The notes under the pieces: generated by a model
Told to the model about the DNA's origin: nothing
The model's database searches: none
What the model saw: only the letters and a program-made list of their open reading frames with translations
Made by a program: the position numbers and the translations under genes
Shown: one piece after another, positions 1-64,000 of the stretch
Position numbering within the stretch: position 1 is the stretch's first letter
Layout of the letters: every line of letters begins with the position of its first letter
Source: Pseudomonas syringae
GTDB lineage: Bacteria; Pseudomonadota; Gammaproteobacteria; Pseudomonadales; Pseudomonadaceae
Assembly: GCF_021606685.1 (NCBI RefSeq)
Contig: NZ_WKCB01000001.1
Span: 124,001 to 188,000, forward strand
DNA length: 64,000 nucleotides
Direction of reading: 5' to 3'

Positions 1-79
1 CTGGCGCACGGCGCTCGAAGGTAAAGGGCTTGAGCGTGTCCTTGGCGTTCTGGGCGGCGTAGCTGTAAGTCTTGGCCAT
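1..79 (-). CDS. NAD(P)-dependent alcohol dehydrogenase, N-terminal fragment
   Basis: Only the first 26 codons are inside the window; the gene continues past the left edge. The start ATG is at 79 on the minus strand. The N-terminus begins MAKTYSYAAQNAKDTLKPF, the typical opening of the zinc-dependent YahK/cinnamyl-alcohol-dehydrogenase type medium-chain dehydrogenases of Pseudomonas, which reduce aldehydes to alcohols with NADPH. No catalytic residue is visible in this fragment, so the call rests on N-terminal resemblance only. It is divergent from the alpha/beta hydrolase at 228, with a 148-bp spacer in which I see no clear operator. Confidence 0.6.
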   Translation of the reverse strand, partial: MAKTYSYAAQNAKDTLKPFTFERRAP

Positions 80-227
80 TTCGTTCACCTGTGTGATCTG
101 ACGGTAGAGGTCAGTGGACCAGCATAGACGCTGAACCGTTCAACCGAGCACACCCGTACAAGCCCTTCGTCCGGTTTGCCGCGATAGTCAGCTAGAGTCT
201 TTTTGCCCCCTCACCCAGGAGTTTTCC

Positions 228-1046
228 ATGAGCACTTTTGTTGCCAAAGACGGTACCCAGATCTACTTCAAGGATTGGGGCAGCGGCAAGCCCGTGCTGT
301 TCAGCCACGGCTGGCCGCTGGATGCCGATATGTGGGAATACCAGATGGAATACCTGAGCAGCCGTGGCTACCGCACTATCGCGTTCGACCGCCGTGGTTT
401 TGGCCGCTCGGACCAGCCATGGACCGGCAATGACTACAACACCTTTGCCGACGACATCGCGCAGCTGATCGAGCACCTGGACCTCAAGGACGTAACCCTG
501 GTGGGCTTCTCCATGGGCGGCGGCGACGTGGCCCGCTACATCGCCCGCCATGGCAGCGCCCGCGTTGCCGGCCTGGTGTTGCTGGGTGCGGTCACGCCGC
601 TGTTCGGCCAGAAAGCCGATTACCCACAAGGCGTGCCGACCCCGGTGTTCGACGGCATCAAGGAAGGCCTGCTCAAGGACCGTGCGCAGTTCATCTCGGA
701 CTTCAACACCCCGTTCTTCGGCATCAACAAGGGCCAGACCGTCTCCCAAGGCGTGTTGACCCAGACCCTGCAGATCGCGCTGCTCGCCTCGCTCAAGTCG
801 ACCGTGGATTGCGTCACTGCGTTCTCCGAAACCGACTTCCGCCCGGACATGGCCAAGATCGACGTACCGACCCTGGTGATCCACGGTGATGGCGACCAGA
901 TCGTACCGTTCGAGACCACCGGCAAAGTCGCCGCTGAAATGATCAAGGGCGCCGAACTCAAGGTCTACAAGGATGCGCCCCACGGTTTTGCGGCCACCCA
1001 CACCCAGCAGTTGAACGAAGACCTGCTGGCGTTCCTGAGCCGCTGA
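228..1046 (+). CDS. alpha/beta hydrolase, non-heme chloroperoxidase/arylesterase type
   Basis: A 272-residue cytoplasmic hydrolase of the usual family length. The nucleophile elbow GFSMGG places the catalytic serine at Ser95. The acid is in HGDGDQIVP (Asp221/223) and the base is His252 in DAPHGF. The early HGWP motif supplies the oxyanion hole. Members hydrolyse aryl esters and, with acetate and peroxide, act as cofactor-free perhydrolases (formerly called haloperoxidases); the natural substrate is not readable from the sequence. The start ATG at 228 follows a CCAGGAG Shine-Dalgarno. The gene is followed at once by a strong intrinsic terminator and converges with doxX. Confidence 0.85.
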   Translation: MSTFVAKDGTQIYFKDWGSGKPVLFSHGWPLDADMWEYQMEYLSSRGYRTIAFDRRGFGRSDQPWTGNDYNTFADDIAQLIEHLDLKDVTLVGFSMGGGDVARYIARHGSARVAGLVLLGAVTPLFGQKADYPQGVPTPVFDGIKEGLLKDRAQFISDFNTPFFGINKGQTVSQGVLTQTLQIALLASLKSTVDCVTAFSETDFRPDMAKIDVPTLVIHGDGDQIVPFETTGKVAAEMIKGAELKVYKDAPHGFAATHTQQLNEDLLAFLSR

Positions 1047-1073
1047 ACCCACTGCAACCCTCTCTCCTTGTTT

Positions 1074-1098
1074 GGCCGGGCTTGCCCGGCCTTTTTTT
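1074..1098 (+). terminator. Rho-independent terminator of the alpha/beta hydrolase
   Basis: A GC-rich hairpin (GGCCGGG, CTTG-type loop, CCCGGCC) lies 27 bp after the hydrolase stop codon and is followed by seven consecutive T residues. It ends 2 bp before the stop codon of the convergent doxX. Confidence 0.85.
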
Positions 1099-1100
1099 GC

Positions 1101-1487
1101 TCAGGACAAACGCCGGCTCAGCACCAGGCGACCCGGCCCGGCGATCAGCACACTGGTGAAGATGATCAACAGCAGCCAGCCGAACTGCCCTTCCAACACG
1201 CTCCACTGCGGGTGCACCACCAGCATCGCGATCAACAGCACCGCGAGGATCGGCAGGCACGCCAGGCGCACCAGCACCCCGGTAATAATCAGCAGCGGGC
1301 ACAGCACTTCGGCAAAAATCGCCAGCAGCAGCGTCACGTGGGGCCCCAGGTGAAACGGGTCCTCGATCAGTGCGAGCTGTTCGCTGTAGTTGAGCAGCTT
1401 GGGCAAGCCATGCACCCAGAGCAGAAACAGCGCCCCGCTGACCCGCAGAAACAACAGCCCCAGATCCGGTTTTTGTAGTTCGTTCAT
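1101..1487 (-). CDS. DoxX family membrane protein
   Basis: A 128-residue, very hydrophobic protein with about four predicted membrane spans. The N-terminal LLFLRVSGALFLLWVHGLPKL segment matches the conserved first helix and loop of DoxX/YphA-type inner-membrane proteins. These are linked to thiosulfate oxidation or redox stress in a few organisms, but most members, including this one, have no assigned reaction. It starts at ATG 1487 and ends against the terminator of the convergent hydrolase. Its upstream neighbour on the same strand is not obviously co-transcribed, because the 1488-1545 gap follows the end of the MBL gene. Confidence 0.75.
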   Translation of the reverse strand: MNELQKPDLGLLFLRVSGALFLLWVHGLPKLLNYSEQLALIEDPFHLGPHVTLLLAIFAEVLCPLLIITGVLVRLACLPILAVLLIAMLVVHPQWSVLEGQFGWLLLIIFTSVLIAGPGRLVLSRRLS

Positions 1488-1545
1488 AAGCGACCTGCAC
1501 AGGTGGAAACCGCCGGCGTGTGCACGGCGGTAATGAGGGAAAGGC

Positions 1546-2529
1546 TTAATCGATCAGCGGCACGTGCGCCGCGCGTTTGTAGGGGCCGTACTCCACCGGC
1601 ACCCACTGGAAGTGCTTGCCCTCGGCGGTGATATGCCCGATGCCGGGGAACGGCAAGTGCGCCGCCGTCACCCAGATCTTGCTGGCCGCGGCGGCGCTGA
1701 ATACCGCTTCGCGGCTCTTGATCGCCTGTTGGCCATTGACGTCAAAGCCGATGGACACCTCTGGGTGCAAGAACTGCACGGCAAGGTTGTGCACCAGGTC
1801 CCCCATGAACAGGATGCTCTGGCCCTGGGAGTTGAAACGGTAGGTGGTGCTGCCCGGCGTATGCCCTGGCGCCTGCGCTGTTTCGACGCCGTCGACCGGC
1901 AGCTTGCCCGGCTCGAACGTCTTGAAGCGCCCGGCGGCGATGTAGGGCGCCGTCGAGTCCTGAGCGATCTTGAAAAAGCCTTTGGCGGCCTCCGGGGCCT
2001 TGGCCAGTGCCTGGGGGTCCAGCCAGTAATCGGCCTCGGCCTTGGCGGCGTAGACCGTGGCATTCGCGAAGAGCGCCTGATGCTGGCCATCCACCAGGCC
2101 GCACACATGGTCCAGGTGCAGGTGCGTCAGCAGGATGGTGTCGACCTGGGACGGCTCGTAGCCGGCGGCCTTCATATTGGTCGAGAGCTGGCCAGCGGTG
2201 GCGCCGATGCACTGGCCGGCGCCGGTGTCCACCAGGATCAGTTGCTTGCCGGTGTTGACCAGAAACGCGTTGAAGGCGGTCTGCACGCCCGGGGTTTCAA
2301 TCGAACGCCGCGCCAGCAAGGCGCGGATCTGGCTTTGGGTCATGCCCTTGAGCAGCTTGGGCGACAGGTCGTTATAGCCGTCGAACAGCGCGGTGACTTC
2401 ATAGTCGCCAACCGCCAGGCGGAAGTAGCCCGGCGCCTGGGTACCGAGTTGCGCAGGCGCGGCGGCCAACGAATGCCCGGCGGCCAATGCTATCGCCAGC
2501 CCCAGCGTACACAGCCATTTTCTTGTCAT
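1546..2529 (-). CDS. exported MBL-fold metallo-hydrolase
   Basis: A 327-residue protein with an N-terminal signal peptide (MTRKWLCTLGLAIALAAGHS...) and the metallo-beta-lactamase zinc signature HLHLDH at residues 136-141, with a further ligand in GHTPGS. It is expected to be a periplasmic di-zinc hydrolase of the quorum-quenching lactonase/AttM-like group, but the substrate is unknown. I chose ATG 2529 over a 32-codon upstream extension because AGGGG precedes it at correct spacing and the signal peptide then begins at residue 1. It lies 76 bp downstream of the LysR gene on the same strand and could be co-transcribed. Confidence 0.8.
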   Translation of the reverse strand: MTRKWLCTLGLAIALAAGHSLAAAPAQLGTQAPGYFRLAVGDYEVTALFDGYNDLSPKLLKGMTQSQIRALLARRSIETPGVQTAFNAFLVNTGKQLILVDTGAGQCIGATAGQLSTNMKAAGYEPSQVDTILLTHLHLDHVCGLVDGQHQALFANATVYAAKAEADYWLDPQALAKAPEAAKGFFKIAQDSTAPYIAAGRFKTFEPGKLPVDGVETAQAPGHTPGSTTYRFNSQGQSILFMGDLVHNLAVQFLHPEVSIGFDVNGQQAIKSREAVFSAAAASKIWVTAAHLPFPGIGHITAEGKHFQWVPVEYGPYKRAAHVPLID

Positions 2530-2605
2530 AACGTCACCCCTGAACATGCGTAAAGAGGTGGAGTGTGTACCCGCCGCGCCGCAGGAAATTGCAAGCCTGT
2601 GCTGA

Positions 2606-3481
2606 CTACTCCCCGGTGCCGGCAAACCCGGCGACGATTTCGTCGATCACCACGCGCACCCGTGCGGTATGGCGCAGGTCGGCGTGGGTCACCAGCCACA
2701 CGTCGTAGGGCAACGGCCGGGTACGCTCCGGCCATAGGCGCACCAGCCCATCGCGCTCGCCGGTGTACACCGGGATCTCGCCGATGCCGATGCCGGCGGC
2801 AATCGAGCGGCGCACCAGCAGACTCGAACTCAAGCTCGCCACAATCCGCCCGCGCCCCAGCGGTTCACTGACCAGGGTCATGTCCTTCTGCGCTTCCAGA
2901 TAGGGCTGGTAGACCACCAGGTCGTGGCCTTCGAACAGGCTGCCGGGTTGCGGTAGGCCATGGCGGTCGATATACGCCTGGGCGGCGAACAACCCCACCG
3001 GCCAGCGGGCAATGCGCCGGGCGATCAGGTCGGGGTTGTCCGGGCGGGTGTTGCGCACGGCGATGTCGGTTTCGCGCTTGGCCAGGCTGAGGAACTGGGT
3101 GGACGCGTCCAGTTGTACACGTACATCGGGGTGTTGCGCGTGCAGGCGGGCAATCGCCGGGATCATGAAGTCGATGGCCAGGGAGTCGGTGGTGCTGACC
3201 CGTACGATGCCGGTCAGGCGCTCGTCGAGGCCCTGGATGCGGCGTTGCAGGTCGAGGGCCGAGCGCTCCATTTTCTCCACCGAGACCAACGCGGCTTCAC
3301 CCACCGCCGTCAGTGCATAGCCCTCGGAGGTACGCAGGAACAAGGTTGCGCCGAGGGATTTTTCCAGGGCATTGACGCGTCGGCCGACGGTGGCCTGGTC
3401 AACCCCCAACACTCGCGCCGCGCCCCGTAGGGTGGACTCGCGGCACACCGCGAGAAACACCCGTGCGTCATCCCAATTCAT
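2606..3481 (-). CDS. LysR family transcriptional regulator
   Basis: A 291-residue LysR regulator. The winged helix-turn-helix occupies residues 1-60 (DDARVFLAVCRESTLRGAAR...), followed by a linker helix and a substrate-binding domain. It is transcribed divergently from the MFS transporter and quinone reductase, which is the classical arrangement for a LysR target. A GGAGG Shine-Dalgarno precedes ATG 3481. A perfect 7-bp inverted repeat just upstream (3494-3511) is a candidate binding site close to its own ribosome-binding site, so autorepression is plausible. The inducer is not predictable. Confidence 0.88.
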   Translation of the reverse strand: MNWDDARVFLAVCRESTLRGAARVLGVDQATVGRRVNALEKSLGATLFLRTSEGYALTAVGEAALVSVEKMERSALDLQRRIQGLDERLTGIVRVSTTDSLAIDFMIPAIARLHAQHPDVRVQLDASTQFLSLAKRETDIAVRNTRPDNPDLIARRIARWPVGLFAAQAYIDRHGLPQPGSLFEGHDLVVYQPYLEAQKDMTLVSEPLGRGRIVASLSSSLLVRRSIAAGIGIGEIPVYTGERDGLVRLWPERTRPLPYDVWLVTHADLRHTARVRVVIDEIVAGFAGTGE

Positions 3482-3493
3482 CCTGCCTCCTTG

Positions 3494-3511
3494 TGATGCA
3501 TTTTTGCATCA
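3494..3511. promoter_or_regulatory. candidate LysR operator
   Basis: Perfect inverted repeat TGATGCA-TTTT-TGCATCA in the 112-bp divergent region between the LysR gene and the MFS transporter. A second, related TGCATTATTGCA lies at 3529-3540. Both fit the dyad-with-short-spacer form of LysR sites; binding is inferred. Confidence 0.6.
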
Positions 3512-3593
3512 GCATGCCGTGTAATCGCTGCATTATTGCACCACAAAAGCTGGCTATGCTGGGCGCCAGAGAAAAATACCCTGGACCGCCATC

Positions 3594-4832
3594 ATGCTCG
3601 ACACCCACACCCATACCCCACCCCGCGCCGCGATCTGGCTGCCGATTTTCGCCGGCCTTTGCGCCAGCCTGGTCAGTATCGGCCTGGCGCGCTTTGCCTA
3701 CACGCCGCTGATCCCGAGCCTGATCCAGGCCCACTGGTTTTCCGCCAGCAACGTGGTGTACCTCGGCGCCGCCAACCTGGTGGGCTACCTGATCGGCGCG
3801 CTGATCGGTCGGCCCTTCGCCCAGCGCACCTCAAACCAGACCGCCCTGCGCTTCATGATGGTGGCGGTAACCCTGGCGTTTTTCGCCTGTGGTTTCCCGC
3901 TGTCGGTGACATGGTTCCTCGGCTGGCGCCTGCTGTCGGGCATCGCCGGTGGCGCGATCATGGTGCTGGTGGCCGCGACCGTACTGCCCCACGTGCCGGT
4001 TGAACGCCGGGGCCTGGCCAGCGGCGCGATCTTCCTCGGCATCGGCCTGGGCATCGCCGCGTCGGGCACGCTGGTTCCGCCCTTGTTGAGCCTTGGCCTG
4101 CAGCAGACCTGGTTCGGCCTGGGCCTGTTGGCGGTCATCCTCACTGCCGCCAGCTGGTTCGCCTGGCCCACCAGCGCTGTGCATGAGGCTGCGGCGCCCT
4201 CGGGCCCTGCGGCGCCGACACCGCCTGGCGTGTACCTGTTGTTTGCCCAATACGCCTTTATGGCAGCGGGCCTGGTGCCAGCCATGGTGTTCCTGGTGGA
4301 CTATGTGGCGCGTGGCCTGGGTGACGGCGCGCATGTCGGCGCGATGATCTGGGTGATGTATGGCCTGGGGGCGATTGTCGGCCCGGTCACTTATGGATTT
4401 CTGGCCGACAAGCTTGGCGCACGCTGGAGCATTCGCCTGGTGCTGGTGGTGCAAGCGATTGCCGTCGCTATGCTGCCGGTTGCCGGCTCGTTTACCGCAC
4501 TCGCCGTATTGGCCGTGATCCTCGGTTCGTTCCCGCCGGGCATCGTGCCGCTGGCACTGGCGCGGGTGCATGAGTTGCTGCCCAACCATCACCAGCAACA
4601 GCTGGCGTGGAGCCGCGCCACGGTGTCCTTCGCTACGTTCCAGGCGCTGTCGGGCTTTGCCTACTCGGCCCTGTTCAACAGCAGCGGCGGCCAGCATGCG
4701 CTGTTGTTCGTGATCGCGGCGCTGGCAATTGTCATCGCGCTGTTGCTGGAGCTGAGTATGATCCTGCTGAACCGCCGCCCGCTCGCCACGGTCCCAACCC
4801 ATACGCTCATCGCTGCAGGTAACTTCAAATGA
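3594..4832 (+). CDS. YbfB/YjiJ family MFS transporter
   Basis: A 412-residue inner-membrane protein with about twelve hydrophobic segments and a large central loop rich in Ala, Pro and Thr near residue 200. The opening WLPIFAGLCASLVSIGLARFAYTPLIP is characteristic of the YbfB/YjiJ major-facilitator branch, whose substrates are mostly unknown and are presumed to be drugs or metabolites exported by proton antiport. It starts 112 bp from the divergent LysR gene. Its last four bases overlap the start of the quinone reductase (ATGA), so the two are translationally coupled and probably handle the same compound. Confidence 0.83.
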   Translation: MLDTHTHTPPRAAIWLPIFAGLCASLVSIGLARFAYTPLIPSLIQAHWFSASNVVYLGAANLVGYLIGALIGRPFAQRTSNQTALRFMMVAVTLAFFACGFPLSVTWFLGWRLLSGIAGGAIMVLVAATVLPHVPVERRGLASGAIFLGIGLGIAASGTLVPPLLSLGLQQTWFGLGLLAVILTAASWFAWPTSAVHEAAAPSGPAAPTPPGVYLLFAQYAFMAAGLVPAMVFLVDYVARGLGDGAHVGAMIWVMYGLGAIVGPVTYGFLADKLGARWSIRLVLVVQAIAVAMLPVAGSFTALAVLAVILGSFPPGIVPLALARVHELLPNHHQQQLAWSRATVSFATFQALSGFAYSALFNSSGGQHALLFVIAALAIVIALLLELSMILLNRRPLATVPTHTLIAAGNFK

Positions 4833-5827
4833 CGCTTCCCAAGGAAATGACCCTGATCGAAATCACCACCCCAGGGGGTCCGCAAGTGCTGCAACCACGC
4901 CGCGCCGACGTGCCGTTGGCCGGGCCGGGCGAGATCCTGATTCGCGTGCACGCCGCCGGGGTCAACCGTCCCGACGCCTTGCAACGCGCCGGCAAGTACC
5001 CCATGAAACCGGGCATGAGCCCGTATCCGGGGCTGGAAGTGGCCGGTGAAGTGGTGGCCCTGGGCGAGGGTGTGTCGCACTTCGCTCTGGGCGACAAGGT
5101 CTGCGCCCTGACCAATGGCGGCGGCTACGCGCAGTTCTGCAGCGTGCCGGCCGGCCAGGCCTTGCCGATACCCGAGGGCATGGGGTGGATTCAAGCCGCC
5201 GCCGTGCCGGAAACCTTCTTCACCGTGTGGGCCAACCTGTTCGGCCTGGGTGACGCGCACACTGGCCAGCGCGTGTTGATCCACGGCGGCACCAGTGGCA
5301 TCGGCACGACCGCATTGATGCTGTGCCGCGAGTTCGGCATCCAGGCATTCGCCACCGCCGGCAGCGCCGACAAATGCGCCGCCATCGCTGAGCTGGGCGC
5401 CGAGCCGATCAATTACCGCGAGCAGGACTTTGCCGACGTCATCGCCCAACAGACTGATGGCCAGGGTGTGGATGTGATCCTCGACATCATGGGTGGCTCG
5501 TACCTCAACAACAACCTCAAGGCGCTGGCCATGGACGGCCACCTGGTGATGCTGGGTTTCCTCGGCGGCGCCAAGGCCAATGACGTCGACCTGCTGACCA
5601 TCCTCGGCAAACGCGCGGTGATCACCGGCTCGCTGCTGCGCGCGCGTACACAGGATGAAAAGGCCGCGATTGCCGAACAGCTACGCGAGTATATCTGGCC
5701 GGTGCTGGCCGCTGGGCGTTGCCTGCCGATCATCGACAAAGTGTACGAATACACCGACGCCGCCCAGGCGCATGCACGCATGGAAGGCGGGGATCATATC
5801 GGCAAGATTGTATTGCGCGTGGAGTAA
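4829..5827 (+). CDS. NADPH:quinone oxidoreductase, PIG3-type zinc-independent MDR
   Basis: A 332-residue medium-chain dehydrogenase/reductase. It lacks the structural-zinc cysteine cluster and has the quinone-reductase dinucleotide-binding motif HGGTSGIGTTA near residue 152, followed by the substrate half. It resembles human PIG3/TP53I3 and bacterial QOR-like enzymes, which reduce quinones or enones with NADPH in the cytoplasm. It is coupled to the MFS gene through an ATGA overlap, in a unit probably controlled by the divergent LysR regulator. Its last 30 bp were duplicated and recur at about 6170-6200. Confidence 0.85.
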   Translation: MTLPKEMTLIEITTPGGPQVLQPRRADVPLAGPGEILIRVHAAGVNRPDALQRAGKYPMKPGMSPYPGLEVAGEVVALGEGVSHFALGDKVCALTNGGGYAQFCSVPAGQALPIPEGMGWIQAAAVPETFFTVWANLFGLGDAHTGQRVLIHGGTSGIGTTALMLCREFGIQAFATAGSADKCAAIAELGAEPINYREQDFADVIAQQTDGQGVDVILDIMGGSYLNNNLKALAMDGHLVMLGFLGGAKANDVDLLTILGKRAVITGSLLRARTQDEKAAIAEQLREYIWPVLAAGRCLPIIDKVYEYTDAAQAHARMEGGDHIGKIVLRVE

Positions 5828-5840
5828 CCAGGCACCGCGC

Positions 5841-5986
5841 GCCCGCTTGTGTGACAAGCGGGCGCCTGTGGCGAACAGGCTTCTATGACAAGCAGGCTTC
5901 TGTGGCAAACAGGCTTCTATGATAAGCAAGCTTCTGTGACAAGCCCGCTCGCCACACAAGCCCGCTCGCCACAAGAACCCCGCTCG
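5841..5986. repeat. degenerate tandem array of about 18-bp units
   Basis: Seven or eight imperfect units of the type TGTGGC-AACAGGCTTC / TGACAAGC-GGCTTC lie directly after the quinone reductase, grading into CAAGCCCGCTCGCCACA units. The unit is the end of the larger repeat element seen at 12957-13086 and 63743-63874. This is the gene-free stretch between two convergent genes. Confidence 0.7.
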
Positions 5987-6013
5987 GCTTAAAACAGGCG
6001 GTCAGGCTTCAGT

Positions 6014-6169
6014 GATTATTCGCTATACACGGGATAGTCGGTGTACCCCTCCTCACCCACGCCATACATCCCCTGTACCCGCAGAGGGTTCAGCGGCCAG
6101 CGTAGATGATTCGCCCACTGAACGTGTTACGCATCGCGCGACGGAAGGTGTCCGGCCCTTGATCGCTTC
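6014..6169 (-). pseudogene. truncated, internally deleted copy of the nemA 3' end
   Basis: Bases 6014-6100 match 6301-6387, the true nemA C-terminus, with a few substitutions. Then 118 bp are missing and 6101-6155 matches 6506-6560. About 70 further bp are missing before a short match to 6629-6641. The piece cannot encode a product. It is one half of a decayed tandem duplication that also carried the tail of the quinone reductase gene. It shares its upstream flank (AAAACAGGCGGTCAGGCTTCAGT) with the intact gene. Confidence 0.85.
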
Positions 6170-6200
6170 TCGGCAAGATTGAATCGCGAGTGGAATAACC
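6170..6200 (+). pseudogene. duplicated tail of the quinone oxidoreductase gene
   Basis: The segment CGGCAAGATTGAATCGCGAG and the bases after it, ending in TAACC, repeats 5799-5829, the last codons and stop of the quinone reductase, with about four mismatches. It is fused directly to the nemA fragment. Together they mark the junction of an old tandem duplication. Confidence 0.8.
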
Positions 6201-6275
6201 GGCCATGGCAAGCCCGCTTGTTATGGCAAGCCCGCTCGCCACAGAAGCCCGCTCGCCACAAGAACCCCGCGTGGC
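6201..6275. repeat. second, shorter copy of the tandem repeat spacer
   Basis: Units of GCAAGCCCGCTCGCCACA type and the following CAAGAACCCCGC reproduce the end of the 5841-5986 spacer, as expected if the whole spacer was duplicated together with both gene tails. Confidence 0.65.
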
Positions 6276-6302
6276 TTAAAACAGGCGGTCAGGCTTCAGT
6301 GA

Positions 6303-7427
6303 TTATTCGCTATACACGGGATAGTCGGTGTACCCCTCCTCACCCCCGCCATACATCCCTTCTACCCGCAGCGGGTTCAGCGGCCAGCCGTTGAAGATCC
6401 GCTGTGGCAGGTCCGGGTTGGCAATGAACGGTCGCCCGAACGCAATCAGGTCCGCCAGCCCGGCGTCCACCCACTTGGCGCCGCGCTCGGCGGTGTAGCG
6501 GCCCGCGTAGATGATTCGCCCACTGAACGTGTCACGCACCGCGCGGCGGAAGGTTTCGGGCAGGTCGGGCGCGTTGTCCCAGTCGGCTTCGGCGATGGAC
6601 ACATAGGCGATGCCCGATTCCTCCAGCACCTTGATCGCCTCGATGTAGGTGTGGTGCGGGTCGTCTTCCACCAGGCCGATGTACACGCGGTCCTGATCGG
6701 TGCCACTGAACAATGGCGAAAACCGCACGCCCACCCGCTCCGGGCCCACCACTTTGCAGACGGCTTCGACAACCTCGCGTAGAAAACGCAGGCGATTGTG
6801 CAGCGAGCCACCGTACTCATCCTCACGCTGGTTGGCGTGGGCCGAGATGAATTGATTGACCAGGTAACCATTGGCTGAGTGGATTTCCACCCCGTCAAAC
6901 CCGGCATCCAGTGCATTGCGCGCGGCCTGGGCGTACAGCCCGACCAACTCTTCGATCTCCAGCACACTCAGGGCGCGAGGCACCGGCGGTTGCACCAACT
7001 CGCCAGCACCCGGGCCGGTGGAGATAAACGCCTTGGCCTGCTCGGCCGCTATGGCCGACGGCGCCACCGGTGCGGCGCCCTCAGGCTGCAAGGCGTTATG
7101 AGACACACGCCCCACGTGCCACAACTGGGCAAAGATTACCCCGCCTTCGGCGTGCACGGCGTCGGTGACTGTGCGCCAGCCGTCGATCTGCGCCGGGCTG
7201 TAGATGCCCGGGGTCCAGGCATACCCCTGGCCACGGGGCTCGATCTGCGTGCCTTCGCTGACCATGAAGCCGGCACTTGCGCGCTGGCGGTAATACTCGG
7301 CCATCAAGTCGGTGGCGATATCACCCGGCTGGGCGCTGCGTTGACGGGTCAAGGGCGGCAGCACAATGCGGTTGTTCAGCGTGTGGTGACCCAGTTTTAC
7401 CGGGGTACTCAATACACGGTCAGTCAT
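6303..7427 (-). CDS. nemA: alkene reductase, Old Yellow Enzyme family (NemA/XenB type)
   Basis: A 374-residue FMN-dependent TIM-barrel ene-reductase. The N-terminus LSTPVKLGHHTLNNRIVLPPLTRQRS, the HSANGYLVNQFIS active-site strand (His-Ser-Ala-Asn) and the AGRYTAERGAKWVDAG phosphate-binding region match NemA/XenB. The family reduces N-ethylmaleimide, unsaturated carbonyls and nitro-esters with NADPH in the cytoplasm. It is the last gene of an apparent three-gene operon after a TetR/NemR regulator and a DJ-1 protein, with a 79-bp gap before it. A decayed duplicate of its 3' end follows it. Confidence 0.92.
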   Translation of the reverse strand: MTDRVLSTPVKLGHHTLNNRIVLPPLTRQRSAQPGDIATDLMAEYYRQRASAGFMVSEGTQIEPRGQGYAWTPGIYSPAQIDGWRTVTDAVHAEGGVIFAQLWHVGRVSHNALQPEGAAPVAPSAIAAEQAKAFISTGPGAGELVQPPVPRALSVLEIEELVGLYAQAARNALDAGFDGVEIHSANGYLVNQFISAHANQREDEYGGSLHNRLRFLREVVEAVCKVVGPERVGVRFSPLFSGTDQDRVYIGLVEDDPHHTYIEAIKVLEESGIAYVSIAEADWDNAPDLPETFRRAVRDTFSGRIIYAGRYTAERGAKWVDAGLADLIAFGRPFIANPDLPQRIFNGWPLNPLRVEGMYGGGEEGYTDYPVYSE

Positions 7428-7506
7428 GCGGGAAACTCCAAATTCAGGACGAGCAAAAGCATTGGCGACTCATGCGAGTCGCCAACGGGTAACGCGGTTG
7501 ATCAGG

Positions 7507-8184
7507 TTAAGCGGTGAGTTTCAACAAGGCCTTGGCGACATCACTGGAGCTGCCAGGGTTCTGCCCGGTGACCAGCAGCCCATCGACAATCACAAACGAT
7601 TGCCAGTCGGCGCCCTTCTCGTACGTGCCGCCCAATGTCTTGAATTCATCTTCAATCAGGAACGGCACCACCTCGGTCAACTCCACTGCGGCCTCTTCGG
7701 AGTTGGAGAAGCCGGTCACGCGGCGGCCCTTGATCAACGGGTCACCGTTGACCGCCTTGACATGGCGCAAGGCGCCCGGTGCATGGCAGACAAAGCCGAT
7801 CGGCTTGCCGGCTCGCTCGAAGGCCTCGATCAGCGCGATGGACGTTGGCGATTCCGCCAGGTCCCACAGCGGGCCGTGGCCACCTGGATAGAACACGGTG
7901 TCGAAATCATCGGCGTTGACCGTGTCCAGCTTCACCGTGCTGGCCAGGGCCTGCTGCGCGGCAGGGTCGGCGGCAAAACGGTGGGTCTGTTCGGTCTGGA
8001 AGTCCGGCAGGTCGCTGACCGGGTCCAGCGGCGGCTGGCCGCCCGCCGGGGAGGCCAGCACCACGTCGGCGCCGGCGTCCTTGAAGGCGTAATAGGGTGC
8101 AGCAAATTCTTCGAGCCAGAAGCCGGTCTTGCGGCCGGTGTCGCCAAGCTGGTCGTGAGAGGTGAGTACCATTAATACTTTCAT
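7507..8184 (-). CDS. DJ-1/PfpI (Hsp31-like) class I glutamine amidotransferase-fold protein
   Basis: A 225-residue DJ-1 superfamily protein. The nucleophile elbow is Cys133-His134 in IGFVCHAPGAL, and a conserved Glu (25/26, WLEE) lies where the DJ-1 acid sits. The GGHGPLWDL loop is typical of the HchA/YDR533C glyoxalase-III-like branch, which converts methylglyoxal to lactate without glutathione or repairs glycated targets. The start overlaps the regulator's stop by four bases (ATGA), and nemA follows. Membership of an electrophile-response operon supports an aldehyde-detoxifying role; the reaction itself is inferred. Confidence 0.83.
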   Translation of the reverse strand: MKVLMVLTSHDQLGDTGRKTGFWLEEFAAPYYAFKDAGADVVLASPAGGQPPLDPVSDLPDFQTEQTHRFAADPAAQQALASTVKLDTVNADDFDTVFYPGGHGPLWDLAESPTSIALIEAFERAGKPIGFVCHAPGALRHVKAVNGDPLIKGRRVTGFSNSEEAAVELTEVVPFLIEDEFKTLGGTYEKGADWQSFVIVDGLLVTGQNPGSSSDVAKALLKLTA

Positions 8185-8810
8185 TTTCCAGTGCCTCGAT
8201 CGGTGTGATTGTCAGGGTGTTCAGGGCAACCCAACAGCTGTCGGGTCAGTAGCAACGCCTCGTCGAAAGGCGCGGCTGTTCGGGTGATCTTGCTCATGAC
8301 GCTGGTCCCCAGCCACAACGCGTACAGCTGATGGGCGAGGTCGTGCGGGCGGTGTTGCAACCACAACGAGCCCTCTTCAACACCGCGCTGCAGGGCCACG
8401 CCGAGCAGTTCGATGGTGCGCGAGGTGCCGCGCTGCAGCGCCAGGCGCATGGGTTCTGAAAGGTCAGACACCTCCGCACCGAGTTTGACGGCAAGGCATT
8501 TGCCCGCGTCGGTGCAGCCGGTCTGGTTGTCGATCCAGCCGTCCCAATAGCGCAGCAACTTGGCGCAGTGCGACAGACCAGGCTGGTTGAACAGCTGCTC
8601 CATGCCCTGCACATAGTTGTCGAAGTAGGTGTCGAGCAACACGACACCGAACGCATCCTTGGAGCTGAAGTAGTGATAGAACGAACCCTTGGGCACATCG
8701 GCGGCTTGAAGGATTTCGTTCAGGCCCACCGCAGAAAACCCTTTGGCGCCGACCAGAGGTCGCGCACTGTCAAGAATGGTCTGTCGTGCACTTTTGGTTT
8801 CACTGCTCAT
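8181..8810 (-). CDS. nemR: TetR/AcrR regulator, NemR-like redox/electrophile sensor
   Basis: A 209-residue repressor. The TetR helix-turn-helix spans residues 10-55 (GFSAVGLNEILQAADVPKGSFYHYF). The ligand domain contains GKCLAVKLGAEVSDLSEPMR, placing Cys105 where E. coli NemR has its sensing Cys106; Cys82 and Cys99 are also present. NemR is released from DNA when this cysteine reacts with hypochlorite, quinones or aldehydes. The gene leads an operon with the DJ-1 and nemA genes, as nemR leads nemA-gloA in E. coli. A TAGAC/GTCTA dyad lies 18 bp before the start codon. Confidence 0.86.
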   Translation of the reverse strand: MSSETKSARQTILDSARPLVGAKGFSAVGLNEILQAADVPKGSFYHYFSSKDAFGVVLLDTYFDNYVQGMEQLFNQPGLSHCAKLLRYWDGWIDNQTGCTDAGKCLAVKLGAEVSDLSEPMRLALQRGTSRTIELLGVALQRGVEEGSLWLQHRPHDLAHQLYALWLGTSVMSKITRTAAPFDEALLLTRQLLGCPEHPDNHTDRGTGK

Positions 8811-8827
8811 GCTTCACTCCGTCCGAT

Positions 8828-8842
8828 TAGACCAGTCGTCTA
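8828..8842. promoter_or_regulatory. candidate NemR operator
   Basis: Inverted repeat TAGAC-CAGTC-GTCTA just upstream of nemR. It closely resembles the E. coli NemR box (TAGACC...GGTCTA). The position fits autorepression of the nemR-DJ-1-nemA operon. Confidence 0.7.
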
Positions 8843-8982
8843 GTTCGTTGGGTGAATGTTAGGAGCCAGGCCGGGCGCGCACAATGTCATATCCGCAAGG
8901 ATTCCGGACACGGCGCAAAGTCAGTTGCCGTTTTCCCGGCAGCCGTCGACAATCCCCCCTCCTACGCCTCTGGAGAAATGCG

Positions 8983-9927
8983 ATGCACAGCGTTGCGCTG
9001 ATGGTTTACCCGAACTTCCAATCCCTGAGCCTCAGCCTGGGTTCGGTATTCGAGTGCGCCAACCTGCTGCGCGGTGAGCCGGCCTACGCGTTTCACCTGG
9101 TGTCGGAGAGTGGCGGCGCGGTGATGACCTCACAGGGCTTTTCGGTCAACACCACGCCGATCCGCGCCGAGGGCTATGACACCTTGATTGTCAGCGGCTA
9201 CCTGGAATTTCGCCTGCCCGAGGCCAACCTGCTGGAAATGGTCAAGGCCGCGTCCACCCAATCACGTCGGATTGCCTCGCTGTGCATGGGCATTTTCGTG
9301 CTCGCCGAGGCCGGCCTGCTGGACGGCAAGCGCGCCACTACCCACTGGATTCACGCGCCGGCGTTCCATAAACGCTACCCGCATATCCGCCTGGAAGAAG
9401 ACAAACTGTTTGTGGTGGATGGCCAGGTCTGGACGGGCGCCGGCATGAGTGCCGGGGTCGACCTGGCGCTGGCCATGGTCGAGAACGACCTGGGCAGCGA
9501 CCTCGCCCGGCGCATTGCGCGCAAGCTGGTGATTGCGCAACGCCGTGGCAGCGAGCAATCGCAGCTGTCTGCCCTGCTGGAGCTGGACCCCAAGTCCGAC
9601 CGCGTGCAATTGGCCCTGGCCTACGCCCGCGAGAACCTGACCCACGACCTGTCCGTGGACGCCCTGGCGGATGTCGCCCGGCTCAGCCCACGCCAGTTCA
9701 GCCGCGTGTTCCGCGAAGAAACCGGGCAAACCCCGGCCAAGGCCATCGAAGCATTGAGGGTGGAAGCCGCGCGGGCCATGATGGAAACCAGCCGCCACCC
9801 GGTGGAAGTGGTGGCCCGCGAGACCGGCTTCGGTGATCGCGAGCGCTTGCGCCAGGCATTTCTACGCGCGTTCGGGCAACCGCCCCAGGCGATGCAGCAG
9901 GCGTTTAATGCAGCGCCGCACGCGTGA
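8983..9927 (+). CDS. GlxA family transcriptional regulator (DJ-1-like domain plus AraC HTH)
   Basis: A 314-residue regulator with an N-terminal DJ-1/PfpI-like domain (residues 1-165) that carries RIASLCMGIFVLAEAG at the elbow, followed by a C-terminal AraC/XylS double helix-turn-helix (about 210-310, LADVARLSPRQFSRVFREETG). GlxA-type proteins sense small nitrogenous or other metabolites and activate nearby operons. I chose ATG 8983 because GGAGA precedes it by six bases; the 33-codon upstream extension is not protein-like. It is divergent from nemR, but no direct link is shown. Its last 23 bp overlap the convergent acetyltransferase gene. Confidence 0.86.
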   Translation: MHSVALMVYPNFQSLSLSLGSVFECANLLRGEPAYAFHLVSESGGAVMTSQGFSVNTTPIRAEGYDTLIVSGYLEFRLPEANLLEMVKAASTQSRRIASLCMGIFVLAEAGLLDGKRATTHWIHAPAFHKRYPHIRLEEDKLFVVDGQVWTGAGMSAGVDLALAMVENDLGSDLARRIARKLVIAQRRGSEQSQLSALLELDPKSDRVQLALAYARENLTHDLSVDALADVARLSPRQFSRVFREETGQTPAKAIEALRVEAARAMMETSRHPVEVVARETGFGDRERLRQAFLRAFGQPPQAMQQAFNAAPHA

Positions 9928-10411
9928 TCAGGTAACTCACCAACTGCGGCTCATCCGCCAGCTCGATCGCCTGCACCGGGCGCGGCAGGTAGTCCAGCAC
10001 CGTGCGCCAGAACGCTTGGGAGACTTCGTCCTGGTCATAGAAACGCACCAGCCAATCGGCCTCGCCACTGCACAACACCTGGGTGGCGATGGCGCGGCCG
10101 ATGCCTTTGCGGCGATAGCGCTTGAGGATAAACAGGTCGGCCAGCTCCAGGGCGTTGATGCCCGGTAACTCGCTGCTTTCGATCAGCAGGAAGCCGGCGA
10201 TATAACCCTCTACCAGCAACAGGTTGGCGCTCCATTGCGGGTCTTGCCAGTAGCGGGCCAGGTGCTCGTCGTGGATGTAGAAACGGCCGTCCGCCTCGAC
10301 ATCTTCCTGTTCCCAGTCCGAGGACTCGTAAGCGTAGTACTGGTAGAGATTGCGGATCAGCTCGGCGTCTTGGGGGCCGGTCTGGATCAATTCGACGGTG
10401 GTTTCGGACAT
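9905..10411 (-). CDS. GNAT family N-acetyltransferase
   Basis: A 168-residue GNAT protein. The acetyl-CoA binding motif is seen in LADLFILKRYRRKGIGRAIA (R/Q-x-x-G-x-G/A form, about residues 85-105). The N-terminal VELIQTGPQDAELIRNLYQYYAYE is common in small, uncharacterised Pseudomonas acetyltransferases. The acceptor substrate is unknown. ATG 10411 was preferred to an upstream extension that has no conserved features. The 3' end overlaps the GlxA-type gene tail to tail by 23 bp. Confidence 0.8.
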   Translation of the reverse strand: MSETTVELIQTGPQDAELIRNLYQYYAYESSDWEQEDVEADGRFYIHDEHLARYWQDPQWSANLLLVEGYIAGFLLIESSELPGINALELADLFILKRYRRKGIGRAIATQVLCSGEADWLVRFYDQDEVSQAFWRTVLDYLPRPVQAIELADEPQLVSYLITRAALH

Positions 10412-10526
10412 GGGGCTCTCGGTGAAATAACGCAGGGCGCCATTGTTCACAAAAGTGCCGGCCAAGCCAATGGAGGCGCGAACCTTTCTGTTGGCTGAAA
10501 CGATTGACCCCACACCACGTGGCGGA

Positions 10527-11345
10527 TCAGTGCTGACACGCCTGCCACACGTCGCGAATCAACGCCTGCATCGTTAACGCTTCGGCCCAGCGATCACTGA
10601 TCTCGCGGCCATCGGCGCCGGTGATGGCATAGGGTGGCGGGCCCAGTTCGCACGTGAACGACAGGCTTTGCGTGGCGTCGGCGCGGCGCATCCAGTCCTC
10701 GATCCCGTAACGCCACCAGCCCATAAACCGCGCCAGCCAGGCCTGGTGCTGGGGAAATTGCAGGCTGACCTGCACCTGCTCGCTGGTGGCTACACGGCCA
10801 TGAAAACCCCAGCTGTGGCGCAGGATCGTACGGATCTGTTCATCGTCCTGCGCAGCGCCAGGTTCAGGCAGCTCGCGCCCGACCACGTAGTGGGACAAGT
10901 CGGCGAGCAGTTTCAGATCGGGCAGCTGCGCCAGCAGATCGAGGGTGAACAACAGGTCGCTGGTGAGGCGATAGCGGTGGGTTTCCAGCAGGATCGGGAA
11001 GTCCACCTGCTCGGCCAGACGTTGCCAGCCTTCGACCAGCCTGACCGCCTCGGCCAGGGTGCGCGGGCGCACGTCGGCTTGCAGGGTCAGGTGGTGGCAG
11101 CCATGGCGGCTGATCACATCCAGCGCCGCCGCCAGATCGTCCACCGTCTGCGGGAACAACTGGCCCTCGATCTGCAGGCCACGGGCATGGGCGGCGGCGT
11201 GCAGGCGCGGCACATCCGCAGGTTTCCAGTAATGGTCGGTAACGCCGTCGAAGCCGGCGGCAGCGATGCGCTCAAGGTGCGCTTCAAGAGAGCCGGGTTC
11301 GGTTTGCATGGCCCATAGGGATTGGAACACCAGGAATTGGCGCAT
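10527..11345 (-). CDS. TIM-barrel sugar phosphate isomerase/epimerase-like protein
   Basis: A 272-residue AP-endonuclease-2/xylose-isomerase-like TIM barrel. FLVFQSLWAMQTEPGSLEAHLERIAAAGFDGV is the first strand-helix unit, and HHLTLQADVR, ILLETHRYR and LLADLSHYVVG carry likely metal ligands. Such enzymes isomerise, epimerise or eliminate on keto sugars. The start ATG is one base after the stop of the FAD reductase (TGA-T-ATG), so they are coupled. It is the last gene of the LacI-linked oxygenase operon, which suggests that the product of the oxygenase, or its partner substrate, is a sugar-like compound. Confidence 0.8.
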   Translation of the reverse strand: MRQFLVFQSLWAMQTEPGSLEAHLERIAAAGFDGVTDHYWKPADVPRLHAAAHARGLQIEGQLFPQTVDDLAAALDVISRHGCHHLTLQADVRPRTLAEAVRLVEGWQRLAEQVDFPILLETHRYRLTSDLLFTLDLLAQLPDLKLLADLSHYVVGRELPEPGAAQDDEQIRTILRHSWGFHGRVATSEQVQVSLQFPQHQAWLARFMGWWRYGIEDWMRRADATQSLSFTCELGPPPYAITGADGREISDRWAEALTMQALIRDVWQACQH

Positions 11346-11346
11346 A

Positions 11347-12561
11347 TCAGCCTCGCAGCAGGTGTTTGAGGGACAGGCTGGCGTCGGCCAGGCTGTCGAC
11401 GGGGAGCACGGTCGCGGCACTGATCAGCCGTTCGCACAGCTTGATGTCCTTGGCCACGCTGTTGCCCGGCGCCCAGCCACAGGCGCCTTGCAGGCGGTGG
11501 TCGGCGTCAAGGTAAAACAACAGCAGGCCAGCGCCCGGCAATGGCCGGCTGACGGTCAGCGCAGTGATCACGCCGACGGTCTGCAAGCCCCAGTCGTATT
11601 GGTCGGACCAGAAGCCCGGCAGCGCGTCGAAGGGCAGCTCGCGCCCCAGCATATTCAGGGCCGCGTGACGACCCTGGGCTTCGGCGTTGCGCCAGGTTTC
11701 CTGGCGTTGATACACGCCGCCCAAGCGAAACTCACACACGTCCCCCGCCGCAAAGATGTCCGCCGCACTGGTACGCAGCTGCGCGTCAACACGAATGCCT
11801 TGCCCGGTGTCCAGCCCCGCCGCCACCGCCAGTTCGAGGTTGGGTTGCATGCCGATGCCGACCACCACCAGGTCGCAGGGCAAACGCTCGCCATCCATCA
11901 ATTGCACGGCATCGGCGTGGATGCATTCCAGTGCCGCGTTCAAGCGCACGTCCACCCCTTGCTCGCGGTGCAGGGCCAGCAGCGCGTCACTGATGACCGC
12001 AGGCAATACCCGGCCCGCCAGGCGTGGCCCGGCTTCCAGCAGGGTCACTGCACAACCGAGGCTGCGCGCGGTGGCTGCCACTTCCAGGCCGATAAACCCG
12101 CCACCGACCACCACCAGGCGTGCGCCGGGGCGCAACGCGGCTTTGAGCGCCAGCGCCTCATCGTGAGTGCGCAGGTACAGCACGTTCGGCTGCGCCTGGG
12201 GCAAGCGCCGCGCCCTGCCCCCGGTGGCCAGCAGCAAACCGGCGTAGACCAGCCATTGCCCGTCGGCCAATTGCAGCCGATGCTGCGGCGGGTCCAGTTG
12301 GCTGACCGGGTTGCCGGCGATGTGTTCGATGCCCAGCTCGGCCAGTCGCGCGCTGTCGCACAGGCTGCAACCGGCCAGGTCCATGCTGCCTTGCAACAGG
12401 CCCTTGGACAGGGGCGGCCGCTCGTAGGGCAAGTGCGGCTCGTCGCCGATCAGGATCAGCCGCCCGGTATAGCCTTCTTCGCGCAGGGTCAGCGCGGCAC
12501 GGCCACCGGCATGGCCGGCACCGACGATGATCAGCGCGTCGTTCTTCAAGGCGGTGCTCAT
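11347..12561 (-). CDS. FAD-dependent ferredoxin reductase
   Basis: A 404-residue flavoprotein with two Rossmann dinucleotide sites, IIVGAGHAGG near residue 10 for FAD and VVVGGGFIGLEVA near 150 for NAD(P)H, then FAAGDVCEF for the FAD ribityl contact. The architecture is that of rubredoxin/putidaredoxin/biphenyl ferredoxin reductases, which pass electrons from NAD(P)H to a small iron-sulfur protein. The upstream Rieske gene ends in TGATG or TGATGATG at this start, so either of two adjacent ATG codons (12564 or 12561) may be used. It sits between the Rieske ferredoxin and the isomerase. Confidence 0.88.
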   Translation of the reverse strand: MSTALKNDALIIVGAGHAGGRAALTLREEGYTGRLILIGDEPHLPYERPPLSKGLLQGSMDLAGCSLCDSARLAELGIEHIAGNPVSQLDPPQHRLQLADGQWLVYAGLLLATGGRARRLPQAQPNVLYLRTHDEALALKAALRPGARLVVVGGGFIGLEVAATARSLGCAVTLLEAGPRLAGRVLPAVISDALLALHREQGVDVRLNAALECIHADAVQLMDGERLPCDLVVVGIGMQPNLELAVAAGLDTGQGIRVDAQLRTSAADIFAAGDVCEFRLGGVYQRQETWRNAEAQGRHAALNMLGRELPFDALPGFWSDQYDWGLQTVGVITALTVSRPLPGAGLLLFYLDADHRLQGACGWAPGNSVAKDIKLCERLISAATVLPVDSLADASLSLKHLLRG

Positions 12562-12563
12562 CA

Positions 12564-12884
12564 TCAGGCCGTGACGGCGAGCAAAACCCGCCCCGCTTCG
12601 ACCCGCACCGGGTAGGTTTTGAGGTTGACGCACACCGGCGCGCCCAGGGCCTTGCCGGAGCGGTAATCAAAGCGCCCGTTGTGCTTGGGGCACTCGATGA
12701 CGTGGTCCATCACCAGGCCGTCGGCGAGGTGGATTTTTTCATGGGTGCACAGGCCGGCGGTGGCGAAAAATTCATTCTCGGCCGAGCGATACACCGCGTA
12801 GGTGTGCGCCCCGTGGTCGAAGCGCAGCACATCTTCTTCGTCTATTTCGCCCACGGCGCAGACGTCGATCCATTGATCGTTCAT
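12564..12884 (-). CDS. Rieske [2Fe-2S] ferredoxin component
   Basis: A 106-residue soluble Rieske protein. The cluster ligands are Cys46-x-His48 (LCTHEK) and Cys65-x-x-His68 (ECPKHNGRFD), the pattern of oxygenase-type Rieske ferredoxins such as NirD/BphF. It would carry electrons from the adjoining FAD reductase to the membrane di-iron protein encoded upstream. ATG 12884 is preceded by GGAGA at correct spacing; a 39-codon upstream extension reads into a repeat element and was discarded. The stop codon overlaps the reductase start. The 155-bp gap to the desaturase gene is filled by the repeat. Confidence 0.9.
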   Translation of the reverse strand: MNDQWIDVCAVGEIDEEDVLRFDHGAHTYAVYRSAENEFFATAGLCTHEKIHLADGLVMDHVIECPKHNGRFDYRSGKALGAPVCVNLKTYPVRVEAGRVLLAVTA

Positions 12885-12904
12885 GGCATATATCTCCAAT
12901 AATC

Positions 12905-13086
12905 CTGTGGCGCGCCGGCTCGTATGGCGAGCGGGCCTGTGTGGCAAGCGGGCTTGTGTGGCGAGCGGGCTTGCCCGCGTTGGGCTGCGCAGCAGCCCCA
13001 AACCAGCAATCGAGGTCTATCTGAAAGAACGCGGCGGCCCTACTGGGGCTGCTCCGCACCCCAACGCGGGCAAGCCCGCTCGCCAC
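12905..13086. repeat. long inverted-repeat element with leading tandem units
   Basis: The core, 12957-13086, has outer arms TGTGGCGAGCGGGCTTGCCC and the complementary GGGCAAGCCCGCTCGCCAC, with inner GTTGGGCTGC...GCACCCCAAC arms. A few 17-bp units of TGTGGCAAGCGGGCTTG type precede it (12905-12956). A second copy is at 63743-63874. It sits inside the oxygenase operon and includes the last codons of the desaturase-like gene. Confidence 0.85.
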
Positions 13087-14143
13087 TTTTTGCGTCGTCA
13101 TCACTCGCCAGGGGGCGCTGCACGAAATACGTCGGGTCGCTGCGCTGCTTCCAGATGGTCGGCAGGATTTCCCTGTATGCCTCGAAAATATTGGCGTACG
13201 GCGGCGGGCAGTCGCCGCGGATTTCTTCGTGCAGTTGCGCCAGGGCGTGATACGGCACCATCGGGTACATGTGGTGTTCGAGGTGGTAGTTCATGTCCAT
13301 GTAGATAAAGCGCAGCACCCGGTTCATGTAGATGGTGCGGCAGTTGCTGCGGTGGTCGAGTACGTCCTCAGCCAGGCCTACGTGCTGGGTAAGGCCGAAC
13401 ACATAGCCGAGCCATGCGCCATAAATACTCGGCAGGCCCACCAGCATCAGCGGCAACCAGCTGTGCAGGTACAACACCGTGCCGATAATCACGGCGTAGA
13501 TGCCGACCCAGATCCGTGCGGCACGGAACACCTTGGGCCATTCGGATTCAGGGATGAAGTCTGCTTCCTGGGCACTCATCTTGCCGATCGCATGGCGTGC
13601 CACGCCGCTGAAGGTCTTCCAGGCCAGGGGCAAGTTGAACAGGCTCAGAAACATCATCAAAAAGCTTGGCGGGCGCGGTTCGACGATCTCCGGGTCACGG
13701 CCGACGACGATGGTGTCGGTGTGATGGCGGGCATGGCTCCAGCGCCACACATGGGGTTCGAAGATGCACATGAAGCTGGCCACCTGGTACAGCGCGTCGT
13801 TCATCCAGCGGGTCTTGAACGCGGTGCCGTGGCCGGTTTCGTGCCAGCGTGGGTTCGACGCAGTGCCGTAGAGCACGCCATAGGCGACGAAGAACGGCAC
13901 GCAGGCCCATGAGCCCCAGAACCAGTAGCCGCCAAAGCCGGTGACCAGCAGCGCCAGCACCCAGATGGCCGTGTCGAGCAAGGCTGGGCCGTCGCGGCGC
14001 TGCATCAGTTCTTTCATGCGTTTACGCGAAATCGGCGATTGGTACCAACTGGCTGAGACCAGGCCTTTTTCGGCAGCGCGGGCGGCTTCGGGGCCGGTGA
14101 GGCTGTAGTCGCGCCGGGCGGTGTGAGCGGTGTGTTCAGGCAT
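13040..14143 (-). CDS. membrane fatty-acid-desaturase-fold di-iron hydroxylase
   Basis: A 367-residue integral membrane protein with at least four hydrophobic spans. It has the histidine boxes of the desaturase/hydroxylase superfamily: HETGH at 101-105, HARHH at 137-141, His254 and HLEHH at 287-291, which bind two irons on the cytoplasmic face. These enzymes desaturate or hydroxylate with O2 and two electrons. Here the dedicated Rieske protein and FAD reductase follow in the same operon, so a multi-component hydroxylase is likely. Start ATG 14143 replaces a 24-codon upstream extension. The last 15 residues (from SGERACPRWG) are encoded by an inserted repeat. Substrate unknown. Confidence 0.85.
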   Translation of the reverse strand: MPEHTAHTARRDYSLTGPEAARAAEKGLVSASWYQSPISRKRMKELMQRRDGPALLDTAIWVLALLVTGFGGYWFWGSWACVPFFVAYGVLYGTASNPRWHETGHGTAFKTRWMNDALYQVASFMCIFEPHVWRWSHARHHTDTIVVGRDPEIVEPRPPSFLMMFLSLFNLPLAWKTFSGVARHAIGKMSAQEADFIPESEWPKVFRAARIWVGIYAVIIGTVLYLHSWLPLMLVGLPSIYGAWLGYVFGLTQHVGLAEDVLDHRSNCRTIYMNRVLRFIYMDMNYHLEHHMYPMVPYHALAQLHEEIRGDCPPPYANIFEAYREILPTIWKQRSDPTYFVQRPLASDDDAKSGERACPRWGAEQPQ

Positions 14144-14267
14144 TTTTATTGTTCTCCGCAAGCGTGAGGTTTCAGATGCTTTGCGAAACCAACGATAGGG
14201 CGCGCCTAAATCCACCTCAAGGCCTTGAATCCATTCCCTATCAAGCTATCATCCAGGCCCAGCGGAG

Positions 14268-14287
14268 CTTGATAGTTTTCTATCAAG
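14268..14287. promoter_or_regulatory. candidate LacI-family operator
   Basis: Inverted repeat CTTGATAG-TTTT-CTATCAAG in the region between the oxygenase operon and the divergent LacI gene. A third half-site, CTATCAAG, is at 14238-14245. It lies 18 bp before the lacI-type start codon and fits a site for that regulator acting on both directions. Confidence 0.65.
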
Positions 14288-14305
14288 ACGCTCAAGGGGC
14301 CTGTC

Positions 14306-15355
14306 ATGAACAATAATAAACGCCCGACCATCGCCACCGTTGCCGCCCATGCGGGCCTCAGCGTGGCCACCGTCGACCGGGTTTTGAACGCCCGCGCACC
14401 GGTCAACCCGGACACCGCCGAGCAGGTGTTCCAGGCCGCCGAAGCCGTGGGCTATTTTGCCGCGCGGCTGATTGGCCAGCGTATTCGCGAGCGCCGCCCG
14501 ACTTACCGGTTCGGCATCCTGCTGCTGGGCACCGCCCAGGCGTTCTATGCCAACCTGGCGCAATCGATCAGCGCGGCGGCGCAGCACCACGCCACGGCCA
14601 ACCTGAGCTGCCAGTTCGACTACATCATCGACCGCACCCCCGGCGCTATCGTCGCGCAGATCGAGCAACTCGCCGTGCAGTGCGACGCCCTCGCCGTGGT
14701 CAGCTTCGCGCACCCGTTGATCAACGCCACCCTCGCGCAAATCCGCGAAGCCGGTGTGCCGGTGGTCGCCCTGCTCTCGGACATCCACGAGCAGGCCGCC
14801 GAACCCTACGTGGGCCAGGACAATCACGTGGTCGGGCGCACCATGGGCTGGTTGCTGGCGCGCACCGGTGGCGCGCGCAAAGGCAGCGTCGGGATTCTGC
14901 TCGGCGGCCACCGCTTCCTCGGCCACCAGGCACGGGTCGAAGGCCTGCACAGCTACCTCGCCGAACATGCGCCGGGGCTCAAACCCCTGGAGCCGCTGAT
15001 CAACCTCGACAACTGCGACATCACCGAGGAAGCCACCCTCGACCTGCTCACCCGCCACACCGACCTGCGCGGCCTGTGCGTGGTCGGTGGCGGCGGTGAC
15101 GGCATCATCAGCGCCCTGGCGCAGCTGCCCAAGCGCCCGGCGCTGTGCTGCATCCTGCAGGAGTCCACCGAGCTGTCGCGCCAGGCGCTGAGCCAGGGCT
15201 TGATCGATGTGGTGATGGACTCGCAGCCACGCCAGACGGCCACCGCGCTGGTGGAGCTGCTGGTGCAACTGCAGAGTGCCGAGGAGTTTGATCCCGTGCG
15301 GCATCGGGTGTTTATACCGCCGCAGATTGTGACGTCGGAGAACCTCAGTGGCTGA
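14306..15355 (+). CDS. LacI family transcriptional regulator
   Basis: A 349-residue regulator. The LacI helix-turn-helix and hinge are at residues 5-60 (TIATVAAHAGLSVATVDRVLNARAPVN), followed by a periplasmic-binding-protein-like sensor domain ending near 330. The VDRVLN hinge variant is common among regulators of sugar and cyclitol catabolism. It is divergent from the desaturase-Rieske-reductase-isomerase operon and faces a dyad operator, so it is the likely repressor of that operon. Codons 2-5 read AAC AAT AAT AAA, giving a possible Hfq/Crc site on the start region. The inducer is unknown. Confidence 0.88.
   Translation: MNNNKRPTIATVAAHAGLSVATVDRVLNARAPVNPDTAEQVFQAAEAVGYFAARLIGQRIRERRPTYRFGILLLGTAQAFYANLAQSISAAAQHHATANLSCQFDYIIDRTPGAIVAQIEQLAVQCDALAVVSFAHPLINATLAQIREAGVPVVALLSDIHEQAAEPYVGQDNHVVGRTMGWLLARTGGARKGSVGILLGGHRFLGHQARVEGLHSYLAEHAPGLKPLEPLINLDNCDITEEATLDLLTRHTDLRGLCVVGGGGDGIISALAQLPKRPALCCILQESTELSRQALSQGLIDVVMDSQPRQTATALVELLVQLQSAEEFDPVRHRVFIPPQIVTSENLSG
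14309..14319 (+). promoter_or_regulatory. AAnAAnAA (Crc/Hfq type) motif at lacI-like start
   Basis: AACAATAATAA directly follows the ATG. In Pseudomonas, Hfq with Crc binds AAnAAnAA motifs near start codons to block translation of less preferred carbon pathways; use here is inferred. Confidence 0.4.
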
Positions 15356-15391
15356 CACCTGGATCGCGCCAGGCTTAAACGCGGTTAGACC

Positions 15392-15480
15392 TGTGGGAGT
15401 GGGCTTGCTCCCGATGGCAGCGTGTCAGCCACTGGTGTTTTGACTGACACACAGTCACCGGGAGCAAGCCCCCTCCCACC
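15392..15480. repeat. REPIN-like element, 89 bp
   Basis: Arms TGTGGGAGTGGGCTTGCTCC and GGAGCAAGCCCCCTCCCACC flank an imperfectly palindromic centre. It fills the space between the convergent lacI-type and sigma54-regulator genes. It is one of six elements of identical length in the window. Confidence 0.9.
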
Positions 15481-15504
15481 TGTTGACCGAGTTCACTTGA
15501 GCGC

Positions 15505-17484
15505 CTAAGCGCCACGAAAATCTGCGGCATTCAGGCCAAACCGACCCATCTTGTTGTACAGCCCGCCCCGCGACACGTTCAGTTGCCGGGCGGCGAGGCG
15601 GATGTTGCCGCCGGTGCTTTTTAGTGCCGCGACGATGGCGTGCATTTCGTGGCTGCTCAGGTCTTGCACGGGCTGTGGCTCGTAGGAACGCAGCGGGGTG
15701 CGCAGCTTGGTTTCCAGTGGCAGGTCGGCGGCCTGGATCAGTTCGCCCATGGCCAGGTTGGTCGCCCGTTCGATGCTGTTTTCCAGCTCGCGCACATTGC
15801 CCGGCCACGCGTAGGCCGCCAGCAATTCCAGCGCGTCCGGGGTGAAACCCTGCACCGGTTTGCGCAGCGAACGCGCGCAGCGCTTCAGGAAGTGCCGCGC
15901 CAGCAGCGGGATGTCTTCGCGGCGCATGCGCAGTGGCGGCACGGTCAGGTTCAAAACGTTGAGCCGGTAGTAAAGGTCTTCGCGAAATGCGCCTTCGGCC
16001 ACCGCCTGGCTGAGGTTGCGGTGGGTGGCTGCGATGATGCGCACGTCCACCGGGCGTGAGTTTTTCGCGCCAACCCGGGTGATTTCGCCTTCCTGCAATA
16101 CGCGCAGCAAACTGACTTGAGCGTCGAAGGACATGTCGCCGATTTCATCGAGAAAGATCGTGCCGCCATCGGCCAGTTCGAACTTGCCTGCCGAGCCGCC
16201 ACGGGCCGAGCCGGTAAAGGCGCCCTCGACATGCCCGAACAGCTCGCTTTGCACCAGGTCCCGTGGGATCGCGCCGCAGTTGACCGCCACAAACGGGCCG
16301 TTGGAGCGGTCGCTGGCGTTATGGATAGCCTGGGCGAACAGCTCTTTGCCGGTGCCGCTTTCGCCGAGGATAAGAGTGGTGGATTCACTGCGACTGGCGA
16401 TGCGCCCCAAGTGCAGCGCGTCCTGAATCGCCCGCGATGAACCTTGAATCGTCTCGAAGGTGTAGCGCGCCTGGGTGCTGATAATGCGCCGGGTGATCTC
16501 CCTTATCCGGCGGTTCTCCCGCAGCGACACAATCACCCCGCCCTGCTCCAGCGGGCACACCGATACCAGGCAGGCGAGCTGGCTGCGGTCATGCAGGTGG
16601 AAGGTGCAATCGAGGTCACGCACAGGCTCCCCCAGCACGTCGCTCAACTCACTGCGGCCCAAGTGCTGGAAGGGACGGCCGAGCAGTTCCAGCCCCACCC
16701 CGAACAGCTGCCGGGCGTAGCGGTTGAGCGCTTTGATGCAGCCGCGCTCGTCCAGCACCACCAGGCCTTCGTTGAGCACTTCGAGCACGGTTTGCTGTTC
16801 TTCCAGCAGCGCTTGCAGGGCCATCTGCCGCGACACTGCGTCGGCAGCCGCCTGCACCGTGCCGAGGGTATGGAAGTGAAACCAGCCGGGCTCAGCGGTG
16901 AGGGTCAGCATGGCCAACGTATCGCCCTGGGCATTTTTGATCGGCGCGGCGGCGCAGTGCATGCGGCGCTGGCGCAGGCCCTGGGCAAAGTTCTCTTCGG
17001 CCAGCACATACACCAAGCGGTCTTCGGCCAGCGCCAGGCCGGTGCAGTTGGTGCCCTGCACCGACTCAAGCAGGCGGCTGCCGATGGGGGTGATGTCCAG
17101 CCCGCAAAAATACAGGGTGGTGCCGTCGGCATCGGTGAGGTTGATGTGCCCACGCGGGTTGTAGGCGAGCAAGCCATGCATGACCTGCGCCGCAGCGGCG
17201 ATCACCATGCGATGGCTGGCGAGGGTCGCCTCCAGGCGTTCAGGGCCGACTAAACGGTATTGGCTGTCGTTGGGATCGATCGCCGCATCGACACTGCGCC
17301 GCCACGACTCCCAGATCACCTGGCGTACCGCGGCCGGGCGCTCGACCTGCCCGGCCAGGCAAGCGCGCCAGGCCTGCTCCAACGCCGCCACAGGGCCCTC
17401 GTTGAGCGATGCCGGGCCAAGGGCCGTTAAGTAGTCGAGGTCTTGTACGCTGAACGCCAGGCTCATCATGCTTTCCATGTTCAT
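15505..17484 (-). CDS. sigma54-dependent enhancer-binding regulator (GAF-PAS-AAA+-Fis)
   Basis: A 659-residue AcoR-like activator. The N-terminal sensor has a GAF-like part (about 90-210) and a PAS-like part (about 225-310). The AAA+ domain has Walker A GESGTGKE at 374-381, the sigma54-contacting GAFTGS loop at 421-426 and Walker B FLDEIGD. A Fis-type helix-turn-helix lies at the C-terminus (GGNIRLAARQLNVSRGGLYNKM). It activates RNA polymerase-sigma54 in response to a small ligand. It is divergent from the Gfo/Idh operon, which has a textbook -24/-12 promoter, and so is its obvious activator. Confidence 0.93.
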   Translation of the reverse strand: MNMESMMSLAFSVQDLDYLTALGPASLNEGPVAALEQAWRACLAGQVERPAAVRQVIWESWRRSVDAAIDPNDSQYRLVGPERLEATLASHRMVIAAAAQVMHGLLAYNPRGHINLTDADGTTLYFCGLDITPIGSRLLESVQGTNCTGLALAEDRLVYVLAEENFAQGLRQRRMHCAAAPIKNAQGDTLAMLTLTAEPGWFHFHTLGTVQAAADAVSRQMALQALLEEQQTVLEVLNEGLVVLDERGCIKALNRYARQLFGVGLELLGRPFQHLGRSELSDVLGEPVRDLDCTFHLHDRSQLACLVSVCPLEQGGVIVSLRENRRIREITRRIISTQARYTFETIQGSSRAIQDALHLGRIASRSESTTLILGESGTGKELFAQAIHNASDRSNGPFVAVNCGAIPRDLVQSELFGHVEGAFTGSARGGSAGKFELADGGTIFLDEIGDMSFDAQVSLLRVLQEGEITRVGAKNSRPVDVRIIAATHRNLSQAVAEGAFREDLYYRLNVLNLTVPPLRMRREDIPLLARHFLKRCARSLRKPVQGFTPDALELLAAYAWPGNVRELENSIERATNLAMGELIQAADLPLETKLRTPLRSYEPQPVQDLSSHEMHAIVAALKSTGGNIRLAARQLNVSRGGLYNKMGRFGLNAADFRGA

Positions 17485-17490
17485 GTTTTT

Positions 17491-17528
17491 GACATGTCAT
17501 TATAGGCATGTCATCCAAATGAACATGT
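17491..17528. promoter_or_regulatory. candidate upstream activating sequence
   Basis: CATGTCAT occurs at 17493-17500 and 17507-17514, and a shorter CATGT at 17524-17528. These lie about 50-85 bp upstream of the sigma54 promoter, where the divergent enhancer-binding protein would be expected to bind. Confidence 0.5.
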
Positions 17529-17575
17529 TTTGTTTATTTATTTTTATAAGTCGTTACTTATCAGTCAGTTAGGAA

Positions 17576-17592
17576 TTGGCACAGCCCTTGCT
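17576..17592 (+). promoter_or_regulatory. sigma54 (-24/-12) promoter
   Basis: TTGGCAC-AGCCC-TTGCT matches the consensus TGGCAC-N5-TTGC exactly, 58 bp before the start of the Gfo/Idh gene and next to a divergent sigma54 activator gene. Confidence 0.88.
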
Positions 17593-17627
17593 CTGCTGCT
17601 CTTGCCCGTCAGGACTGTCCTGGGGCC

Positions 17628-17635
17628 AACAATAA
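17628..17635 (+). promoter_or_regulatory. AAnAAnAA motif before the Gfo/Idh gene
   Basis: AACAATAA just upstream of the AAGGGG ribosome-binding site of the dehydrogenase gene; a possible Hfq/Crc target. Confidence 0.45.
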
Positions 17636-17649
17636 GAAGGGGACATTGC

Positions 17650-18654
17650 ATGAGCACACAGAACATCCGCCTGGGTTTGATCGGTGCTGGCCGCATGGGC
17701 AGCTTCCACGGCCTGACCGCCGCCCGGCATATTCCCGGTGCCTGCCTGGCCGCCATCGCCGACCCTACGCCCGGCCAAGCCGCGCGCCTGGCGGCGGAAC
17801 TGGGGGTAGACAAGGTCTACACCGACCCACAGCAATTGCTCGATGACCCGGACATCGACGGCGTACTCATCGCCGCTCCCGCCCGCAGCCACGCCGAACT
17901 GGTGATCAGCGCCGCCCGCGCCGGCAAGGGGGTGTTCTGCGAAAAGCCCATGGCGATCACCCTCGATGAAGCCGACCGCGCGATAGCCGCCGCTGCCAAC
18001 GCCCGGGTGCCGCTGCAAGTCGGCTTCAACCGGCGCTTCGCCAAGAGCTTCCGTACCGCCCACCTCGACGTGGTGGCCGGGCGTATCGGCACCCCGCAAC
18101 TGCTGCGCTCGCTGACCCGCGACCCGGCCCTGAACAACCCGGCCAACTCACCGCAATGGGTGATCTTCCTGGAAACCCTGATCCACGACTTCGACACGTT
18201 GCGCTACCTCAACCCCGGCGCCGAGGCGGTACAGGTTTACGTGATGGCCGACGCGCTGATCGCGCCGGAATACAAGAGCAAAGGCTTTCTCGACACCGCC
18301 GTGGTGACGATCCGCTTCGACAACGGCGCGATTGCCACCGCCGAAGCCAACTTCCAGGCCGTGTATGGCTACGACGTGCGCGGCGAAGTGTTCGGCAGCG
18401 CCGGCATGCTGAGCATGGGCAGCCTCAATGATTCGGACCTGGTGCGCTACCTGGCCGAGGGTATCCAGGCCGACACCCAGCGCCTGGACACCGACCTGCT
18501 GCGCGACGCCTACATCGCTGAACTCAACCACTTTGCCGACTGCCTGCGCACCGGCGCCAAGCCCCTGGCCAGCGGCGAAGATGCCCGTGCGGCCCTGGCG
18601 ATTGCCCGCGCGTGCATCACCTCGTTCGAAACCGGCAAGGCGGTGGCCGTATGA
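17650..18654 (+). CDS. Gfo/Idh/MocA family oxidoreductase (inositol 2-dehydrogenase-like)
   Basis: A 334-residue NAD(P)-dependent dehydrogenase. The Rossmann motif GLIGAGRMGSFHG is at residues 8-20 and the family EKP motif is in CEKPMAITLDEAD near 100. The C-terminal domain has the conserved HDFDTLRYL strand. It is closest in feel to myo-inositol 2-dehydrogenase (IolG), which oxidises a ring hydroxyl to a ketone, but other cyclitol or keto-sugar substrates are possible. ATG 17650 follows AAGGGG; a 40-codon upstream extension contains the promoter and was rejected. First gene of the sigma54-controlled operon. Confidence 0.85.
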   Translation: MSTQNIRLGLIGAGRMGSFHGLTAARHIPGACLAAIADPTPGQAARLAAELGVDKVYTDPQQLLDDPDIDGVLIAAPARSHAELVISAARAGKGVFCEKPMAITLDEADRAIAAAANARVPLQVGFNRRFAKSFRTAHLDVVAGRIGTPQLLRSLTRDPALNNPANSPQWVIFLETLIHDFDTLRYLNPGAEAVQVYVMADALIAPEYKSKGFLDTAVVTIRFDNGAIATAEANFQAVYGYDVRGEVFGSAGMLSMGSLNDSDLVRYLAEGIQADTQRLDTDLLRDAYIAELNHFADCLRTGAKPLASGEDARAALAIARACITSFETGKAVAV

Positions 18655-19430
18655 GCCCGTTCAAACTGGCGATCAGCGCCGAGATGGTGTTTCTCGAGCT
18701 GCCGTTTATCGAGCGCGTCAAACGCATTCACGCCCTGGGCTTCAGCGCCGAAATCTGGAATTGGACAGACAAGGACATCAGCGCCCTGGCCGCCACCGGT
18801 GCCGACTTCACCTCGATGACCGGCTACATCAGCGGCACCCTCACCGACCCCGACGGCATCCGCCAATTGCTCGACAGCGCCCGCGAGTCCCTGGGCGTTG
18901 CCGAGCACTTGAACTGCCCGAGCCTCAACCTGCACGGCACCGGCCTCGGCGAAGGCGGCCTGCCGGTGCAACCGGTCGGCCAGAGCACCGGGCGCATGTG
19001 GCTGAGCGCGTGCAAGACCCTGGAAAAAATTGCGCGCCTGGGGGAAGACGCCGGCCGCGTCTTCCTGCTGGAAAACCTCAATACCGAGGTCGACCACCCA
19101 GGCGTTCCGTTCGCCCGCGCCGACGACACCCTGGCGTTGATCGAAGCCGTGGGCAGCGCGCATTTGAAGATGAACCTGGACCTGTACCACGCGCAGATCG
19201 GCGAAGGCAATTTGATCGAATTGATCCAGCGCGCCGGCAGCGCCATTGGCGAGATCCAGGTGGCCGACGTGCCTGGGCGCAAGGAACCCGGCACCGGCGA
19301 AATCCACTACCCGGCCATTGCCAGGGCCTTGCACGCCATGGGCTACAACGGCGTGGTCGGCCTCGAAGGCTGGGCCAGCGGCGACAGCGAATTGGCCCTG
19401 GAGCGTTTTCGCCAAGCCTTCACCCTATAA
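18651..19430 (+). CDS. hydroxypyruvate isomerase-like TIM-barrel protein
   Basis: A 259-residue barrel of the Hyi/xylose-isomerase-like superfamily. Likely metal ligands are in FLLENLNTEVDHPG (Glu), LDLYHAQIGEGN (Asp, His), IQVADVPGRKEPGTGEIHYP (the hallmark Hyi signature) and GLEGWA (Glu). Hyi interconverts hydroxypyruvate and tartronate semialdehyde; relatives isomerise keto-inositols and 3-keto sugars. It overlaps the Gfo/Idh gene by four bases (ATGA) and so probably acts on the ketone formed by that dehydrogenase. An ATG 39 bp upstream is in frame, but the overlap start is preferred. Confidence 0.82.
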   Translation: MSPFKLAISAEMVFLELPFIERVKRIHALGFSAEIWNWTDKDISALAATGADFTSMTGYISGTLTDPDGIRQLLDSARESLGVAEHLNCPSLNLHGTGLGEGGLPVQPVGQSTGRMWLSACKTLEKIARLGEDAGRVFLLENLNTEVDHPGVPFARADDTLALIEAVGSAHLKMNLDLYHAQIGEGNLIELIQRAGSAIGEIQVADVPGRKEPGTGEIHYPAIARALHAMGYNGVVGLEGWASGDSELALERFRQAFTL

Positions 19431-19436
19431 CAATAA
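19429..19436 (+). promoter_or_regulatory. AAnAAnAA motif before the sugar-binding protein gene
   Basis: AACAATAA overlaps the stop codon of the isomerase gene and abuts the AGGGAA ribosome-binding site of the next gene. Candidate Hfq/Crc site. Confidence 0.45.
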
Positions 19437-19450
19437 AGGGAAACACCCTC

Positions 19451-20377
19451 ATGCATCGCCACTCATTGATAGTCGCTGCTTTTTTACTGCTGTTCAGCCA
19501 ATGGACCTTCGCTGCGTATCGCATCGGCGTGAGCATCGCGCGGGTCGACGATAACTTCATGACCTACGTGCGCACCGGCCTCGACGCCGCCGCCAAGCAA
19601 CACGACGTGCAGATCCAGTTCGAAGACGCCCAGGGTGACGTGGTGCGCCAGCTCAACCAGGTCGAAGGGTTTCTCAACCAGAAGGTCGACGCGGTGATCG
19701 TATTGCCGGTGGACACCTCCGCCACCGCCAACATGACCCGCGCGGCCGTCGCCAGCAAAATCCCGCTGGTGTACGTCAACCGTCACCCGGACGAGCGCAC
19801 CCTGCCCAAGGGCGTGGTCACTGTGGCGTCCAACGACATCGAGGCCGGGCAATTGCAGATGCGCTACCTCGCGGAAAAACTCGGCGGCAAAGGCAACGTG
19901 GCGATCATCATGGGCGACCTTGCGCAGAACGCCACCCATGACCGTACCGAGGGCGCCAAGCAGGTGCTCAAGGATTTTCCGGGGATCAAGATCGTCGAGC
20001 AGCAAAGTGCTGAATGGCAGCGCAGCAAGGGCATGGACCTGACCAGCAACTGGCTGCTGGCGGGCACCCAGTTTGATGCCATCGTGGCCAACAACGACGA
20101 AATGGCGATTGGCGCAGCCATGGCGCTGCAGCAATCGGGCAAGGCCAAGGGTGAGGTGGCGATTGTCGGCATCGACGGCTTGCCGGATGGCCTGGCGGCG
20201 ATCAAGCGGGGGTTGCTCACCGCGTCAGTGTTTCAAGACCCCAAGGCCCAGGCTGCGCAGGCAGTGCAGGCGGCGGTCAAGATGATCAAGGGCGAGCCAA
20301 TCGAATCGGAAGTGTGGGTGCCGTTTGAGTTGATCAAGCCGGAGCAAGTGGCAAGCTTCGAGCAACGCTATAAATAG
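19451..20377 (+). CDS. sugar ABC transporter substrate-binding protein (type I PBP), orphan
   Basis: A 308-residue periplasmic protein. The signal peptide is MHRHSLIVAAFLLLFSQWTFA; the mature part starts AYRIGVSIARVDDNFMTYVRTGLDAAAKQ and has the ribose/inositol-binding fold (VDAVIVLPVDTSATANMT, IVGIDGLPDGLAAIKRGLLTASV). It follows the isomerase gene by 20 bp and belongs to the sigma54 operon. No ATPase or permease gene follows; a REPIN and the convergent yghU come next. It may load a transporter encoded elsewhere or serve chemotaxis. The 342-codon frame upstream of this ATG is a shadow of the two preceding genes. Confidence 0.87.
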   Translation: MHRHSLIVAAFLLLFSQWTFAAYRIGVSIARVDDNFMTYVRTGLDAAAKQHDVQIQFEDAQGDVVRQLNQVEGFLNQKVDAVIVLPVDTSATANMTRAAVASKIPLVYVNRHPDERTLPKGVVTVASNDIEAGQLQMRYLAEKLGGKGNVAIIMGDLAQNATHDRTEGAKQVLKDFPGIKIVEQQSAEWQRSKGMDLTSNWLLAGTQFDAIVANNDEMAIGAAMALQQSGKAKGEVAIVGIDGLPDGLAAIKRGLLTASVFQDPKAQAAQAVQAAVKMIKGEPIESEVWVPFELIKPEQVASFEQRYK

Positions 20378-20393
20378 AGTGGACGCGGATAAA

Positions 20394-20482
20394 TGTGGGA
20401 GGGGGCTTGCTCCCGATGGCTGTGTGTCAGCCAATAGTGTTTTGACTGATACACCGCCATCGGGAGCAAGCCCCCTCCCACA
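20394..20482. repeat. REPIN-like element, 89 bp
   Basis: TGTGGGAGGGGGCTTGCTCC at one end, complementary GGAGCAAGCCCCCTCCCACA at the other, variable centre between. Lies between the convergent sugar-binding protein and yghU genes. Confidence 0.92.
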
Positions 20483-20494
20483 CTGTGACCGAGG

Positions 20495-21331
20495 TCAGTC
20501 CAAATCGGTGGAGCTGTGCCGCTCTGCCAGCTGCTCTTCAGCAGCGCCGGACACCCGGTTCACCCGCCGCCCCCGCTGCACCGCCGGCCGCGCTTCAATC
20601 GCCTCAGCCCAACGCAGCACATGCTTGTACTCGTGCACCGACAGAAACTGCGCCGAGTCACCGTACAAGCGACCTTTGACCAAGCCCCCGTACCAAGGCC
20701 AGATCGCGATATCGGCAATGGTGTATTCATCCCCGGCAATGTACTCGCTCACCGCCAGACGCTGATCCAGCACATCCAACTGGCGCTTGGTTTCCATGGC
20801 AAACCGGTTGATCGGGTACTCCATCTTGCTCGGTGCATAGGCGTAGAAGTGCCCGAAGCCACCGCCCAGGTAGGGCGCGCTGCCCATCTGCCAGAACAGC
20901 CACGACAGGCACTCGGCGCGGGCCGCAGGCTCTGTGGGGAAGAAGGCGCCGAACTTCTCGGCCAGGTACTGCAGGATCGCACCTGATTCGAAGATACGAA
21001 TCGGCGTGGCGCCGCTGTGGTCCATCAACGCCGGAATTTTCGAGTTCGGGTTGACCGCGACGAAGCCGCTGCCGAACTGGTCGCCGTCGCCGATCTTGAT
21101 CAGCCACGCATCGTATTCCGCACCGGTGTGCCCCAGGGCCAGCAGTTCTTCCAGCAGGATCGTGACCTTTTGCCCATTGGGCGTGGCCAGGGAATACAGC
21201 TGCAGCGGGTGCTTGCCCACCGGCAATGGCTTGTCGTGGGTCGCGCCGGCGATGGGCCGGTTGATGCTGGCGAAGGTGCCGCCACTTTCGGTGTCCCAGG
21301 TCCAGACTTTTGGGGGTACGTAGTCGGTCAT
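20495..21331 (-). CDS. yghU: glutathione-dependent disulfide-bond oxidoreductase, YghU-type GST
   Basis: A 278-residue Nu-class glutathione transferase. The long N-terminal extension YVPPKVWTWDTESGGTFASINRPIAGATHDK, the thioredoxin-fold ending in VTILLEELLALG and the NPNSKIPAL cis-proline loop match E. coli YghU/YfcG, which reduce disulfides with two glutathiones and have organic peroxide activity. Start ATG 21331 is fixed by this conserved N-terminus; a longer upstream frame reads through the MFS gene tail. It is 44 bp downstream of the MFS gene on the same strand. Confidence 0.9.
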   Translation of the reverse strand: MTDYVPPKVWTWDTESGGTFASINRPIAGATHDKPLPVGKHPLQLYSLATPNGQKVTILLEELLALGHTGAEYDAWLIKIGDGDQFGSGFVAVNPNSKIPALMDHSGATPIRIFESGAILQYLAEKFGAFFPTEPAARAECLSWLFWQMGSAPYLGGGFGHFYAYAPSKMEYPINRFAMETKRQLDVLDQRLAVSEYIAGDEYTIADIAIWPWYGGLVKGRLYGDSAQFLSVHEYKHVLRWAEAIEARPAVQRGRRVNRVSGAAEEQLAERHSSTDLD

Positions 21332-21375
21332 GCTTACTGCTCCATAGGCGCTTGCGATCAACGAAGCGCTCCAGA

Positions 21376-22578
21376 CTAAACCAAAGGTGTCTGCCGTGGC
21401 ACCTGCACCCGCCATGCGATCAAGCAGGCGGCCAACAGCATCAACACCCCGCCGGCGACAAATACACCGCTGATCCCGCTGAGGCTGAACATCGCTCCGC
21501 CCCCCGCCGCACCCGCCGCAATCGCCGACTGCACCGAGGCTACCACCATGCCACCGGCGCTCTCGGCCTGATCCGGCACGGCACGGGCCACCCAGTTCGA
21601 CCACGCCACGGGCACGCCGCCGAATGCCATGCCCCACAGCGCAAGCAGCGCCGCCTGCCCCGGCAGCGACGCCGGCAGCAGCACCAGGGCCAGCGCCGCA
21701 ATGCCCACCACCACCGGCATCAACACCAGCGTTGCACGCGGGTGGCGCACCAGCAGCCCACCGGCCAGCAGCGTGCCGGCAAAATTCGCCGCGCCGAACC
21801 CCAGCAGCATCAGCGCCAGCCCTTGAGTGCCGATGCCTGTGGTGCTTTCCAGAAACGGTCGAATATAGGTAAACAGTGCGAAGTGCGCGGTGTGTACCAG
21901 CACACAGCCGAACATGCCCATGGCGATGCCCGGGCGCAACAGCACGTCCAGCACGGTGCGCAAGCGTGTGCTTGCGAGCGCAGGCAGGCGCGGCAGCGTG
22001 AGCAGTTGAAAGGCCAAGGTCACCACGCCCACGGCGGCGGCCGCAAAAAATGCGCTGCGCCAGCCGTACACGCCGCCAAGGTAGCTGCCCAGCGGCACCG
22101 CGACGACGGTCCCCACGGCAATCCCGCTGAAAATGATCGACAACGCCCGTGGCAGCAGCGCGGGCGGCACCAGGCGCATCGCCACGGCCGCCGCCATGCT
22201 CCAGAAACCGCCGAGGGCGATGCCCAACAGGATGCGCATCAACAGCAACACGGTCAGGCTGGCCGAGAACGCCACCAGCAGGTTGGAAGCAATCATCAGC
22301 GTGGAAAACCCCAGCAGCACCACGCGCCGATCAATCCCCCGCGTCAAGCCCGGCACCAGCAACCCGGCGAATAGCGCAACCACCGCCGTGACCGTCACCG
22401 CCTGCCCGGCCAACGCCTGCGAGACGCCAAGGTCCAGCGCCATCGGCGTCAACAGGCTGGCCGGCAGGTATTCGGCAGTCAACAGCCCGAACACCCCCAT
22501 AGCCAGGGAGAACACCGCCATCCAGGCCGGGGTTGTGGGCGCCACCCTGGCGTCGGCAGGGGCTGCATAATCATTCAT
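21376..22578 (-). CDS. MFS transporter (drug/sugar efflux, DHA1-type)
   Basis: A 400-residue major-facilitator protein with twelve predicted spans. SLAMGVFGLLTAEYLPASLLTPMALDLGVSQALAGQAVT and RGIDRRVVLLG match the DHA1 efflux branch (AraJ/YdhP/arabinose-efflux-like permeases). It is expected to export small organic compounds by proton antiport; the substrate is unknown. ATG 22578 is preferred; an adjacent GTG (22581) is better spaced from GAGGA and would add one residue. It is divergent from an AraC-type regulator 61 bp away, its probable controller. Confidence 0.82.
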   Translation of the reverse strand: MNDYAAPADARVAPTTPAWMAVFSLAMGVFGLLTAEYLPASLLTPMALDLGVSQALAGQAVTVTAVVALFAGLLVPGLTRGIDRRVVLLGFSTLMIASNLLVAFSASLTVLLLMRILLGIALGGFWSMAAAVAMRLVPPALLPRALSIIFSGIAVGTVVAVPLGSYLGGVYGWRSAFFAAAAVGVVTLAFQLLTLPRLPALASTRLRTVLDVLLRPGIAMGMFGCVLVHTAHFALFTYIRPFLESTTGIGTQGLALMLLGFGAANFAGTLLAGGLLVRHPRATLVLMPVVVGIAALALVLLPASLPGQAALLALWGMAFGGVPVAWSNWVARAVPDQAESAGGMVVASVQSAIAAGAAGGGAMFSLSGISGVFVAGGVLMLLAACLIAWRVQVPRQTPLV

Positions 22579-22639
22579 CACAAAACATCCTCAGGAAATG
22601 AGCGAGCCGCTAGTCTAGGTTCGCCCCTTGGGATGATCT

Positions 22640-23635
22640 ATGATGCAAACCCTTGAGTTTTTGATCGAAACCCCGAACATGAGTGCATCTGACGCGTTTA
22701 CCGTCTCCTCCGACCTCATCAATGAATTGCTGCAGGGCATGCGTCTGCGCGGTGTGCAGTACCGCCGCATCGAGGCCGGGCCGGTGTTTGGCGTCAGTTT
22801 TGAGGCCAGGCCCGGCCACGCCTACTTTCACTTCCTGGCTGCCGGTTGCGCCACGCTGCGACTCGACGACGGCAGCCTCTATGAGCTGTCGGCCGGCAAT
22901 GCGGTGTTCATCTCCCACGGCGGCGCCCACGGATTGCTGTCGAGCCCGGACGTGACGCAACGCGATATCTGTAGCTTCGAGGCGACCACCCTGGGTGACG
23001 CGGTATGTGCAGTAAAAGCCAGCACCGAGGGCTCACCTGGCACCCTGCTCTTCAGCGCTTGCATGGAGTTTGAACTGGGCAGCATCCAGGGGCTCGGCCG
23101 CCTGATGCCGGCGATGATGCTGATTGACGCGCGGGGCCAGCGTTACCCAGGGTTGATGCCGATCCTGGCGACCATGGAGCGCGAAGTCAGCAGCGCGCGT
23201 ATCGGCTACGCCGGTATCCTCGCGCGCCTGGCGGATGTGGTGGCGGCGATGATTGTGCGCGGCTGGGTCGAATGCGCCTGCGGCAATGCATCGGGGCTGG
23301 TGGCCGCGTTGCGCGACCCACGCCTGGCTGGCGCCCTCCTCGCCTTGCACCAGCAACCGGGGCGTGACTGGAGCGTGGCCGAGCTGGCGGCGCAAGGGCA
23401 TACCTCACGCTCGGTGTTCGCCGACCGCTTCCAGGCCACCCTCGGCGTGCCGCCACTGCGTTACGCCACCGAACTGCGGATGCGCCTGGCCAGCCAGTGG
23501 CTGACCCTGGAGCGCTTGCCGATCGAAGAAGTCGCGCAACGCCTCGGCTACACCTCACAAGCCGCGTTCAGTCGCGCCTTCAAGCGCATCACCGGGCAAC
23601 CGCCAGGGGCGAGCCGTGCCAGGAGCCCGGCATGA
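22640..23635 (+). CDS. AraC family transcriptional regulator with cupin domain
   Basis: A 331-residue regulator: N-terminal cupin_6-type domain (residues 20-200, FHFLAAGCATLRLDDG, VFISHGGAHGLLS) and C-terminal AraC double helix-turn-helix (about 230-325, WSVAELAAQGHTSRSVFADRFQATLG...). Family members usually control a neighbouring efflux or reductase gene; the divergent MFS transporter is the likely target. The start is uncertain: ATG 22640 is used, and ATG 22679 (MSASDAF...) would give 318 residues. The frame stays open after the TGA for 23 more codons with a protein-like end. Confidence 0.84.
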   Translation: MMQTLEFLIETPNMSASDAFTVSSDLINELLQGMRLRGVQYRRIEAGPVFGVSFEARPGHAYFHFLAAGCATLRLDDGSLYELSAGNAVFISHGGAHGLLSSPDVTQRDICSFEATTLGDAVCAVKASTEGSPGTLLFSACMEFELGSIQGLGRLMPAMMLIDARGQRYPGLMPILATMEREVSSARIGYAGILARLADVVAAMIVRGWVECACGNASGLVAALRDPRLAGALLALHQQPGRDWSVAELAAQGHTSRSVFADRFQATLGVPPLRYATELRMRLASQWLTLERLPIEEVAQRLGYTSQAAFSRAFKRITGQPPGASRARSPA

Positions 23636-23748
23636 GCAAGCCTGGCGTTCAGCCTGGAGCAGTGGGTGGACGCGTATCGGCAATTGCGCTGGGCGACTGA
23701 GTGCCCTTAATCTCTTGGGCCCAACACCCTGAGAGCGATGGAGGCTTC

Positions 23749-24345
23749 ATGAAACTGATCGGCATGCTGGACTCGCCCTACGTGCGCCGCGTGGCCATTT
23801 CCCTGGAGCTGTACGGGGTGGAATTTGTGCATGAACCGCTGTCGGTGTTCAGCACGTTCAACGAGTTTGCGCAGATCAACCCCGTGGTCAAGGCCCCTAC
23901 CCTGGTGCTGGACGATGGCACGGTGCTGATGGATTCCAGCCTGATTCTGGATTACCTCGAAGCCCTGGCCCCAGTCGATAAAAAGCTGCTGGCGCAACAC
24001 CCCACGGCCCGTGCCCGCGACCTGCATGTGCTGGGGCTGGCCTTGGCAGCCTGTGAGAAAAGTGTGCAAATCGTCTATGAGCACAACCTGCGGCCAGCCG
24101 AGAAACTGCACGCTCCGTGGCTCGAGCGCGTGACCGGCCAATTGCTGGCGGCCTATTCGCTGCTGGACAAGCAACTGCCTGACAGTGAGGCGCTGACCCA
24201 GGCGTCGATCACCGCAGCGGTGGCCTGGTCGTTCAGCCAGTTCACCGTGGCGTCGGTGGTGAAGGCCGATGCATTCCCCAACCTGAAACGGCATGCCGAG
24301 CGGCTGGAGCAGCATCCTGCCTTCCAGCGTTACCCAATCGAATAA
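23749..24345 (+). CDS. glutathione S-transferase family protein
   Basis: A 198-residue cytosolic GST. The N-terminal thioredoxin fold begins MKLIGMLDSPYVRRVAISLELYGVEFVHEPL, with the active-site Ser9 or Tyr11 region and the INPVVKAPTLVLDDGTVLMDSSLILDYLEAL glutathione-binding segment; the helical C-terminal domain follows. It probably conjugates or reduces electrophiles, with substrate unknown. ATG 23749 is preceded by GGAGG. It is 113 bp downstream of the AraC-type gene on the same strand and ends in a REPIN shared with the convergent SDR gene. Confidence 0.85.
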   Translation: MKLIGMLDSPYVRRVAISLELYGVEFVHEPLSVFSTFNEFAQINPVVKAPTLVLDDGTVLMDSSLILDYLEALAPVDKKLLAQHPTARARDLHVLGLALAACEKSVQIVYEHNLRPAEKLHAPWLERVTGQLLAAYSLLDKQLPDSEALTQASITAAVAWSFSQFTVASVVKADAFPNLKRHAERLEQHPAFQRYPIE

Positions 24346-24360
24346 GCAACACTTATGCAA

Positions 24361-24449
24361 TGTGGGAGCGGGCTTGCTCGCGAAAGCGGCGTGTCAGTCG
24401 CCTCATTCGGGTCTGGCACACCGCATTCGCGAGCAAGCCCGCTCCCACA
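24361..24449. repeat. REPIN-like element, 89 bp (variant arms)
   Basis: TGTGGGAGCGGGCTTGCTCG and its complement CGAGCAAGCCCGCTCCCACA. The arm sequence differs at several positions from the other five copies, and every difference is matched on the opposite arm. Between the convergent GST and SDR genes. Confidence 0.9.
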
Positions 24450-24483
24450 TTCGGGCTGTGTAGTTTAGATAACTGCGTCCGAC

Positions 24484-25251
24484 TCAGACCCAACCACCAT
24501 CCACAATAAAGTTCTGCGCCGAGCACATCGCCGACGCGTCCGAGGCCAAAAACAGCGCCATATTGGCGATATGTTCCGGCAGCACGCTGCCCGGCAGGCA
24601 CTGGCTGCGGGCGATCAGTTCCCTGGCCGCGTCATCCACCCACATCGCCAATTGTTTCTCGGTCATGACCCAGCCGGGGACCAGGGTGTTGACGCGGATG
24701 TGGCTTGGCCCCAGCTCGCGCGCCAGGCCACGAGTCATGCCATGGGCGGCGGCCTTGCTGGCGGCGTACACCGAATAGCCGCCCGAGGCCATCATCCAGC
24801 CGACCGAGCCGAGGTTGATGATCGACCCGCCACCGGCGCGTTTCATCATTGGCGCCACCGCCTTGGTGGCGAGGAAGGCGTGCTTGAGGTTGACCGAAAT
24901 CAGCCTGTCGAACAGCTCCGAGTCAACCTCTTCCAGCGTATGGCGCACGTCGTTGGCGGCGTTGTTGACCAGCACCGTGATCGGCCCAAGCGAGTGCTCG
25001 AAGCGGCCGATCGCCGCGCGATAGGCGATCTCGTCCGTGATGTCGCAGTAGCCAAACTCGACGGTGTGCCCCTGGGAACTCAACACCGCCGCCAGGCGTT
25101 CGCCCTGGCTTTGGGCACGGTCAACAAAGCCGACCTTGGCCCCCTGTGCCGCGAAGGCCCGCACCATGAATTCGCCAATCCCCGAAGCGCCCCCGGAGAT
25201 CAGCACGGTCTTGCCCTTGAGGTCGGGGTAAATGGCAGGTTGAGTACTCAT
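24484..25251 (-). CDS. SDR family aldose 1-dehydrogenase (probable L-arabinose dehydrogenase)
   Basis: A 255-residue short-chain dehydrogenase. The NAD(P) motif GGASGIGE lies near residue 19, NNAAND at 90-95 and the YxxxK catalytic pair in YSVYAASKAAA. The opening AIYPDLKGKTVLISGG and the DxRHxLEEV segment strongly resemble Caulobacter D-xylose dehydrogenase XylB. With the arabinose genes nearby, oxidation of L-arabinose (or D-galactose/xylose) to its lactone is the likely step one. It is divergent from the aldose epimerase, and their shared promoter region has the same FadR-type site as the main arabinose operon. ATG 25251 was chosen over a 14-codon extension. Confidence 0.82.
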   Translation of the reverse strand: MSTQPAIYPDLKGKTVLISGGASGIGEFMVRAFAAQGAKVGFVDRAQSQGERLAAVLSSQGHTVEFGYCDITDEIAYRAAIGRFEHSLGPITVLVNNAANDVRHTLEEVDSELFDRLISVNLKHAFLATKAVAPMMKRAGGGSIINLGSVGWMMASGGYSVYAASKAAAHGMTRGLARELGPSHIRVNTLVPGWVMTEKQLAMWVDDAARELIARSQCLPGSVLPEHIANMALFLASDASAMCSAQNFIVDGGWV

Positions 25252-25346
25252 ATAACAGTCGCCTCGCTTAAATAGTCTTATTTTATTTTGCAAATACGCG
25301 GTAAAAGGCTATAAATCTGCTGTCTTATCGACAAAATATCGCACAT

Positions 25347-25357
25347 TAGTAGAACTA
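25347..25357. promoter_or_regulatory. FadR/GntR-type operator upstream of galM and the SDR gene
   Basis: TAGTAGAACTA fits the FadR-subfamily consensus TNGTNNNACNA exactly and recurs almost identically (TAGTAGGACTA plus TTT) at 35082 in the other arabinose promoter region. It lies in the 138-bp divergent region. Confidence 0.75.
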
Positions 25358-25367
25358 TTTCACTCAA

Positions 25368-25375
25368 AACAACAA
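25368..25375 (+). promoter_or_regulatory. AAnAAnAA motif before galM
   Basis: AACAACAA immediately upstream of the AAGGAAG ribosome-binding site of the epimerase gene; a strong Hfq/Crc-type motif by position and sequence. Confidence 0.6.
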
Positions 25376-25389
25376 AAGGAAGTTCGATC

Positions 25390-26538
25390 ATGAAGCACCC
25401 TCGTTACCTGCTCTCGGGCCTTGCCTTGTCCATGCTGATCGCCAGTGGCGGCGCCCAGGCCGCAGGGCTTACCAGCGAGCACAAACCCTTCGGTAAAACC
25501 AACGACGGCACGGCCGTCGAACAGTACATCCTGCGCAACAGCCACGGCATGCAAGCCACGGTGATCACCTACGGCGGCGTGTTGCAGTCGCTGAAAGTGC
25601 CGGATAAAAACGGCAAGGTCGAAGACGTGGTGCTCGGCTTCGACACCGTGCAGGGCTACCAGGCCGGGACCGCATTTTTCGGCGCAACCATCGGGCGCTT
25701 CGGCAATCGCCTGGCGGGCGGTGCCTTTGAGCTCGACGGCAAACGCTTCCAGGTGCCGCTCAACGATGGCCCCAACTCACTGCATGGCGGCGCCCAGGGC
25801 TTCGACAAGCACGTGTGGAAAGCCGCGCAGGTCAAGGGCAAGGACTCGGTGGGCGTGACCCTCACCTACCTGTCCAAGGACGGCGAAATGGGCTTCCCCG
25901 GTAACCTCAAAACCCAAGTCACCTACAGCCTCAACGACCGCAACGAACTGCACATCGACTACACGGCCACCACCGACAAACCCACGGTGCTCAACCTCAC
26001 CAACCACAGCTACTTCAACCTGGCCGGTGCGGGTAATGGCGACATCCTCAAGCAGGTCGCCACCCTGCACGCCAGCCACTACACGCCGGTGAATGCCACC
26101 TTGATCCCTACCGGCGAACTGGCCCCGGTCAAAGACACGCCAATGGACTTCCTGAAACCCACGCCCATCGGCCAGCACATCAAGGACGATCACCCGCAGC
26201 TCAAATTCGCCGAGCCGAAACAGGGTGGGTTTGATTTCAACTGGGCACTGGACACCAAAGGCGACATCAAGCAACTCGCCGCCGAGGTACACGACCCGGC
26301 ATCAGGTCGCCGCTTGCAGCTCTACACCACGGAGCCGGGCGTGCAGTTCTATACCAGCAACTTCCTCGATGGAACGGTCAAGGGCAAGGGTGGCAAGACT
26401 TATCAGCACTGGAGCGGGTTTACCCTCGAAACCCAGCATTTCCCCGATGCGCCCAACCAGCCTGAGTTCGCCTCGACCCGCTTGAACCCTGGGCAGACCT
26501 ATACCCAGAACACTATCTTCAAGTTCACCGCCGATTAA
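25390..26538 (+). CDS. galM: aldose 1-epimerase, exported
   Basis: A 382-residue mutarotase with a clear signal peptide (MKHPRYLLSGLALSMLIASGGAQA-A). Family motifs: FFGATIGRFGNRLAGG, NSLHGG with an active-site His, LTNHSYFNLAG with the second His, and NLDG-like FLDGTVKGKGG; the catalytic Glu is in GFTLETQHFPDAPNQPEF. It interconverts alpha and beta anomers, here in the periplasm before uptake by AraFGH or oxidation. It is divergent from the sugar dehydrogenase under a FadR-type site and has an A-rich Crc-type leader. A REPIN begins 3 bp after the stop. Confidence 0.92.
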   Translation: MKHPRYLLSGLALSMLIASGGAQAAGLTSEHKPFGKTNDGTAVEQYILRNSHGMQATVITYGGVLQSLKVPDKNGKVEDVVLGFDTVQGYQAGTAFFGATIGRFGNRLAGGAFELDGKRFQVPLNDGPNSLHGGAQGFDKHVWKAAQVKGKDSVGVTLTYLSKDGEMGFPGNLKTQVTYSLNDRNELHIDYTATTDKPTVLNLTNHSYFNLAGAGNGDILKQVATLHASHYTPVNATLIPTGELAPVKDTPMDFLKPTPIGQHIKDDHPQLKFAEPKQGGFDFNWALDTKGDIKQLAAEVHDPASGRRLQLYTTEPGVQFYTSNFLDGTVKGKGGKTYQHWSGFTLETQHFPDAPNQPEFASTRLNPGQTYTQNTIFKFTAD

Positions 26539-26541
26539 AAC

Positions 26542-26630
26542 TGTGGGAGGGGGCTTGCCCCCGATGAGGGTGGGTCAGTCACACATCTGTCAGCTGACAC
26601 ACCCTCATCGGGGGCAAGCCCCCTCCCACA
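26542..26630. repeat. REPIN-like element, 89 bp
   Basis: TGTGGGAGGGGGCTTGCCCC and the complementary GGGGCAAGCCCCCTCCCACA around a palindromic centre. Between the convergent galM and araH genes. Confidence 0.92.
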
Positions 26631-26654
26631 TTTGCATCTTCACAAGGCGACAGT

Positions 26655-27623
26655 TCAGCGTTGTTTCATGCGGTCGATCACCACGGCCAGCAACAGGATC
26701 GAACCACGGATCACATACTGGTAAAAGGTGTCGATGTTCTTCAGGTTCATCGCATTTTCAATGATCGCCAAAATCAGCACCCCAGCGATCACATGGCGGA
26801 TCATCCCCACCCCGCCGCTCAGCGACACACCGCCCAGCACGCACGCCGAAATCACCGTCAGCTCGAAGCCCTGGCCGATCATCGGCTGGCCCGAGGTCAT
26901 GCGCGAGGCCAGGATCACCCCGGCCAGCGCGCCGATCACGCCGTGCACGGCGAAGATCAGGATCTTGGTGCGATCCACATTCACCCCCGCCAGCAACGCC
27001 GCTTCCGGGTTGCCGCCGATGGCCATGGTGTTGCGCCCGTAGGTGGTGTAGTTGAGCAGCCAGCCAAAAAAGATGAAGCACACAATGGTGATCAGGATCG
27101 GCACCGGCACGCCCAGCAACTGGCCGTTGCCGAACACGAAGAACTGCTCCTGGGACACGCCCACCGCCTTGCCATTCGCAAAGATGTAGGCCAGGCCGCG
27201 CACGATCTGCATGGTCGCCAAGGTCGTGATCAGCGCATTGACCCGCAGCTTGGCGATCACGATGCCGTTGATCAGCCCCACGATCAGCCCCATCAGCAGT
27301 GCCGCGCCGATGCCCAGCATCACGCTGTCGGTGTCGCGCATGACAATCGCAGCCACCACGCCGGCACAGGCGATCACCGACCCCACCGACAAGTCGAAAT
27401 GCCCGGACGCCAGGCAGAACAGCATGGTGCACGCGGCGATGCCCACGGTGGAAATGGCCAGGCCGAGCCCGCGCATATTCAGCGGCGAAAGGAAGTTGTC
27501 GATCAGCAAGGCGCACAGCAGAAAGATGCTGATTGCCGCCAGCAACATTGCCCAGTTATCCAGGAGTGCCCGCACATCGAGGGGTTTGCGTGCCGTCGGC
27601 AACGCGTTGTTTTGGGTGGTCAT
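26655..27623 (-). CDS. araH: L-arabinose ABC transporter permease AraH
   Basis: A 322-residue inner-membrane permease with eight to ten predicted spans, in the RbsC/AraH family (NFLSPLNMRGLGLAISTVGIAAC, GLINGIVIAKLRVNALITTLATMQIVRGLAY, TTYGRNTMAIGGNPEAA). It forms the channel of the arabinose importer with AraG and AraF encoded just upstream. The start is 9 bp after the araG stop. It is the last gene of the seven-gene arabinose operon; the REPIN follows. Confidence 0.93.
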   Translation of the reverse strand: MTTQNNALPTARKPLDVRALLDNWAMLLAAISIFLLCALLIDNFLSPLNMRGLGLAISTVGIAACTMLFCLASGHFDLSVGSVIACAGVVAAIVMRDTDSVMLGIGAALLMGLIVGLINGIVIAKLRVNALITTLATMQIVRGLAYIFANGKAVGVSQEQFFVFGNGQLLGVPVPILITIVCFIFFGWLLNYTTYGRNTMAIGGNPEAALLAGVNVDRTKILIFAVHGVIGALAGVILASRMTSGQPMIGQGFELTVISACVLGGVSLSGGVGMIRHVIAGVLILAIIENAMNLKNIDTFYQYVIRGSILLLAVVIDRMKQR

Positions 27624-27632
27624 GGTCGTCTC

Positions 27633-29135
27633 TCAGTTCGCCGGGCCGCGCGGCAAGGCCAGCTGCAGCAGGTTGGATTCAGTCGCGTGTTCGCGGGTTT
27701 GTTCGCCGCGCAAGGCGCCTTCGCAGAGCACCAGAATGCGGTCGGAAACCCCCATCACTTCCATCAGGTCGCTGGACACCACGATCACCGCAATGCCTTG
27801 GGACGCGAGGTTATGGATGATCTGGTAGATCTCGGCCTTGGCGCCGATATCGATGCCACGGGTCGGTTCGTCCAGTAGCAGCACCTTCATCGGCATCGAC
27901 AGCCAACGGCCCAAAATCGCCTTCTGCTGGTTGCCGCCCGACAGGTACATGATTTTCTGTTCGGCATTCGGCGTTTTGACTTTCATCGCCTTGATCTGCT
28001 GGTCGGCGTTGCCCTTTTCCCAGCCATCACGCAGCAGCCAGCCAAACCCGGAATGCGCGCCACGTGCACTGATGTTGATGTTCTCGGCCACGCTGGACAG
28101 CGGGATGATGCCTTCTTTCTTGCGGTCTTCCGGGCACAGCAACACGCCGGCGGCGATAGCATCGCGGGGTGAATGCAGCTGCAGTTGTTGCCCACACAGC
28201 TCAAGGCTTCCAGCGGTGCTGCGGTTCAAACCACTGAGCAAACGAAACAGCTCAGTACGCCCGGCACCGACCAGGCCGAACAGCCCGAGAATCTCACCTT
28301 TACGCACGTGAAAACTGACCGGCTCGCGCAGCCCGGGGCCGAGCAAACCGTCGACCTTGAGGGCCACCTCGCCGTGCTCACGCGGGCGGTAGTCGTAGAT
28401 GTCCTGGATATCGCGACCGACCATGCAGGTCACCAGTTGGTCGTGGGTCAGCGCGCGCATGTCGTCGAAGGTGCGCACGTAGCGGCCATCCTTGAACACG
28501 GTGACCGCGTCGCAGATGCGGAACACCTCTTCCATGCGGTGCGACACGTACAGCACCACTTTGCCTTCATCGCGCAGGCGCGTGATGATCGCCATCAGCC
28601 GGTCGATTTCGCGCGCCGACAGGCTGCTGGTCGGCTCATCGAAGGCAATCACATGGGCGCCACGCGACAGCGCCTTGGCGATTTCCACCAGTTGGCGCTG
28701 GCCGAGGGACAGGCGCCCGAGTTTTTCGTCCGGGTCGATTTCATCCGCCAGGCCTTTGAGGCAAGCCAGGGCCTGCTTGCGCAGCAGCCCCCGGTTGACC
28801 ACGCCGAAGCGCGATGGCAGATGCCCGAGAAACAGGTTCTCGGCCACCGTCATCTCCGGCACCAAGTGCAACTCCTGGTGGATCACCGCGACACCGCTGG
28901 CGATGCTGTCGGCGGCGCATTTGAAGGCCATGGTCTGCGCGCCGATCTGCACGTTGCCACTGGACGGAATGTAGGCACCGCCAAGTATTTTCAGCAGCGT
29001 CGACTTGCCCGCGCCGTTCTCACCCATCAGGGCGTGCACCTGCCCGGGATGGGCGCTGAAGCTGATGCCGTCCAGCGCCTTGACCCCGGGGAACGTCTTG
29101 CCGATGCCGTCAAAACGCAGGGCGGCGGCGGTCAT
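27633..29135 (-). CDS. araG: L-arabinose ABC transporter ATP-binding protein AraG
   Basis: A 500-residue duplicated ATPase of the sugar-importer type. The first half has Walker [10 protein letters not shown] (38-46), signature [15 protein letters not shown] and Walker [13 protein letters not shown]. The second half has a degenerate P-loop GLVGAGRTE but the signature [15 protein letters not shown] and [11 protein letters not shown], as usual for RbsA/AraG. It powers arabinose import on the cytoplasmic side. The ATG at 29135 overlaps the araF stop (ATGA); a GTG two codons upstream is less likely. Confidence 0.94.
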
Positions 29136-30136
29136 TGCCACAGACCGATTTTGGTCAGTTCTTCCTTGAAGTTGTCACGGGTGATCAGGGTCACTTCATC
29201 CATCGCGGTGTACTTAGGTGGTTCAGTGCCTTTGGTCACCCAATCGAACATCATCTTGGCGGTGTTGTAGCCCTCGATGTGCGGGCTAGGCAGCATCGAA
29301 CCGAAGAAGCCGCTGTTGGGTTTCTTGAGTTCGCCGATAGCGTCGGTGCCATTGATGCCAATGCCGATCACGTTGGCGGCTTTGAAGCCGGCGCTTTCGG
29401 TGGCGCGTACGCCGCCCAGCACGGTGTTGTCGTTCATGCCGCCGATGATCAGGTTTTTCGCGCCGCCGGGCAGCTTGACCAGGGCCGAGTTGGTGGCGTC
29501 CATGCTGCCCGGTACATCAAGCGTCTTGGCTGCGGTGAACAGGATGTGATCCTTGGGGAAACCCGCTTCTTCCAGGGATTTGACCGAGCCGTCGGTGCGC
29601 TTCTTGCCGGTGTCGAGTTCGTTGAAGGTGTTGATCACCGCATAGGTGTCCTTCCAGTCCCAGCCGCGTTTTTTCGCCTCGGCGGCCATCGCCGCGCCCT
29701 GCTTCTGGCCCACTTCAAACGCGGCCATACCCAGGTACGGCACGTCTTCCATGAAATTGCCCTTGGCGTCGACAAAGCGATCATCCACGGCAATCACTTT
29801 CAAACCATTGGCCTTGGCCTTGGCGACGATGGCCGGGCCGAGGGACACGTCCGGCGGGCAGATCACAAAGCCCTTGGCGCCGTTGGCCGCCAGGCTGTCG
29901 ATGGCCGAGAGGGTTTTCTCGCCATCCGGCACGGCGATCTTGATCACGGTAAAGCCATGGTCCTTGCCGGCTTTTTCGGCAAAGGCCCACTCGGTCTGGA
30001 ACCACGGCTCTTCGGCCTGCTTGACCAGAAAACCGATCTTCACTTCTTCAGCGGCCAGCAACAGCCCGCTCAGGCTCATGGCCGAGACCGCCACAGCGGC
30101 GCAGGCCAGGGAACGGATACCACGACGACGATTCAT
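29132..30136 (-). CDS. araF: L-arabinose-binding periplasmic protein AraF
   Basis: A 334-residue binding protein, near-collinear with E. coli Ara[85 protein letters not shown] and [13 protein letters not shown] are all conserved, including the sugar-contacting residues in these segments. This identity fixes L-arabinose (possibly also galactose or fucose) as the imported sugar and is the best evidence for the substrate of the whole locus. A signal peptide precedes AAEEVKIG. It starts 30 bp after the lactonase gene, with an A-rich leader. Confidence 0.95.
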
Positions 30137-30147
30137 ACGGTGACTCC

Positions 30148-30161
30148 TTGTTGTTGTTTTT
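30148..30161 (-). promoter_or_regulatory. AAnAAnAA motif in the araF leader
   Basis: On the minus strand AAAAACAACAACAA runs directly into the AGGAG ribosome-binding site of araF. It contains two overlapping AAnAAnAA registers and is the longest such motif in the window, fitting Hfq/Crc control of arabinose uptake. Confidence 0.65.
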
Positions 30162-30166
30162 GGGGT

Positions 30167-31030
30167 TTATCCGGCGAAACGATTGCAGGGTTTTCCAGGT
30201 ACATCGACTTCAATGGCCAATACCGCGCCGTCCAAAGGGTGATCCAAGGGGCTGGCAGCACTGGTGATATATAACGTGGTGAGGTTGGGGCCACCGAATA
30301 CGCAACTGGTGGGGCGGCTGACGGGCAGTTCGATGATGCGGTCGACCTCGCCGTCCGGTGTCAGGCGCAGCAGGCAACTGCCGTCCCAGCGGGCGTTCCA
30401 GATGTAGCCTTGGCTGTCCATGGCCGAGCCATCCGGCCCGCCACGTGCGTGCGGGCCGAACCACACCCGCGCCGGTTCAAGCTGGCCGTCGGCCTGGATC
30501 GAATGCAGGTACAGCGTGCCGTCCAGGCTGTCGCCGAAATGCACGTGGCGGCCGTCGTCACTCCACAACAACGTGTTGGGAATGCCCAGGCCACTGAGCA
30601 ATGGCGTGACCCGCGCATCGGCATCCACGCGGAACAAGCCGCCGGAGCGCCGTGTGATCGGCAGGTCCTCGCCGTGCTCGCCGATATTGTTCTGCATGGT
30701 GCCCAGCCACAGGCGGCCCTGGGCATCGCAGCGCGCTTCATTGCCACGGTTGCCCGGTTGCGGGTCGGCCACGCACAGCAGGGTCAACGCCTCGGTGGCA
30801 AGATCAAGACGATAGACCCCGCTGCTCAGCGTCACTAGCGCATCGCCGCTTTCACACGGGATGAATGCCGAGACATGCTCGGGCAGTTGCCAGACCTGCA
30901 ACTGCCCGCCCATCAGGCGCAATGCCTGTTTGCCGGCGATATTCACCCAGTACAGCGCTTGGGTGGGCGCGTCCCAGAACGGACCTTCGCCCAATTGCGC
31001 CCGGTGCGGGGTAACGGCGATACACGACAT
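30167..31030 (-). CDS. SMP-30/gluconolactonase family L-arabinonolactonase
   Basis: A 287-residue six-bladed beta-propeller of the SMP-30/regucalcin family. Metal-binding residues are expected in LGEGPFWD (Glu near 16), RCDAQGRLWLGTMQNN (Arg, Asn) and WSDDGRHVHFGDSL / DGSAMDSQGYIWNARWDG (Asp). It hydrolyses aldono-1,4-lactones; in this operon it would convert L-arabinono-lactone to L-arabinonate in the cytoplasm (step 2). It lies 36 bp after the aldehyde dehydrogenase gene and 30 bp before araF. Confidence 0.87.
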   Translation of the reverse strand: MSCIAVTPHRAQLGEGPFWDAPTQALYWVNIAGKQALRLMGGQLQVWQLPEHVSAFIPCESGDALVTLSSGVYRLDLATEALTLLCVADPQPGNRGNEARCDAQGRLWLGTMQNNIGEHGEDLPITRRSGGLFRVDADARVTPLLSGLGIPNTLLWSDDGRHVHFGDSLDGTLYLHSIQADGQLEPARVWFGPHARGGPDGSAMDSQGYIWNARWDGSCLLRLTPDGEVDRIIELPVSRPTSCVFGGPNLTTLYITSAASPLDHPLDGAVLAIEVDVPGKPCNRFAG

Positions 31031-31066
31031 GAAGCCTCCTGGATTTTTATTTTTCTCAGGTGCGCG

Positions 31067-32647
31067 TTACAGCGAGTCGCGGGATGGCGTGCCATCCACC
31101 AGCCGCTGGATACGCAACGGGTTGGCGTTTTTCAACGCGTCGGGCAGCAGGCTATCAGGGTAATTCTGGAAGCACACGGGGCGCAGGAAACGATCGATGG
31201 CCAAGGTGCCGACCGAGGTGCCACGGGCATCCGACGTGGCCGGGTATGGGCCGCCGTGCACCATCGAGTCGCAGACTTCCACGCCGGTCGGGTAGCCGTT
31301 GAGCAGGATGCGCCCGACCTTCTGTTCCAGCAGCGGCGTGAGTTCGGCGAACTGTTGGAAGTCATCGGGTTCGCCAATGATCGTCGCGGTCAATTGGCCG
31401 TGCAGGCCGTGCAGCGCCGCGCTGAGTTGGGCCTGGTCAGCCACTTCGACAAACACCGTGGTGGGGCCGAAGACTTCTTCCTGCAGCACTTCATCGCCGT
31501 CGATCAACAGACTCACATCGGCCTTGAACAACTGTGGCTGTGCCTGCTTGCCCGCCTGCGCGCTGCCGGCCAAATGTTGAATGCCGGGGTGCGCCAGCAG
31601 TTTTTCCAGGCCCTTGCCGTAGCTGCTCAAGGTGCCAGCGTTCAGCATGGTTTGTGCCGGTTGATCGCCGATCAGTCGTGCCACCTGCTGGGTAAATGCA
31701 CTGAATTCAGGCGAGGCGATGCCAATCACCAAACCGGGGTTGGTGCAGAACTGGCCACAGCCTTGCACCACCGAGGCGGTGAGGTCGCGGGCGACGGTGT
31801 CTGCCCTCGCCTGCAACGCCTGGGGCAACACGATCACCGGGTTGATGCTCGACATTTCGGCAAATACCGGGATCGGCTGCGGGCGCGATGCCGCCATATC
31901 GCACAGAGCGCGGCCGCCCTTGAGCGAGCCGGTAAAACCGACTGCCTGGATGGCCGGGTGCTTGACCAGCGCCTCACCGACGCCGCCCCCAAAAATCATA
32001 TTGAACACGCCGGCCGGCATCTCGGTGGCTTCGGCCGCACGGATGATCGCATTGGCGACCTGTTCCGCCGTGGCCATGTGGCCGCTGTGCGCCTTGAACA
32101 CTACCGGGCAACCCGCCGCCAGCGCGGCCGCGGTGTCGCCGCCCGCGGTGGAAAACGCCAGGGGGAAATTGCTCGCGCCGAACACCGCGACCGGGCCCAG
32201 GCCGATGCGGTATTGGCGCAGGTCCGGACGTGGCAGCGGTTGGCGATCGGGCAGCGCCTTGTCGATGCGCGCGCCGTAGAAATCGCCGCGACGCAGCACG
32301 CTCGCGAAAAGGCGCATCTGGCCGCTGGTACGCCCACGCTCGCCCTTGATGCGCGCGGCCGGCAATGCGGTTTCGCGGCAGACCAACTCAATGAAGTTAT
32401 CGCTCAGGGCATCCAGTTCGTCTGCGATCGCGTCCAGAAACTGCGCGCGACGCGCGGCGCTCAAGGCGCGGTAGGCAGGGTAGGCCTGCGCGGCTGCCTT
32501 GGCGGCGGCGTCGACTTCCTGCGCAGTGGCCTGGTAGAAATCCTGGGGCAAGGCTTCGCCGGTAGTGGCGTCGACGCTGTGCAGCTTGACGTCGCCGTTG
32601 GCGCTGCGCTGGCCGCCGATGTAGTTGTGGCCGAGGAACTGGCTCAT
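31067..32647 (-). CDS. 2,5-dioxovalerate (alpha-ketoglutarate semialdehyde) dehydrogenase
   Basis: A 526-residue NAD(P)-dependent aldehyde dehydrogenase. The length and motifs match the ketoglutarate-semialdehyde class: LGPVAVFGASNFPLAFSTAGGDTAAALAAGCPVVFKAH, the general-base Glu in VFAEMSSINPV and the catalytic Cys in GQFCTNPGLVIG. It would oxidise the semialdehyde produced from L-arabinonate to 2-oxoglutarate, the last step that feeds the TCA cycle. It sits 11 bp after the GguC/AraD1 gene and before the lactonase gene, in the same operon. Confidence 0.9.
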   Translation of the reverse strand: MSQFLGHNYIGGQRSANGDVKLHSVDATTGEALPQDFYQATAQEVDAAAKAAAQAYPAYRALSAARRAQFLDAIADELDALSDNFIELVCRETALPAARIKGERGRTSGQMRLFASVLRRGDFYGARIDKALPDRQPLPRPDLRQYRIGLGPVAVFGASNFPLAFSTAGGDTAAALAAGCPVVFKAHSGHMATAEQVANAIIRAAEATEMPAGVFNMIFGGGVGEALVKHPAIQAVGFTGSLKGGRALCDMAASRPQPIPVFAEMSSINPVIVLPQALQARADTVARDLTASVVQGCGQFCTNPGLVIGIASPEFSAFTQQVARLIGDQPAQTMLNAGTLSSYGKGLEKLLAHPGIQHLAGSAQAGKQAQPQLFKADVSLLIDGDEVLQEEVFGPTTVFVEVADQAQLSAALHGLHGQLTATIIGEPDDFQQFAELTPLLEQKVGRILLNGYPTGVEVCDSMVHGGPYPATSDARGTSVGTLAIDRFLRPVCFQNYPDSLLPDALKNANPLRIQRLVDGTPSRDSL

Positions 32648-32658
32648 GGTGATCTCCT

Positions 32659-33648
32659 TTAAAGGGTGATGACATTGCCGGGGTCGAATGCCGCATCGCT
32701 GCTGCCGACCTGGTTGACCAGCGGCGCACCGAACTCAGTCTGGCTGATCTCGAACACATCCCCCGGTTGGGTCTGTATACCGTCGGCAAATGACAATGTG
32801 GCAGTGCCGAAGAAATGAATATGCACATCGCCCGGCGTGAGGAATTGGCGGTATTTGAAGTGGTGGTACTCGAGGTTTTCCAGGCTGTGGCACATATTGG
32901 CCTCGCCACTGAGGAATTCGTTCCGCCAGATTTCCTCGCCGTTACGCAGGATACGGCTGGAGCCCGCCAGATGCTCGGGCAATGGGCCTACGCGCAACTC
33001 GGGGCCATAGCTGCAGCTGCGCAGTTTCGAGTGGGCCAGGTACAGGTAGTTCTTGCGCTCCATGATGTGGTCGGAGAACTCGTTGCCCAGCGCAAAACCG
33101 AGGCGATACGGCCGGCTGTCCGGGCCAATGACGTAGAGGCCACCGATCTCCGGCTCTTCACCGGCATCCTCGGCAAACGGCGGTACCGGGAAGGCTTCGC
33201 CCGGGCGCACGACGATGCTGCCGTCGCCCTTGTAGAACCACTCCGGTTGCACACCGGCCTGGCCGGCGGCGGGTTTACCGCCCTCCACGCCCCATTTGAA
33301 GATGCGCATGGTGTCGGTCAGGGCGGTGTCGTCGCCGGCCTGGTGCATCTTGTCGCGCGCCGAGGCGCTGCCCAGATGGGTCAGGCCGGTGCCGCTGATC
33401 AGCATATGGGCCGGGTCCGGGTGGTCCAGCGGCGGCAGAATCTTCAAGTCGGCCAGCAACGCGGCGTAGTCGTGGCTGGCGCCCAGGCCCAGGTGATTGA
33501 CCTGTTGCGCCAGGCCGACGCCCGCTTCGATGGCGGCCAGCGCCACTTCGCGCACACTGCGGGCGGTGTTGACTTCGCGCAGGCTGGCGCCTTCGACCAC
33601 GCCGACCCGGCGCTCGCCGTTGCTTGACTCGAACTGAACTAAACGCAT
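32659..33648 (-). CDS. AraD1/GguC family 2-keto-3-deoxy-L-arabinonate dehydratase
   Basis: A 329-residue fumarylacetoacetate-hydrolase-fold protein. The metal-binding region is seen in ISGTGLTHLGSASARDKMH, EPEIGGLYVIG and ALGNEFSDHIMERKNYLYLAHSKLRSCSYGPEL. The fold and context match GguC/AraD1 and Caulobacter XylX, which dehydrate 2-keto-3-deoxy pentonates to ketoglutarate semialdehyde. This replaces the unrelated DHDPS-type AraD of Azospirillum. It follows the MFS gene by 15 bp and precedes the semialdehyde dehydrogenase, consistent with step 4 of the pathway. Confidence 0.87.
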   Translation of the reverse strand: MRLVQFESSNGERRVGVVEGASLREVNTARSVREVALAAIEAGVGLAQQVNHLGLGASHDYAALLADLKILPPLDHPDPAHMLISGTGLTHLGSASARDKMHQAGDDTALTDTMRIFKWGVEGGKPAAGQAGVQPEWFYKGDGSIVVRPGEAFPVPPFAEDAGEEPEIGGLYVIGPDSRPYRLGFALGNEFSDHIMERKNYLYLAHSKLRSCSYGPELRVGPLPEHLAGSSRILRNGEEIWRNEFLSGEANMCHSLENLEYHHFKYRQFLTPGDVHIHFFGTATLSFADGIQTQPGDVFEISQTEFGAPLVNQVGSSDAAFDPGNVITL

Positions 33649-33663
33649 GACACTTCTCCCAGA

Positions 33664-34986
33664 TTAAGTACGTGTGGCGCCACGGGCGCTGGCGGCGAAT
33701 TGGTCAGCCGGCAGCACGTGCTTGCGCTCGAGCAGGCGATACACCACGAAGGTCAGCACCAGCCCGAACACCATCACCCCGGACAGGAAATACAAACCCG
33801 AGGCCAAATTGCCGGTGTATTCCTTGAGTGCACCAATCACGAACGGGCCGATATAGCCGCCGAGGTTGCCCACGGAGTTGATCAAGGCGATGCCCGCCGC
33901 CGCACTGGCGCCGGCAAAAAAGCGCCCCGGCAGGGTCCAGAACACGGCGGTGCAGGAAAACATCGCGAATGCCGCCAGGCACAGCGCCGCCATCTGCAAC
34001 ACCGGCACACTCAGCCAGGCGCTGAAAAACAGGCCGATGGCACCCAGCACGTAGAGCACGGCCAGGTGACCGTAGCGGTCGTTCAAACGGTCGGAACTGC
34101 GCGGGATGATCAGCAAGCCGATGATGCCGAAGATGTACGGCACGGCGGAGATGAAGCCGGTGACCAGGTCGGTGCCGCCGAACTGCTTGATCAGCGTCGG
34201 CAGCCACAGGCCCAGGCCGTAGATGCTCAGGGTTACCGGCAGGTAGAACAGCGCCAGCAGCAGCACGCGCTTGTCTTTGAGGGCATGCAACGGGTTGCCG
34301 TGGCGGGTCTGGCCGTAGGCTTGCAGGTCCTTGGCCAGCTCGCCGGCGAGCCAGGCTTTTTCGTCCTCGCTCATCCATTTGACGTGCTTGGGGCCGTCCG
34401 GCAAGTAGCGCAGCACCGGCCAGGTCAGCAGGATCGCCGGGGTACCGATCACGATAAACAGCCACTGCCAGCCGTGCAGGCCGAAAATTCCGTCCATGCC
34501 CAGCAGGCCGCCGGACACCGGGCCGGTGATCATCATGGCAATCGGCTGGGAGAGGATAAACAGCCCGAGGATCTTGCCGCGATGGCGCACCGGGAACCAC
34601 TGGGTGATGTAGTACAGCACGCCCGGGAAGAACCCCGCCTCCGCCGCGCCGAGCAAAAAGCGCATCACGTAGAAGCTGTGCGGCCCCTGCACGAACGCCA
34701 TGCCGATGGTGATGGTGCCCCAGGTGATCATGATCCGCGCAAACCAGCGCCGCGCGCCAAAGCGGTCGAGCATCAGGTTGCTGGGGATCTCGAACAGGAA
34801 GTAGCCAATAAAGAACAACCCTGCACCCAGGCCGTAGGCGGCATCACCGATGCCGACGTCGGCGCCCATGTGCAACTTGGCAAAGCCCACGGCGGAGCGG
34901 TCCACGTAGGCAATGAGGTACAGCAGGATCAGGAAGGGAATCAGTTTCAGCGTGATGCGCCGAATCAGGCGCAGTTCCTCGCTCAT
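33664..34986 (-). CDS. MFS transporter, anion:cation symporter (aldonate/hexuronate) family
   Basis: A 440-residue twelve-span transporter. The N-terminal RITLKLIPFLILLYLIAYVDRSAVGFAKL and FFIGYFLFEIPSNLMLDRFGARRWFARIMITWG are hallmarks of the ACS family (GarP/GudP/phthalate/D-galactonate permeases), which take up organic anions with protons. Placed first in the arabinose operon, it probably imports L-arabinonate made by periplasmic sugar oxidation. The leader has AACAACAA just before the CCGGAG ribosome-binding site. It is divergent from the arabonate dehydratase gene. Confidence 0.86.
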   Translation of the reverse strand: MSEELRLIRRITLKLIPFLILLYLIAYVDRSAVGFAKLHMGADVGIGDAAYGLGAGLFFIGYFLFEIPSNLMLDRFGARRWFARIMITWGTITIGMAFVQGPHSFYVMRFLLGAAEAGFFPGVLYYITQWFPVRHRGKILGLFILSQPIAMMITGPVSGGLLGMDGIFGLHGWQWLFIVIGTPAILLTWPVLRYLPDGPKHVKWMSEDEKAWLAGELAKDLQAYGQTRHGNPLHALKDKRVLLLALFYLPVTLSIYGLGLWLPTLIKQFGGTDLVTGFISAVPYIFGIIGLLIIPRSSDRLNDRYGHLAVLYVLGAIGLFFSAWLSVPVLQMAALCLAAFAMFSCTAVFWTLPGRFFAGASAAAGIALINSVGNLGGYIGPFVIGALKEYTGNLASGLYFLSGVMVFGLVLTFVVYRLLERKHVLPADQFAASARGATRT

Positions 34987-35002
34987 GGGGTCGATCTCCG
35001 GA

Positions 35003-35010
35003 TTGTTGTT
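35003..35010 (-). promoter_or_regulatory. AAnAAnAA motif at the head of the arabinose operon
   Basis: On the minus strand AACAACAA lies 3 bp upstream of the CGGAG ribosome-binding site of the first gene. Candidate Hfq/Crc site controlling the whole operon. Confidence 0.6.
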
Positions 35011-35081
35011 CTTATATGAAGCTCGGGGGACGCCTCTCGCAGAAAACCGCCAGGGTCATACCTCAGTTAAGCCAGACTATA

Positions 35082-35092
35082 TAGTAGGACTA
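35082..35092. promoter_or_regulatory. FadR/GntR-type operator, arabinose divergent promoter
   Basis: TAGTAGGACTA fits TNGTNNNACNA and differs by one base from the galM/SDR site at 25347; the next three bases (TTT) are also shared. It is overlapped on the left by the dyad ACTATATAGT (35076-35085). Confidence 0.78.
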
Positions 35093-35155
35093 TTTGCAAA
35101 ACAACACTTCCAAACCGAACATTTTGCGCTTATGTTTAGCTTCAGAGAGAACATA

Positions 35156-35166
35156 TAGTCATACAA
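35156..35166. promoter_or_regulatory. second, weaker FadR-type site
   Basis: TAGTCATACAA also satisfies TNGTNNNACNA and lies 14 bp before the dehydratase start codon, 74 bp from the first site. A binding role is inferred from the pattern only. Confidence 0.45.
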
Positions 35167-35180
35167 TAAGAGAATCGATC

Positions 35181-36917
35181 ATGTCTGATAAAAAGCCCGG
35201 CCTACGCTCCGCCCAGTGGTTTGGTACTGCCGACAAAAACGGCTTCATGTACCGCAGCTGGATGAAGAATCAGGGCATTGCCGACCATCAGTTCCATGGC
35301 AAACCGATCATCGGTATCTGCAATACCTGGTCGGAGCTGACCCCGTGCAACGCGCATTTCCGCCAGATCGCCGAGCACGTCAAACGCGGCGTGATCGAGG
35401 CCGGTGGCTTCCCGGTAGAATTCCCGGTGTTCTCCAATGGCGAATCCAACCTGCGCCCTACCGCCATGCTCACCCGCAACCTGGCGAGCATGGACGTGGA
35501 GGAGGCCATTCGCGGCAACCCCATCGACGGCGTGGTGCTGCTGACCGGCTGCGACAAGACCACCCCGGCCCTGCTGATGGGCGCCGCCAGTTGCGACGTG
35601 CCGGCCATCGTGGTCACGGGCGGGCCGATGCTCAACGGCAAGCACAAGGGCCAGGACATCGGCTCGGGCACTGTGGTGTGGCAGCTCAGCGAGCAGGTCA
35701 AGGCTGGCACGATTACCCTGGATGACTTCCTGGCGGCCGAGGGCGGCATGTCGCGGTCGGCGGGCACCTGCAACACCATGGGCACCGCGTCGACCATGGC
35801 CTGCATGGCTGAGGCACTCGGTACCTCTCTGCCCCACAACGCCGCGATCCCGGCGGTGGATGCGCGGCGTTATGTGCTGGCGCACATGTCCGGCATGCGC
35901 GCGGTAGAGATGGTGCGCGAAGACCTCAAGCTGTCGAAGATCCTGACCAAGGAGGCGTTTGAAAACGCGATCCGCGTGAACGCCGCCATCGGCGGTTCGA
36001 CCAACGCGGTGATCCACCTCAAGGCCATCGCCGGGCGCATCGGCGTCGAACTCGACCTGGATGACTGGACCCGCATGGGCCGTGGCATGCCGACCATCGT
36101 CGACCTGCAGCCCTCGGGGCGTTTCCTGATGGAAGAGTTCTACTACGCCGGCGGGCTGCCCGCGGTGCTGCGTCGTCTCGGTGAAGCCAACCTTATCCCG
36201 CACCCGAACGCCTTGACAGTGAACGGCAAGTCCCTCGGCGAAAACACCAAGGACTCGCCGATCTACGGCCAGGACGAAGTGATCCGCACCCTCGACAACC
36301 CGATCCGCGCCGACGGCGGCATCTGCGTGCTGCGTGGCAACCTCGCGCCACTCGGCGCGGTGCTCAAGCCGTCAGCCGCCAGCGCCGAGCTGATGCAGCA
36401 CCGGGGGCGTGCGGTGGTGTTCGAGAACTTCGACATGTACAAGGCGCGCATCAACGACCCGGAGCTGGACGTGGACGCCAACTCGATCCTGGTCATGAAA
36501 AACTGCGGGCCCAAGGGTTACCCAGGCATGGCAGAGGTCGGCAACATGGGCCTGCCGGCCAAGCTGCTGGCCCAGGGCGTGACGGACATGGTGCGCATTT
36601 CCGATGCGCGCATGAGCGGCACCGCCTACGGCACGGTGGTCTTGCATGTGGCGCCGGAAGCGGCTGCGGGCGGGCCGTTGGCCACGGTGCAGGAAGGTGA
36701 CTGGATTGAACTCGACTGCGCCAATGGCCGGTTGCACCTGGACATCTCCGACGCAGAGCTGGCGGCGCGCATGGCCGACCTTGCGCCCCCGCAAAACCTG
36801 ATCGTCGGCGGCTACCGCCAGTTGTACATTGACCACGTGCTACAGGCCGACCAAGGCTGCGACTTTGACTTCCTGGTCGGTTGCCGTGGGGCTGAAGTCC
36901 CCCGGCATTCCCACTAA
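35181..36917 (+). CDS. L-arabinonate dehydratase (IlvD/Edd family)
   Basis: A 578-residue iron-sulfur dehydratase of the sugar-acid branch. Cluster cysteines lie in IGICNTW, LTGCDKTTPALLMG and SAGTCNTMGTAST; the C-terminal SDARMSGTAYGTVVLHVAPEA is the family signature. Length and sequence style match Rhizobium/Azospirillum L-arabonate dehydratases, which convert L-arabinonate to 2-keto-3-deoxy-L-arabinonate (step 3). ATG 35181 was preferred over an upstream extension that runs through the operator region. It is divergent from the MFS-led operon and followed 48 bp later by the regulator gene. Confidence 0.92.
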   Translation: MSDKKPGLRSAQWFGTADKNGFMYRSWMKNQGIADHQFHGKPIIGICNTWSELTPCNAHFRQIAEHVKRGVIEAGGFPVEFPVFSNGESNLRPTAMLTRNLASMDVEEAIRGNPIDGVVLLTGCDKTTPALLMGAASCDVPAIVVTGGPMLNGKHKGQDIGSGTVVWQLSEQVKAGTITLDDFLAAEGGMSRSAGTCNTMGTASTMACMAEALGTSLPHNAAIPAVDARRYVLAHMSGMRAVEMVREDLKLSKILTKEAFENAIRVNAAIGGSTNAVIHLKAIAGRIGVELDLDDWTRMGRGMPTIVDLQPSGRFLMEEFYYAGGLPAVLRRLGEANLIPHPNALTVNGKSLGENTKDSPIYGQDEVIRTLDNPIRADGGICVLRGNLAPLGAVLKPSAASAELMQHRGRAVVFENFDMYKARINDPELDVDANSILVMKNCGPKGYPGMAEVGNMGLPAKLLAQGVTDMVRISDARMSGTAYGTVVLHVAPEAAAGGPLATVQEGDWIELDCANGRLHLDISDAELAARMADLAPPQNLIVGGYRQLYIDHVLQADQGCDFDFLVGCRGAEVPRHSH

Positions 36918-36965
36918 TTGGGATGCTATGATGCCGCGAATTTAAGCCAGAGCCTCCCTGTCGTT

Positions 36966-37688
36966 ATGGATCACCAGCCGCCCAAGCCGCGCAAGAGCAT
37001 GCATGCCCAGATCGTTCAGGACTTGGGCATGCACATCGTTTCCGGCCGCTTCAAGCCGGAAGAGAGACTGCCCATGGAAGCCACGCTCTGCGAGGAATAC
37101 AAGGTCAGCCGCTCGGTGTTGCGCGAAGCAACGCGGGTGCTCAGCGCCAAGGGCCTGGTGTACTCCAAGCCACGGGTGGGTGCGGTGGTGCGGCCACGCT
37201 TGAAGTGGCACCTGCTCGACCCGGACGTGTTGTCCTGGTTGATGCAGTCCACGCCCCATAGCGAATTCTTCAACACCCTGGCTGGCGTGCGGCGCATTCT
37301 CGAACCGGAAATCGCCGCCATGGCCGCGACTACGGCCACGGACGACGACATCGCCACCATCGAAAAAGCCTACCTGGGCATGGAAACCGCGCAGACCCAC
37401 GAACAGCTGTTACAGGCTGACCTGGACTTCCACCGCGCCATCGCTGACGCGACCCGCAACGACCTGCTGGCCTATATGTGCAACATGCTCTCGCTGCCGT
37501 TGCGCGAGTCGATCAACATCACCAACCGCCGCCCCGACATCCAGGGCTTGAGCCTGCCCCGGCACAAGGCGATCCTCACCGCGATCCAGAACCGCGACGC
37601 CCTCGGCGCCCGGCATGCCTCGCTGGTGCAACTGGATGACACACGGGTGGCGCTGGATACGGTGATGAATGTGCTGACCCCGCTCTAA
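36966..37688 (+). CDS. GntR/FadR family transcriptional regulator of L-arabinose genes
   Basis: A 240-residue regulator with the GntR winged helix (residues 12-75, LGMHIVSGRFKPEERLPMEATLCEEYKVSRSVLREATRVL) and an all-helical FCD ligand domain with metal-binding DLDFHRAIADATRN and LPRHKAILTAI histidines. The FadR branch recognises TNGTNNNACNA, and such sites occur in both arabinose promoter regions, which supports a role as their repressor. It is probably co-transcribed with the dehydratase. A keto-deoxy acid is a likely inducer. ATG 36966 (MDHQPPKPRKS) is preferred over the longer frame. Confidence 0.88.
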   Translation: MDHQPPKPRKSMHAQIVQDLGMHIVSGRFKPEERLPMEATLCEEYKVSRSVLREATRVLSAKGLVYSKPRVGAVVRPRLKWHLLDPDVLSWLMQSTPHSEFFNTLAGVRRILEPEIAAMAATTATDDDIATIEKAYLGMETAQTHEQLLQADLDFHRAIADATRNDLLAYMCNMLSLPLRESINITNRRPDIQGLSLPRHKAILTAIQNRDALGARHASLVQLDDTRVALDTVMNVLTPL

Positions 37689-37705
37689 AGCCGAGTGAAA
37701 TCCAA

Positions 37706-37794
37706 TGTGGGAGGGGACTTGCTCCCGATGGCGGTGGGTCAGCTGCAAATAAGCCAGCTGTTACACCGCCATCGGGAGCAAGCCCCCTCCCACA
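37706..37794. repeat. REPIN-like element, 89 bp
   Basis: TGTGGGAGGGGACTTGCTCC and the complementary GGAGCAAGCCCCCTCCCACA. Centred 17-18 bp from the stop codons of the convergent regulator and TonB receptor genes. Confidence 0.92.
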
Positions 37795-37812
37795 TTGGTT
37801 TTGGGTATGCCG

Positions 37813-39948
37813 TTAGAGCGTGTAGGCAATGCCCACCTGCACCGTGCGCGGCGCGCCTGGGTAGGCGTAGATATTGCCGAACGCCCCTTCTTCATATTCA
37901 CGGTTGAACAGGTTCTTCACATCCAGGTTCAGCCGCACCTTGTCGTTGACCTTATAGAAGCTGAGCAGGTCGACGACGGTGTAGGCATCCATCGAAAACG
38001 CCGTGTTGGCGGTCTGGCCGGCGCGCTGGTCGACGTACTTGCCGCCGGCGCCCAGGCCCAGGCCCTTGAGTGCACCGTCCTGGAACTCATACACGTTGAG
38101 CAGGCTGAAGCTGTTGCGCGGGATGTTCAGCAGGCGGGTGCCGGAGCGGATCGTGTTGTCCTTGGTCACTTCCGCATCCACGTAGGCGTAGCCGCCGATC
38201 ACGCGCCATTCAGGGGTGAGGTTGCCCGCTACGTTCAGGTCAAAACCACGGCTGCGGACTTGGCCGGCGGCGACGGAGAAGGTGTTGATCACCGGGTCAG
38301 TGGTCAGCACGTTTTTCTTCTCGATCTGGTAGATCGCTGCGTCCACGCTCAACTGGCGATCCAGAGCTTCCCATTTCACGCCCATCTCGTAGGACTTGCC
38401 CTTTTCCGGCTCAAAGCCACCGCCTTCGCGCGCGGCGCCGGGGTTCGGTTTGAACGAGCGAGCGGCATCGGCATAGACCGCGACGGTCTCGGTGAGGTCG
38501 TAGATCACCCCCACGCGTGGGGTGACGGCGTTTTCGGCGGCCTGAAACGGGTTCACGCCGGGTACATAACTTTCGTAGTCATGCTCAAAACGCTCGAAAC
38601 GCGCGCCCGCCAACACCTTCAAACGCTCAGTCAGCGCCACCTGGTCCTGCACGAAAGCGGCGTAGGTCTTGAGGTTTTCCTTGTCGTGGGTCGGTGTGCG
38701 CGTCAGCGGTGGGCGCGCCTGGCCGTAGACCGGGTCGAAGATGTCGATCGGGTAAGTACCCACGGCGGCACTGGAGCGTTGGATGATCGACTTGTAGTCG
38801 TAGTCCTCGTACTCGATACCGGTCAGCAAGGTGTGCTCGAAACCGCCGGTAGAGAAATGCCCGGTCAGGTTGAGCTGGTAGTCCTTGTCGGTCCACTCCA
38901 GCTTGCGGTAGTTGAAGTTGCGTTGAAGGGTGCGGCCGTCGGCGCCCAGGCTATTCGGGCCATTGGCCTCGATGGCATTGCCGGCCAGGCTGCCATCCAA
39001 CCACTGGAACCCACCGCCCAATGTCCAGTTGTCGTTGAGCAGATGCTCGAAACGCACCTGCGCCATGTTGTTGTCGTTGTGCAGCTTGCCCACGTCCTTG
39101 TCACCCCAGAAGGTGTCGCGTGACGGCGTGCCACGCTGGTTGGGGAAACGCGTCAGGCCGCGGTCCAGCGGGTGATTGTTGCGCATGAAGTCGCCTTCGA
39201 AGGTCACCTTGGTGTCGTCCGTGGCTTGCCAGGTGATCACCGGGGCAACGCCGTAGCGTTCGGTTTCGACGTGATCACGGAAGGTGTCGCCGCCCTCGCC
39301 CACCACGTTGAGGCGATAGGCCAGGCGGCCTTGCTCGTCCAACGGGCCGGAGGCGTCGAGCGTGCCGCGCTTCATGCCCTGGTCATTCAGCTGGCTGCCG
39401 AGGGTCACCGTCGGCTCGGCCAGCGGTTGCTTGGACACCACGTTGAACGTACCGCCTGGGTCGCCACGGCCATACAGCATGGTCGCCGGGCCACGCAGTA
39501 CTTCGAGGCGCTCGATGGTGTTGGCGTCCGGCATGTTCGGGTAGCCACGGTTGATCGGGAAACCGTTGCGGTAGAACTCGCCAGTGGTAAAACCGCGCAC
39601 CGTGAAGGTGGTAAGCCCCTGCCCGCCGAAGTTGTTGGCCCGACCCACGCCGCCGGCGTAGTCCAGCGCGTCCTGCAAGCGCGTGGCGCCGATGTCTTCG
39701 ACCACTGCCTTGGACACTACGCTGATCGATTGCGGCGTTTCATGGATGGAGGTATCGGTTCGCGTCGCACTCGCCGAACGTGTGGCGTGGTACCCCTGCA
39801 CCGGCCCCTGGGCCGTTTCATAGTCTGCTGTGCCGGTGATGCTGGTGGCTTGCAGCTCGATACCGGTTTTTTCAACCGGTTCAACCTCAGCCCAACTGAA
39901 AGAGGAAAACGCCTGAAGCACACACATGGAAACCAGGGTACGACGCAT
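37813..39948 (-). CDS. TonB-dependent siderophore receptor
   Basis: A 711-residue outer-membrane receptor. After a signal peptide ending near FSWA, the plug domain carries TSIHETPQSISVVSKAVVEDIGATRLQDAL and IERLEVLRGPATMLYGRGDPGGTFNVVSKQPL, the siderophore-receptor signature. The barrel ends in the canonical NLFNREYEEGAFGNIYAYPGAPRTVQVGIAYTL with a terminal aromatic-rich strand. There is no N-terminal secretin/STN domain, so it does not signal to an ECF sigma factor. ATG 39948 is used; in-frame ATG 39987 is possible. A Fur-like box lies upstream. The ligand is not predictable. Confidence 0.92.
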   Translation of the reverse strand: MRRTLVSMCVLQAFSSFSWAEVEPVEKTGIELQATSITGTADYETAQGPVQGYHATRSASATRTDTSIHETPQSISVVSKAVVEDIGATRLQDALDYAGGVGRANNFGGQGLTTFTVRGFTTGEFYRNGFPINRGYPNMPDANTIERLEVLRGPATMLYGRGDPGGTFNVVSKQPLAEPTVTLGSQLNDQGMKRGTLDASGPLDEQGRLAYRLNVVGEGGDTFRDHVETERYGVAPVITWQATDDTKVTFEGDFMRNNHPLDRGLTRFPNQRGTPSRDTFWGDKDVGKLHNDNNMAQVRFEHLLNDNWTLGGGFQWLDGSLAGNAIEANGPNSLGADGRTLQRNFNYRKLEWTDKDYQLNLTGHFSTGGFEHTLLTGIEYEDYDYKSIIQRSSAAVGTYPIDIFDPVYGQARPPLTRTPTHDKENLKTYAAFVQDQVALTERLKVLAGARFERFEHDYESYVPGVNPFQAAENAVTPRVGVIYDLTETVAVYADAARSFKPNPGAAREGGGFEPEKGKSYEMGVKWEALDRQLSVDAAIYQIEKKNVLTTDPVINTFSVAAGQVRSRGFDLNVAGNLTPEWRVIGGYAYVDAEVTKDNTIRSGTRLLNIPRNSFSLLNVYEFQDGALKGLGLGAGGKYVDQRAGQTANTAFSMDAYTVVDLLSFYKVNDKVRLNLDVKNLFNREYEEGAFGNIYAYPGAPRTVQVGIAYTL

Positions 39949-40035
39949 ACGGTATGAACCTAGTGAAAGAGCCAGATGGAGCGGCATATCTGCCAATTAT
40001 TTTGCGGCGCATGTTATCCGAACCCATCAACGATT

Positions 40036-40054
40036 GATATGTATTCTCATTCAC
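40036..40054 (-). promoter_or_regulatory. candidate Fur box upstream of the TonB receptor
   Basis: GATATGTATTCTCATTCAC matches the 19-bp Fur consensus at about 12 positions, including the strong ATTCTCATT half. It lies about 90 bp before the receptor start, where a promoter would be. Iron repression is inferred. Confidence 0.45.
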
Positions 40055-40108
40055 TATTTTTCGAGTATCCATTTGGTAACAATCCCCTCACGGGAAAAAT
40101 TACAGGCG

Positions 40109-40134
40109 AAAAAAAGCCACTCGATTGAGTGGCT
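40109..40134 (-). terminator. Rho-independent terminator of xenA
   Basis: On the minus strand a perfect 8-bp stem AGCCACTC-AATC-GAGTGGCT is followed by a run of T residues, 20 bp after the xenA stop codon. Confidence 0.9.
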
Positions 40135-40154
40135 CATGGACGGTGTGGCTCGCC

Positions 40155-41246
40155 TTAGCGATACCGCTCCAACCAATGCGCATACGGCGCCGGCAGGGTC
40201 CAGGACGACTTCTCGACGCCCAGCTTCTTGGCCGCGAAGTACGCCCAATGAGGGTCGGCCAGGTGTGCACGGCCTACCGATACCAGGTCAAGCTGGCCAG
40301 CCTGCAAGGCGCCTTCGGCCAGTTGCGGCGTGCCAAAACCCCAAGCGGAAGTCACCGGGATGCCAGCTTCGCGGCGCACGCGCTCGGCGATCGGGCCCAT
40401 GAAGGCCGGGCCCCATGGGATATTGGTGTCGGGGATGGTGAAACCGACGCTGACGCTCAGCAGGTCCAGGCCACCGGCCTTGAAGCGGCGGGCCAGTTCG
40501 ATGGATTCGGTGAGGGTCTGCTCGTCACGGCCATCGTATTCGAGCACGCCGAAACGCGCGGTGAGCGGCAGGTTTTCCGGCCAGACTTCACGCACGGCAG
40601 CCAGGGTTTCCAACAGGAAACGGCTGCGGTTGTCGAAGCTGCCGCCGTAGGCATCGGTACGCTGGTTGGAATGCTCGGAAAAGAAGCTCTGCGCCAGGTA
40701 GCCGTGGGCGAAGTGCAGTTCGATCCACTCGAAGCCGGCGTCACGCGCGCGGCGGGCGGCGTCGACGAAGTTCTGTTTGACCCGGTTGATATCGTCCAGG
40801 GTCATGGCGCGCGGCACCTGAGGCAGGTTCGCGCCAAAGGCGATGGCCGACGGTGCAATGGTTTCCCAGCTGCGCGCATCGGACGCGGGCATATGGTCAT
40901 CGCCTTCCCATGGGCGGTTGGCGCTGGCTTTACGGCCGGCGTGGGCAATCTGAATGCCTGGCACCGAGCCCGCTGCCTTGATGGCCTTGACCATGGGCAC
41001 GAAGGCTTCGGCGTGGGCGTCGCTCCAGATACCGGCGCAGCCCGGGGTAATGCGGCCTTCGGGGGCGACTGCGGTGGCTTCGACCACCAGCAGGCCGGCC
41101 CCGCCACGGGCCATGCCGGCCAGGTGCACGTGGTGCCAGTCGTTGACCATGCCGTCATCGGCCATGTACTGACACATCGGCGGGATGGCAATGCGATTGC
41201 GCAGGGTAACGTCTTTCAATGTGAACGGTTCGAACAAGGCGGACAT
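40155..41246 (-). CDS. xenA: xenobiotic reductase A, Old Yellow Enzyme family
   Basis: A 363-residue FMN ene-reductase, the same length as P. putida XenA and nearly identical in all the blocks I can recall: ALFEPFTLKDVTLRNRIAIPPMCQYM (with the redox-tuning Cys25), IQIAHAGRKASANRPWEGDDH, ELHFAHGYLAQSFFSEHSN and SWTLPAPYAHWLERYR. It reduces enones, coumarins and nitrate-ester explosives with NADPH in the cytoplasm. It is divergent from a small ArsR-family regulator, with a perfect 10-bp-arm palindrome between them, and ends in its own terminator. Confidence 0.95.
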   Translation of the reverse strand: MSALFEPFTLKDVTLRNRIAIPPMCQYMADDGMVNDWHHVHLAGMARGGAGLLVVEATAVAPEGRITPGCAGIWSDAHAEAFVPMVKAIKAAGSVPGIQIAHAGRKASANRPWEGDDHMPASDARSWETIAPSAIAFGANLPQVPRAMTLDDINRVKQNFVDAARRARDAGFEWIELHFAHGYLAQSFFSEHSNQRTDAYGGSFDNRSRFLLETLAAVREVWPENLPLTARFGVLEYDGRDEQTLTESIELARRFKAGGLDLLSVSVGFTIPDTNIPWGPAFMGPIAERVRREAGIPVTSAWGFGTPQLAEGALQAGQLDLVSVGRAHLADPHWAYFAAKKLGVEKSSWTLPAPYAHWLERYR

Positions 41247-41276
41247 CGGGAACTCCAGGAGCCAGTGAGTGATTCG

Positions 41277-41300
41277 ATAGTTCGATGGTAATCGAACTAT
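41277..41300. promoter_or_regulatory. candidate ArsR-family operator between xenA and its regulator
   Basis: Perfect dyad: ATAGTTCGAT and ATCGAACTAT separated by GGTA. It is 30 bp before xenA and 35 bp before the divergent regulator gene, well placed to block both promoters. Confidence 0.75.
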
Positions 41301-41335
41301 GGTTTCAACGATACCCCCCTGTTATCATCCGCCCC

Positions 41336-41635
41336 ATGCGAGCCTTCAAACACCCTACCCTTCAAGACCTCACACTCGAACGCCTGTTGTACGCCTTGAG
41401 TGACCCAGTGCGCCTGGAAATCGTACGCTGCCTGGCGGGTGTGCCCGAGGCCACCTGCGGCGAACTGGACGGCGGGCGGCCCAAGTCGAGCATGTCCCAT
41501 CATTTTCGCGTGCTGCGCGATGCCGGCCTGGTGCAGACCCGCAGCGTGGGGACCACGCATATGAATTCGTTGCGTGGCGAGCTGTTGGAGAGCCGGTTTC
41601 CGGGGTTGCTCCAGAGCATTCTGGCCCAGCACTGA
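41336..41635 (+). CDS. ArsR-type helix-turn-helix regulator of xenA
   Basis: A 99-residue winged-helix protein with the ArsR core LERLLYALSDPVRLEIVRCLAG and recognition region SKSMSHHFRVLRDAGLVQTRSVGTTH-like (residues 45-80). It has no CxC metal motif, so it is not an arsenic sensor; one Cys (near 27) and one in ATCGELDGG could sense electrophiles. It is divergent from xenA across a perfect palindrome and is its probable repressor. ATG 41336 gives the usual family length; the 17-codon extension runs into the operator. Confidence 0.85.
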   Translation: MRAFKHPTLQDLTLERLLYALSDPVRLEIVRCLAGVPEATCGELDGGRPKSSMSHHFRVLRDAGLVQTRSVGTTHMNSLRGELLESRFPGLLQSILAQH

Positions 41636-41736
41636 GAAACGATTCAGCCGCCGCAATTATTGACCGCGAACCTTTCACCCAAAACCACCGTCCGAGCTAA
41701 GGCACTGTTGCTTACCGCTCGCCGCGAGGTTGTCGT

Positions 41737-42627
41737 TTGAAAGCCGCCATCATCAAAAAGTACCGTCTGATCATCAAGACCATGGGCTACGTGGGCTGGG
41801 CCCTGTTCTGGCTGTTGCTGTGGGACGTTGCCGTCACCGTGGACTTCATGCTGTTTCTGACTGCCAAGATCAATTTACCGCTGATGCCGCTCACCCTGTT
41901 GGGTTCGGCGCTGGTGGTGCTGATCAGTTTCCGTAACAGCAGCGCCTACAACCGTTGGTGGGAAGCTCGCACGCTGTGGGGCGCGATGGTCAACAACTCA
42001 CGCAGCTTTGCGCGCCAGGTGCTGACCCTGCTGGACGATCCCGACGGCGAAGTGAACCCGGTCAAGGCGACCTTGCTGCGCCGCCATGTGGCCTACGTGA
42101 ATTGCCTGGCCGCTCACCTCAAGGGCGAGCCGTGCCCCGACGAGGTGCGAGCGTTCATCCCCGCCGAGGAATTTGCGCGCAGCGGCGCCACGAATAACTT
42201 CGCCAATGACATCCTCACCGGTTCGGCGGCGCTGTTGGCCAAGGAATACAAGGCGGGCCATCTGGACAGCATTCGCCTGGCACGGCTGGAGTCGACCCTG
42301 GTGGACTTGTCCAACGCCCAGGGCGGCATGGAGCGGATCGCCAACACACCGCTGCCCTACCCGTACGTGTATTTCCCACGGCTGTTTATTTCGCTGTTCT
42401 GCCTGATCGTGCCGGTGGGCCTGGTGGAATCCCTGGGCTGGTTCACGCCGCTGGCGTCGACGGTGGTGGGCTTCATGCTGCTGGCCATCGAACGCATCGG
42501 CACCGACCTGCAAAGCCCGTTCAACTCCAGCGAACACCAGATCCAGATGGAAGCCATCTGCGAAACCATCGAGAAAAACCTGCAATCGATGCAGCGTGAT
42601 GCGCTGGGTGGCGAGCGCATCGGTTAA
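41737..42627 (+). CDS. bestrophin-like (YneE/UPF0187) membrane channel protein
   Basis: A 296-residue membrane protein of the bacterial bestrophin family. TMGYVGWALFWLLLWDVAV and LLGSALVVLISFRNSSAYNRWWEARTLWGAMVNNSR (the invariant SxxYxRWWEAR region) are at residues 15-90, and further spans follow at about 215-255. Homologues form pentameric ion channels. The start is a TTG at 41737, preceded by GAGG at seven bases; no ATG fits the conserved N-terminus. It stands alone, 101 bp after the ArsR-type gene. Confidence 0.85.
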   Translation: MKAAIIKKYRLIIKTMGYVGWALFWLLLWDVAVTVDFMLFLTAKINLPLMPLTLLGSALVVLISFRNSSAYNRWWEARTLWGAMVNNSRSFARQVLTLLDDPDGEVNPVKATLLRRHVAYVNCLAAHLKGEPCPDEVRAFIPAEEFARSGATNNFANDILTGSAALLAKEYKAGHLDSIRLARLESTLVDLSNAQGGMERIANTPLPYPYVYFPRLFISLFCLIVPVGLVESLGWFTPLASTVVGFMLLAIERIGTDLQSPFNSSEHQIQMEAICETIEKNLQSMQRDALGGERIG

Positions 42628-42682
42628 ACCCTCCCTCGGGCCTCAAGTGCGTGCTCCCTCAGTCGATATACAGGGGGTACGC

Positions 42683-42754
42683 ATGGGCCACAGCTCCCTC
42701 ATAACAACACATGCGACGCTCGACGCTACTGTTTTCTCCTTGCCAAAATTATAA
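42683..42754 (+). CDS. possible 23-codon leader ORF
   Basis: ATG with an AGGGGGT Shine-Dalgarno at good spacing opens a 23-codon frame (MGHSSLITTHATLDATVFSLPKL) that ends 18 bp before the chemoreceptor start. It has no recognisable homology or repeat, and such short frames occur by chance; it is listed only because of its ribosome-binding site and position. Confidence 0.2.
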   Translation: MGHSSLITTHATLDATVFSLPKL

Positions 42755-42772
42755 ATACCCGCGGGTGAAGTC

Positions 42773-44716
42773 ATGAATATCAAGCAAAAGCTGACCTGGG
42801 CATTTGCGGGCATCGCGTGCCTGCCGGTCATCCTCGTCGCCATCCTGGTCGTATTGAATGTGCGCGAGGGGGCCCTGGCCAATTTCCTCGACAGCAGTGG
42901 CCGCGAGATCCGCCAGATCGACAATGGCATGAAGCAGTTCTTCGATGGCATCAGCCAGAACGTCGACTACGTGGCCAAGGACCCGCGCGTAGTCGCGGCC
43001 AAGGACCTCAAGAACTACGCCGGCGCCGACGCCGCGCAACTCCCGCTGACCCCGACCAATACCGAGCTGCTGGCGATTTTCGACCAGTTCGCCAAGAGCC
43101 ATCCGAGCACCGCCTACCTGTCCCTGGGCTTGAAGGACGGCGGCTACGCCAGTTGGCCGGACGACACCAAACTGAACAATTACGACCCGCGCGTGCGCCC
43201 CTGGTACCAGGCGGCCATCGCCGCGCCCGGTAAAACCGTGCGCACCGGGGCCTACTATTGGGCGCCGGACGATGTGACGCTGATCGGCACCGTGCACACC
43301 GTCGCCGACGCCTCCGGAAATATCCTCGGCGTGGTCGGCCTGGACGTGTCGCTCAAGCAGCTCACCGAACTGGTGCGCAACATCAAGCTGGGCGACAGCG
43401 GCTACCTGATGCTGGTGGAAGGCAACGGCAACGTGCTGGTCGACCCCAGCGATGCCAAGCACAACTTCAAGCCCCTGGCCGACCTGGGCGCCAACTACGC
43501 CGAACTGGCCAAGCGTGGCGACGGCGTCAGCCAGATCGACATCGATGGCGTGGCCTACATGGCCAACATGGTCAGCTCCAAAGACCTCGGCTGGCGCTTT
43601 ATCGGCTTGATCAAACGTGACGAAGTAATGGCAGGCGCCACCAGCCTGACTTGGCTGATCGCCGCCATCGCCGCCGCACTGGCCGTGGTGTTCGCGATTG
43701 TCGGCGCCAGTTTCGCCAGCGTGATCGTGCGCCCGATTCGCGGCGTGGCCGACGGCCTGCAAGAGATTGCCGAAGGTGAAGGCGACCTCACGCGCCAACT
43801 CAAGGTGCAGGGCAAGGATGAAACCGCCAGTCTGGCAGGCTGGTTCAACCAGTTCCTGAGCATGATCGCGCAGTTGGTGCAGCGCATCGGCAACGCGTCG
43901 TCCGACCTGCAAACCGCCGCCGCCGACACCAGCGAAGTCGCCAACAACATGAACCAGGCCGCCGGCCGCCAGCGCGAAGCCGTGGAACTGGTGAGTACCG
44001 CGTTCAACGAAATGGTCGCCACCGCCAACGAAGTCGCGCGCTCCTGCAGCGCTGCCGCCACCAGTGCCGACGAAGGCTACCGCGACGTGCACGACGGCCA
44101 GCAGCACATCGGCGAAGCCACCGGCAGCGTGCTCAAGCTCAGCGAAGACCTGCAAAAGTCGACCCAGACCATGCAGCTGCTGGAGCAGGACAGCAAGAAC
44201 ATCAACACCATCCTCGACACCATCCGCTCAATTGCCGAGCAGACCAACCTGTTGGCGCTCAACGCGGCGATTGAAGCGGCGCGCGCCGGTGACCAGGGCC
44301 GTGGTTTCGCGGTGGTCGCTGACGAAGTCCGCGCGCTGGCCCGCCGTACCGCCGACTCCACCGGCGAAATCGACAGCCTGTTGGGCAACCTCGCCCGCCG
44401 TACCCAGGAAGTCACCCAGCAGATGCAGGGCAGCCTGCAGGTGAGCCACACCAGCGTGGAGCGCATCCAGCAGGCGCGTGACAGCTTCGACAAAATCCGT
44501 GGCTCGGTGGATTCGATCCGCGACCAGAACACCCAGATCGCCACCGCCGCCGAGGAACAGCACCAGGTCGCCGAGGAGATCAACCGCCACATCGCGCAGA
44601 TCCATGCCGATGCGCAACTGGTGGAAGGTTTTGCGCATTCGGCGCAGACCGGCTCTGGGCGCCTGACGGATATTTCGGGTCAGCTCAAGGGGTTGGTGGG
44701 GCGGTTCAAGTTTTAA
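42773..44716 (+). CDS. methyl-accepting chemotaxis protein with dCache sensor
   Basis: A 647-residue chemoreceptor: TM1 at about 8-30, periplasmic double-Cache domain 35-285, TM2 near 290-310, HAMP ([27 protein letters not shown]), and a cytoplasmic signalling domain with the hairpin tip [38 protein letters not shown]. The sensor contains YDPRVRPWY and GVVGLDVSL, which fit the Y-R-W-Y...D pattern described for amino-acid-binding dCache receptors such as PctA. An attractant response to amino acids is therefore plausible. It stands alone and converges with the autotransporter gene 15 bp away. Confidence 0.92.
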
Positions 44717-44731
44717 TCGCCGCCGCTGCCA

Positions 44732-47700
44732 TCACCACGCCAATCGATAGCCGATGTTCAACGCCCACGGGCGCTTTAGCGTCGAGCTGTCACTGGTCTC
44801 GACGTCTGCATAAACGTGCTGACCGCGCGCCAGCGCTCCCGTGACACCCGCCCCTGCATACCAGCCACCGCCGTTGCCGTCCGGGTGGCTGCTGATGTCG
44901 TTGGTCTTGACCTGGCTGCGCGCCGACAGGTCTTGAACCCAGCCCGCCTTGATATACGGCTGGACGGTAGCGCCGTTATCCAACGTCAGCGCCCGGCCCA
45001 ACTGCGCACCACCGCGCAGTTGAGTGGCAATGCCGTCGTCGGCTTCGACGCGCAGGCCGTTACTCAGGCGGTAACGGTCACTGCCGCCGTACAGCGCCGA
45101 CAATTGCACCTGTGGCTCGACGAACCACCCATGCTCCAGGCGCACACGCTTGCCGGTTTCAAATGACACGCCCGCGCCGCTGCTGCGGCTCTTGCCGTTG
45201 ACGCGGTTGCCGTCGGTGGCGTGTACGTCGAAGCGGGTGGACCAGCGATTGAGGGTCAACAGGCTGTCAGCGTACCAACCCGAATCATCCAGGTAAGTGG
45301 CGTAGGTGCCAATGTAGTAGCTGTCGAGCTTGCCGCTGCCTTCGCCGTTGAAGTCACGATTGGCATGGCTGTAGCCCGCCATACCGCCGAGAATCAAAGC
45401 ACCGTGGCTGCGAGCCAATCGGGTATCCAGGCCCAGTTGCATACCGTTGACGTGCTGGGAAAAATGCCGCGCGGCGCCGTTATCCACCTCTTGTTTCTGG
45501 CCGTAGGTGCGCATCCACACGCCCTGGCTGTGGCCGCCGTCGCGCACGTCGCCCAAGCGTTGGATCAGGCTGCCGCGCTCGGCGTCCCAGGTGTCGCGCA
45601 AGGTTGAGAGCGCGCTGCTGTTGATCGCTGCACTGGCGGCAGTAGAGAGATGCTCGTCGACATTGACCAGACTCCACCGCGACTCCCCTGCCGGGTCGTC
45701 GTCGCGCTGCAAGGTGTAGCGGTAGCTGCCGACGTCCACCTGCTGACCGCGATTGGCCAAACTGAAACCGCCCGCGCCGCCCTGGCTTTCGACCAGCGTC
45801 AGGCGTTGGCCGCCGCTGGAGGGTTCGGCACCGCTGTTGCGCACCATGATCTGGTTGTTGCCGGTGACCTGCCCGCCCACTTCCATGCGGTCGCCACGCA
45901 AGGAGCCAAGGTCAGTGTTTATGATGTACCGCCCATCGCCGTCTAGGTCGCCGCCGACTTTCAGGCGCATGAAGTCGCCCCTCGTCGGCTTGGCAAACTC
46001 GACGGTGCCTGTGTTGTTCAGTTGACCTATGCTGGAGTTTGCGAGCATCCGCCAATCGCTGCTGTCGTCCAGGCAGAGACGGGACGCCATGGGGGTATCG
46101 GTTATTGCGCCTTCCAGTCGGGACTGGTTGTGCAGGCTCAATTGCAGGGTGCCGTCATCGACTCGGATATCACCCTCAATCAATGAATGATCGCTGTCCA
46201 GTGCGACTTGGCCGGCGGCGAGGCCATTGCCGCCTGCGGTCATCCAGATAGCGTCGCGACCCGTCAGTCTGCTGTTGGTCAGGTCGGCGCGCAGGCTGCC
46301 GCCGGAGACGCGCAAGGCTGTACTGTTGTGCGCGAGCACAGTGGTGTCGGAGAGGTCTATCTGGTTGGCGACGTCTGTGCTCGCCTGACTGACCAGCCCA
46401 TACGCATTGTCACCGAGAGTCTCAATATGAGTGCCTTGCGCCTTCGCGATGGCGCCGTTGCTGACGAACACCCCGTGGCTAAGGTCGCCGTGGGTCAGTA
46501 CCTGGCTGTCAGTCATCGAAATCTGCGCACCTGGCAACCGGGCGAAGGCGCCCACCGAGCCTTCGCCAAACGTTTCGATCACCACCTTGCGCAGTTCAAA
46601 CGTGGCGTTCGGGCCGCCCACCTGGCCACCGATGACGTCGGTCGAGGCATAGAGCCCATGGGATGAGTCACCATGAGTGACGACACGGCTGCCGTCCATG
46701 CGCAGGGCTCCGGCCCGGTTGTCGATGGCCGCCGCCTGGTTGCCCCAGGTTTCCAGCACGCTGTTGTGCACATCGGCCTGGGTATCGCCGCCGGGCATCC
46801 AGATCGCCGACCCGTTGTTGCCCTGGGCCGTGACATGTGAGTCGTTAAGTTCGAGGGATGCGCCTTTGGCATCAAGGTTAATGCCGTTGCCGGTTTGCGA
46901 GAGCACCTGCGAATGGCTGACCTCTGCCCGACCGCCGCCGAGGGGGGAGCTGGGGCGGATGAGGATCCCGTCCGCCTTGGCGTTGATGCTGCCGTTGCTG
47001 AATTGGAGCAGGCCTTCTTGCATGTCCACGCCTTGGGCCAGATCCGACTGCACCTTCACACCGTCAGCGGTAATGACCGTGTCGGCGCCGGTAATGTTGA
47101 ACACGGCTGCGTATTGGCCGTGAGCGGTGGCGGTGCCATTGCGCAAATCGATATGGGCACCCTGTTGCGCCCTCACGGTAAACGCGGCATTGCCCGCCGA
47201 TGAAAGGCTTGTATCCGTGACGCTGATGCTTGAGCCCGCTCCCATGGCCGACACCGCATCAGCCATAAAACCGGTCGTTGTCACGCTAGAGTCGATCAGC
47301 GCTGCACTCGCGCCCTGATCGACCATAACCCCACGGCCACGGCTGCCATCGGTGGTGATTTCGGTCTGCTCCAGGCGCACATGGGAGCCTTCGCCACTGG
47401 CGCTGGCACCGTCCCCAAAATAGCCGCTGGCGTTAAGTGTCGAGCCTTGCAGCGTGCCCTGCCCGCCGCTCACCACTTGCAGTCCGGTGACGGCATCGTT
47501 GGGCCCTCCGGTCGTGGCACGCACGTCCATGGCTGATCCCATGAACCCGTTCTGCTTGCCACTGACGCGAATGGCGGCGCCCTTGCCGGTATACGCCACC
47601 TGATCATTATCAAGTATCAGTAAATCGCCCTCCTCGGACGACACATCCACTTGGCCGATCGTGGCTGCCTGAGCCGGGTTTAACGTCACCAACAGTGCAC

Positions 47701-47740
47701 AACCAATTGCATAACCGAGTGGGTTCTTTTTGATGCTCAT
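44732..47740 (-). CDS. pertactin-type autotransporter, adhesin-like
   Basis: A 1002-residue type Va secreted protein. The signal peptide ends at LNPAQA-A; the passenger (about 30-720) is a repetitive right-handed beta-helix rich in short Ser/Thr/Asp/Gly repeats such as SxVxTHGDxSHGxxxS. The C-terminal translocator (about 750-1002) starts near GVWMRTYGQKQEVDNG and ends in IGYRLAW with the required terminal aromatic. I see no catalytic triad, so an adhesin or aggregation role is likelier than an enzyme. It is 109 bp after the fimbrial tip gene on the same strand, which links it to surface attachment. Confidence 0.88.
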   Translation of the reverse strand: MSIKKNPLGYAIGCALLVTLNPAQAATIGQVDVSSEEGDLLILDNDQVAYTGKGAAIRVSGKQNGFMGSAMDVRATTGGPNDAVTGLQVVSGGQGTLQGSTLNASGYFGDGASASGEGSHVRLEQTEITTDGSRGRGVMVDQGASAALIDSSVTTTGFMADAVSAMGAGSSISVTDTSLSSAGNAAFTVRAQQGAHIDLRNGTATAHGQYAAVFNITGADTVITADGVKVQSDLAQGVDMQEGLLQFSNGSINAKADGILIRPSSPLGGGRAEVSHSQVLSQTGNGINLDAKGASLELNDSHVTAQGNNGSAIWMPGGDTQADVHNSVLETWGNQAAAIDNRAGALRMDGSRVVTHGDSSHGLYASTDVIGGQVGGPNATFELRKVVIETFGEGSVGAFARLPGAQISMTDSQVLTHGDLSHGVFVSNGAIAKAQGTHIETLGDNAYGLVSQASTDVANQIDLSDTTVLAHNSTALRVSGGSLRADLTNSRLTGRDAIWMTAGGNGLAAGQVALDSDHSLIEGDIRVDDGTLQLSLHNQSRLEGAITDTPMASRLCLDDSSDWRMLANSSIGQLNNTGTVEFAKPTRGDFMRLKVGGDLDGDGRYIINTDLGSLRGDRMEVGGQVTGNNQIMVRNSGAEPSSGGQRLTLVESQGGAGGFSLANRGQQVDVGSYRYTLQRDDDPAGESRWSLVNVDEHLSTAASAAINSSALSTLRDTWDAERGSLIQRLGDVRDGGHSQGVWMRTYGQKQEVDNGAARHFSQHVNGMQLGLDTRLARSHGALILGGMAGYSHANRDFNGEGSGKLDSYYIGTYATYLDDSGWYADSLLTLNRWSTRFDVHATDGNRVNGKSRSSGAGVSFETGKRVRLEHGWFVEPQVQLSALYGGSDRYRLSNGLRVEADDGIATQLRGGAQLGRALTLDNGATVQPYIKAGWVQDLSARSQVKTNDISSHPDGNGGGWYAGAGVTGALARGQHVYADVETSDSSTLKRPWALNIGYRLAW

Positions 47741-47849
47741 TCATCAATTCCTTGAAGTGAGTTGTTATCCAATGCCCAAACGTTCAGCAACAGGTAACCC
47801 CACCACGCTCTTCAAAAGAGGCAGTTGTGCTGAAGTTTCGAGACCGCTG

Positions 47850-48884
47850 TTATTGATATTTCACGGTGACCGTTGCGGTACCTTTTACGAGCCCTGGGGA
47901 GACGCAGTGGCTGCCCCCGGCACTTTGGTAATAACGCACCCGATATGGCAGGCTGAAGCTGGTGGCGTTATTGACGACCGCCCCCACCACGCTGGTTGCG
48001 CCCAATAACGCGGGCACCCCGGTGTTGGCATCGAGCACTTGTAGCGCAACGCATGACGCGTAGTTGTCCCCGGCCTGGGGCTTGATCAAGCCCAGGCTGC
48101 CATCGGGCATGAACCTGTCTGCATCCATCGTCAGGGTGACGGCGCCATTGGCGCCGGAGCAGTTGAAGCCCACGGTGAAGGGCGTTTCGCCGGTGGTGGA
48201 GCCCAGGCCGTTAAAGCGTCCAAAGGGCACGGGAGCCAGGTCCACGTTGAGATCGCCAATCGAACAGGTGCCGGTTTCTGGCACGATTTCACCGCCGCCA
48301 CCGGCAATGCGCGTGGTCATGAACACCCCGCTGTTGAACGGGTAGACCGGTTGCGCGATGTTGTTGGTATAGGTACCGCCCGCCAATGCACCGGAACCGA
48401 CTGGCTCACTGAGCTTGATCAGTTCAACGATCACCGACCCCGTCACACTGACCACCGCGCTGTTCTGCTCGATGGAACCACTGACGTTGGGCATGCCTAA
48501 CGTCCAGCTGGTGCTGTCACCGGCGTAAAACGGTGAAGTGGCCCTTGTCGGTACCCAACTGGTGCGCATGCCCACCCCGGCAATATTGGTGGTGTAGACA
48601 TTAGCGATAGAAGTCGCGGTGCCTTGAACCACCCGCCATTGGGTGGTATCTCCCGGTTTGCAGGACACGATCGCGTAATAGCTGCCGGTAATCGGGAACT
48701 CCTGGGTGAAGAACACTTCGCCTATCGCCGTGCCTGAAGGCACGGTGACGCGACCGAAGTTCATATCCACCACGGCACCCTCCTGGTAGTTGGGCATCAT
48801 GCCGCACACCGCGAAGGCGGACGTTGGAACCAGCAGCAACGCAAGCAGTTGCAACGTTATGGAAATCAATCGGGTCATGTTCAT
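47850..48884 (-). CDS. fimbrial tip adhesin/minor subunit
   Basis: A 344-residue exported protein with signal peptide MNMTRLISITLQLLALLLVPTSAFA. It has two halves: an N-terminal lectin-like part (CGMMPNYQEGAVVDMNFGRV...) and a C-terminal pilin domain starting near ETGTCSIGDLNVDLAPVPFGRFN and ending PGLVKGTATVTVKYQ, the subunit donor-strand pattern. Two-domain proteins of this size cap chaperone-usher fimbriae and bind receptors. The start overlaps the usher stop (ATGA at 48881-48884). It is the last gene of the fimbrial operon. Confidence 0.85.
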   Translation of the reverse strand: MNMTRLISITLQLLALLLVPTSAFAVCGMMPNYQEGAVVDMNFGRVTVPSGTAIGEVFFTQEFPITGSYYAIVSCKPGDTTQWRVVQGTATSIANVYTTNIAGVGMRTSWVPTRATSPFYAGDSTSWTLGMPNVSGSIEQNSAVVSVTGSVIVELIKLSEPVGSGALAGGTYTNNIAQPVYPFNSGVFMTTRIAGGGGEIVPETGTCSIGDLNVDLAPVPFGRFNGLGSTTGETPFTVGFNCSGANGAVTLTMDADRFMPDGSLGLIKPQAGDNYASCVALQVLDANTGVPALLGATSVVGAVVNNATSFSLPYRVRYYQSAGGSHCVSPGLVKGTATVTVKYQ

Positions 48885-51478
48885 CGACTGCTCAGGCGAG
48901 TGCCTTCTCGAAGCAGGCACGGCGCCTGGGTCTGCGACAGGCCCTTGATACCGGCACTGGGTTTGGCGAAGCGGTAGGCGACGCTGCAACGGGCATCGCC
49001 CGGCAGGCTGACGGTCAGCGCGCCGTCGTTTGCGACGCCCTGCACAAACAGGTTGTTACCCTGGCCGACCACGCCGACCACATTGCCCGCATCATCGAGC
49101 ACCTGCGCACCAAACGGCATGTTCAGGCTGGCGGCGTTGGTGATGTGAATGACCGCCGACTGCCCGACCTTGGTTTCAAAGTTGACGCGCACCACTGCAC
49201 CGGCAAACGGCGCGACCTGTTGGGTGGTGTTTTGGAAGGTGACATCCATCGAGCTGCCTTTGGGGTCCAGGTTGACGTTGTTCATGCGGTAGGGCGACAG
49301 GTACGGCACCACGCCATAACCGTTTTTATCGATGACCAGGCCAGACAACCCACCAATGCTCGCGCCCTCGCCGCCCGGCGCAGACACGAGGGCAATGGTG
49401 TCGCCGGTGTTGGGTGACAGCGTCAGCCCACCGCTGTGCACCACCAGGCTGCCGTCACTGCCCAGGGAGGTGGACTTGTAATCGCCGCCCTGTTCGTAGG
49501 CGCCGCGCACCGTGCTGCGGTTGCCCCGGTATTGGGCATTGACGCTGCCGGAGCTGGACGTATTGGTGTCGGTGGCCTGGGTAATGCCGTAGCTCAGGCG
49601 CCCGGCATCGTCCGCTACACCGCTCAAATAGTTACGCAACGAGCTGCCCTGCCCGTGCCCACCGGTGTATTGGCTGCTAAGGGTTGGCGACTTGGCACCG
49701 CTGCCCAGTGGAATATTGAGGCTCACGAAGTACTGGGTCTGTGCCCCCAGGAATTCATCGTTATTGCGGCTGGCGGAAACGCTGTAGCTGATATCTCCCG
49801 CATTGCCGTTGAACCCCACTTCGAACTGGCGGCTGGAAGCCCCCGAACCGCCCCAGGTCTTGCGGGTGCTGCCAGTCATGAAAAACGAGCCCAGGGTGCC
49901 CACCGGCTGGTCGACACTGATGTCGAACCGGTCACGTTCGTTGCCCATCCACAGCCACTGCTCCTGATAGCCAGCAGTCTTGACGCGTTCACGCGCGTCG
50001 ACTGCCTGGGACAGGGTCATGTACCTGGACGATGAATAGCGGTAGGCCGCGAGGGTGAAATTGGTACGGGACTCGCTCAGCAACTTGCTGTACGCGACCT
50101 TGACGCTACGCCCGGATGCCGAGCCGAGACGGCCACCCAACTGCGTGGTTTCTTGCGTCAGGTCAACCGACAAAGCCCCCAGTGGCGTGTTCATCCCGAG
50201 CCCCATCAGCCCTGCGCGGAACCCCTCACTGACCTGAAAGCCGCCATAGCCGGTCAGGTAATTATTCAATCCATAGAACAAAGTGCCTTGGGCCAGATGG
50301 GCATTGTCGGCCAGGTTCTGGTTGTACAGCCGCCCCGCCACCAGGTCGTATTTGGCACGTCCTGGCCGCACCAGGTTGGTGATCGACGAATACGGCACAT
50401 CGAAACGGCGTTCGCTGCCATCGGCCTCGGTGACCCGCACATTAAGGTCGCCGCCGTAACCTGTGGGGTACAGGTCATCGATCACGAAATTTCCGGGAGT
50501 GACCGTGGTCTGGTAAATCTTTATATCGTTCTGCCACACCTCGACCCGTGCGTTGCTGCGGGCAAAACTGCGAATAGTGGGGGCAAAGCCAATCTGCGAG
50601 TCGGGGAACATGCGTTCCTCCGACGCCAGGCTCAGCCCACGCACGGCGATACTGTCAAACCCCACGCCCTTGGTATTGAGCTCGCCCAGGGTCGCCAGGC
50701 TTTTCAATTGCGCCACCGGCCGCTGCACGTAGGTAGACAGGCGGTTCCACTCGGTCTTGGCGCCGTTGGTCCAGCTGACGTTCGCATTGTGTCGAAACTG
50801 CCACAAGCCCAGGTTGAAACCGCTGCGCAGGCCCATATAGGCGGAGTCAGTGCTGCCGTAATGGTCATTCTGAGTGCTGAAGTAGTTCAGGTTGTAGTCC
50901 ACCTTTGCCGCCGTGATACCGGCGTCCCAATACTCCGGCTCCACGTAGCCACGGGGGATACGCCGCAGGCTGGCCTGGGGTATTTGCAGGTAGAGCTTCT
51001 GCTCGCCCAAGTCGGCGTAAGCCACAGAATCGGGCATGAGCGCCTTGAGCGTGCGGCAACCGTTGAACGTCGGCAATTGCTGGGTATCAATGCCCAGGCG
51101 TTTGAGGGCCGCAGCGCTGAAACACGCCTCGGCGATATTGCGGTCTGAGCCGTCGACAAATTCAACTCGGGTTCGCGTCACTTGTTTGCCATTGATGTAA
51201 ACGTTGAGGTCGTAACGCCCGGCCAACACCGGGTTGCCTTTCTGGTAACGCGAAACGTCCATGCGCTTGGCGTTGCCCACCAGGAACGACGGGGTGAATT
51301 CGGCGTCCTGAAAGTCCACTTGGGCAGCGGCTGCCGGTAGCGACAGCTCATCGGCCATCAGGTGCTCATCGGCGCCACTGAACATCAGGCACACCACTGC
51401 CCAGAATCGAACGATTGAGCATGACGGTCCCGCCAGAAACACTTTTCTGCGAAGTATCGATCGATCAAAACGGTTCAT
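48881..51478 (-). CDS. fimbrial outer-membrane usher protein
   Basis: An 865-residue FimD/PapC-type usher. The N-terminal chaperone-binding domain (FQDAEFTPSFLVGNAKRMDVSRYQKGNPVLAGRYDLNVYINGKQV), the barrel signature ERMFPDSQIGFAPTIRSFARSNARVEVWQNDIKIYQTTVTPGNFVIDDLYPTGYGGDLNVRVTEADGSE region and the C-terminal domains are all present. It assembles and secretes fimbriae through the outer membrane. It is 27 bp after the chaperone gene and overlaps the tip gene. The barrel segment is described here by position: roughly residues 290-355. Confidence 0.94.
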   Translation of the reverse strand: MNRFDRSILRRKVFLAGPSCSIVRFWAVVCLMFSGADEHLMADELSLPAAAAQVDFQDAEFTPSFLVGNAKRMDVSRYQKGNPVLAGRYDLNVYINGKQVTRTRVEFVDGSDRNIAEACFSAAALKRLGIDTQQLPTFNGCRTLKALMPDSVAYADLGEQKLYLQIPQASLRRIPRGYVEPEYWDAGITAAKVDYNLNYFSTQNDHYGSTDSAYMGLRSGFNLGLWQFRHNANVSWTNGAKTEWNRLSTYVQRPVAQLKSLATLGELNTKGVGFDSIAVRGLSLASEERMFPDSQIGFAPTIRSFARSNARVEVWQNDIKIYQTTVTPGNFVIDDLYPTGYGGDLNVRVTEADGSERRFDVPYSSITNLVRPGRAKYDLVAGRLYNQNLADNAHLAQGTLFYGLNNYLTGYGGFQVSEGFRAGLMGLGMNTPLGALSVDLTQETTQLGGRLGSASGRSVKVAYSKLLSESRTNFTLAAYRYSSSRYMTLSQAVDARERVKTAGYQEQWLWMGNERDRFDISVDQPVGTLGSFFMTGSTRKTWGGSGASSRQFEVGFNGNAGDISYSVSASRNNDEFLGAQTQYFVSLNIPLGSGAKSPTLSSQYTGGHGQGSSLRNYLSGVADDAGRLSYGITQATDTNTSSSGSVNAQYRGNRSTVRGAYEQGGDYKSTSLGSDGSLVVHSGGLTLSPNTGDTIALVSAPGGEGASIGGLSGLVIDKNGYGVVPYLSPYRMNNVNLDPKGSSMDVTFQNTTQQVAPFAGAVVRVNFETKVGQSAVIHITNAASLNMPFGAQVLDDAGNVVGVVGQGNNLFVQGVANDGALTVSLPGDARCSVAYRFAKPSAGIKGLSQTQAPCLLREGTRLSSR

Positions 51479-51505
51479 AGGCTTCTAACGATGGAGGTAA
51501 TTAAC

Positions 51506-52246
51506 TTAATCGACCGCCGAGCTGACTGTTTTCAATGCGCCATAGTCATTGATGTAATCAAACTGGACTTCGCCGTCTTTAACAGGCAATACCGGTGCGG
51601 TGTCGGCCTGTACGTCGAACGTCTGCTGGCCGCCAGGAGCAACCATATAAATACCGTCTTTATTGCTAAACACCTTGCCTGCTCGCGCGACATAGACACT
51701 GCCGAAAGAAATATAGAGACCCGAAGTATTACGGCTGTGCAATACCCACTTGCCACCCTTATTGAGTAACTTCCACTTCAAGTGTTTAGCTGCATCGTGC
51801 AACGGCATACTGAGTTTCGCGGGACGATAAAAAACCTTGATGCGACTCTGGATCGCTACCAGCAAGTTGTTCTTATCCTTGGACCCCGGCGTAACCGGCG
51901 GTATTTCAAGTACATTCAGCCAAAACAACGATTCGCGATCTTCCGGCAATGCCGTGCCGTTGTAGAGGATTCGCAACGTCTGGGACGCCTGACCCTCAAT
52001 ACGGGTAATCGGTGGCATGATCAAAAACGGTGCGGTGCTGTTCTCCGGCGTGGAGTCCGTAGCCCCATCGTCCATCCAGGACTGCACAAGTGCCGGCGTT
52101 GCGCCTTTATTCGACAGAGGCAGCGTCACTTCACGCTCGCCGCCAGGATAAATAAGCCGGGTGCCCCCCAGCACGATGTTGGCCCGGGCATCGATGCTCA
52201 TCAGGTAAATGAGCAGGCCACCAATCAATAGACGAAATATCCGCAT
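51506..52246 (-). CDS. periplasmic fimbrial chaperone (PapD family)
   Basis: A 246-residue chaperone with signal peptide (MRIFRLLIGGLLIYLMSIDARA-N). The Ig-like domain starts IVLGGTRLIYPGGEREVTLPLSNKG, and the conserved subunit-binding and hydrophobic strand (FLIMPPITRIEGQASQTLRILYNG, with ESLFWLNVLEIPP) match PapD/FimC. It binds fimbrial subunits by donor-strand complementation and delivers them to the usher. It lies between the major subunit (47 bp) and usher (27 bp) genes. Its sequence looks visibly more AT-rich than the metabolic genes around the window. Confidence 0.94.
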   Translation of the reverse strand: MRIFRLLIGGLLIYLMSIDARANIVLGGTRLIYPGGEREVTLPLSNKGATPALVQSWMDDGATDSTPENSTAPFLIMPPITRIEGQASQTLRILYNGTALPEDRESLFWLNVLEIPPVTPGSKDKNNLLVAIQSRIKVFYRPAKLSMPLHDAAKHLKWKLLNKGGKWVLHSRNTSGLYISFGSVYVARAGKVFSNKDGIYMVAPGGQQTFDVQADTAPVLPVKDGEVQFDYINDYGALKTVSSAVD

Positions 52247-52293
52247 AGTCAGGGTAATACCCTCTGCGCAGCGGGCTGCGCAGAGGGTATTTC

Positions 52294-52851
52294 TCAGTTA
52301 TAGCTCAGTTGGTATTTGACCTGGCTCTTGACCAGGCCTGCGGTGGCTACGCCGGTCGCGTAGTACTGCACGCCGTAAACCATCTCGGCTGCGCTGTTGG
52401 CGACGGTAAAGCTCTTGGCTGCACCGGCATCACCTGGCTTGATGACGCTGTTGTCTTCGCTGTTGTACAGCTGCAAGCCCACATTGGCGGCGGACGTCGC
52501 GCCGCTGAGCTGGTTCTTGAGCAGGCCCGTGCTCAAATCGACGAGGCTGGCGTCGTAGAGAAACTGCGCACGCACATTGGTCACCGTCGGCGAGCACTGG
52601 TTGACGGCAATGCGGAAATTGGACGGCATGGCGGTTGCGCCGGCCTGAGCCAGGTCACCGACTTTGGCGGTGGCCAGGTCCACGGTGAAGTCGCCTGCAG
52701 TGCCGGTGGTAACCTGGCATGTTTCGTCAGTCACTTTGCCGTTGAATGTAATGGTGCCCGCCTCAGCCGCACCGGCGTTATTGGACAACGTCAACAATCC
52801 AAAAAGACTCAAGACAGCCGCATTCATTGGCAGCACAAATTGTTTTTTCAT
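52294..52851 (-). CDS. major fimbrial subunit (type 1 pilin)
   Basis: A 185-residue pilin with a signal peptide ending LSNNAGA-AEAG. The mature domain starts GTITFNGKVTDETCQVTTGTAG, with the paired cysteines (ETCQ and VNQCSP) that form the pilin disulfide, and ends VKYQLSYN with the penultimate tyrosine recognised by chaperones. It polymerises into the fimbrial rod. It is the first gene of the operon subunit-chaperone-usher-tip. Upstream lies a 368-bp region that separates it from the response regulator gene. Confidence 0.93.
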   Translation of the reverse strand: MKKQFVLPMNAAVLSLFGLLTLSNNAGAAEAGTITFNGKVTDETCQVTTGTAGDFTVDLATAKVGDLAQAGATAMPSNFRIAVNQCSPTVTNVRAQFLYDASLVDLSTGLLKNQLSGATSAANVGLQLYNSEDNSVIKPGDAGAAKSFTVANSAAEMVYGVQYYATGVATAGLVKSQVKYQLSYN

Positions 52852-53190
52852 ACTTCATCTCTCAATAGTTAACGGGCACGCTGAAACATCAGCATCAGTA
52901 GGACATTCACGCATCACAGGGTCGCACTGAATAAGTGAGTGACTTATCAGAACTGCTTAGATAACGACTTAGTCATTTTTCGGGCACGCGTCGACCTCGG
53001 CACTTACGTGCGCACACCCTCAAATCAATAAGTTGCCTGATAAGGCGAGACGCGCTGGTACGTCTAGCATTAAGCACTACCAAACTAAGTAATACTGAGC
53101 GCTAACACCTAAGCGTTACTTGGCTGACGCTGTGGCCGCTATTATGCGTAAGCCGCCGATGACTGTCTTTAGGATCAAACTGAAAATACA

Positions 53191-53214
53191 GCCACGGCGA
53201 CTAAAAACCGTGGC
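53191..53214 (-). terminator. possible terminator after the response regulator gene
   Basis: GCCACGG and CCGTGGC form a 7-bp stem with a 10-base loop 5 bp after the regulator stop; on the minus strand a weak T-rich stretch (TGTATTTTC) follows. The rest of the 52852-53219 spacer is AT-rich and holds no ORF I trust; promoter elements for the fimbrial operon must lie there. Confidence 0.5.
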
Positions 53215-53219
53215 CGTCA

Positions 53220-53858
53220 TTACATAAACAACTGGGCTTCAGCGCAAAAAGCCAATAGCGCTTGATCATTATCAACACCGAGCTTGTGCATGGCTGACAC
53301 TTTTTGCGCGCTGATGGTCTTGGTGCTTCTATGCAGCAGTGCCGCAATCTCACGCCCACTCAAGCCAGAGATGAAATGGCGCAAAACCTCGTACTCACGC
53401 ACCGTCAATCGGGCGATCCGAGCGTGGAGCTGGTTATCGACGGTCGGAAGCGCCCGCGCCGGGGCCTGGTACTTCCGGTCTCGGGACAAGGCCTGCAACG
53501 CCAGGTTGATTTCATTGAAGTCGCCGCTTTTCGGAATCACGCCCCATACGCCCAGGTCGTAGAGGCTACCGACGATCAGCGGGTTGGAAAGCATGGTGAA
53601 TACTAGCACCCGGGTGTCGCTGAACCGTCGGCACAGGTACTCGATCATCTGCAACCCGTCGCCATAGGTTTCATCACCGGGCATGCTGTAGTCGGCAATG
53701 ACCACGTTCGGCGCCAACTGTTGATGCAACTGGATCAATTGACTGGGGCCGCTGGCGACACCGACCACCTCGAACCGCGCATCGCGTTCGATGATGTCCT
53801 GTACGGCCATCGCGACAATCGGATGATCGTCGGCGATTAACACGGTGGTTTTTTTCAT
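53220..53858 (-). CDS. NarL/RcsB-like response regulator
   Basis: A 212-residue response regulator. The receiver domain has the acidic pair Asp10-Asp11, the phospho-acceptor Asp in VVIADYSMPGDE and the Lys in IPKSGD. The LuxR-type helix-turn-helix is at 145-205 (LTVREYEVLRHFISGLSGREIAALLHRSTKTISAQKVSAMHKLGV). The GDETYGDG insertion and QKxxAMxKLG recognition helix resemble RcsB/FimZ/BvgA, which control fimbriae and capsule. It is 48 bp downstream of the hybrid kinase and just upstream of the fimbrial operon, so it is the probable output of that kinase. Confidence 0.9.
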   Translation of the reverse strand: MKKTTVLIADDHPIVAMAVQDIIERDARFEVVGVASGPSQLIQLHQQLAPNVVIADYSMPGDETYGDGLQMIEYLCRRFSDTRVLVFTMLSNPLIVGSLYDLGVWGVIPKSGDFNEINLALQALSRDRKYQAPARALPTVDNQLHARIARLTVREYEVLRHFISGLSGREIAALLHRSTKTISAQKVSAMHKLGVDNDQALLAFCAEAQLFM

Positions 53859-53906
53859 GGTGATTCATTCCAGTTTCAGTCAGTGAATAACGGATGGCCT
53901 GCGGTT

Positions 53907-56747
53907 TCAAAGGTCCGCCAGCAGGCCCTCGACAGCGACGACAAGGGCTGCGAACTCTGTGGACGTTCCGTGTCCTGCCAATAGGCGCTGCTCCAATGCC
54001 TGGCACAGCTGCCCGAGCTGTTTGGCCTGCACCGCCGCGAATGCACCCCGCAACCGATGCAATAGCTCCACGACGACGGGGGCCTGGCGCTGCTCCCGGG
54101 CTTGGTGCAGCGCGTGCATATCGGCGCGCAGGGTCTTCACGAACAGCTCGCGCATTCTGGGGGAGAGCGCGATGGGATCAGTGGCGGCTTTCAGTTCCAG
54201 TGGTTGCCCGCAGCGCGCGTAGCGCCGCAGCACCGCATACAAATCCCGTAGGCTCACCGGTTTAATCAACCAGTTCTCAATGCCGGCCGCGATGAACTGC
54301 TGGGTCTCCTCCTGCATGCCGCTCGCGGTGACTGCGATGACTGGGAGGCTGGCGCCGCGCCGACGCAGTTCATACACCAGTTCAAAGCCATCCATCTGCG
54401 GCATGTTGATATCGGTCAGCAGCGCATCGAACGCTGGCGTCCAGTGCGCCAGGGCTTCCCGGCCATCGCTTGCCAGGGTCACTCGGCAGCCGAGTTGCTC
54501 AAGCTGTTCCTTGAGCAATTGCTGGTTGATGGGGTTGTCTTCGGCCACCAACAGGTTCAAGCCCAACTTGCCTGGTCGCTGGGCCTGTGCGGCTGGCGGG
54601 GCGATCGGCGCATCGCCCTGTGCCAACGCAAGGCCGACGCTCAACGTGAAACAGCTGCCCACGCCGATGTCGCTGGCAACGGTCAACCGGCCACCCATCA
54701 GTTGGGCAAGTTGCGCGCAGATCGACAGGCCCAGGCCGGTGCCGGCAACGGTGTGGGCATGCCGATGCGCCTGGTAGAACGGTTCGAACAGATGGGCCTG
54801 CTGGTCGGCCGCGATGCCCATGCCGGTGTCTGTGACCTGCCAGTGAAGGGTCGCCAAGCCGTTGCAGACCTCAGCGGTCAAGTGCAACGTTACACTGCCC
54901 TGCTCGGTGAACTTGAGCGCGTTGCAGAGCAGGTTGGTGAGTATCTGCCGAATACGCCGCGCATCTCCCAGCACCACACCCGGCACGTCACCATCGACGT
55001 CCACCGCCAACTGCAACTGCTTGCCCTGGGCGGTACCGATGTACTCGGCGACCACGTCATCGGCCAGCGCCAGCGGGCAGAATTCGGCCGGCTCCAGCAC
55101 CATCTCCCCGGCTTCGATCTTGGACACGTCCAGCACATCGCTGACCAACTGTAATAGCGTGGTGGAGGAACGCTCGATGATATGCAGGTAGTTACTTTGC
55201 TGGTCGGTCAGCTCGGTGAGCCCCAGCAACTCCAGAGTACCGAGGGCACCATACAGGGGCGTTCGGATCTCATGGCTGATTGTTGCCAGGAAGCGCGATT
55301 TGGCCGCACTGGCTTGCGCCAGTCGCTGCTCGACTTCCTTGTGCGCGCTGATGTCGTTGAACGCACAGAGCACCACCTCTTCACCGCGATAGCGCGCAGA
55401 AGCGAAACTTCCGTGCAGCGTGTTGCCATAGCGGCTTTGGAAGATCACGTCACCATCGGGCTGGGCCGGGTCGGGGTTGAGCCGCCAGTGTTCGCTCAAC
55501 TGAGTAATGGCCTGGGTATCCCCCAGCAAGCGTTCGGCCAGCGGGTTTTGCATGATCAGGTGACGGTCGTCGCGCCTCAATACACACAGTGCCACAGGAG
55601 CGGTCTGGATCACCGTGCGACTGAAGGTATCGCTTTCGACGATCTCCAGATGTGCCTGGCGTGCCGGCGAAATAACTTTGCGCGAGTACCCGCGGATGGC
55701 TGCCCAACTGCCCAAAAGGCTGGCGAGCAGCAAGCCCGCGCCGCCGAGTAACTGCCACTTGGCGTAGCCGAAAAAGCCTTGATAGGTCAGTTCATATAAC
55801 GCGACCCAACCGCCGGTGTCGGCGCCTCCCATCTTGAATACCAGCCCCTGGGCAGAGAAGTTCAGGCCTGACCGGTAGCCGTCCACCGAACCGACCGTGT
55901 CAATCAACGAGTCACCCCGGGGCGACAGCAATTGCAAGCGGTCATAGATCGGGCGCTCGAACAGTTGCTCAGGGTCGTTGATACGCTCCAGGTCCAACAT
56001 CGTCACGGCGATGATCTGCCGTTTTGGCGTCCACCAGAGCGCGTCAGGCAGTTTGAACGCCAAGTACCCGAGCAGTGCTCGGGATTCATCGGCAATGTAG
56101 TGCTGCGCCGGCGCCCAACGCACACCGTCTTCTTGGCCAGCTGGTGCTTGGGTTTGCAACGCGACGTGAATCCTCTCGACCGTCGCCAGGTAGTTGTCCT
56201 GGGTCAGCAACCGGCGCCCCGCAAACCGGCCGACTGCCGGAACGGCCATGCTGGTTTTACCCAGTGCCCCGAGCACGAACACTTGGGGTGACGGGTAGAT
56301 CGAGGTACTCCAGAAGTGGCTGTAGAAATCCGCCAGGATCACCCCCAGCACGAAATTGCCCGGGTGCGGGCCTGTGGTGCCCTGCCGTTGCGCCAGGGTG
56401 AAGGGCATCGACGACGCAAACTGAGCGCCCTCGAAAATGCGCACGCCCGGCTCATCGATCAGCACGTGATGTTGCGCGGTGATGCCCGACGCCGGTGGCT
56501 GCTGCGCGGCCTGGTTGCCGTGTCGCGCAACCCGCGTAATGAAGTCTTCGTGCTGACGGATGTCGCCAATCAGTCGGTTGAAATGAAGCCTCACCTTATT
56601 GCGCTCTTCACCTACCACTTTGCTCAACGCCCAATAGCAGGCGGCCAGCATCAGCAGGTTAAGGAAGATCGCACAGATCAACACCTTGTTCAGGCGCAGG
56701 GAGGTGTTGGCGAGATGGCGGATCAGGCTGTAGTTGTGTTCGGGCAT
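53907..56747 (-). CDS. hybrid sensor histidine kinase with receiver and Hpt domains
   Basis: A 946-residue unorthodox kinase. TM1 lies at about 20-42, a 300-residue periplasmic sensor follows, then TM2 (LLGGAGLLLASLLGSWAAI), a PAS-like segment, HisKA (SRFLATISHEIRTPLYG), HATPase (NLLCNALKFTEQG, DTGMGIA), a receiver (VAEDNPINQQLL...TDINMPQMDG) and a C-terminal Hpt with HRLRGAFA. This layout is that of RcsC/BvgS/RocS1-type phosphorelays controlling fimbriae and biofilm. It would pass phosphate to the RcsB-like regulator encoded next. ATG 56747 is preferred. The signal is unknown. Confidence 0.92.
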   Translation of the reverse strand: MPEHNYSLIRHLANTSLRLNKVLICAIFLNLLMLAACYWALSKVVGEERNKVRLHFNRLIGDIRQHEDFITRVARHGNQAAQQPPASGITAQHHVLIDEPGVRIFEGAQFASSMPFTLAQRQGTTGPHPGNFVLGVILADFYSHFWSTSIYPSPQVFVLGALGKTSMAVPAVGRFAGRRLLTQDNYLATVERIHVALQTQAPAGQEDGVRWAPAQHYIADESRALLGYLAFKLPDALWWTPKRQIIAVTMLDLERINDPEQLFERPIYDRLQLLSPRGDSLIDTVGSVDGYRSGLNFSAQGLVFKMGGADTGGWVALYELTYQGFFGYAKWQLLGGAGLLLASLLGSWAAIRGYSRKVISPARQAHLEIVESDTFSRTVIQTAPVALCVLRRDDRHLIMQNPLAERLLGDTQAITQLSEHWRLNPDPAQPDGDVIFQSRYGNTLHGSFASARYRGEEVVLCAFNDISAHKEVEQRLAQASAAKSRFLATISHEIRTPLYGALGTLELLGLTELTDQQSNYLHIIERSSTTLLQLVSDVLDVSKIEAGEMVLEPAEFCPLALADDVVAEYIGTAQGKQLQLAVDVDGDVPGVVLGDARRIRQILTNLLCNALKFTEQGSVTLHLTAEVCNGLATLHWQVTDTGMGIAADQQAHLFEPFYQAHRHAHTVAGTGLGLSICAQLAQLMGGRLTVASDIGVGSCFTLSVGLALAQGDAPIAPPAAQAQRPGKLGLNLLVAEDNPINQQLLKEQLEQLGCRVTLASDGREALAHWTPAFDALLTDINMPQMDGFELVYELRRRGASLPVIAVTASGMQEETQQFIAAGIENWLIKPVSLRDLYAVLRRYARCGQPLELKAATDPIALSPRMRELFVKTLRADMHALHQAREQRQAPVVVELLHRLRGAFAAVQAKQLGQLCQALEQRLLAGHGTSTEFAALVVAVEGLLADL

Positions 56748-57188
56748 AGGCTCATGGTCCGGTCTCGAAAGCCGGCACACGCCACATCAGGAAAAAGGGG
56801 GAGCGTTTTTACCAGAGCACCATGGTGACGATCTTGACCCAGGTCAAAAAGCCTTCGATTACCTGGGGTTGACCGACGTAATGTTGTTGCGCTCGTGCTT
56901 GGTGTTGCGAGATACCCCCCTAAAGCAAGCAACCCTCTAGCTATCTTTGGCCTTGGGAGCTTGATCGGTGCAGGCGCGAAAAAAATCCCCAAGGCAAAAA
57001 AGCCGTCTAGAGTTTTTATCAGACGCGTGCAGCAGTAGGGTGCGATGCCATCACACTCTGGGCGACATTTAGCAACACTCCATCATCGCAGCACCTGTAA
57101 TAGTCTATTGCAGGACTCTAATGTACTAACCAGTTACTTATCTTGCTAAAATCGCGTCTTTGCCCTCTCTCACTCGAGTCTTTTCGAT
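56748..57188. other. 441-bp divergent intergenic region
   Basis: Between the kinase gene and gcd. It holds the dyad TTGACC-CA-GGTCAA at 56834-56847, a stretch of A runs around 56980-57000 and an AT-rich zone before gcd (57100-57160) where a promoter is likely. I see no ORF with a convincing start and no repeat of the window's two families. Confidence 0.5.
56834..56847. promoter_or_regulatory. TTGACC-CA-GGTCAA dyad
   Basis: Perfect 6-bp inverted repeat with a 2-bp centre, 87 bp upstream of the kinase gene. It could bind a dimeric regulator; no family is assigned. Confidence 0.4.
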
Positions 57189-59597
57189 ATGAAACGAGCA
57201 TCGCGCGCCACTGGCGTCTCTAGATTCTTACTCCTGGGCCTGGGCGTTATCATCGCCCTGCTCGGCCTCGCGCTTGCCGTCGGTGGCGCCAAACTGATCA
57301 GCCTGGGCGGGTCGTGGTACTTCCTGATCGGCGGCGTGGCCATGCTGGTGTCCGGCCTGTTGATTGCGCGGCGCAACCCGGCGGGCGCGTGGCTGTTCGC
57401 GGCCTTCCTGGTCGGCACGGCCATCTGGGCGGTGGCGGACGTGGGCCTGGTGTTCTGGCCCTTGTTCTCCCGCGTGTTCATGTTCGCGGCCATCGGCATG
57501 GTGGTGGCACTGGTTTACCCATTGCTCGTCAACCGGCCTGCACGCGGCGCCTATGGCGTGGCGGCGGTATTGGCAGTGGGCGTGGCAGTGGCGGCAGGCA
57601 ATATGTTCGTCGCGCACCCAAGCGTGGCACCGACCGGTGCCGGCCCTGGCATCACGCCGGTGGCTGCGGCCGATGCGCAGAAAGACTGGGCTCACTACGG
57701 CAACACCGAAGGTGGCAGCCGCTTCGCTGCGCTGGACCAGATCAACCGCGACAACATCGACAAACTCAAAGTGGCGTGGACCTACCATACCGGTGACGTG
57801 GCCATCAGCGACGGCAACGGCGCCGAAGACCAGCTGACTCCGCTGCAGATCGGCAACAAAGTGTTTATCTGCACGCCGCACAACAACCTGATCGCCCTGG
57901 ACGCCGACACCGGCAAAGAGCTGTGGAAGAACGAGGTCAATGCCAAGTCGGCGGTCTGGCAGCGTTGCCGTGGCATGGCCTACTTCGACGCCACCGCGCC
58001 GATCGCCCAGCCAACCCAGCCGAACAGCTCGCCGATCATTGCAGCCAGCGTGCCTGCCGGCGCGCAGTGCCAGCGTCGCCTGTTGACCAATACGATTGAT
58101 GCACGCCTGATCGCGGTGGACGCCGACACCGGCAAGTTCTGCGAAGACTTCGGCACCCATGGCCAGGTGGATTTGAAAGCCGGCCTGGGCAATGTGCCCG
58201 ACAGCTACTACCAACTGTCCTCGGCGCCTTTGATGGCTGGCAGCACCGTCGTGGTCGGCGGCCGCGTGGCGGATAACGTGCAAACCGACATGCCGGGCGG
58301 CGTGATCCGTGGTTTCGACGTGATCACCGGCCAGATGCGCTGGGCCTTCGACCCGGGCAACCCCGAGGACAAACAAGCCCCAACCGGCGACAAGACCTAC
58401 GTGCGCAGCACCCCGAACAGCTGGGCGCCGATGTCCTACGACCCGCTGATGAACACCGTCTTCCTGCCGATAGGCAGCTCATCCACCGACATCTACGGCG
58501 TGGAACGCACCGAGCTGAACCACAAATACGGCGCTTCGGTGCTGGCGCTGGACGCCTCCACCGGTGCTGAAAAGTGGGTGTACCAGACCGTCCACAACGA
58601 CCTGTGGGACTTCGACCTGCCGATGCAGCCAAGCCTGATCGACTTCACCCCGCCGGGCAGCGACAAGGCCGTACCCGCCGTGGTGATCGGCACCAAGGCC
58701 GGGCAGATCTATGTGCTCGACCGCGCGACCGGCAAGCCGCTGACCGAGGTCAAGGACGTACCGGTCAAAGCCGCCAACATCCCTAACGAACCTTACTCGC
58801 CGACCCAGCCCAAATCGGTAGGCATGCCGCAGATCGGCGCGCAAACCCTGACCGAGTCGGACATGTGGGGCGCCACCCCGTACGACCAGCTGCTGTGCCG
58901 CATCGACTTCAAGGGCATGCGCTACGACGGCCTGTACACCGCGCCGGGCACCGACAAATCCCTGAGTTTCCCGGGTTCCCTGGGCGGCATGAACTGGGGC
59001 AGCATTTCCACCGACCCGGTGCACGGTTTTATCTTCGTCAACGACATGCGCCTGGGCCTGTGGATCCAGATGGTGCCCGCGCAGAAAAATGCCCAGGCTT
59101 CCTCCGGTGGTGAAGCGCTGAACACCGGCATGGGCGCCGTACCGCTCAAAGGCACGCCGTATGCGGTGAACAAAAACCGCTTCCTGTCGGTGGCCGGCAT
59201 TCCGTGCCAGGCGCCGCCGTTCGGCACCCTGACCGCCATCGACATGAAAACCCAGAAAGTCGCCTGGCAAGTGCCGGTCGGCACGGTTGAAGACACCGGC
59301 CCGCTGGGCATCCGCATGCACCTGCCGATCAAGATCGGCCTGCCGACCCTCGGCGGTACCCTGTCGACCCAGGGCGGTCTGATCTTTATTGCCGGCACCC
59401 AGGACTTCTACCTGCGCGCCTTCAACAGCGCCAACGGTGATGAAATCTGGAAAGCCCGCCTGCCCGTCGGCAGCCAGGGTGGCCCGATGACCTACGTGTC
59501 GCCGAAAACCGGCAAGCAGTACGTCGTGATTACCGCCGGCGGTGCACGCCAGTCCACCGACCGTGGCGACTACGTGATCGCCTACGCATTGCCATAA
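57189..59597 (+). CDS. gcd: membrane-bound PQQ-dependent glucose dehydrogenase
   Basis: An 802-residue quinoprotein. Five membrane helices occupy residues 10-145, followed by a periplasmic eight-bladed propeller from about 160. The WTYHTGD motif carries the PQQ/His region, NDLWDFDLPMQPSL the catalytic Asp, and PWGS-like QGGPMTY with the final propeller strands ends in GDYVIAYALP. It oxidises glucose (and xylose or arabinose less well) to the lactone in the periplasm, passing electrons to ubiquinone. The length matches Gcd (about 800). oprB follows 58 bp later, the standard gcd-oprB pair. Confidence 0.96.
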   Translation: MKRASRATGVSRFLLLGLGVIIALLGLALAVGGAKLISLGGSWYFLIGGVAMLVSGLLIARRNPAGAWLFAAFLVGTAIWAVADVGLVFWPLFSRVFMFAAIGMVVALVYPLLVNRPARGAYGVAAVLAVGVAVAAGNMFVAHPSVAPTGAGPGITPVAAADAQKDWAHYGNTEGGSRFAALDQINRDNIDKLKVAWTYHTGDVAISDGNGAEDQLTPLQIGNKVFICTPHNNLIALDADTGKELWKNEVNAKSAVWQRCRGMAYFDATAPIAQPTQPNSSPIIAASVPAGAQCQRRLLTNTIDARLIAVDADTGKFCEDFGTHGQVDLKAGLGNVPDSYYQLSSAPLMAGSTVVVGGRVADNVQTDMPGGVIRGFDVITGQMRWAFDPGNPEDKQAPTGDKTYVRSTPNSWAPMSYDPLMNTVFLPIGSSSTDIYGVERTELNHKYGASVLALDASTGAEKWVYQTVHNDLWDFDLPMQPSLIDFTPPGSDKAVPAVVIGTKAGQIYVLDRATGKPLTEVKDVPVKAANIPNEPYSPTQPKSVGMPQIGAQTLTESDMWGATPYDQLLCRIDFKGMRYDGLYTAPGTDKSLSFPGSLGGMNWGSISTDPVHGFIFVNDMRLGLWIQMVPAQKNAQASSGGEALNTGMGAVPLKGTPYAVNKNRFLSVAGIPCQAPPFGTLTAIDMKTQKVAWQVPVGTVEDTGPLGIRMHLPIKIGLPTLGGTLSTQGGLIFIAGTQDFYLRAFNSANGDEIWKARLPVGSQGGPMTYVSPKTGKQYVVITAGGARQSTDRGDYVIAYALP

Positions 59598-59655
59598 CCC
59601 CCCGTTAAGCGCGGTGCCCCCCCGGCACCGCGCCTTCTGCTTTGGAAAAACCCGC

Positions 59656-60921
59656 ATGACCCCCTCTTCTCAACGTTCCCTTGGGCGCCTTTTGTTCGGC
59701 CTGGCCTTGGGCGCCGCCCTGCCCGTTCACGCCGACGACACCACAATGACCGGCGACTGGGGCGGCCTGCGCCGTGAACTCGACGCGCAAGGCATCCGCT
59801 TTACCGGCGACTACAGCGGCGAAACCGCTTACAACGCCCACGGCGGCCAGCACCGCTCGGCGCGCTACTCGCAAAACCTCAAGCTCGGCGTGCAGTTCGA
59901 CCTGGGCAAGCTGTACGGCTGGAACAATGGCGACCGCGTCCAGTTGACCATCAACGACCGACGCGGCAACAGCGCCTCCGAGGACCTGGTGGGCAACCGC
60001 CTGCCGATCCAGGAAAACTACGGCGGCCTCTACACCCGTCTCACCGAGTTGAGTTACGAGCGCACGCTGTTCACCCCCGCGCTGAACCTCAAGCTCGGCT
60101 ACATGGCCATGGGCAATGACCTCGGCGGCCTGGACAGCGGCATCCTGTGCAACTTCATGAACGCCGGTTTCTGCGGGCACCCGCTGAACATGTCCGGCGG
60201 CAGCGGCTGGACCAACTACCCGAATGCGCGCCTGGGCGCGCGGGTGAAATACGATTTTTCACCGTCGTGGCAACTGCGCGTCGCCGCCTTCAACGTGGAC
60301 CCGGACAGCAACGGCGACTCCAGCCGCGCCTGGCATCTGGGGCCCAAGCACACCACCGGCACCGTAGTGCCCATCGAGCTGATCTACAAACACGCCGGCA
60401 CGCTGCCGGGTGAATACAAGCTGGGTTATTACTACGACAGCTCCGATGTCAAACGCATCGGCAGCGATAAAAAGGTCAGCGGGCGCGGCGGCCACTACCT
60501 GCTGATCGACCAGGCAGTGTGGGCTTCCGATTCATCCGCCGGCCGCGTGCTGCACGCTTTCGGCCAATACTCCGCCGCCAGCGAAGCGGCTTCGCCGTTC
60601 AGCAAGTGGTATGGCGCTGGCGTGGTGCTGTACAAGCCGTTCGAAGGTCGACCACGCGACACCCTCGCCCTGGGCTATGGCCGCGCCGTGCCGAACCCGC
60701 GCAGCCGCGAGGTGCAGGAGCAGGCAGCCTTCAACGCCGGGAACGATTATCCCAACCTGAACAACGCCGAGCAGTTGCTCGAACTGAGCTACGGCTACCA
60801 GGCCACGCCGTGGCTGACCCTGCGCCCGGATGTGCAATACATCATCGAGCCGGGGGCGTTTTCCGGCGACAACATCGACAATGCGCTGGTGTTGGGGCTG
60901 CAAGTCAAGGCAGTGTTCTAA
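59656..60921 (+). CDS. oprB: carbohydrate-selective outer-membrane porin OprB
   Basis: A 421-residue porin. Signal peptide MTPSSQRSLGRLLFGLALGAALPVHA-D; the mature start MTGDWGGLRRELDAQGIRFTGDYSGE is the OprB signature (GxWGG...L...G), and the barrel ends LRPDVQYIIEPGAFSGDNIDNALVLGLQVKAVF with the terminal Phe. It lets glucose and other sugars into the periplasm, supplying Gcd. ATG 59656 was chosen because the 14-codon extension precedes the signal peptide. It is probably co-transcribed with gcd; a REPIN follows 24 bp after the stop. Confidence 0.94.
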   Translation: MTPSSQRSLGRLLFGLALGAALPVHADDTTMTGDWGGLRRELDAQGIRFTGDYSGETAYNAHGGQHRSARYSQNLKLGVQFDLGKLYGWNNGDRVQLTINDRRGNSASEDLVGNRLPIQENYGGLYTRLTELSYERTLFTPALNLKLGYMAMGNDLGGLDSGILCNFMNAGFCGHPLNMSGGSGWTNYPNARLGARVKYDFSPSWQLRVAAFNVDPDSNGDSSRAWHLGPKHTTGTVVPIELIYKHAGTLPGEYKLGYYYDSSDVKRIGSDKKVSGRGGHYLLIDQAVWASDSSAGRVLHAFGQYSAASEAASPFSKWYGAGVVLYKPFEGRPRDTLALGYGRAVPNPRSREVQEQAAFNAGNDYPNLNNAEQLLELSYGYQATPWLTLRPDVQYIIEPGAFSGDNIDNALVLGLQVKAVF

Positions 60922-60945
60922 TCCCCTGAACACAGTAGATAAAAA

Positions 60946-61034
60946 TGTGGGAGGGGGCTTGCTCCCGATAGCGGTGGGTCAGCTAAATAATTGTTGGCTG
61001 ACCCACCGCTATCGGGGGCAAGCCCCCTCCCACA
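60946..61034. repeat. REPIN-like element, 89 bp
   Basis: TGTGGGAGGGGGCTTGCTCC and the near-complementary GGGGCAAGCCCCCTCCCACA with a long palindromic centre (ATAGCGGTGGGTCAGC...GCTGACCCACCGCTAT). It lies almost centrally between the convergent oprB and xylR stop codons. Confidence 0.92.
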
Positions 61035-61057
61035 TTTGGGTCCCCACTGGTCTTGAG

Positions 61058-62242
61058 TTACAGCGATGCCAGGGTACCCTGCTGATACTCCCTCGGCGTA
61101 CACCCAAACTCTCTGCGAAACACCGTATGCAGGTACTGCGCCGACTTGAAACCGCACTGCTGCGCAATATCGGCAATCGCCAGGCCCTGGCTTTCCAGGC
61201 CCTTGGCGGCGGCGGCCAGTTTGAAGCGCAGGATCTCATCATGCACGCTGCAGCCGCGCGCCTTGCGAAAGTGCGCTTCCAGGGATGAACGCGACACACC
61301 GACATAGGCCGCCACCTGCGCGGTCTTGATGCCCTGGCAGGCGTACTGGCGGATAAACAACAGTGCCTGCATCACATACGGGTTGCCCAAAGGTTGATGC
61401 AGGCTGGAGGCTTGCACATTGATCGCATCCGGCGGCACCAGAATCTGCGTGCCGGTGCAGGGTTTGCCGTGCAGCATCTGGTGCAACAAGGCCGCCGCCG
61501 TGCGCCCCATGGTTTCCGTGCCCTGAATCACTGAGCTCAGCGGCACCCGCGTAAGGGTCCGCGTCAGCGGGTCGTTGTCGATGCCGATCAACGCCACCTG
61601 CTCCGGTACGGCGATGCCGGCGGTGAGGCAGGCTTGCAGCAATTGCCGGGCGCGCGCGTCGGTCACGGCGATGATGCCGATGGGCTTGGGCAAGGCTTGC
61701 AGCCAGGCGATCTGCTGTTCCACCGCGCTGTCCCACAGCGGTGCGCTGGTGCCCAGGCCGCGATAGACCTCCACCGGCAAACCGTCGCGGTGCATCAACC
61801 GCCGAAAGGCCTGTTCGCGCTCCTGGGCCCAGCGGTTGGCCTGGGCGACGGGCAGGCTGAAGCAGGCAAAACGCGTCAGCCCAGCCTCGATCAGGTGTTC
61901 GTAGGCCAGTTTTATCAATGCATGGTTGTCGGTGGCCACATAAGGAATGCCCTTGGGGTAGGCGCGCGCATCCTGGTAGGAGCCGCCCACCGCCACCACC
62001 GGCAGCGTGCTATCGGCCAGCGCTTCACCGATCAGCGGGTCATCGAAGTCGGCAATGATCCCGTCACCCTGCCAGCGCTCGATGCCTCGCAGGCGGCACA
62101 GAAAATCTTCTTCCAGGAACAGGTCCCAGGACACGCGGGTGCTGCTCAGGTAGTTGCCGATGCCAGTGATGATGCCCCGGTCGTAGATCTTGCTGCCGTT
62201 GAACAACAGCGCGATGCGATGAACAGGCGGTAGGGTTTTCAT
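61058..62242 (-). CDS. xylR: xylose operon regulator XylR
   Basis: A 394-residue activator, the length of E. coli XylR (392). The N-terminal two-thirds is a LacI-like periplasmic-binding fold (RIALLFNGSKIYDRGIITGIGNYLSSTRVSWDLFLEEDF), and the C-terminal part is an AraC double helix-turn-helix (AAYVGVSRSSLEAHFRKARGCSVHDEILRFKL...). This fusion is diagnostic of XylR. It activates xylose genes when xylose is bound. It is divergent from xylA; the start ATG 62242 matches the conserved N-terminus and discards a 16-codon extension. Confidence 0.94.
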   Translation of the reverse strand: MKTLPPVHRIALLFNGSKIYDRGIITGIGNYLSSTRVSWDLFLEEDFLCRLRGIERWQGDGIIADFDDPLIGEALADSTLPVVAVGGSYQDARAYPKGIPYVATDNHALIKLAYEHLIEAGLTRFACFSLPVAQANRWAQEREQAFRRLMHRDGLPVEVYRGLGTSAPLWDSAVEQQIAWLQALPKPIGIIAVTDARARQLLQACLTAGIAVPEQVALIGIDNDPLTRTLTRVPLSSVIQGTETMGRTAAALLHQMLHGKPCTGTQILVPPDAINVQASSLHQPLGNPYVMQALLFIRQYACQGIKTAQVAAYVGVSRSSLEAHFRKARGCSVHDEILRFKLAAAAKGLESQGLAIADIAQQCGFKSAQYLHTVFRREFGCTPREYQQGTLASL

Positions 62243-62288
62243 TGTTTTTATCCTGAGGCCGGTCGCCACAGGGTAGACCCCGCCACTC

Positions 62289-62315
62289 AAAATCGCACTA
62301 CACCTTGGTGATTTT
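62289..62315. promoter_or_regulatory. candidate XylR site upstream of xylA
   Basis: AAAATC (62289-62294) and GATTTT (62310-62315) form an inverted repeat in the 139-bp xylR-xylA divergent region. It is only suggestive, as XylR sites vary among Pseudomonas. Confidence 0.4.
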
Positions 62316-62363
62316 CATAATCGGCAGGCCGGGTGCCGTTGCTAGTATCCAGACACCGCCAAG

Positions 62364-62371
62364 AACAATAA
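62364..62371 (+). promoter_or_regulatory. AAnAAnAA motif before xylA
   Basis: AACAATAA overlaps the AAGGA ribosome-binding site 18 to 11 bp before the xylA start. A candidate Hfq/Crc site for glucose- or succinate-type repression of xylose use. Confidence 0.55.
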
Positions 62372-62381
62372 GGAAAACGCC

Positions 62382-63698
62382 ATGCCGTACTTCCCCGGTG
62401 TCGAGAAGGTTCGCTTTGAAGGCCCCAGCAGCGATTCCCCCCTCGCCTTTCGCCATTACGACGCCAACAAACTGATCCTCGGCAAACCCATGCGCGAACA
62501 CCTGCGAATGGCGGCCTGCTATTGGCACACCTTCGTCTGGCCCGGCGCAGACATGTTTGGCGTGGGCACGTTCAGGCGCCCCTGGCAGCGCAGCGGCGAC
62601 CCGATGGAGTTGGCCATCGGCAAGGCGGACGCCGCCTTTGAGTTTTTCTCCAAGCTGGGCATCGACTACTACAGCTTTCACGACACCGACGTGGCCCCCG
62701 AAGGCAGCTCGCTCAAGGAGTACCGCAACCACTTTGCGCAGATGGTCGACCACCTGGAACGTCATCAAGAACAGACCGGTATCAAACTGCTGTGGGGCAC
62801 CGCCAACTGCTTCAGCAACCCGCGCTTTGCCGCTGGCGCCGCCAGCAACCCCGACCCGCAGGTGTTTGCCTACGCCGCCGCGCAGGTGTTCAGCGCGATG
62901 AACGCGACCCTGCGCCTCAAGGGTTCCAACTATGTGCTGTGGGGCGGCCGCGAAGGCTATGAAACCCTGCTCAATACCGACCTCAAGCGCGAGCGCGAAC
63001 AGCTCGGGCGCTTTATGCGCATGGTGGTGGAGCACAAGCACAAGATCGGCTTCAAGGGCGACCTGCTGATCGAGCCCAAGCCTCAGGAACCGACCAAGCA
63101 CCAGTACGATTACGACAGCGCCACGGTGTTCGGCTTCCTGCATGAATACGGCCTGGAGCACGAGATCAAAGTGAATATCGAGGCCAACCACGCGACCCTG
63201 GCCGGGCACAGTTTTCACCATGAGATTGCCACCGCCGTGTCCCTCGGGATCTTCGGCAGCATCGACGCCAACCGCGGCGACCCGCAGAACGGCTGGGACA
63301 CCGACCAGTTCCCCAACAGCGTCGAGGAAATGACCCTCGCCACCTATGAAATCCTCAAGGCGGGCGGCTTCAAGAACGGCGGCTACAACTTCGACTCCAA
63401 AGTGCGCCGCCAGAGCCTGGACGATATCGACCTGTTCCACGGCCACGTCGCCGCCATGGATACCCTCGCCCTGGCGCTGGAACGCGCGGCCGCCATGGTG
63501 CAGAACGACCGCCTGCAGCAGTTCAAGGACCAGCGCTATGCCGGTTGGCAACAGCCGCTGGGCCAGGCCGTGCTGGCCGGTGAGTTCAGCCTGGAGTCAC
63601 TGGCCGAACACGCGTTTGCCAACGAGCTGAACCCGCAGGCCGTGAGTGGGCGGCAGGAGATGCTTGAAGGTATGGTCAACCGGTATATCTACGGCTGA
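62382..63698 (+). CDS. xylA: xylose isomerase
   Basis: A 438-residue class II xylose isomerase. [11 protein letters not shown] holds the catalytic His; [21 protein letters not shown] and [20 protein letters not shown] hold metal-binding Glu, Asp and His; [19 protein letters not shown] completes the two metal sites. It converts D-xylose to D-xylulose in the cytoplasm, using Mg2+ or Mn2+. The gene is divergent from xylR; no kinase is visible before the window ends, though xylFGH or xylB may follow. A long repeat element begins 44 bp after the stop. Confidence 0.97.
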
Positions 63699-63742
63699 GT
63701 GGTTGACCCGTGGCAAGTGGGTTTTGTGGCAAATGAGCTCTT

Positions 63743-63892
63743 TGTGGCGAGCGGGCTTGCCCGCGTTGGGGCGCGAAGCGGCCCCTGTAACCGGCAACGC
63801 GTTTTACCTGATAGACCGCGTCGCCTGGTTTTGGGGCTGCTTCGCAGCCCAACGCGGGCAAGCCCGCTCGCCACAACAAGCCCGCTCGCCAC
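63743..63892. repeat. long inverted-repeat element, second copy
   Basis: Outer arms TGTGGCGAGCGGGCTTGCCC and GGGCAAGCCCGCTCGCCACA and inner GTTGGGGCGCGAAGC...GCTTCGCAGCCCAAC arms, as at 12957-13086, with one extra ACAAGCCCGCTCGCCACA unit at the right end. No gene is visible from 63893 to the end of the window. Confidence 0.88.
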
Positions 63893-64000
63893 ATAAGCCT
63901 GCTCGCCCGAGGAGACCCACTTGCTACAAAAACCTGTGACATTTGCACGACAAATCTATGCACCGCACGTCGAAACACGCTCTACAGTTCTACCCGCACC

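What the first reader, a model, noticed from the sequence alone, without database searches (positions are those of the whole stretch)
44732..56747. Single locus joining fimbriae, an autotransporter and a phosphorelay
A hybrid kinase with Hpt, an RcsB-like regulator, a four-gene chaperone-usher operon and an adhesin-like autotransporter are consecutive on one strand over 12 kb. The layout recalls RocS1/RocA1 and cup fimbriae of P. aeruginosa, but here the kinase and regulator are next to the structural genes and an autotransporter is added. The 300-residue periplasmic sensor matches no domain I recognise.
Basis: partly seen in the sequence, partly recalled or inferred. Interest (0 to 1): 0.5.

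Follow-up and report, generated by a model that had tools for sequence, protein, structure and literature searches.

The report
Fimbria and autotransporter under one phosphorelay
A Pseudomonas gene cluster carries its own signalling pair next to genes for a sticky surface fibre and a second surface adhesin; the fibre-plus-signal arrangement is already known from P. aeruginosa cupD, but the added adhesin, and DNA sites that seem to recur in front of both kinds of adhesin, look like a new variant worth testing.

Summary
In detail: seven consecutive minus-strand genes at 44732-56747 encode an unorthodox kinase (sensor-HisKA-HATPase-REC-Hpt), an RcsB-like regulator, pilin, chaperone, usher, MrkD-like tip adhesin and a pertactin-type autotransporter (AT). 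The implied novelty of kinase and regulator beside fimbrial genes is wrong: P. aeruginosa cupD/rcsCB/pvrRS has it. The 291-residue sensor has no Pfam or PDB match but occurs in 109 of 398 genomes of the genus; 106 of 124 neighbourhoods carry chaperone or usher genes and 106 a PvrR-like REC-EAL frame. The window locus is a cupD-like variant without pvrSR.
The AT is the interesting part. Close relatives were found in 9 genomes; in 8 they adjoin this kinase family, in two layouts. An RcsB-type box (TTMAGWWWNWTCYTAA) occurs once in the window's genome, abutting a promoter-like site before the pilin gene. The pattern also precedes the five divergent ATs (used to build it), three other AT frames and one pilin gene; 14 of 19 further sites are unexplained. 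In two relatives another motif matches exactly only at the pilin and AT promoters, in one of them 3.1 Mb apart. In the window itself AT control is inferred (read-through). No experiment was done. Verdict: new variant of a known kind.

The parts
53907..56747 (-). Unorthodox sensor kinase, 946 aa: TM - periplasmic domain - TM - PAS-like (sub-threshold) - HisKA - HATPase - REC - Hpt; lacks ~110 aa between HATPase and REC that E. coli RcsC and the L120/L121 relatives have
55752..56624 (-). 291-residue periplasmic sensor domain; no Pfam/PDB match; found in 109 of 398 genomes of the genus
53220..53858 (-). RcsB-like response regulator (REC + LuxR-type HTH)
53188..53217 (-). Terminator-like stem behind the regulator gene
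   Evidence: consensus match; 7 found against 11.5 in shuffles of the whole region, so weak alone
53169..53184 (-). RcsB-type box TTCAGTTTGATCCTAA, the only exact match to TTMAGWWWNWTCYTAA in this genome; conserved in L007 with one difference
53141..53169 (-). Promoter-like AAGACA-17-CATAAT whose first base is the last base of the box; both hexamers conserved in L007
   Evidence: 3 promoter-like sites found against 4.2 in shuffles, so weak alone
52294..52851 (-). Major pilin, Fimbrial family
51506..52246 (-). PapD-type periplasmic chaperone
48881..51478 (-). Outer membrane usher
47850..48884 (-). Two-domain tip adhesin, MrkD-like receptor-binding domain + Fimbrial; start overlaps the usher stop by 4 bp
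47741..47849 (-). 109-bp gap between tip adhesin and AT; no terminator-like or promoter-like site found
44732..47740 (-). Pertactin-type autotransporter, 1002 aa; beta-helix passenger, no enzymatic domain matched

Best explanation
The locus is a self-contained, cupD-like adhesion module. The membrane kinase senses an unknown periplasmic or envelope signal with a fimbria-linked sensor domain and passes phosphate H492 -> D779 -> H897 -> the regulator's receiver (inferred from domain order and the PA14 RcsCB precedent). The phosphorylated RcsB-like regulator binds the box at 53169-53184, which abuts a -35-like element, and activates the pilin-chaperone-usher-adhesin operon. The AT is most likely expressed with it by read-through across a 109-bp gap without a terminator-like site, giving a long-reach fimbria and a short-reach surface adhesin together. 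The locus has no pvrSR genes, so the c-di-GMP phosphodiesterase branch of cupD is missing there. The AT is a recurrent, movable output of this kinase family.
For: Gene order, domains and acceptor motifs. Kinase family beside chaperone or usher genes in 106 of 124 neighbourhoods against about 2% by my own chance estimate. Close AT relatives in 9 genomes, 8 beside this kinase family, in two layouts; on a quick tree of 122 kinases the AT label needs 3 changes, 3 forced by supported branches. Box: exactly one exact match in each of G000, G140, G051 and G286, just behind the regulator gene (these sites shaped the pattern). The pattern lies upstream of the divergent AT in 5 of 5 loci (also used to build it). 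Of 19 further sites in six genomes, 5 (at four genes) lie just upstream of an AT or pilin frame against 0.03 expected at random. In G051 and G286, GCGGCNNTTTNTMAAAGAC matches exactly only at the pilin and AT promoters from which it was read; pilin/AT upstream similarity in those two genomes was reached by 0, 2, 0 and 0 of 500 shuffles, four comparisons that are not independent. Published: RcsB activates cupD in PA14 and GAA at -78 to -76 of the cupD1 promoter is needed (PMC2696094, PMC3842833, passages).
Against: No expression or binding data. In the window and in L007 the upstream regions of pilin and AT share nothing beyond chance (216 and 303 of 500 shuffles), so AT control there rests on read-through; nor does the window's pilin region resemble those of L118 or L119 (499 and 129 of 500). 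Fourteen of 19 further box sites are not near a detected AT or pilin frame, and G244, the next relative, has no match. Among 124 neighbourhoods only the nine loci behind the pattern and L212 carry it; simple RcsB cores are not enriched. In the divergent loci the boxes could serve pvrS instead. The classic RcsAB box is absent from the window. In PA14 RcsC acts as phosphatase with PvrS as kinase (PMC3842833, passages), so the sign of the signal here is open. At the G286 locus chaperone and tip-adhesin genes were not found, so fimbria and AT need not work together.
Confidence: 0.66

Rival explanations
1. The phosphorelay controls only the fimbrial operon, as in cupD; the AT is a neighbour with its own, unrelated control.
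For: No shared pilin/AT motif in the window or L007; in the sample the AT sits behind the fimbrial genes in only 3 neighbourhoods and lies elsewhere in G051; the L118 and L247 ATs share a leader of roughly 130 bp (by eye).
Against: 8 of 9 close AT relatives adjoin this kinase family in two layouts; pilin and AT promoters share a motif in G051 and G286; box upstream of divergent and of other ATs.
Confidence: 0.23
2. Fimbriae and AT are both controlled mainly by something else (for example c-di-GMP or an AraC-type regulator), and the kinase/regulator pair acts elsewhere.
For: G051 carries an AraC-family gene between regulator and pilin genes (scanned in L008), and G286 a similar one (by eye); the shared pilin/AT motif there differs from the box; cupD is also under PvrR (PMC2696094, passages).
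Against: No such gene lies in the 368-bp gap of the window or at L007; the only exact box in the genome abuts a promoter-like site before the pilin gene.
Confidence: 0.09
3. Decayed or silent cluster kept by chance.
For: The related G286 locus lacks chaperone and tip-adhesin genes.
Against: All seven window frames are open and conserved at L117, the same locus as L007, with 68-85% identity for the seven queries matched there.
Confidence: 0.02

Closest known systems
P. aeruginosa PA14 cupD1-5 / rcsC-rcsB / pvrR-pvrS (PAPI-1)
   Same: Unorthodox kinase with Hpt, adjacent RcsB-like regulator, pilin-chaperone-usher-adhesin; similar position of the first histidine (PA14 H502, window H492)
   Different: Window lacks pvrS, pvrR and a second chaperone (cupD5), has a shorter kinase (Hpt histidine 897 against 1029) and carries an autotransporter. 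Whether PA14 RcsC has this sensor domain was not tested
Roc (RocS1/RocA1/RocA3), cupB/cupC, CupB5 and LepBA
   Same: Phosphorelay controlling cup fimbriae and a large secreted protein; rocA3 lies next to cupB
   Different: RocS1 senses with SBP_bac_3 domains and is encoded in its own roc1 locus (distance from the cup genes recalled, not checked); CupB5 is exported by LepB, whereas the window AT carries its own barrel
E. coli Rcs (RcsC/RcsD/RcsB)
   Same: RcsB-like regulator; kinase aligns to the RcsC model from about residue 362 on
   Different: Below both NCBIfam cut-offs; Hpt fused in the kinase (on RcsD in E. coli, recalled); the HATPase-REC linker region is missing; sensor similarity to RcsC not above shuffled controls
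Providencia plasmid kinase (NZ_CP145926.1)
   Same: Same sensor family (hhalign probability 99.95), next to a chaperone-usher operon
   Different: 24% identity, Enterobacterales, plasmid-borne; no autotransporter annotated in the 25 kb read (the gene table there is incomplete)

Membership tests
CupD-type (rcsCB/pvrSR-cup) locus | Unorthodox RcsC-like kinase adjacent to an RcsB-like regulator and a chaperone-usher operon | tested here: met
CupD-type (rcsCB/pvrSR-cup) locus | pvrS and pvrR (REC-EAL) at the locus | tested here: not met
   not found at L116 (window); at the second own locus L141 PvrR passes the NF052596 cut-off
CupD-type (rcsCB/pvrSR-cup) locus | Second chaperone (cupD5) | tested here: not met
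   one chaperone found
CupD-type (rcsCB/pvrSR-cup) locus | RcsB box in the pilin promoter | tested here: inconclusive
   box-like site at 53169-53184; classic RcsAB box absent
Roc1 system | SBP_bac_3 periplasmic sensors on the kinase | tested here: not met
Enterobacterial RcsC/RcsB | NCBIfam equivalog cut-offs | tested here: not met
   regulator 154 of 235 bits, kinase 378 of 920 bits
Enterobacterial RcsC/RcsB | RcsC periplasmic domain | tested here: inconclusive
   hhalign E 0.34 over 130 collinear columns, score within the range of 8 shuffles and a reversal
Classical (type Va) autotransporter | Passenger plus C-terminal PF03797 barrel in one chain | tested here: met
Classical (type Va) autotransporter | Secretion and surface display | not testable with these tools
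   needs experiment
CupB5/TPS adhesin | Exported by a separate partner barrel (LepB) | tested here: not met
   own barrel

The most novel reading that the evidence does not exclude
RcsB-type phosphorelays of Pseudomonas with this uncharacterised periplasmic domain form a dedicated adhesin-control family whose regulator, in some lineages, recognises one box type in front of two unrelated kinds of surface adhesin, chaperone-usher fimbriae and pertactin-type autotransporters, so that the output can be fimbria, autotransporter or both, and stays coupled even when the autotransporter gene has moved megabases away.
Probability: 0.38. Interest if true: 0.62.

Novelty: new variant of a known kind. Interest (0 to 1): 0.45.

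Why it matters
It adds specific, testable promoter sites to a proximity argument, and suggests that how far a cell reaches to hold a surface (fimbria or autotransporter) may be set by one relay. It also points to a widespread, mostly fimbria-linked sensor domain (109 of 398 genomes of the genus; two Providencia plasmid records) without a Pfam family or a PDB sequence match, whose signal is unknown.

Tried and rejected
Structure of the sensor: AlphaFold2 with window + L007 + L008 gave mean pLDDT 31; no fold search was run on it. Homology to E. coli RcsC's periplasmic domain: hhalign no better than shuffled sequences, so not claimed. Classic RcsAB box TAAGAATATTCCTA (consensus recalled): 0 matches in the window with up to 3 mismatches. 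RcsB cores AGAATATTC and GAATATTC are not enriched over reversed controls in the 124 loci (10 against 17, 32 against 44); looser cores that resemble the box are (AGAANNTTCYTA 14 against 3), mostly through the five divergent-AT loci. The window-type box with up to 3 mismatches gives one more site, in G286 (C1:2607185), and one reversed-control match there. Folding of the adhesin-AT gap: unremarkable (z -0.42). Direct pilin/AT motif in the window: chance level (11 comparisons in all; window pilin against L118 AT reached by 14 of 500, on a different stretch). Neighbourhoods of the other AT relatives could not be fetched. An earlier count said 126 sensor rows; one search lists 125, of which I used 124 (a second fragment of G358 was dropped). 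The AT survey scored at most two candidates per genome and its list was cut, so 9 genomes is a lower bound. Two of the 124 loci gave no kinase row for the tree (a quick tree with a long-branch warning). Literature on Pseudomonas RcsB with autotransporters or cupD relatives: searches (7 of 7 listed; 12 of 87 listed; 12 of 23 listed), titles and abstract starts only; I saw none describing this combination, which is not proof of absence.

Full report
Observation. The window lies in a 5.9-Mb genome (G000) of Pseudomonas, judged from its named relatives. Seven open minus-strand genes run from kinase (56747) to autotransporter (44732) with gaps of 48 bp (kinase-regulator), 368 bp (regulator-pilin), 47 and 27 bp and a 4-bp overlap inside the fimbrial operon, and 109 bp before the autotransporter. 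Pfam supports every gene. A terminator-like stem follows the regulator gene; none was found between tip adhesin and autotransporter (a weak scan). So the likely units are kinase-regulator and pilin-chaperone-usher-adhesin-(autotransporter); this is inference.

The sensor. The 291-residue periplasmic domain matches no Pfam family even at E 10 and no PDB sequence alone (E<=1) or as a 40-member profile (E<=5); the 40 members scanned singly gave three families, each in one member and with E of 0.029 or worse. It is nevertheless common: 109 of 398 genomes of the genus, with five invariant columns among the 40 members of A1. I took 124 of the 125 listed matches with up to 9.5 kb on each side. Chaperone or usher genes lie in 106 of 124 neighbourhoods, an RcsB-like regulator in 115, a PvrR-like REC-EAL frame in 106, a PvrS-like kinase in 101 and an autotransporter related to the window's in 8. 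Two of the 18 without fimbrial genes are short contigs (L192, L200). With 3 to 10 usher matches per genome in the seven genomes counted, chance would put one that close in roughly 2% of cases (my estimate). Pfam confirmed the REC-EAL protein in 4 of 4 frames scanned (L121, L141, L155, L233); at L141, the second such locus of the window's own genome, it passes the PvrR cut-off (647 over 580 bits). A Providencia plasmid carries the same sensor family beside a fimbrial operon. The fold remains unknown.

What kind of system. This resembles the cupD arrangement. In PA14 cupD1-5 lie with rcsC, rcsB, pvrR and pvrS; RcsB activates, PvrR counteracts, RcsC behaves as phosphatase and relay with PvrS as kinase, and GAA at -78 to -76 of the cupD1 promoter is essential (PMC2696094 and PMC3842833, passages read). 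The window locus departs from it: no pvrSR, one chaperone, a kinase short of about 110 residues between HATPase and REC (67 against 177-179 residues between the same two motifs in L120, L121 and E. coli RcsC), and an autotransporter.

The autotransporter. Close relatives (best segment 54% identity or more) were found in nine of 398 genomes (at most two candidates scored per genome). The next by score are a second G271 copy (43% over 434-1002) and one at 32%. Eight of nine sit beside a kinase of this sensor family: three behind the fimbrial genes (window, L117, L118) and five divergent from a pvrS-like kinase at loci without detected fimbrial genes (L233, L236-L239). The ninth, in G051, lies behind an aminotransferase gene, while the G051 kinase locus keeps its fimbrial genes (L119). 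The five divergent autotransporters are 55-58% identical to the window's over the C-terminal part and 43-44% over the N-terminal part; their sensors are only 25-29% identical to the window's. On the quick tree of 122 kinases the label needs three changes, three forced by supported branches (long-branch warning). Recruitment more than once is the simplest reading. At L118 chaperone and tip-adhesin genes were not found while pilin, usher and autotransporter remain.

Regulatory sites. Window and L007 share a block behind the regulator gene, TTCAGTTTGATCYTAA running into AAGACA-17-CATAAT. The five divergent loci share two palindromes about 108 and 82 bp before the autotransporter start, TTMAGAAWATTCTTAA and a TTAAGAAGATTCTCAT type. 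One pattern, TTMAGWWWNWTCYTAA, was written to cover the window-type sites and the first palindrome. It has exactly one exact match in each of G000, G140, G051 and G286, each just behind the regulator gene: before the pilin gene in the first two, before an AraC-family gene in G051 (scanned in L008) and a similar gene in G286. G244 has no match. In six further genomes (five with divergent autotransporters, and G368) it has 24 distinct sites; five were used to build it, and of the other 19 five lie just upstream of an autotransporter or pilin frame (two before one pilin of G368; one each before other autotransporter frames of G376, G353 and G061) against 0.03 expected at random. Fourteen of 19 do not, including a perfect palindrome TTAAGATATATCTTAA seen once each in four genomes, and a site in G376 before a short autotransporter frame that my rule did not count. 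The reversed pattern has no match in 10 of 11 genomes and one in G051. Most fimbrial loci in the set do not carry this exact box: of 124 neighbourhoods only the nine loci behind the pattern and L212 do.

A second motif ties autotransporter and fimbria more directly. Upstream regions of the pilin and autotransporter genes of G051, 3.1 Mb apart, share 26 of 31 aligned positions (score 34, 0 of 500 shuffles); the three other cross-comparisons with G286 gave 2, 0 and 0 of 500, but these are not independent because the two genomes are related. GCGGCNNTTTNTMAAAGAC, read from those four sites, has no other exact match in either genome, none in G000 or G140, and none reversed. In the window and L007 no such pilin/AT similarity exists (216 and 303 of 500), so there co-expression is inferred from the missing terminator.

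Mechanism. Shown by sequence: gene content, acceptor motifs, sites and their distribution. Inferred: phosphate flow, binding of the regulator to the box, activation at a promoter whose -35 it abuts, and read-through into the autotransporter. The signal is unknown.

Novelty. Adjacency of relay and fimbriae is already known (cupD; also rocA3 beside cupB, PMC12051241 section 2.1). A second exported protein under a fimbrial relay has a precedent in CupB5/LepBA under Roc (PMC12051241, section 2.3). New here, as far as I could see, are the classical autotransporter at a cupD-like locus, its repeated association with this kinase family, and the shared sites. The listings (partly capped) showed no paper describing it.

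Noticed in passing
L120:11388-19859 (G244): Directly upstream of the regulator and kinase genes, same strand, lies a 2823-aa protein with RTX repeats and an animal-haem-peroxidase domain, and no fimbrial genes were detected in the 19.9 kb held: possibly a third kind of output.
   Followed up: partly
L118:2269-5851 (G286): Chaperone and tip-adhesin genes were not found while pilin, usher and autotransporter remain.
   Followed up: partly
L008:13453-14391 (same place as L119) and the corresponding gap of L118: An AraC-family gene lies between regulator and pilin genes (Pfam in L008, by eye in L118) but not in the window or L007; the box precedes it, suggesting a cascade.
   Followed up: partly
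L204:4583-8299; similar gene order at L206, L211, L213: At L204 a kinase with SBP_bac_3 sensors, PAS and Hpt (RocS1-like domain set) lies beside the kinase with this sensor domain and fimbrial genes; the kinases of L206, L211 and L213 were not scanned.
   Followed up: no
L141 (G000:C154:22718-42593): The window's genome has a second locus of pvrSR-rcsCB type with a fimbrial operon.
   Followed up: partly
G073:C9:192410, G353:C1:1195972, G376:C15:1473, G061:C1:5475313: A perfect palindrome TTAAGATATATCTTAA once per genome, target unknown.
   Followed up: no
NZ_CP145926.1 70855-74067: Providencia plasmid with a fimbrial operon and a kinase of this sensor family.
   Followed up: partly
window 42773-44716: A dCache/HAMP/MCPsignal chemoreceptor gene is convergent with the autotransporter gene.
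   Followed up: no
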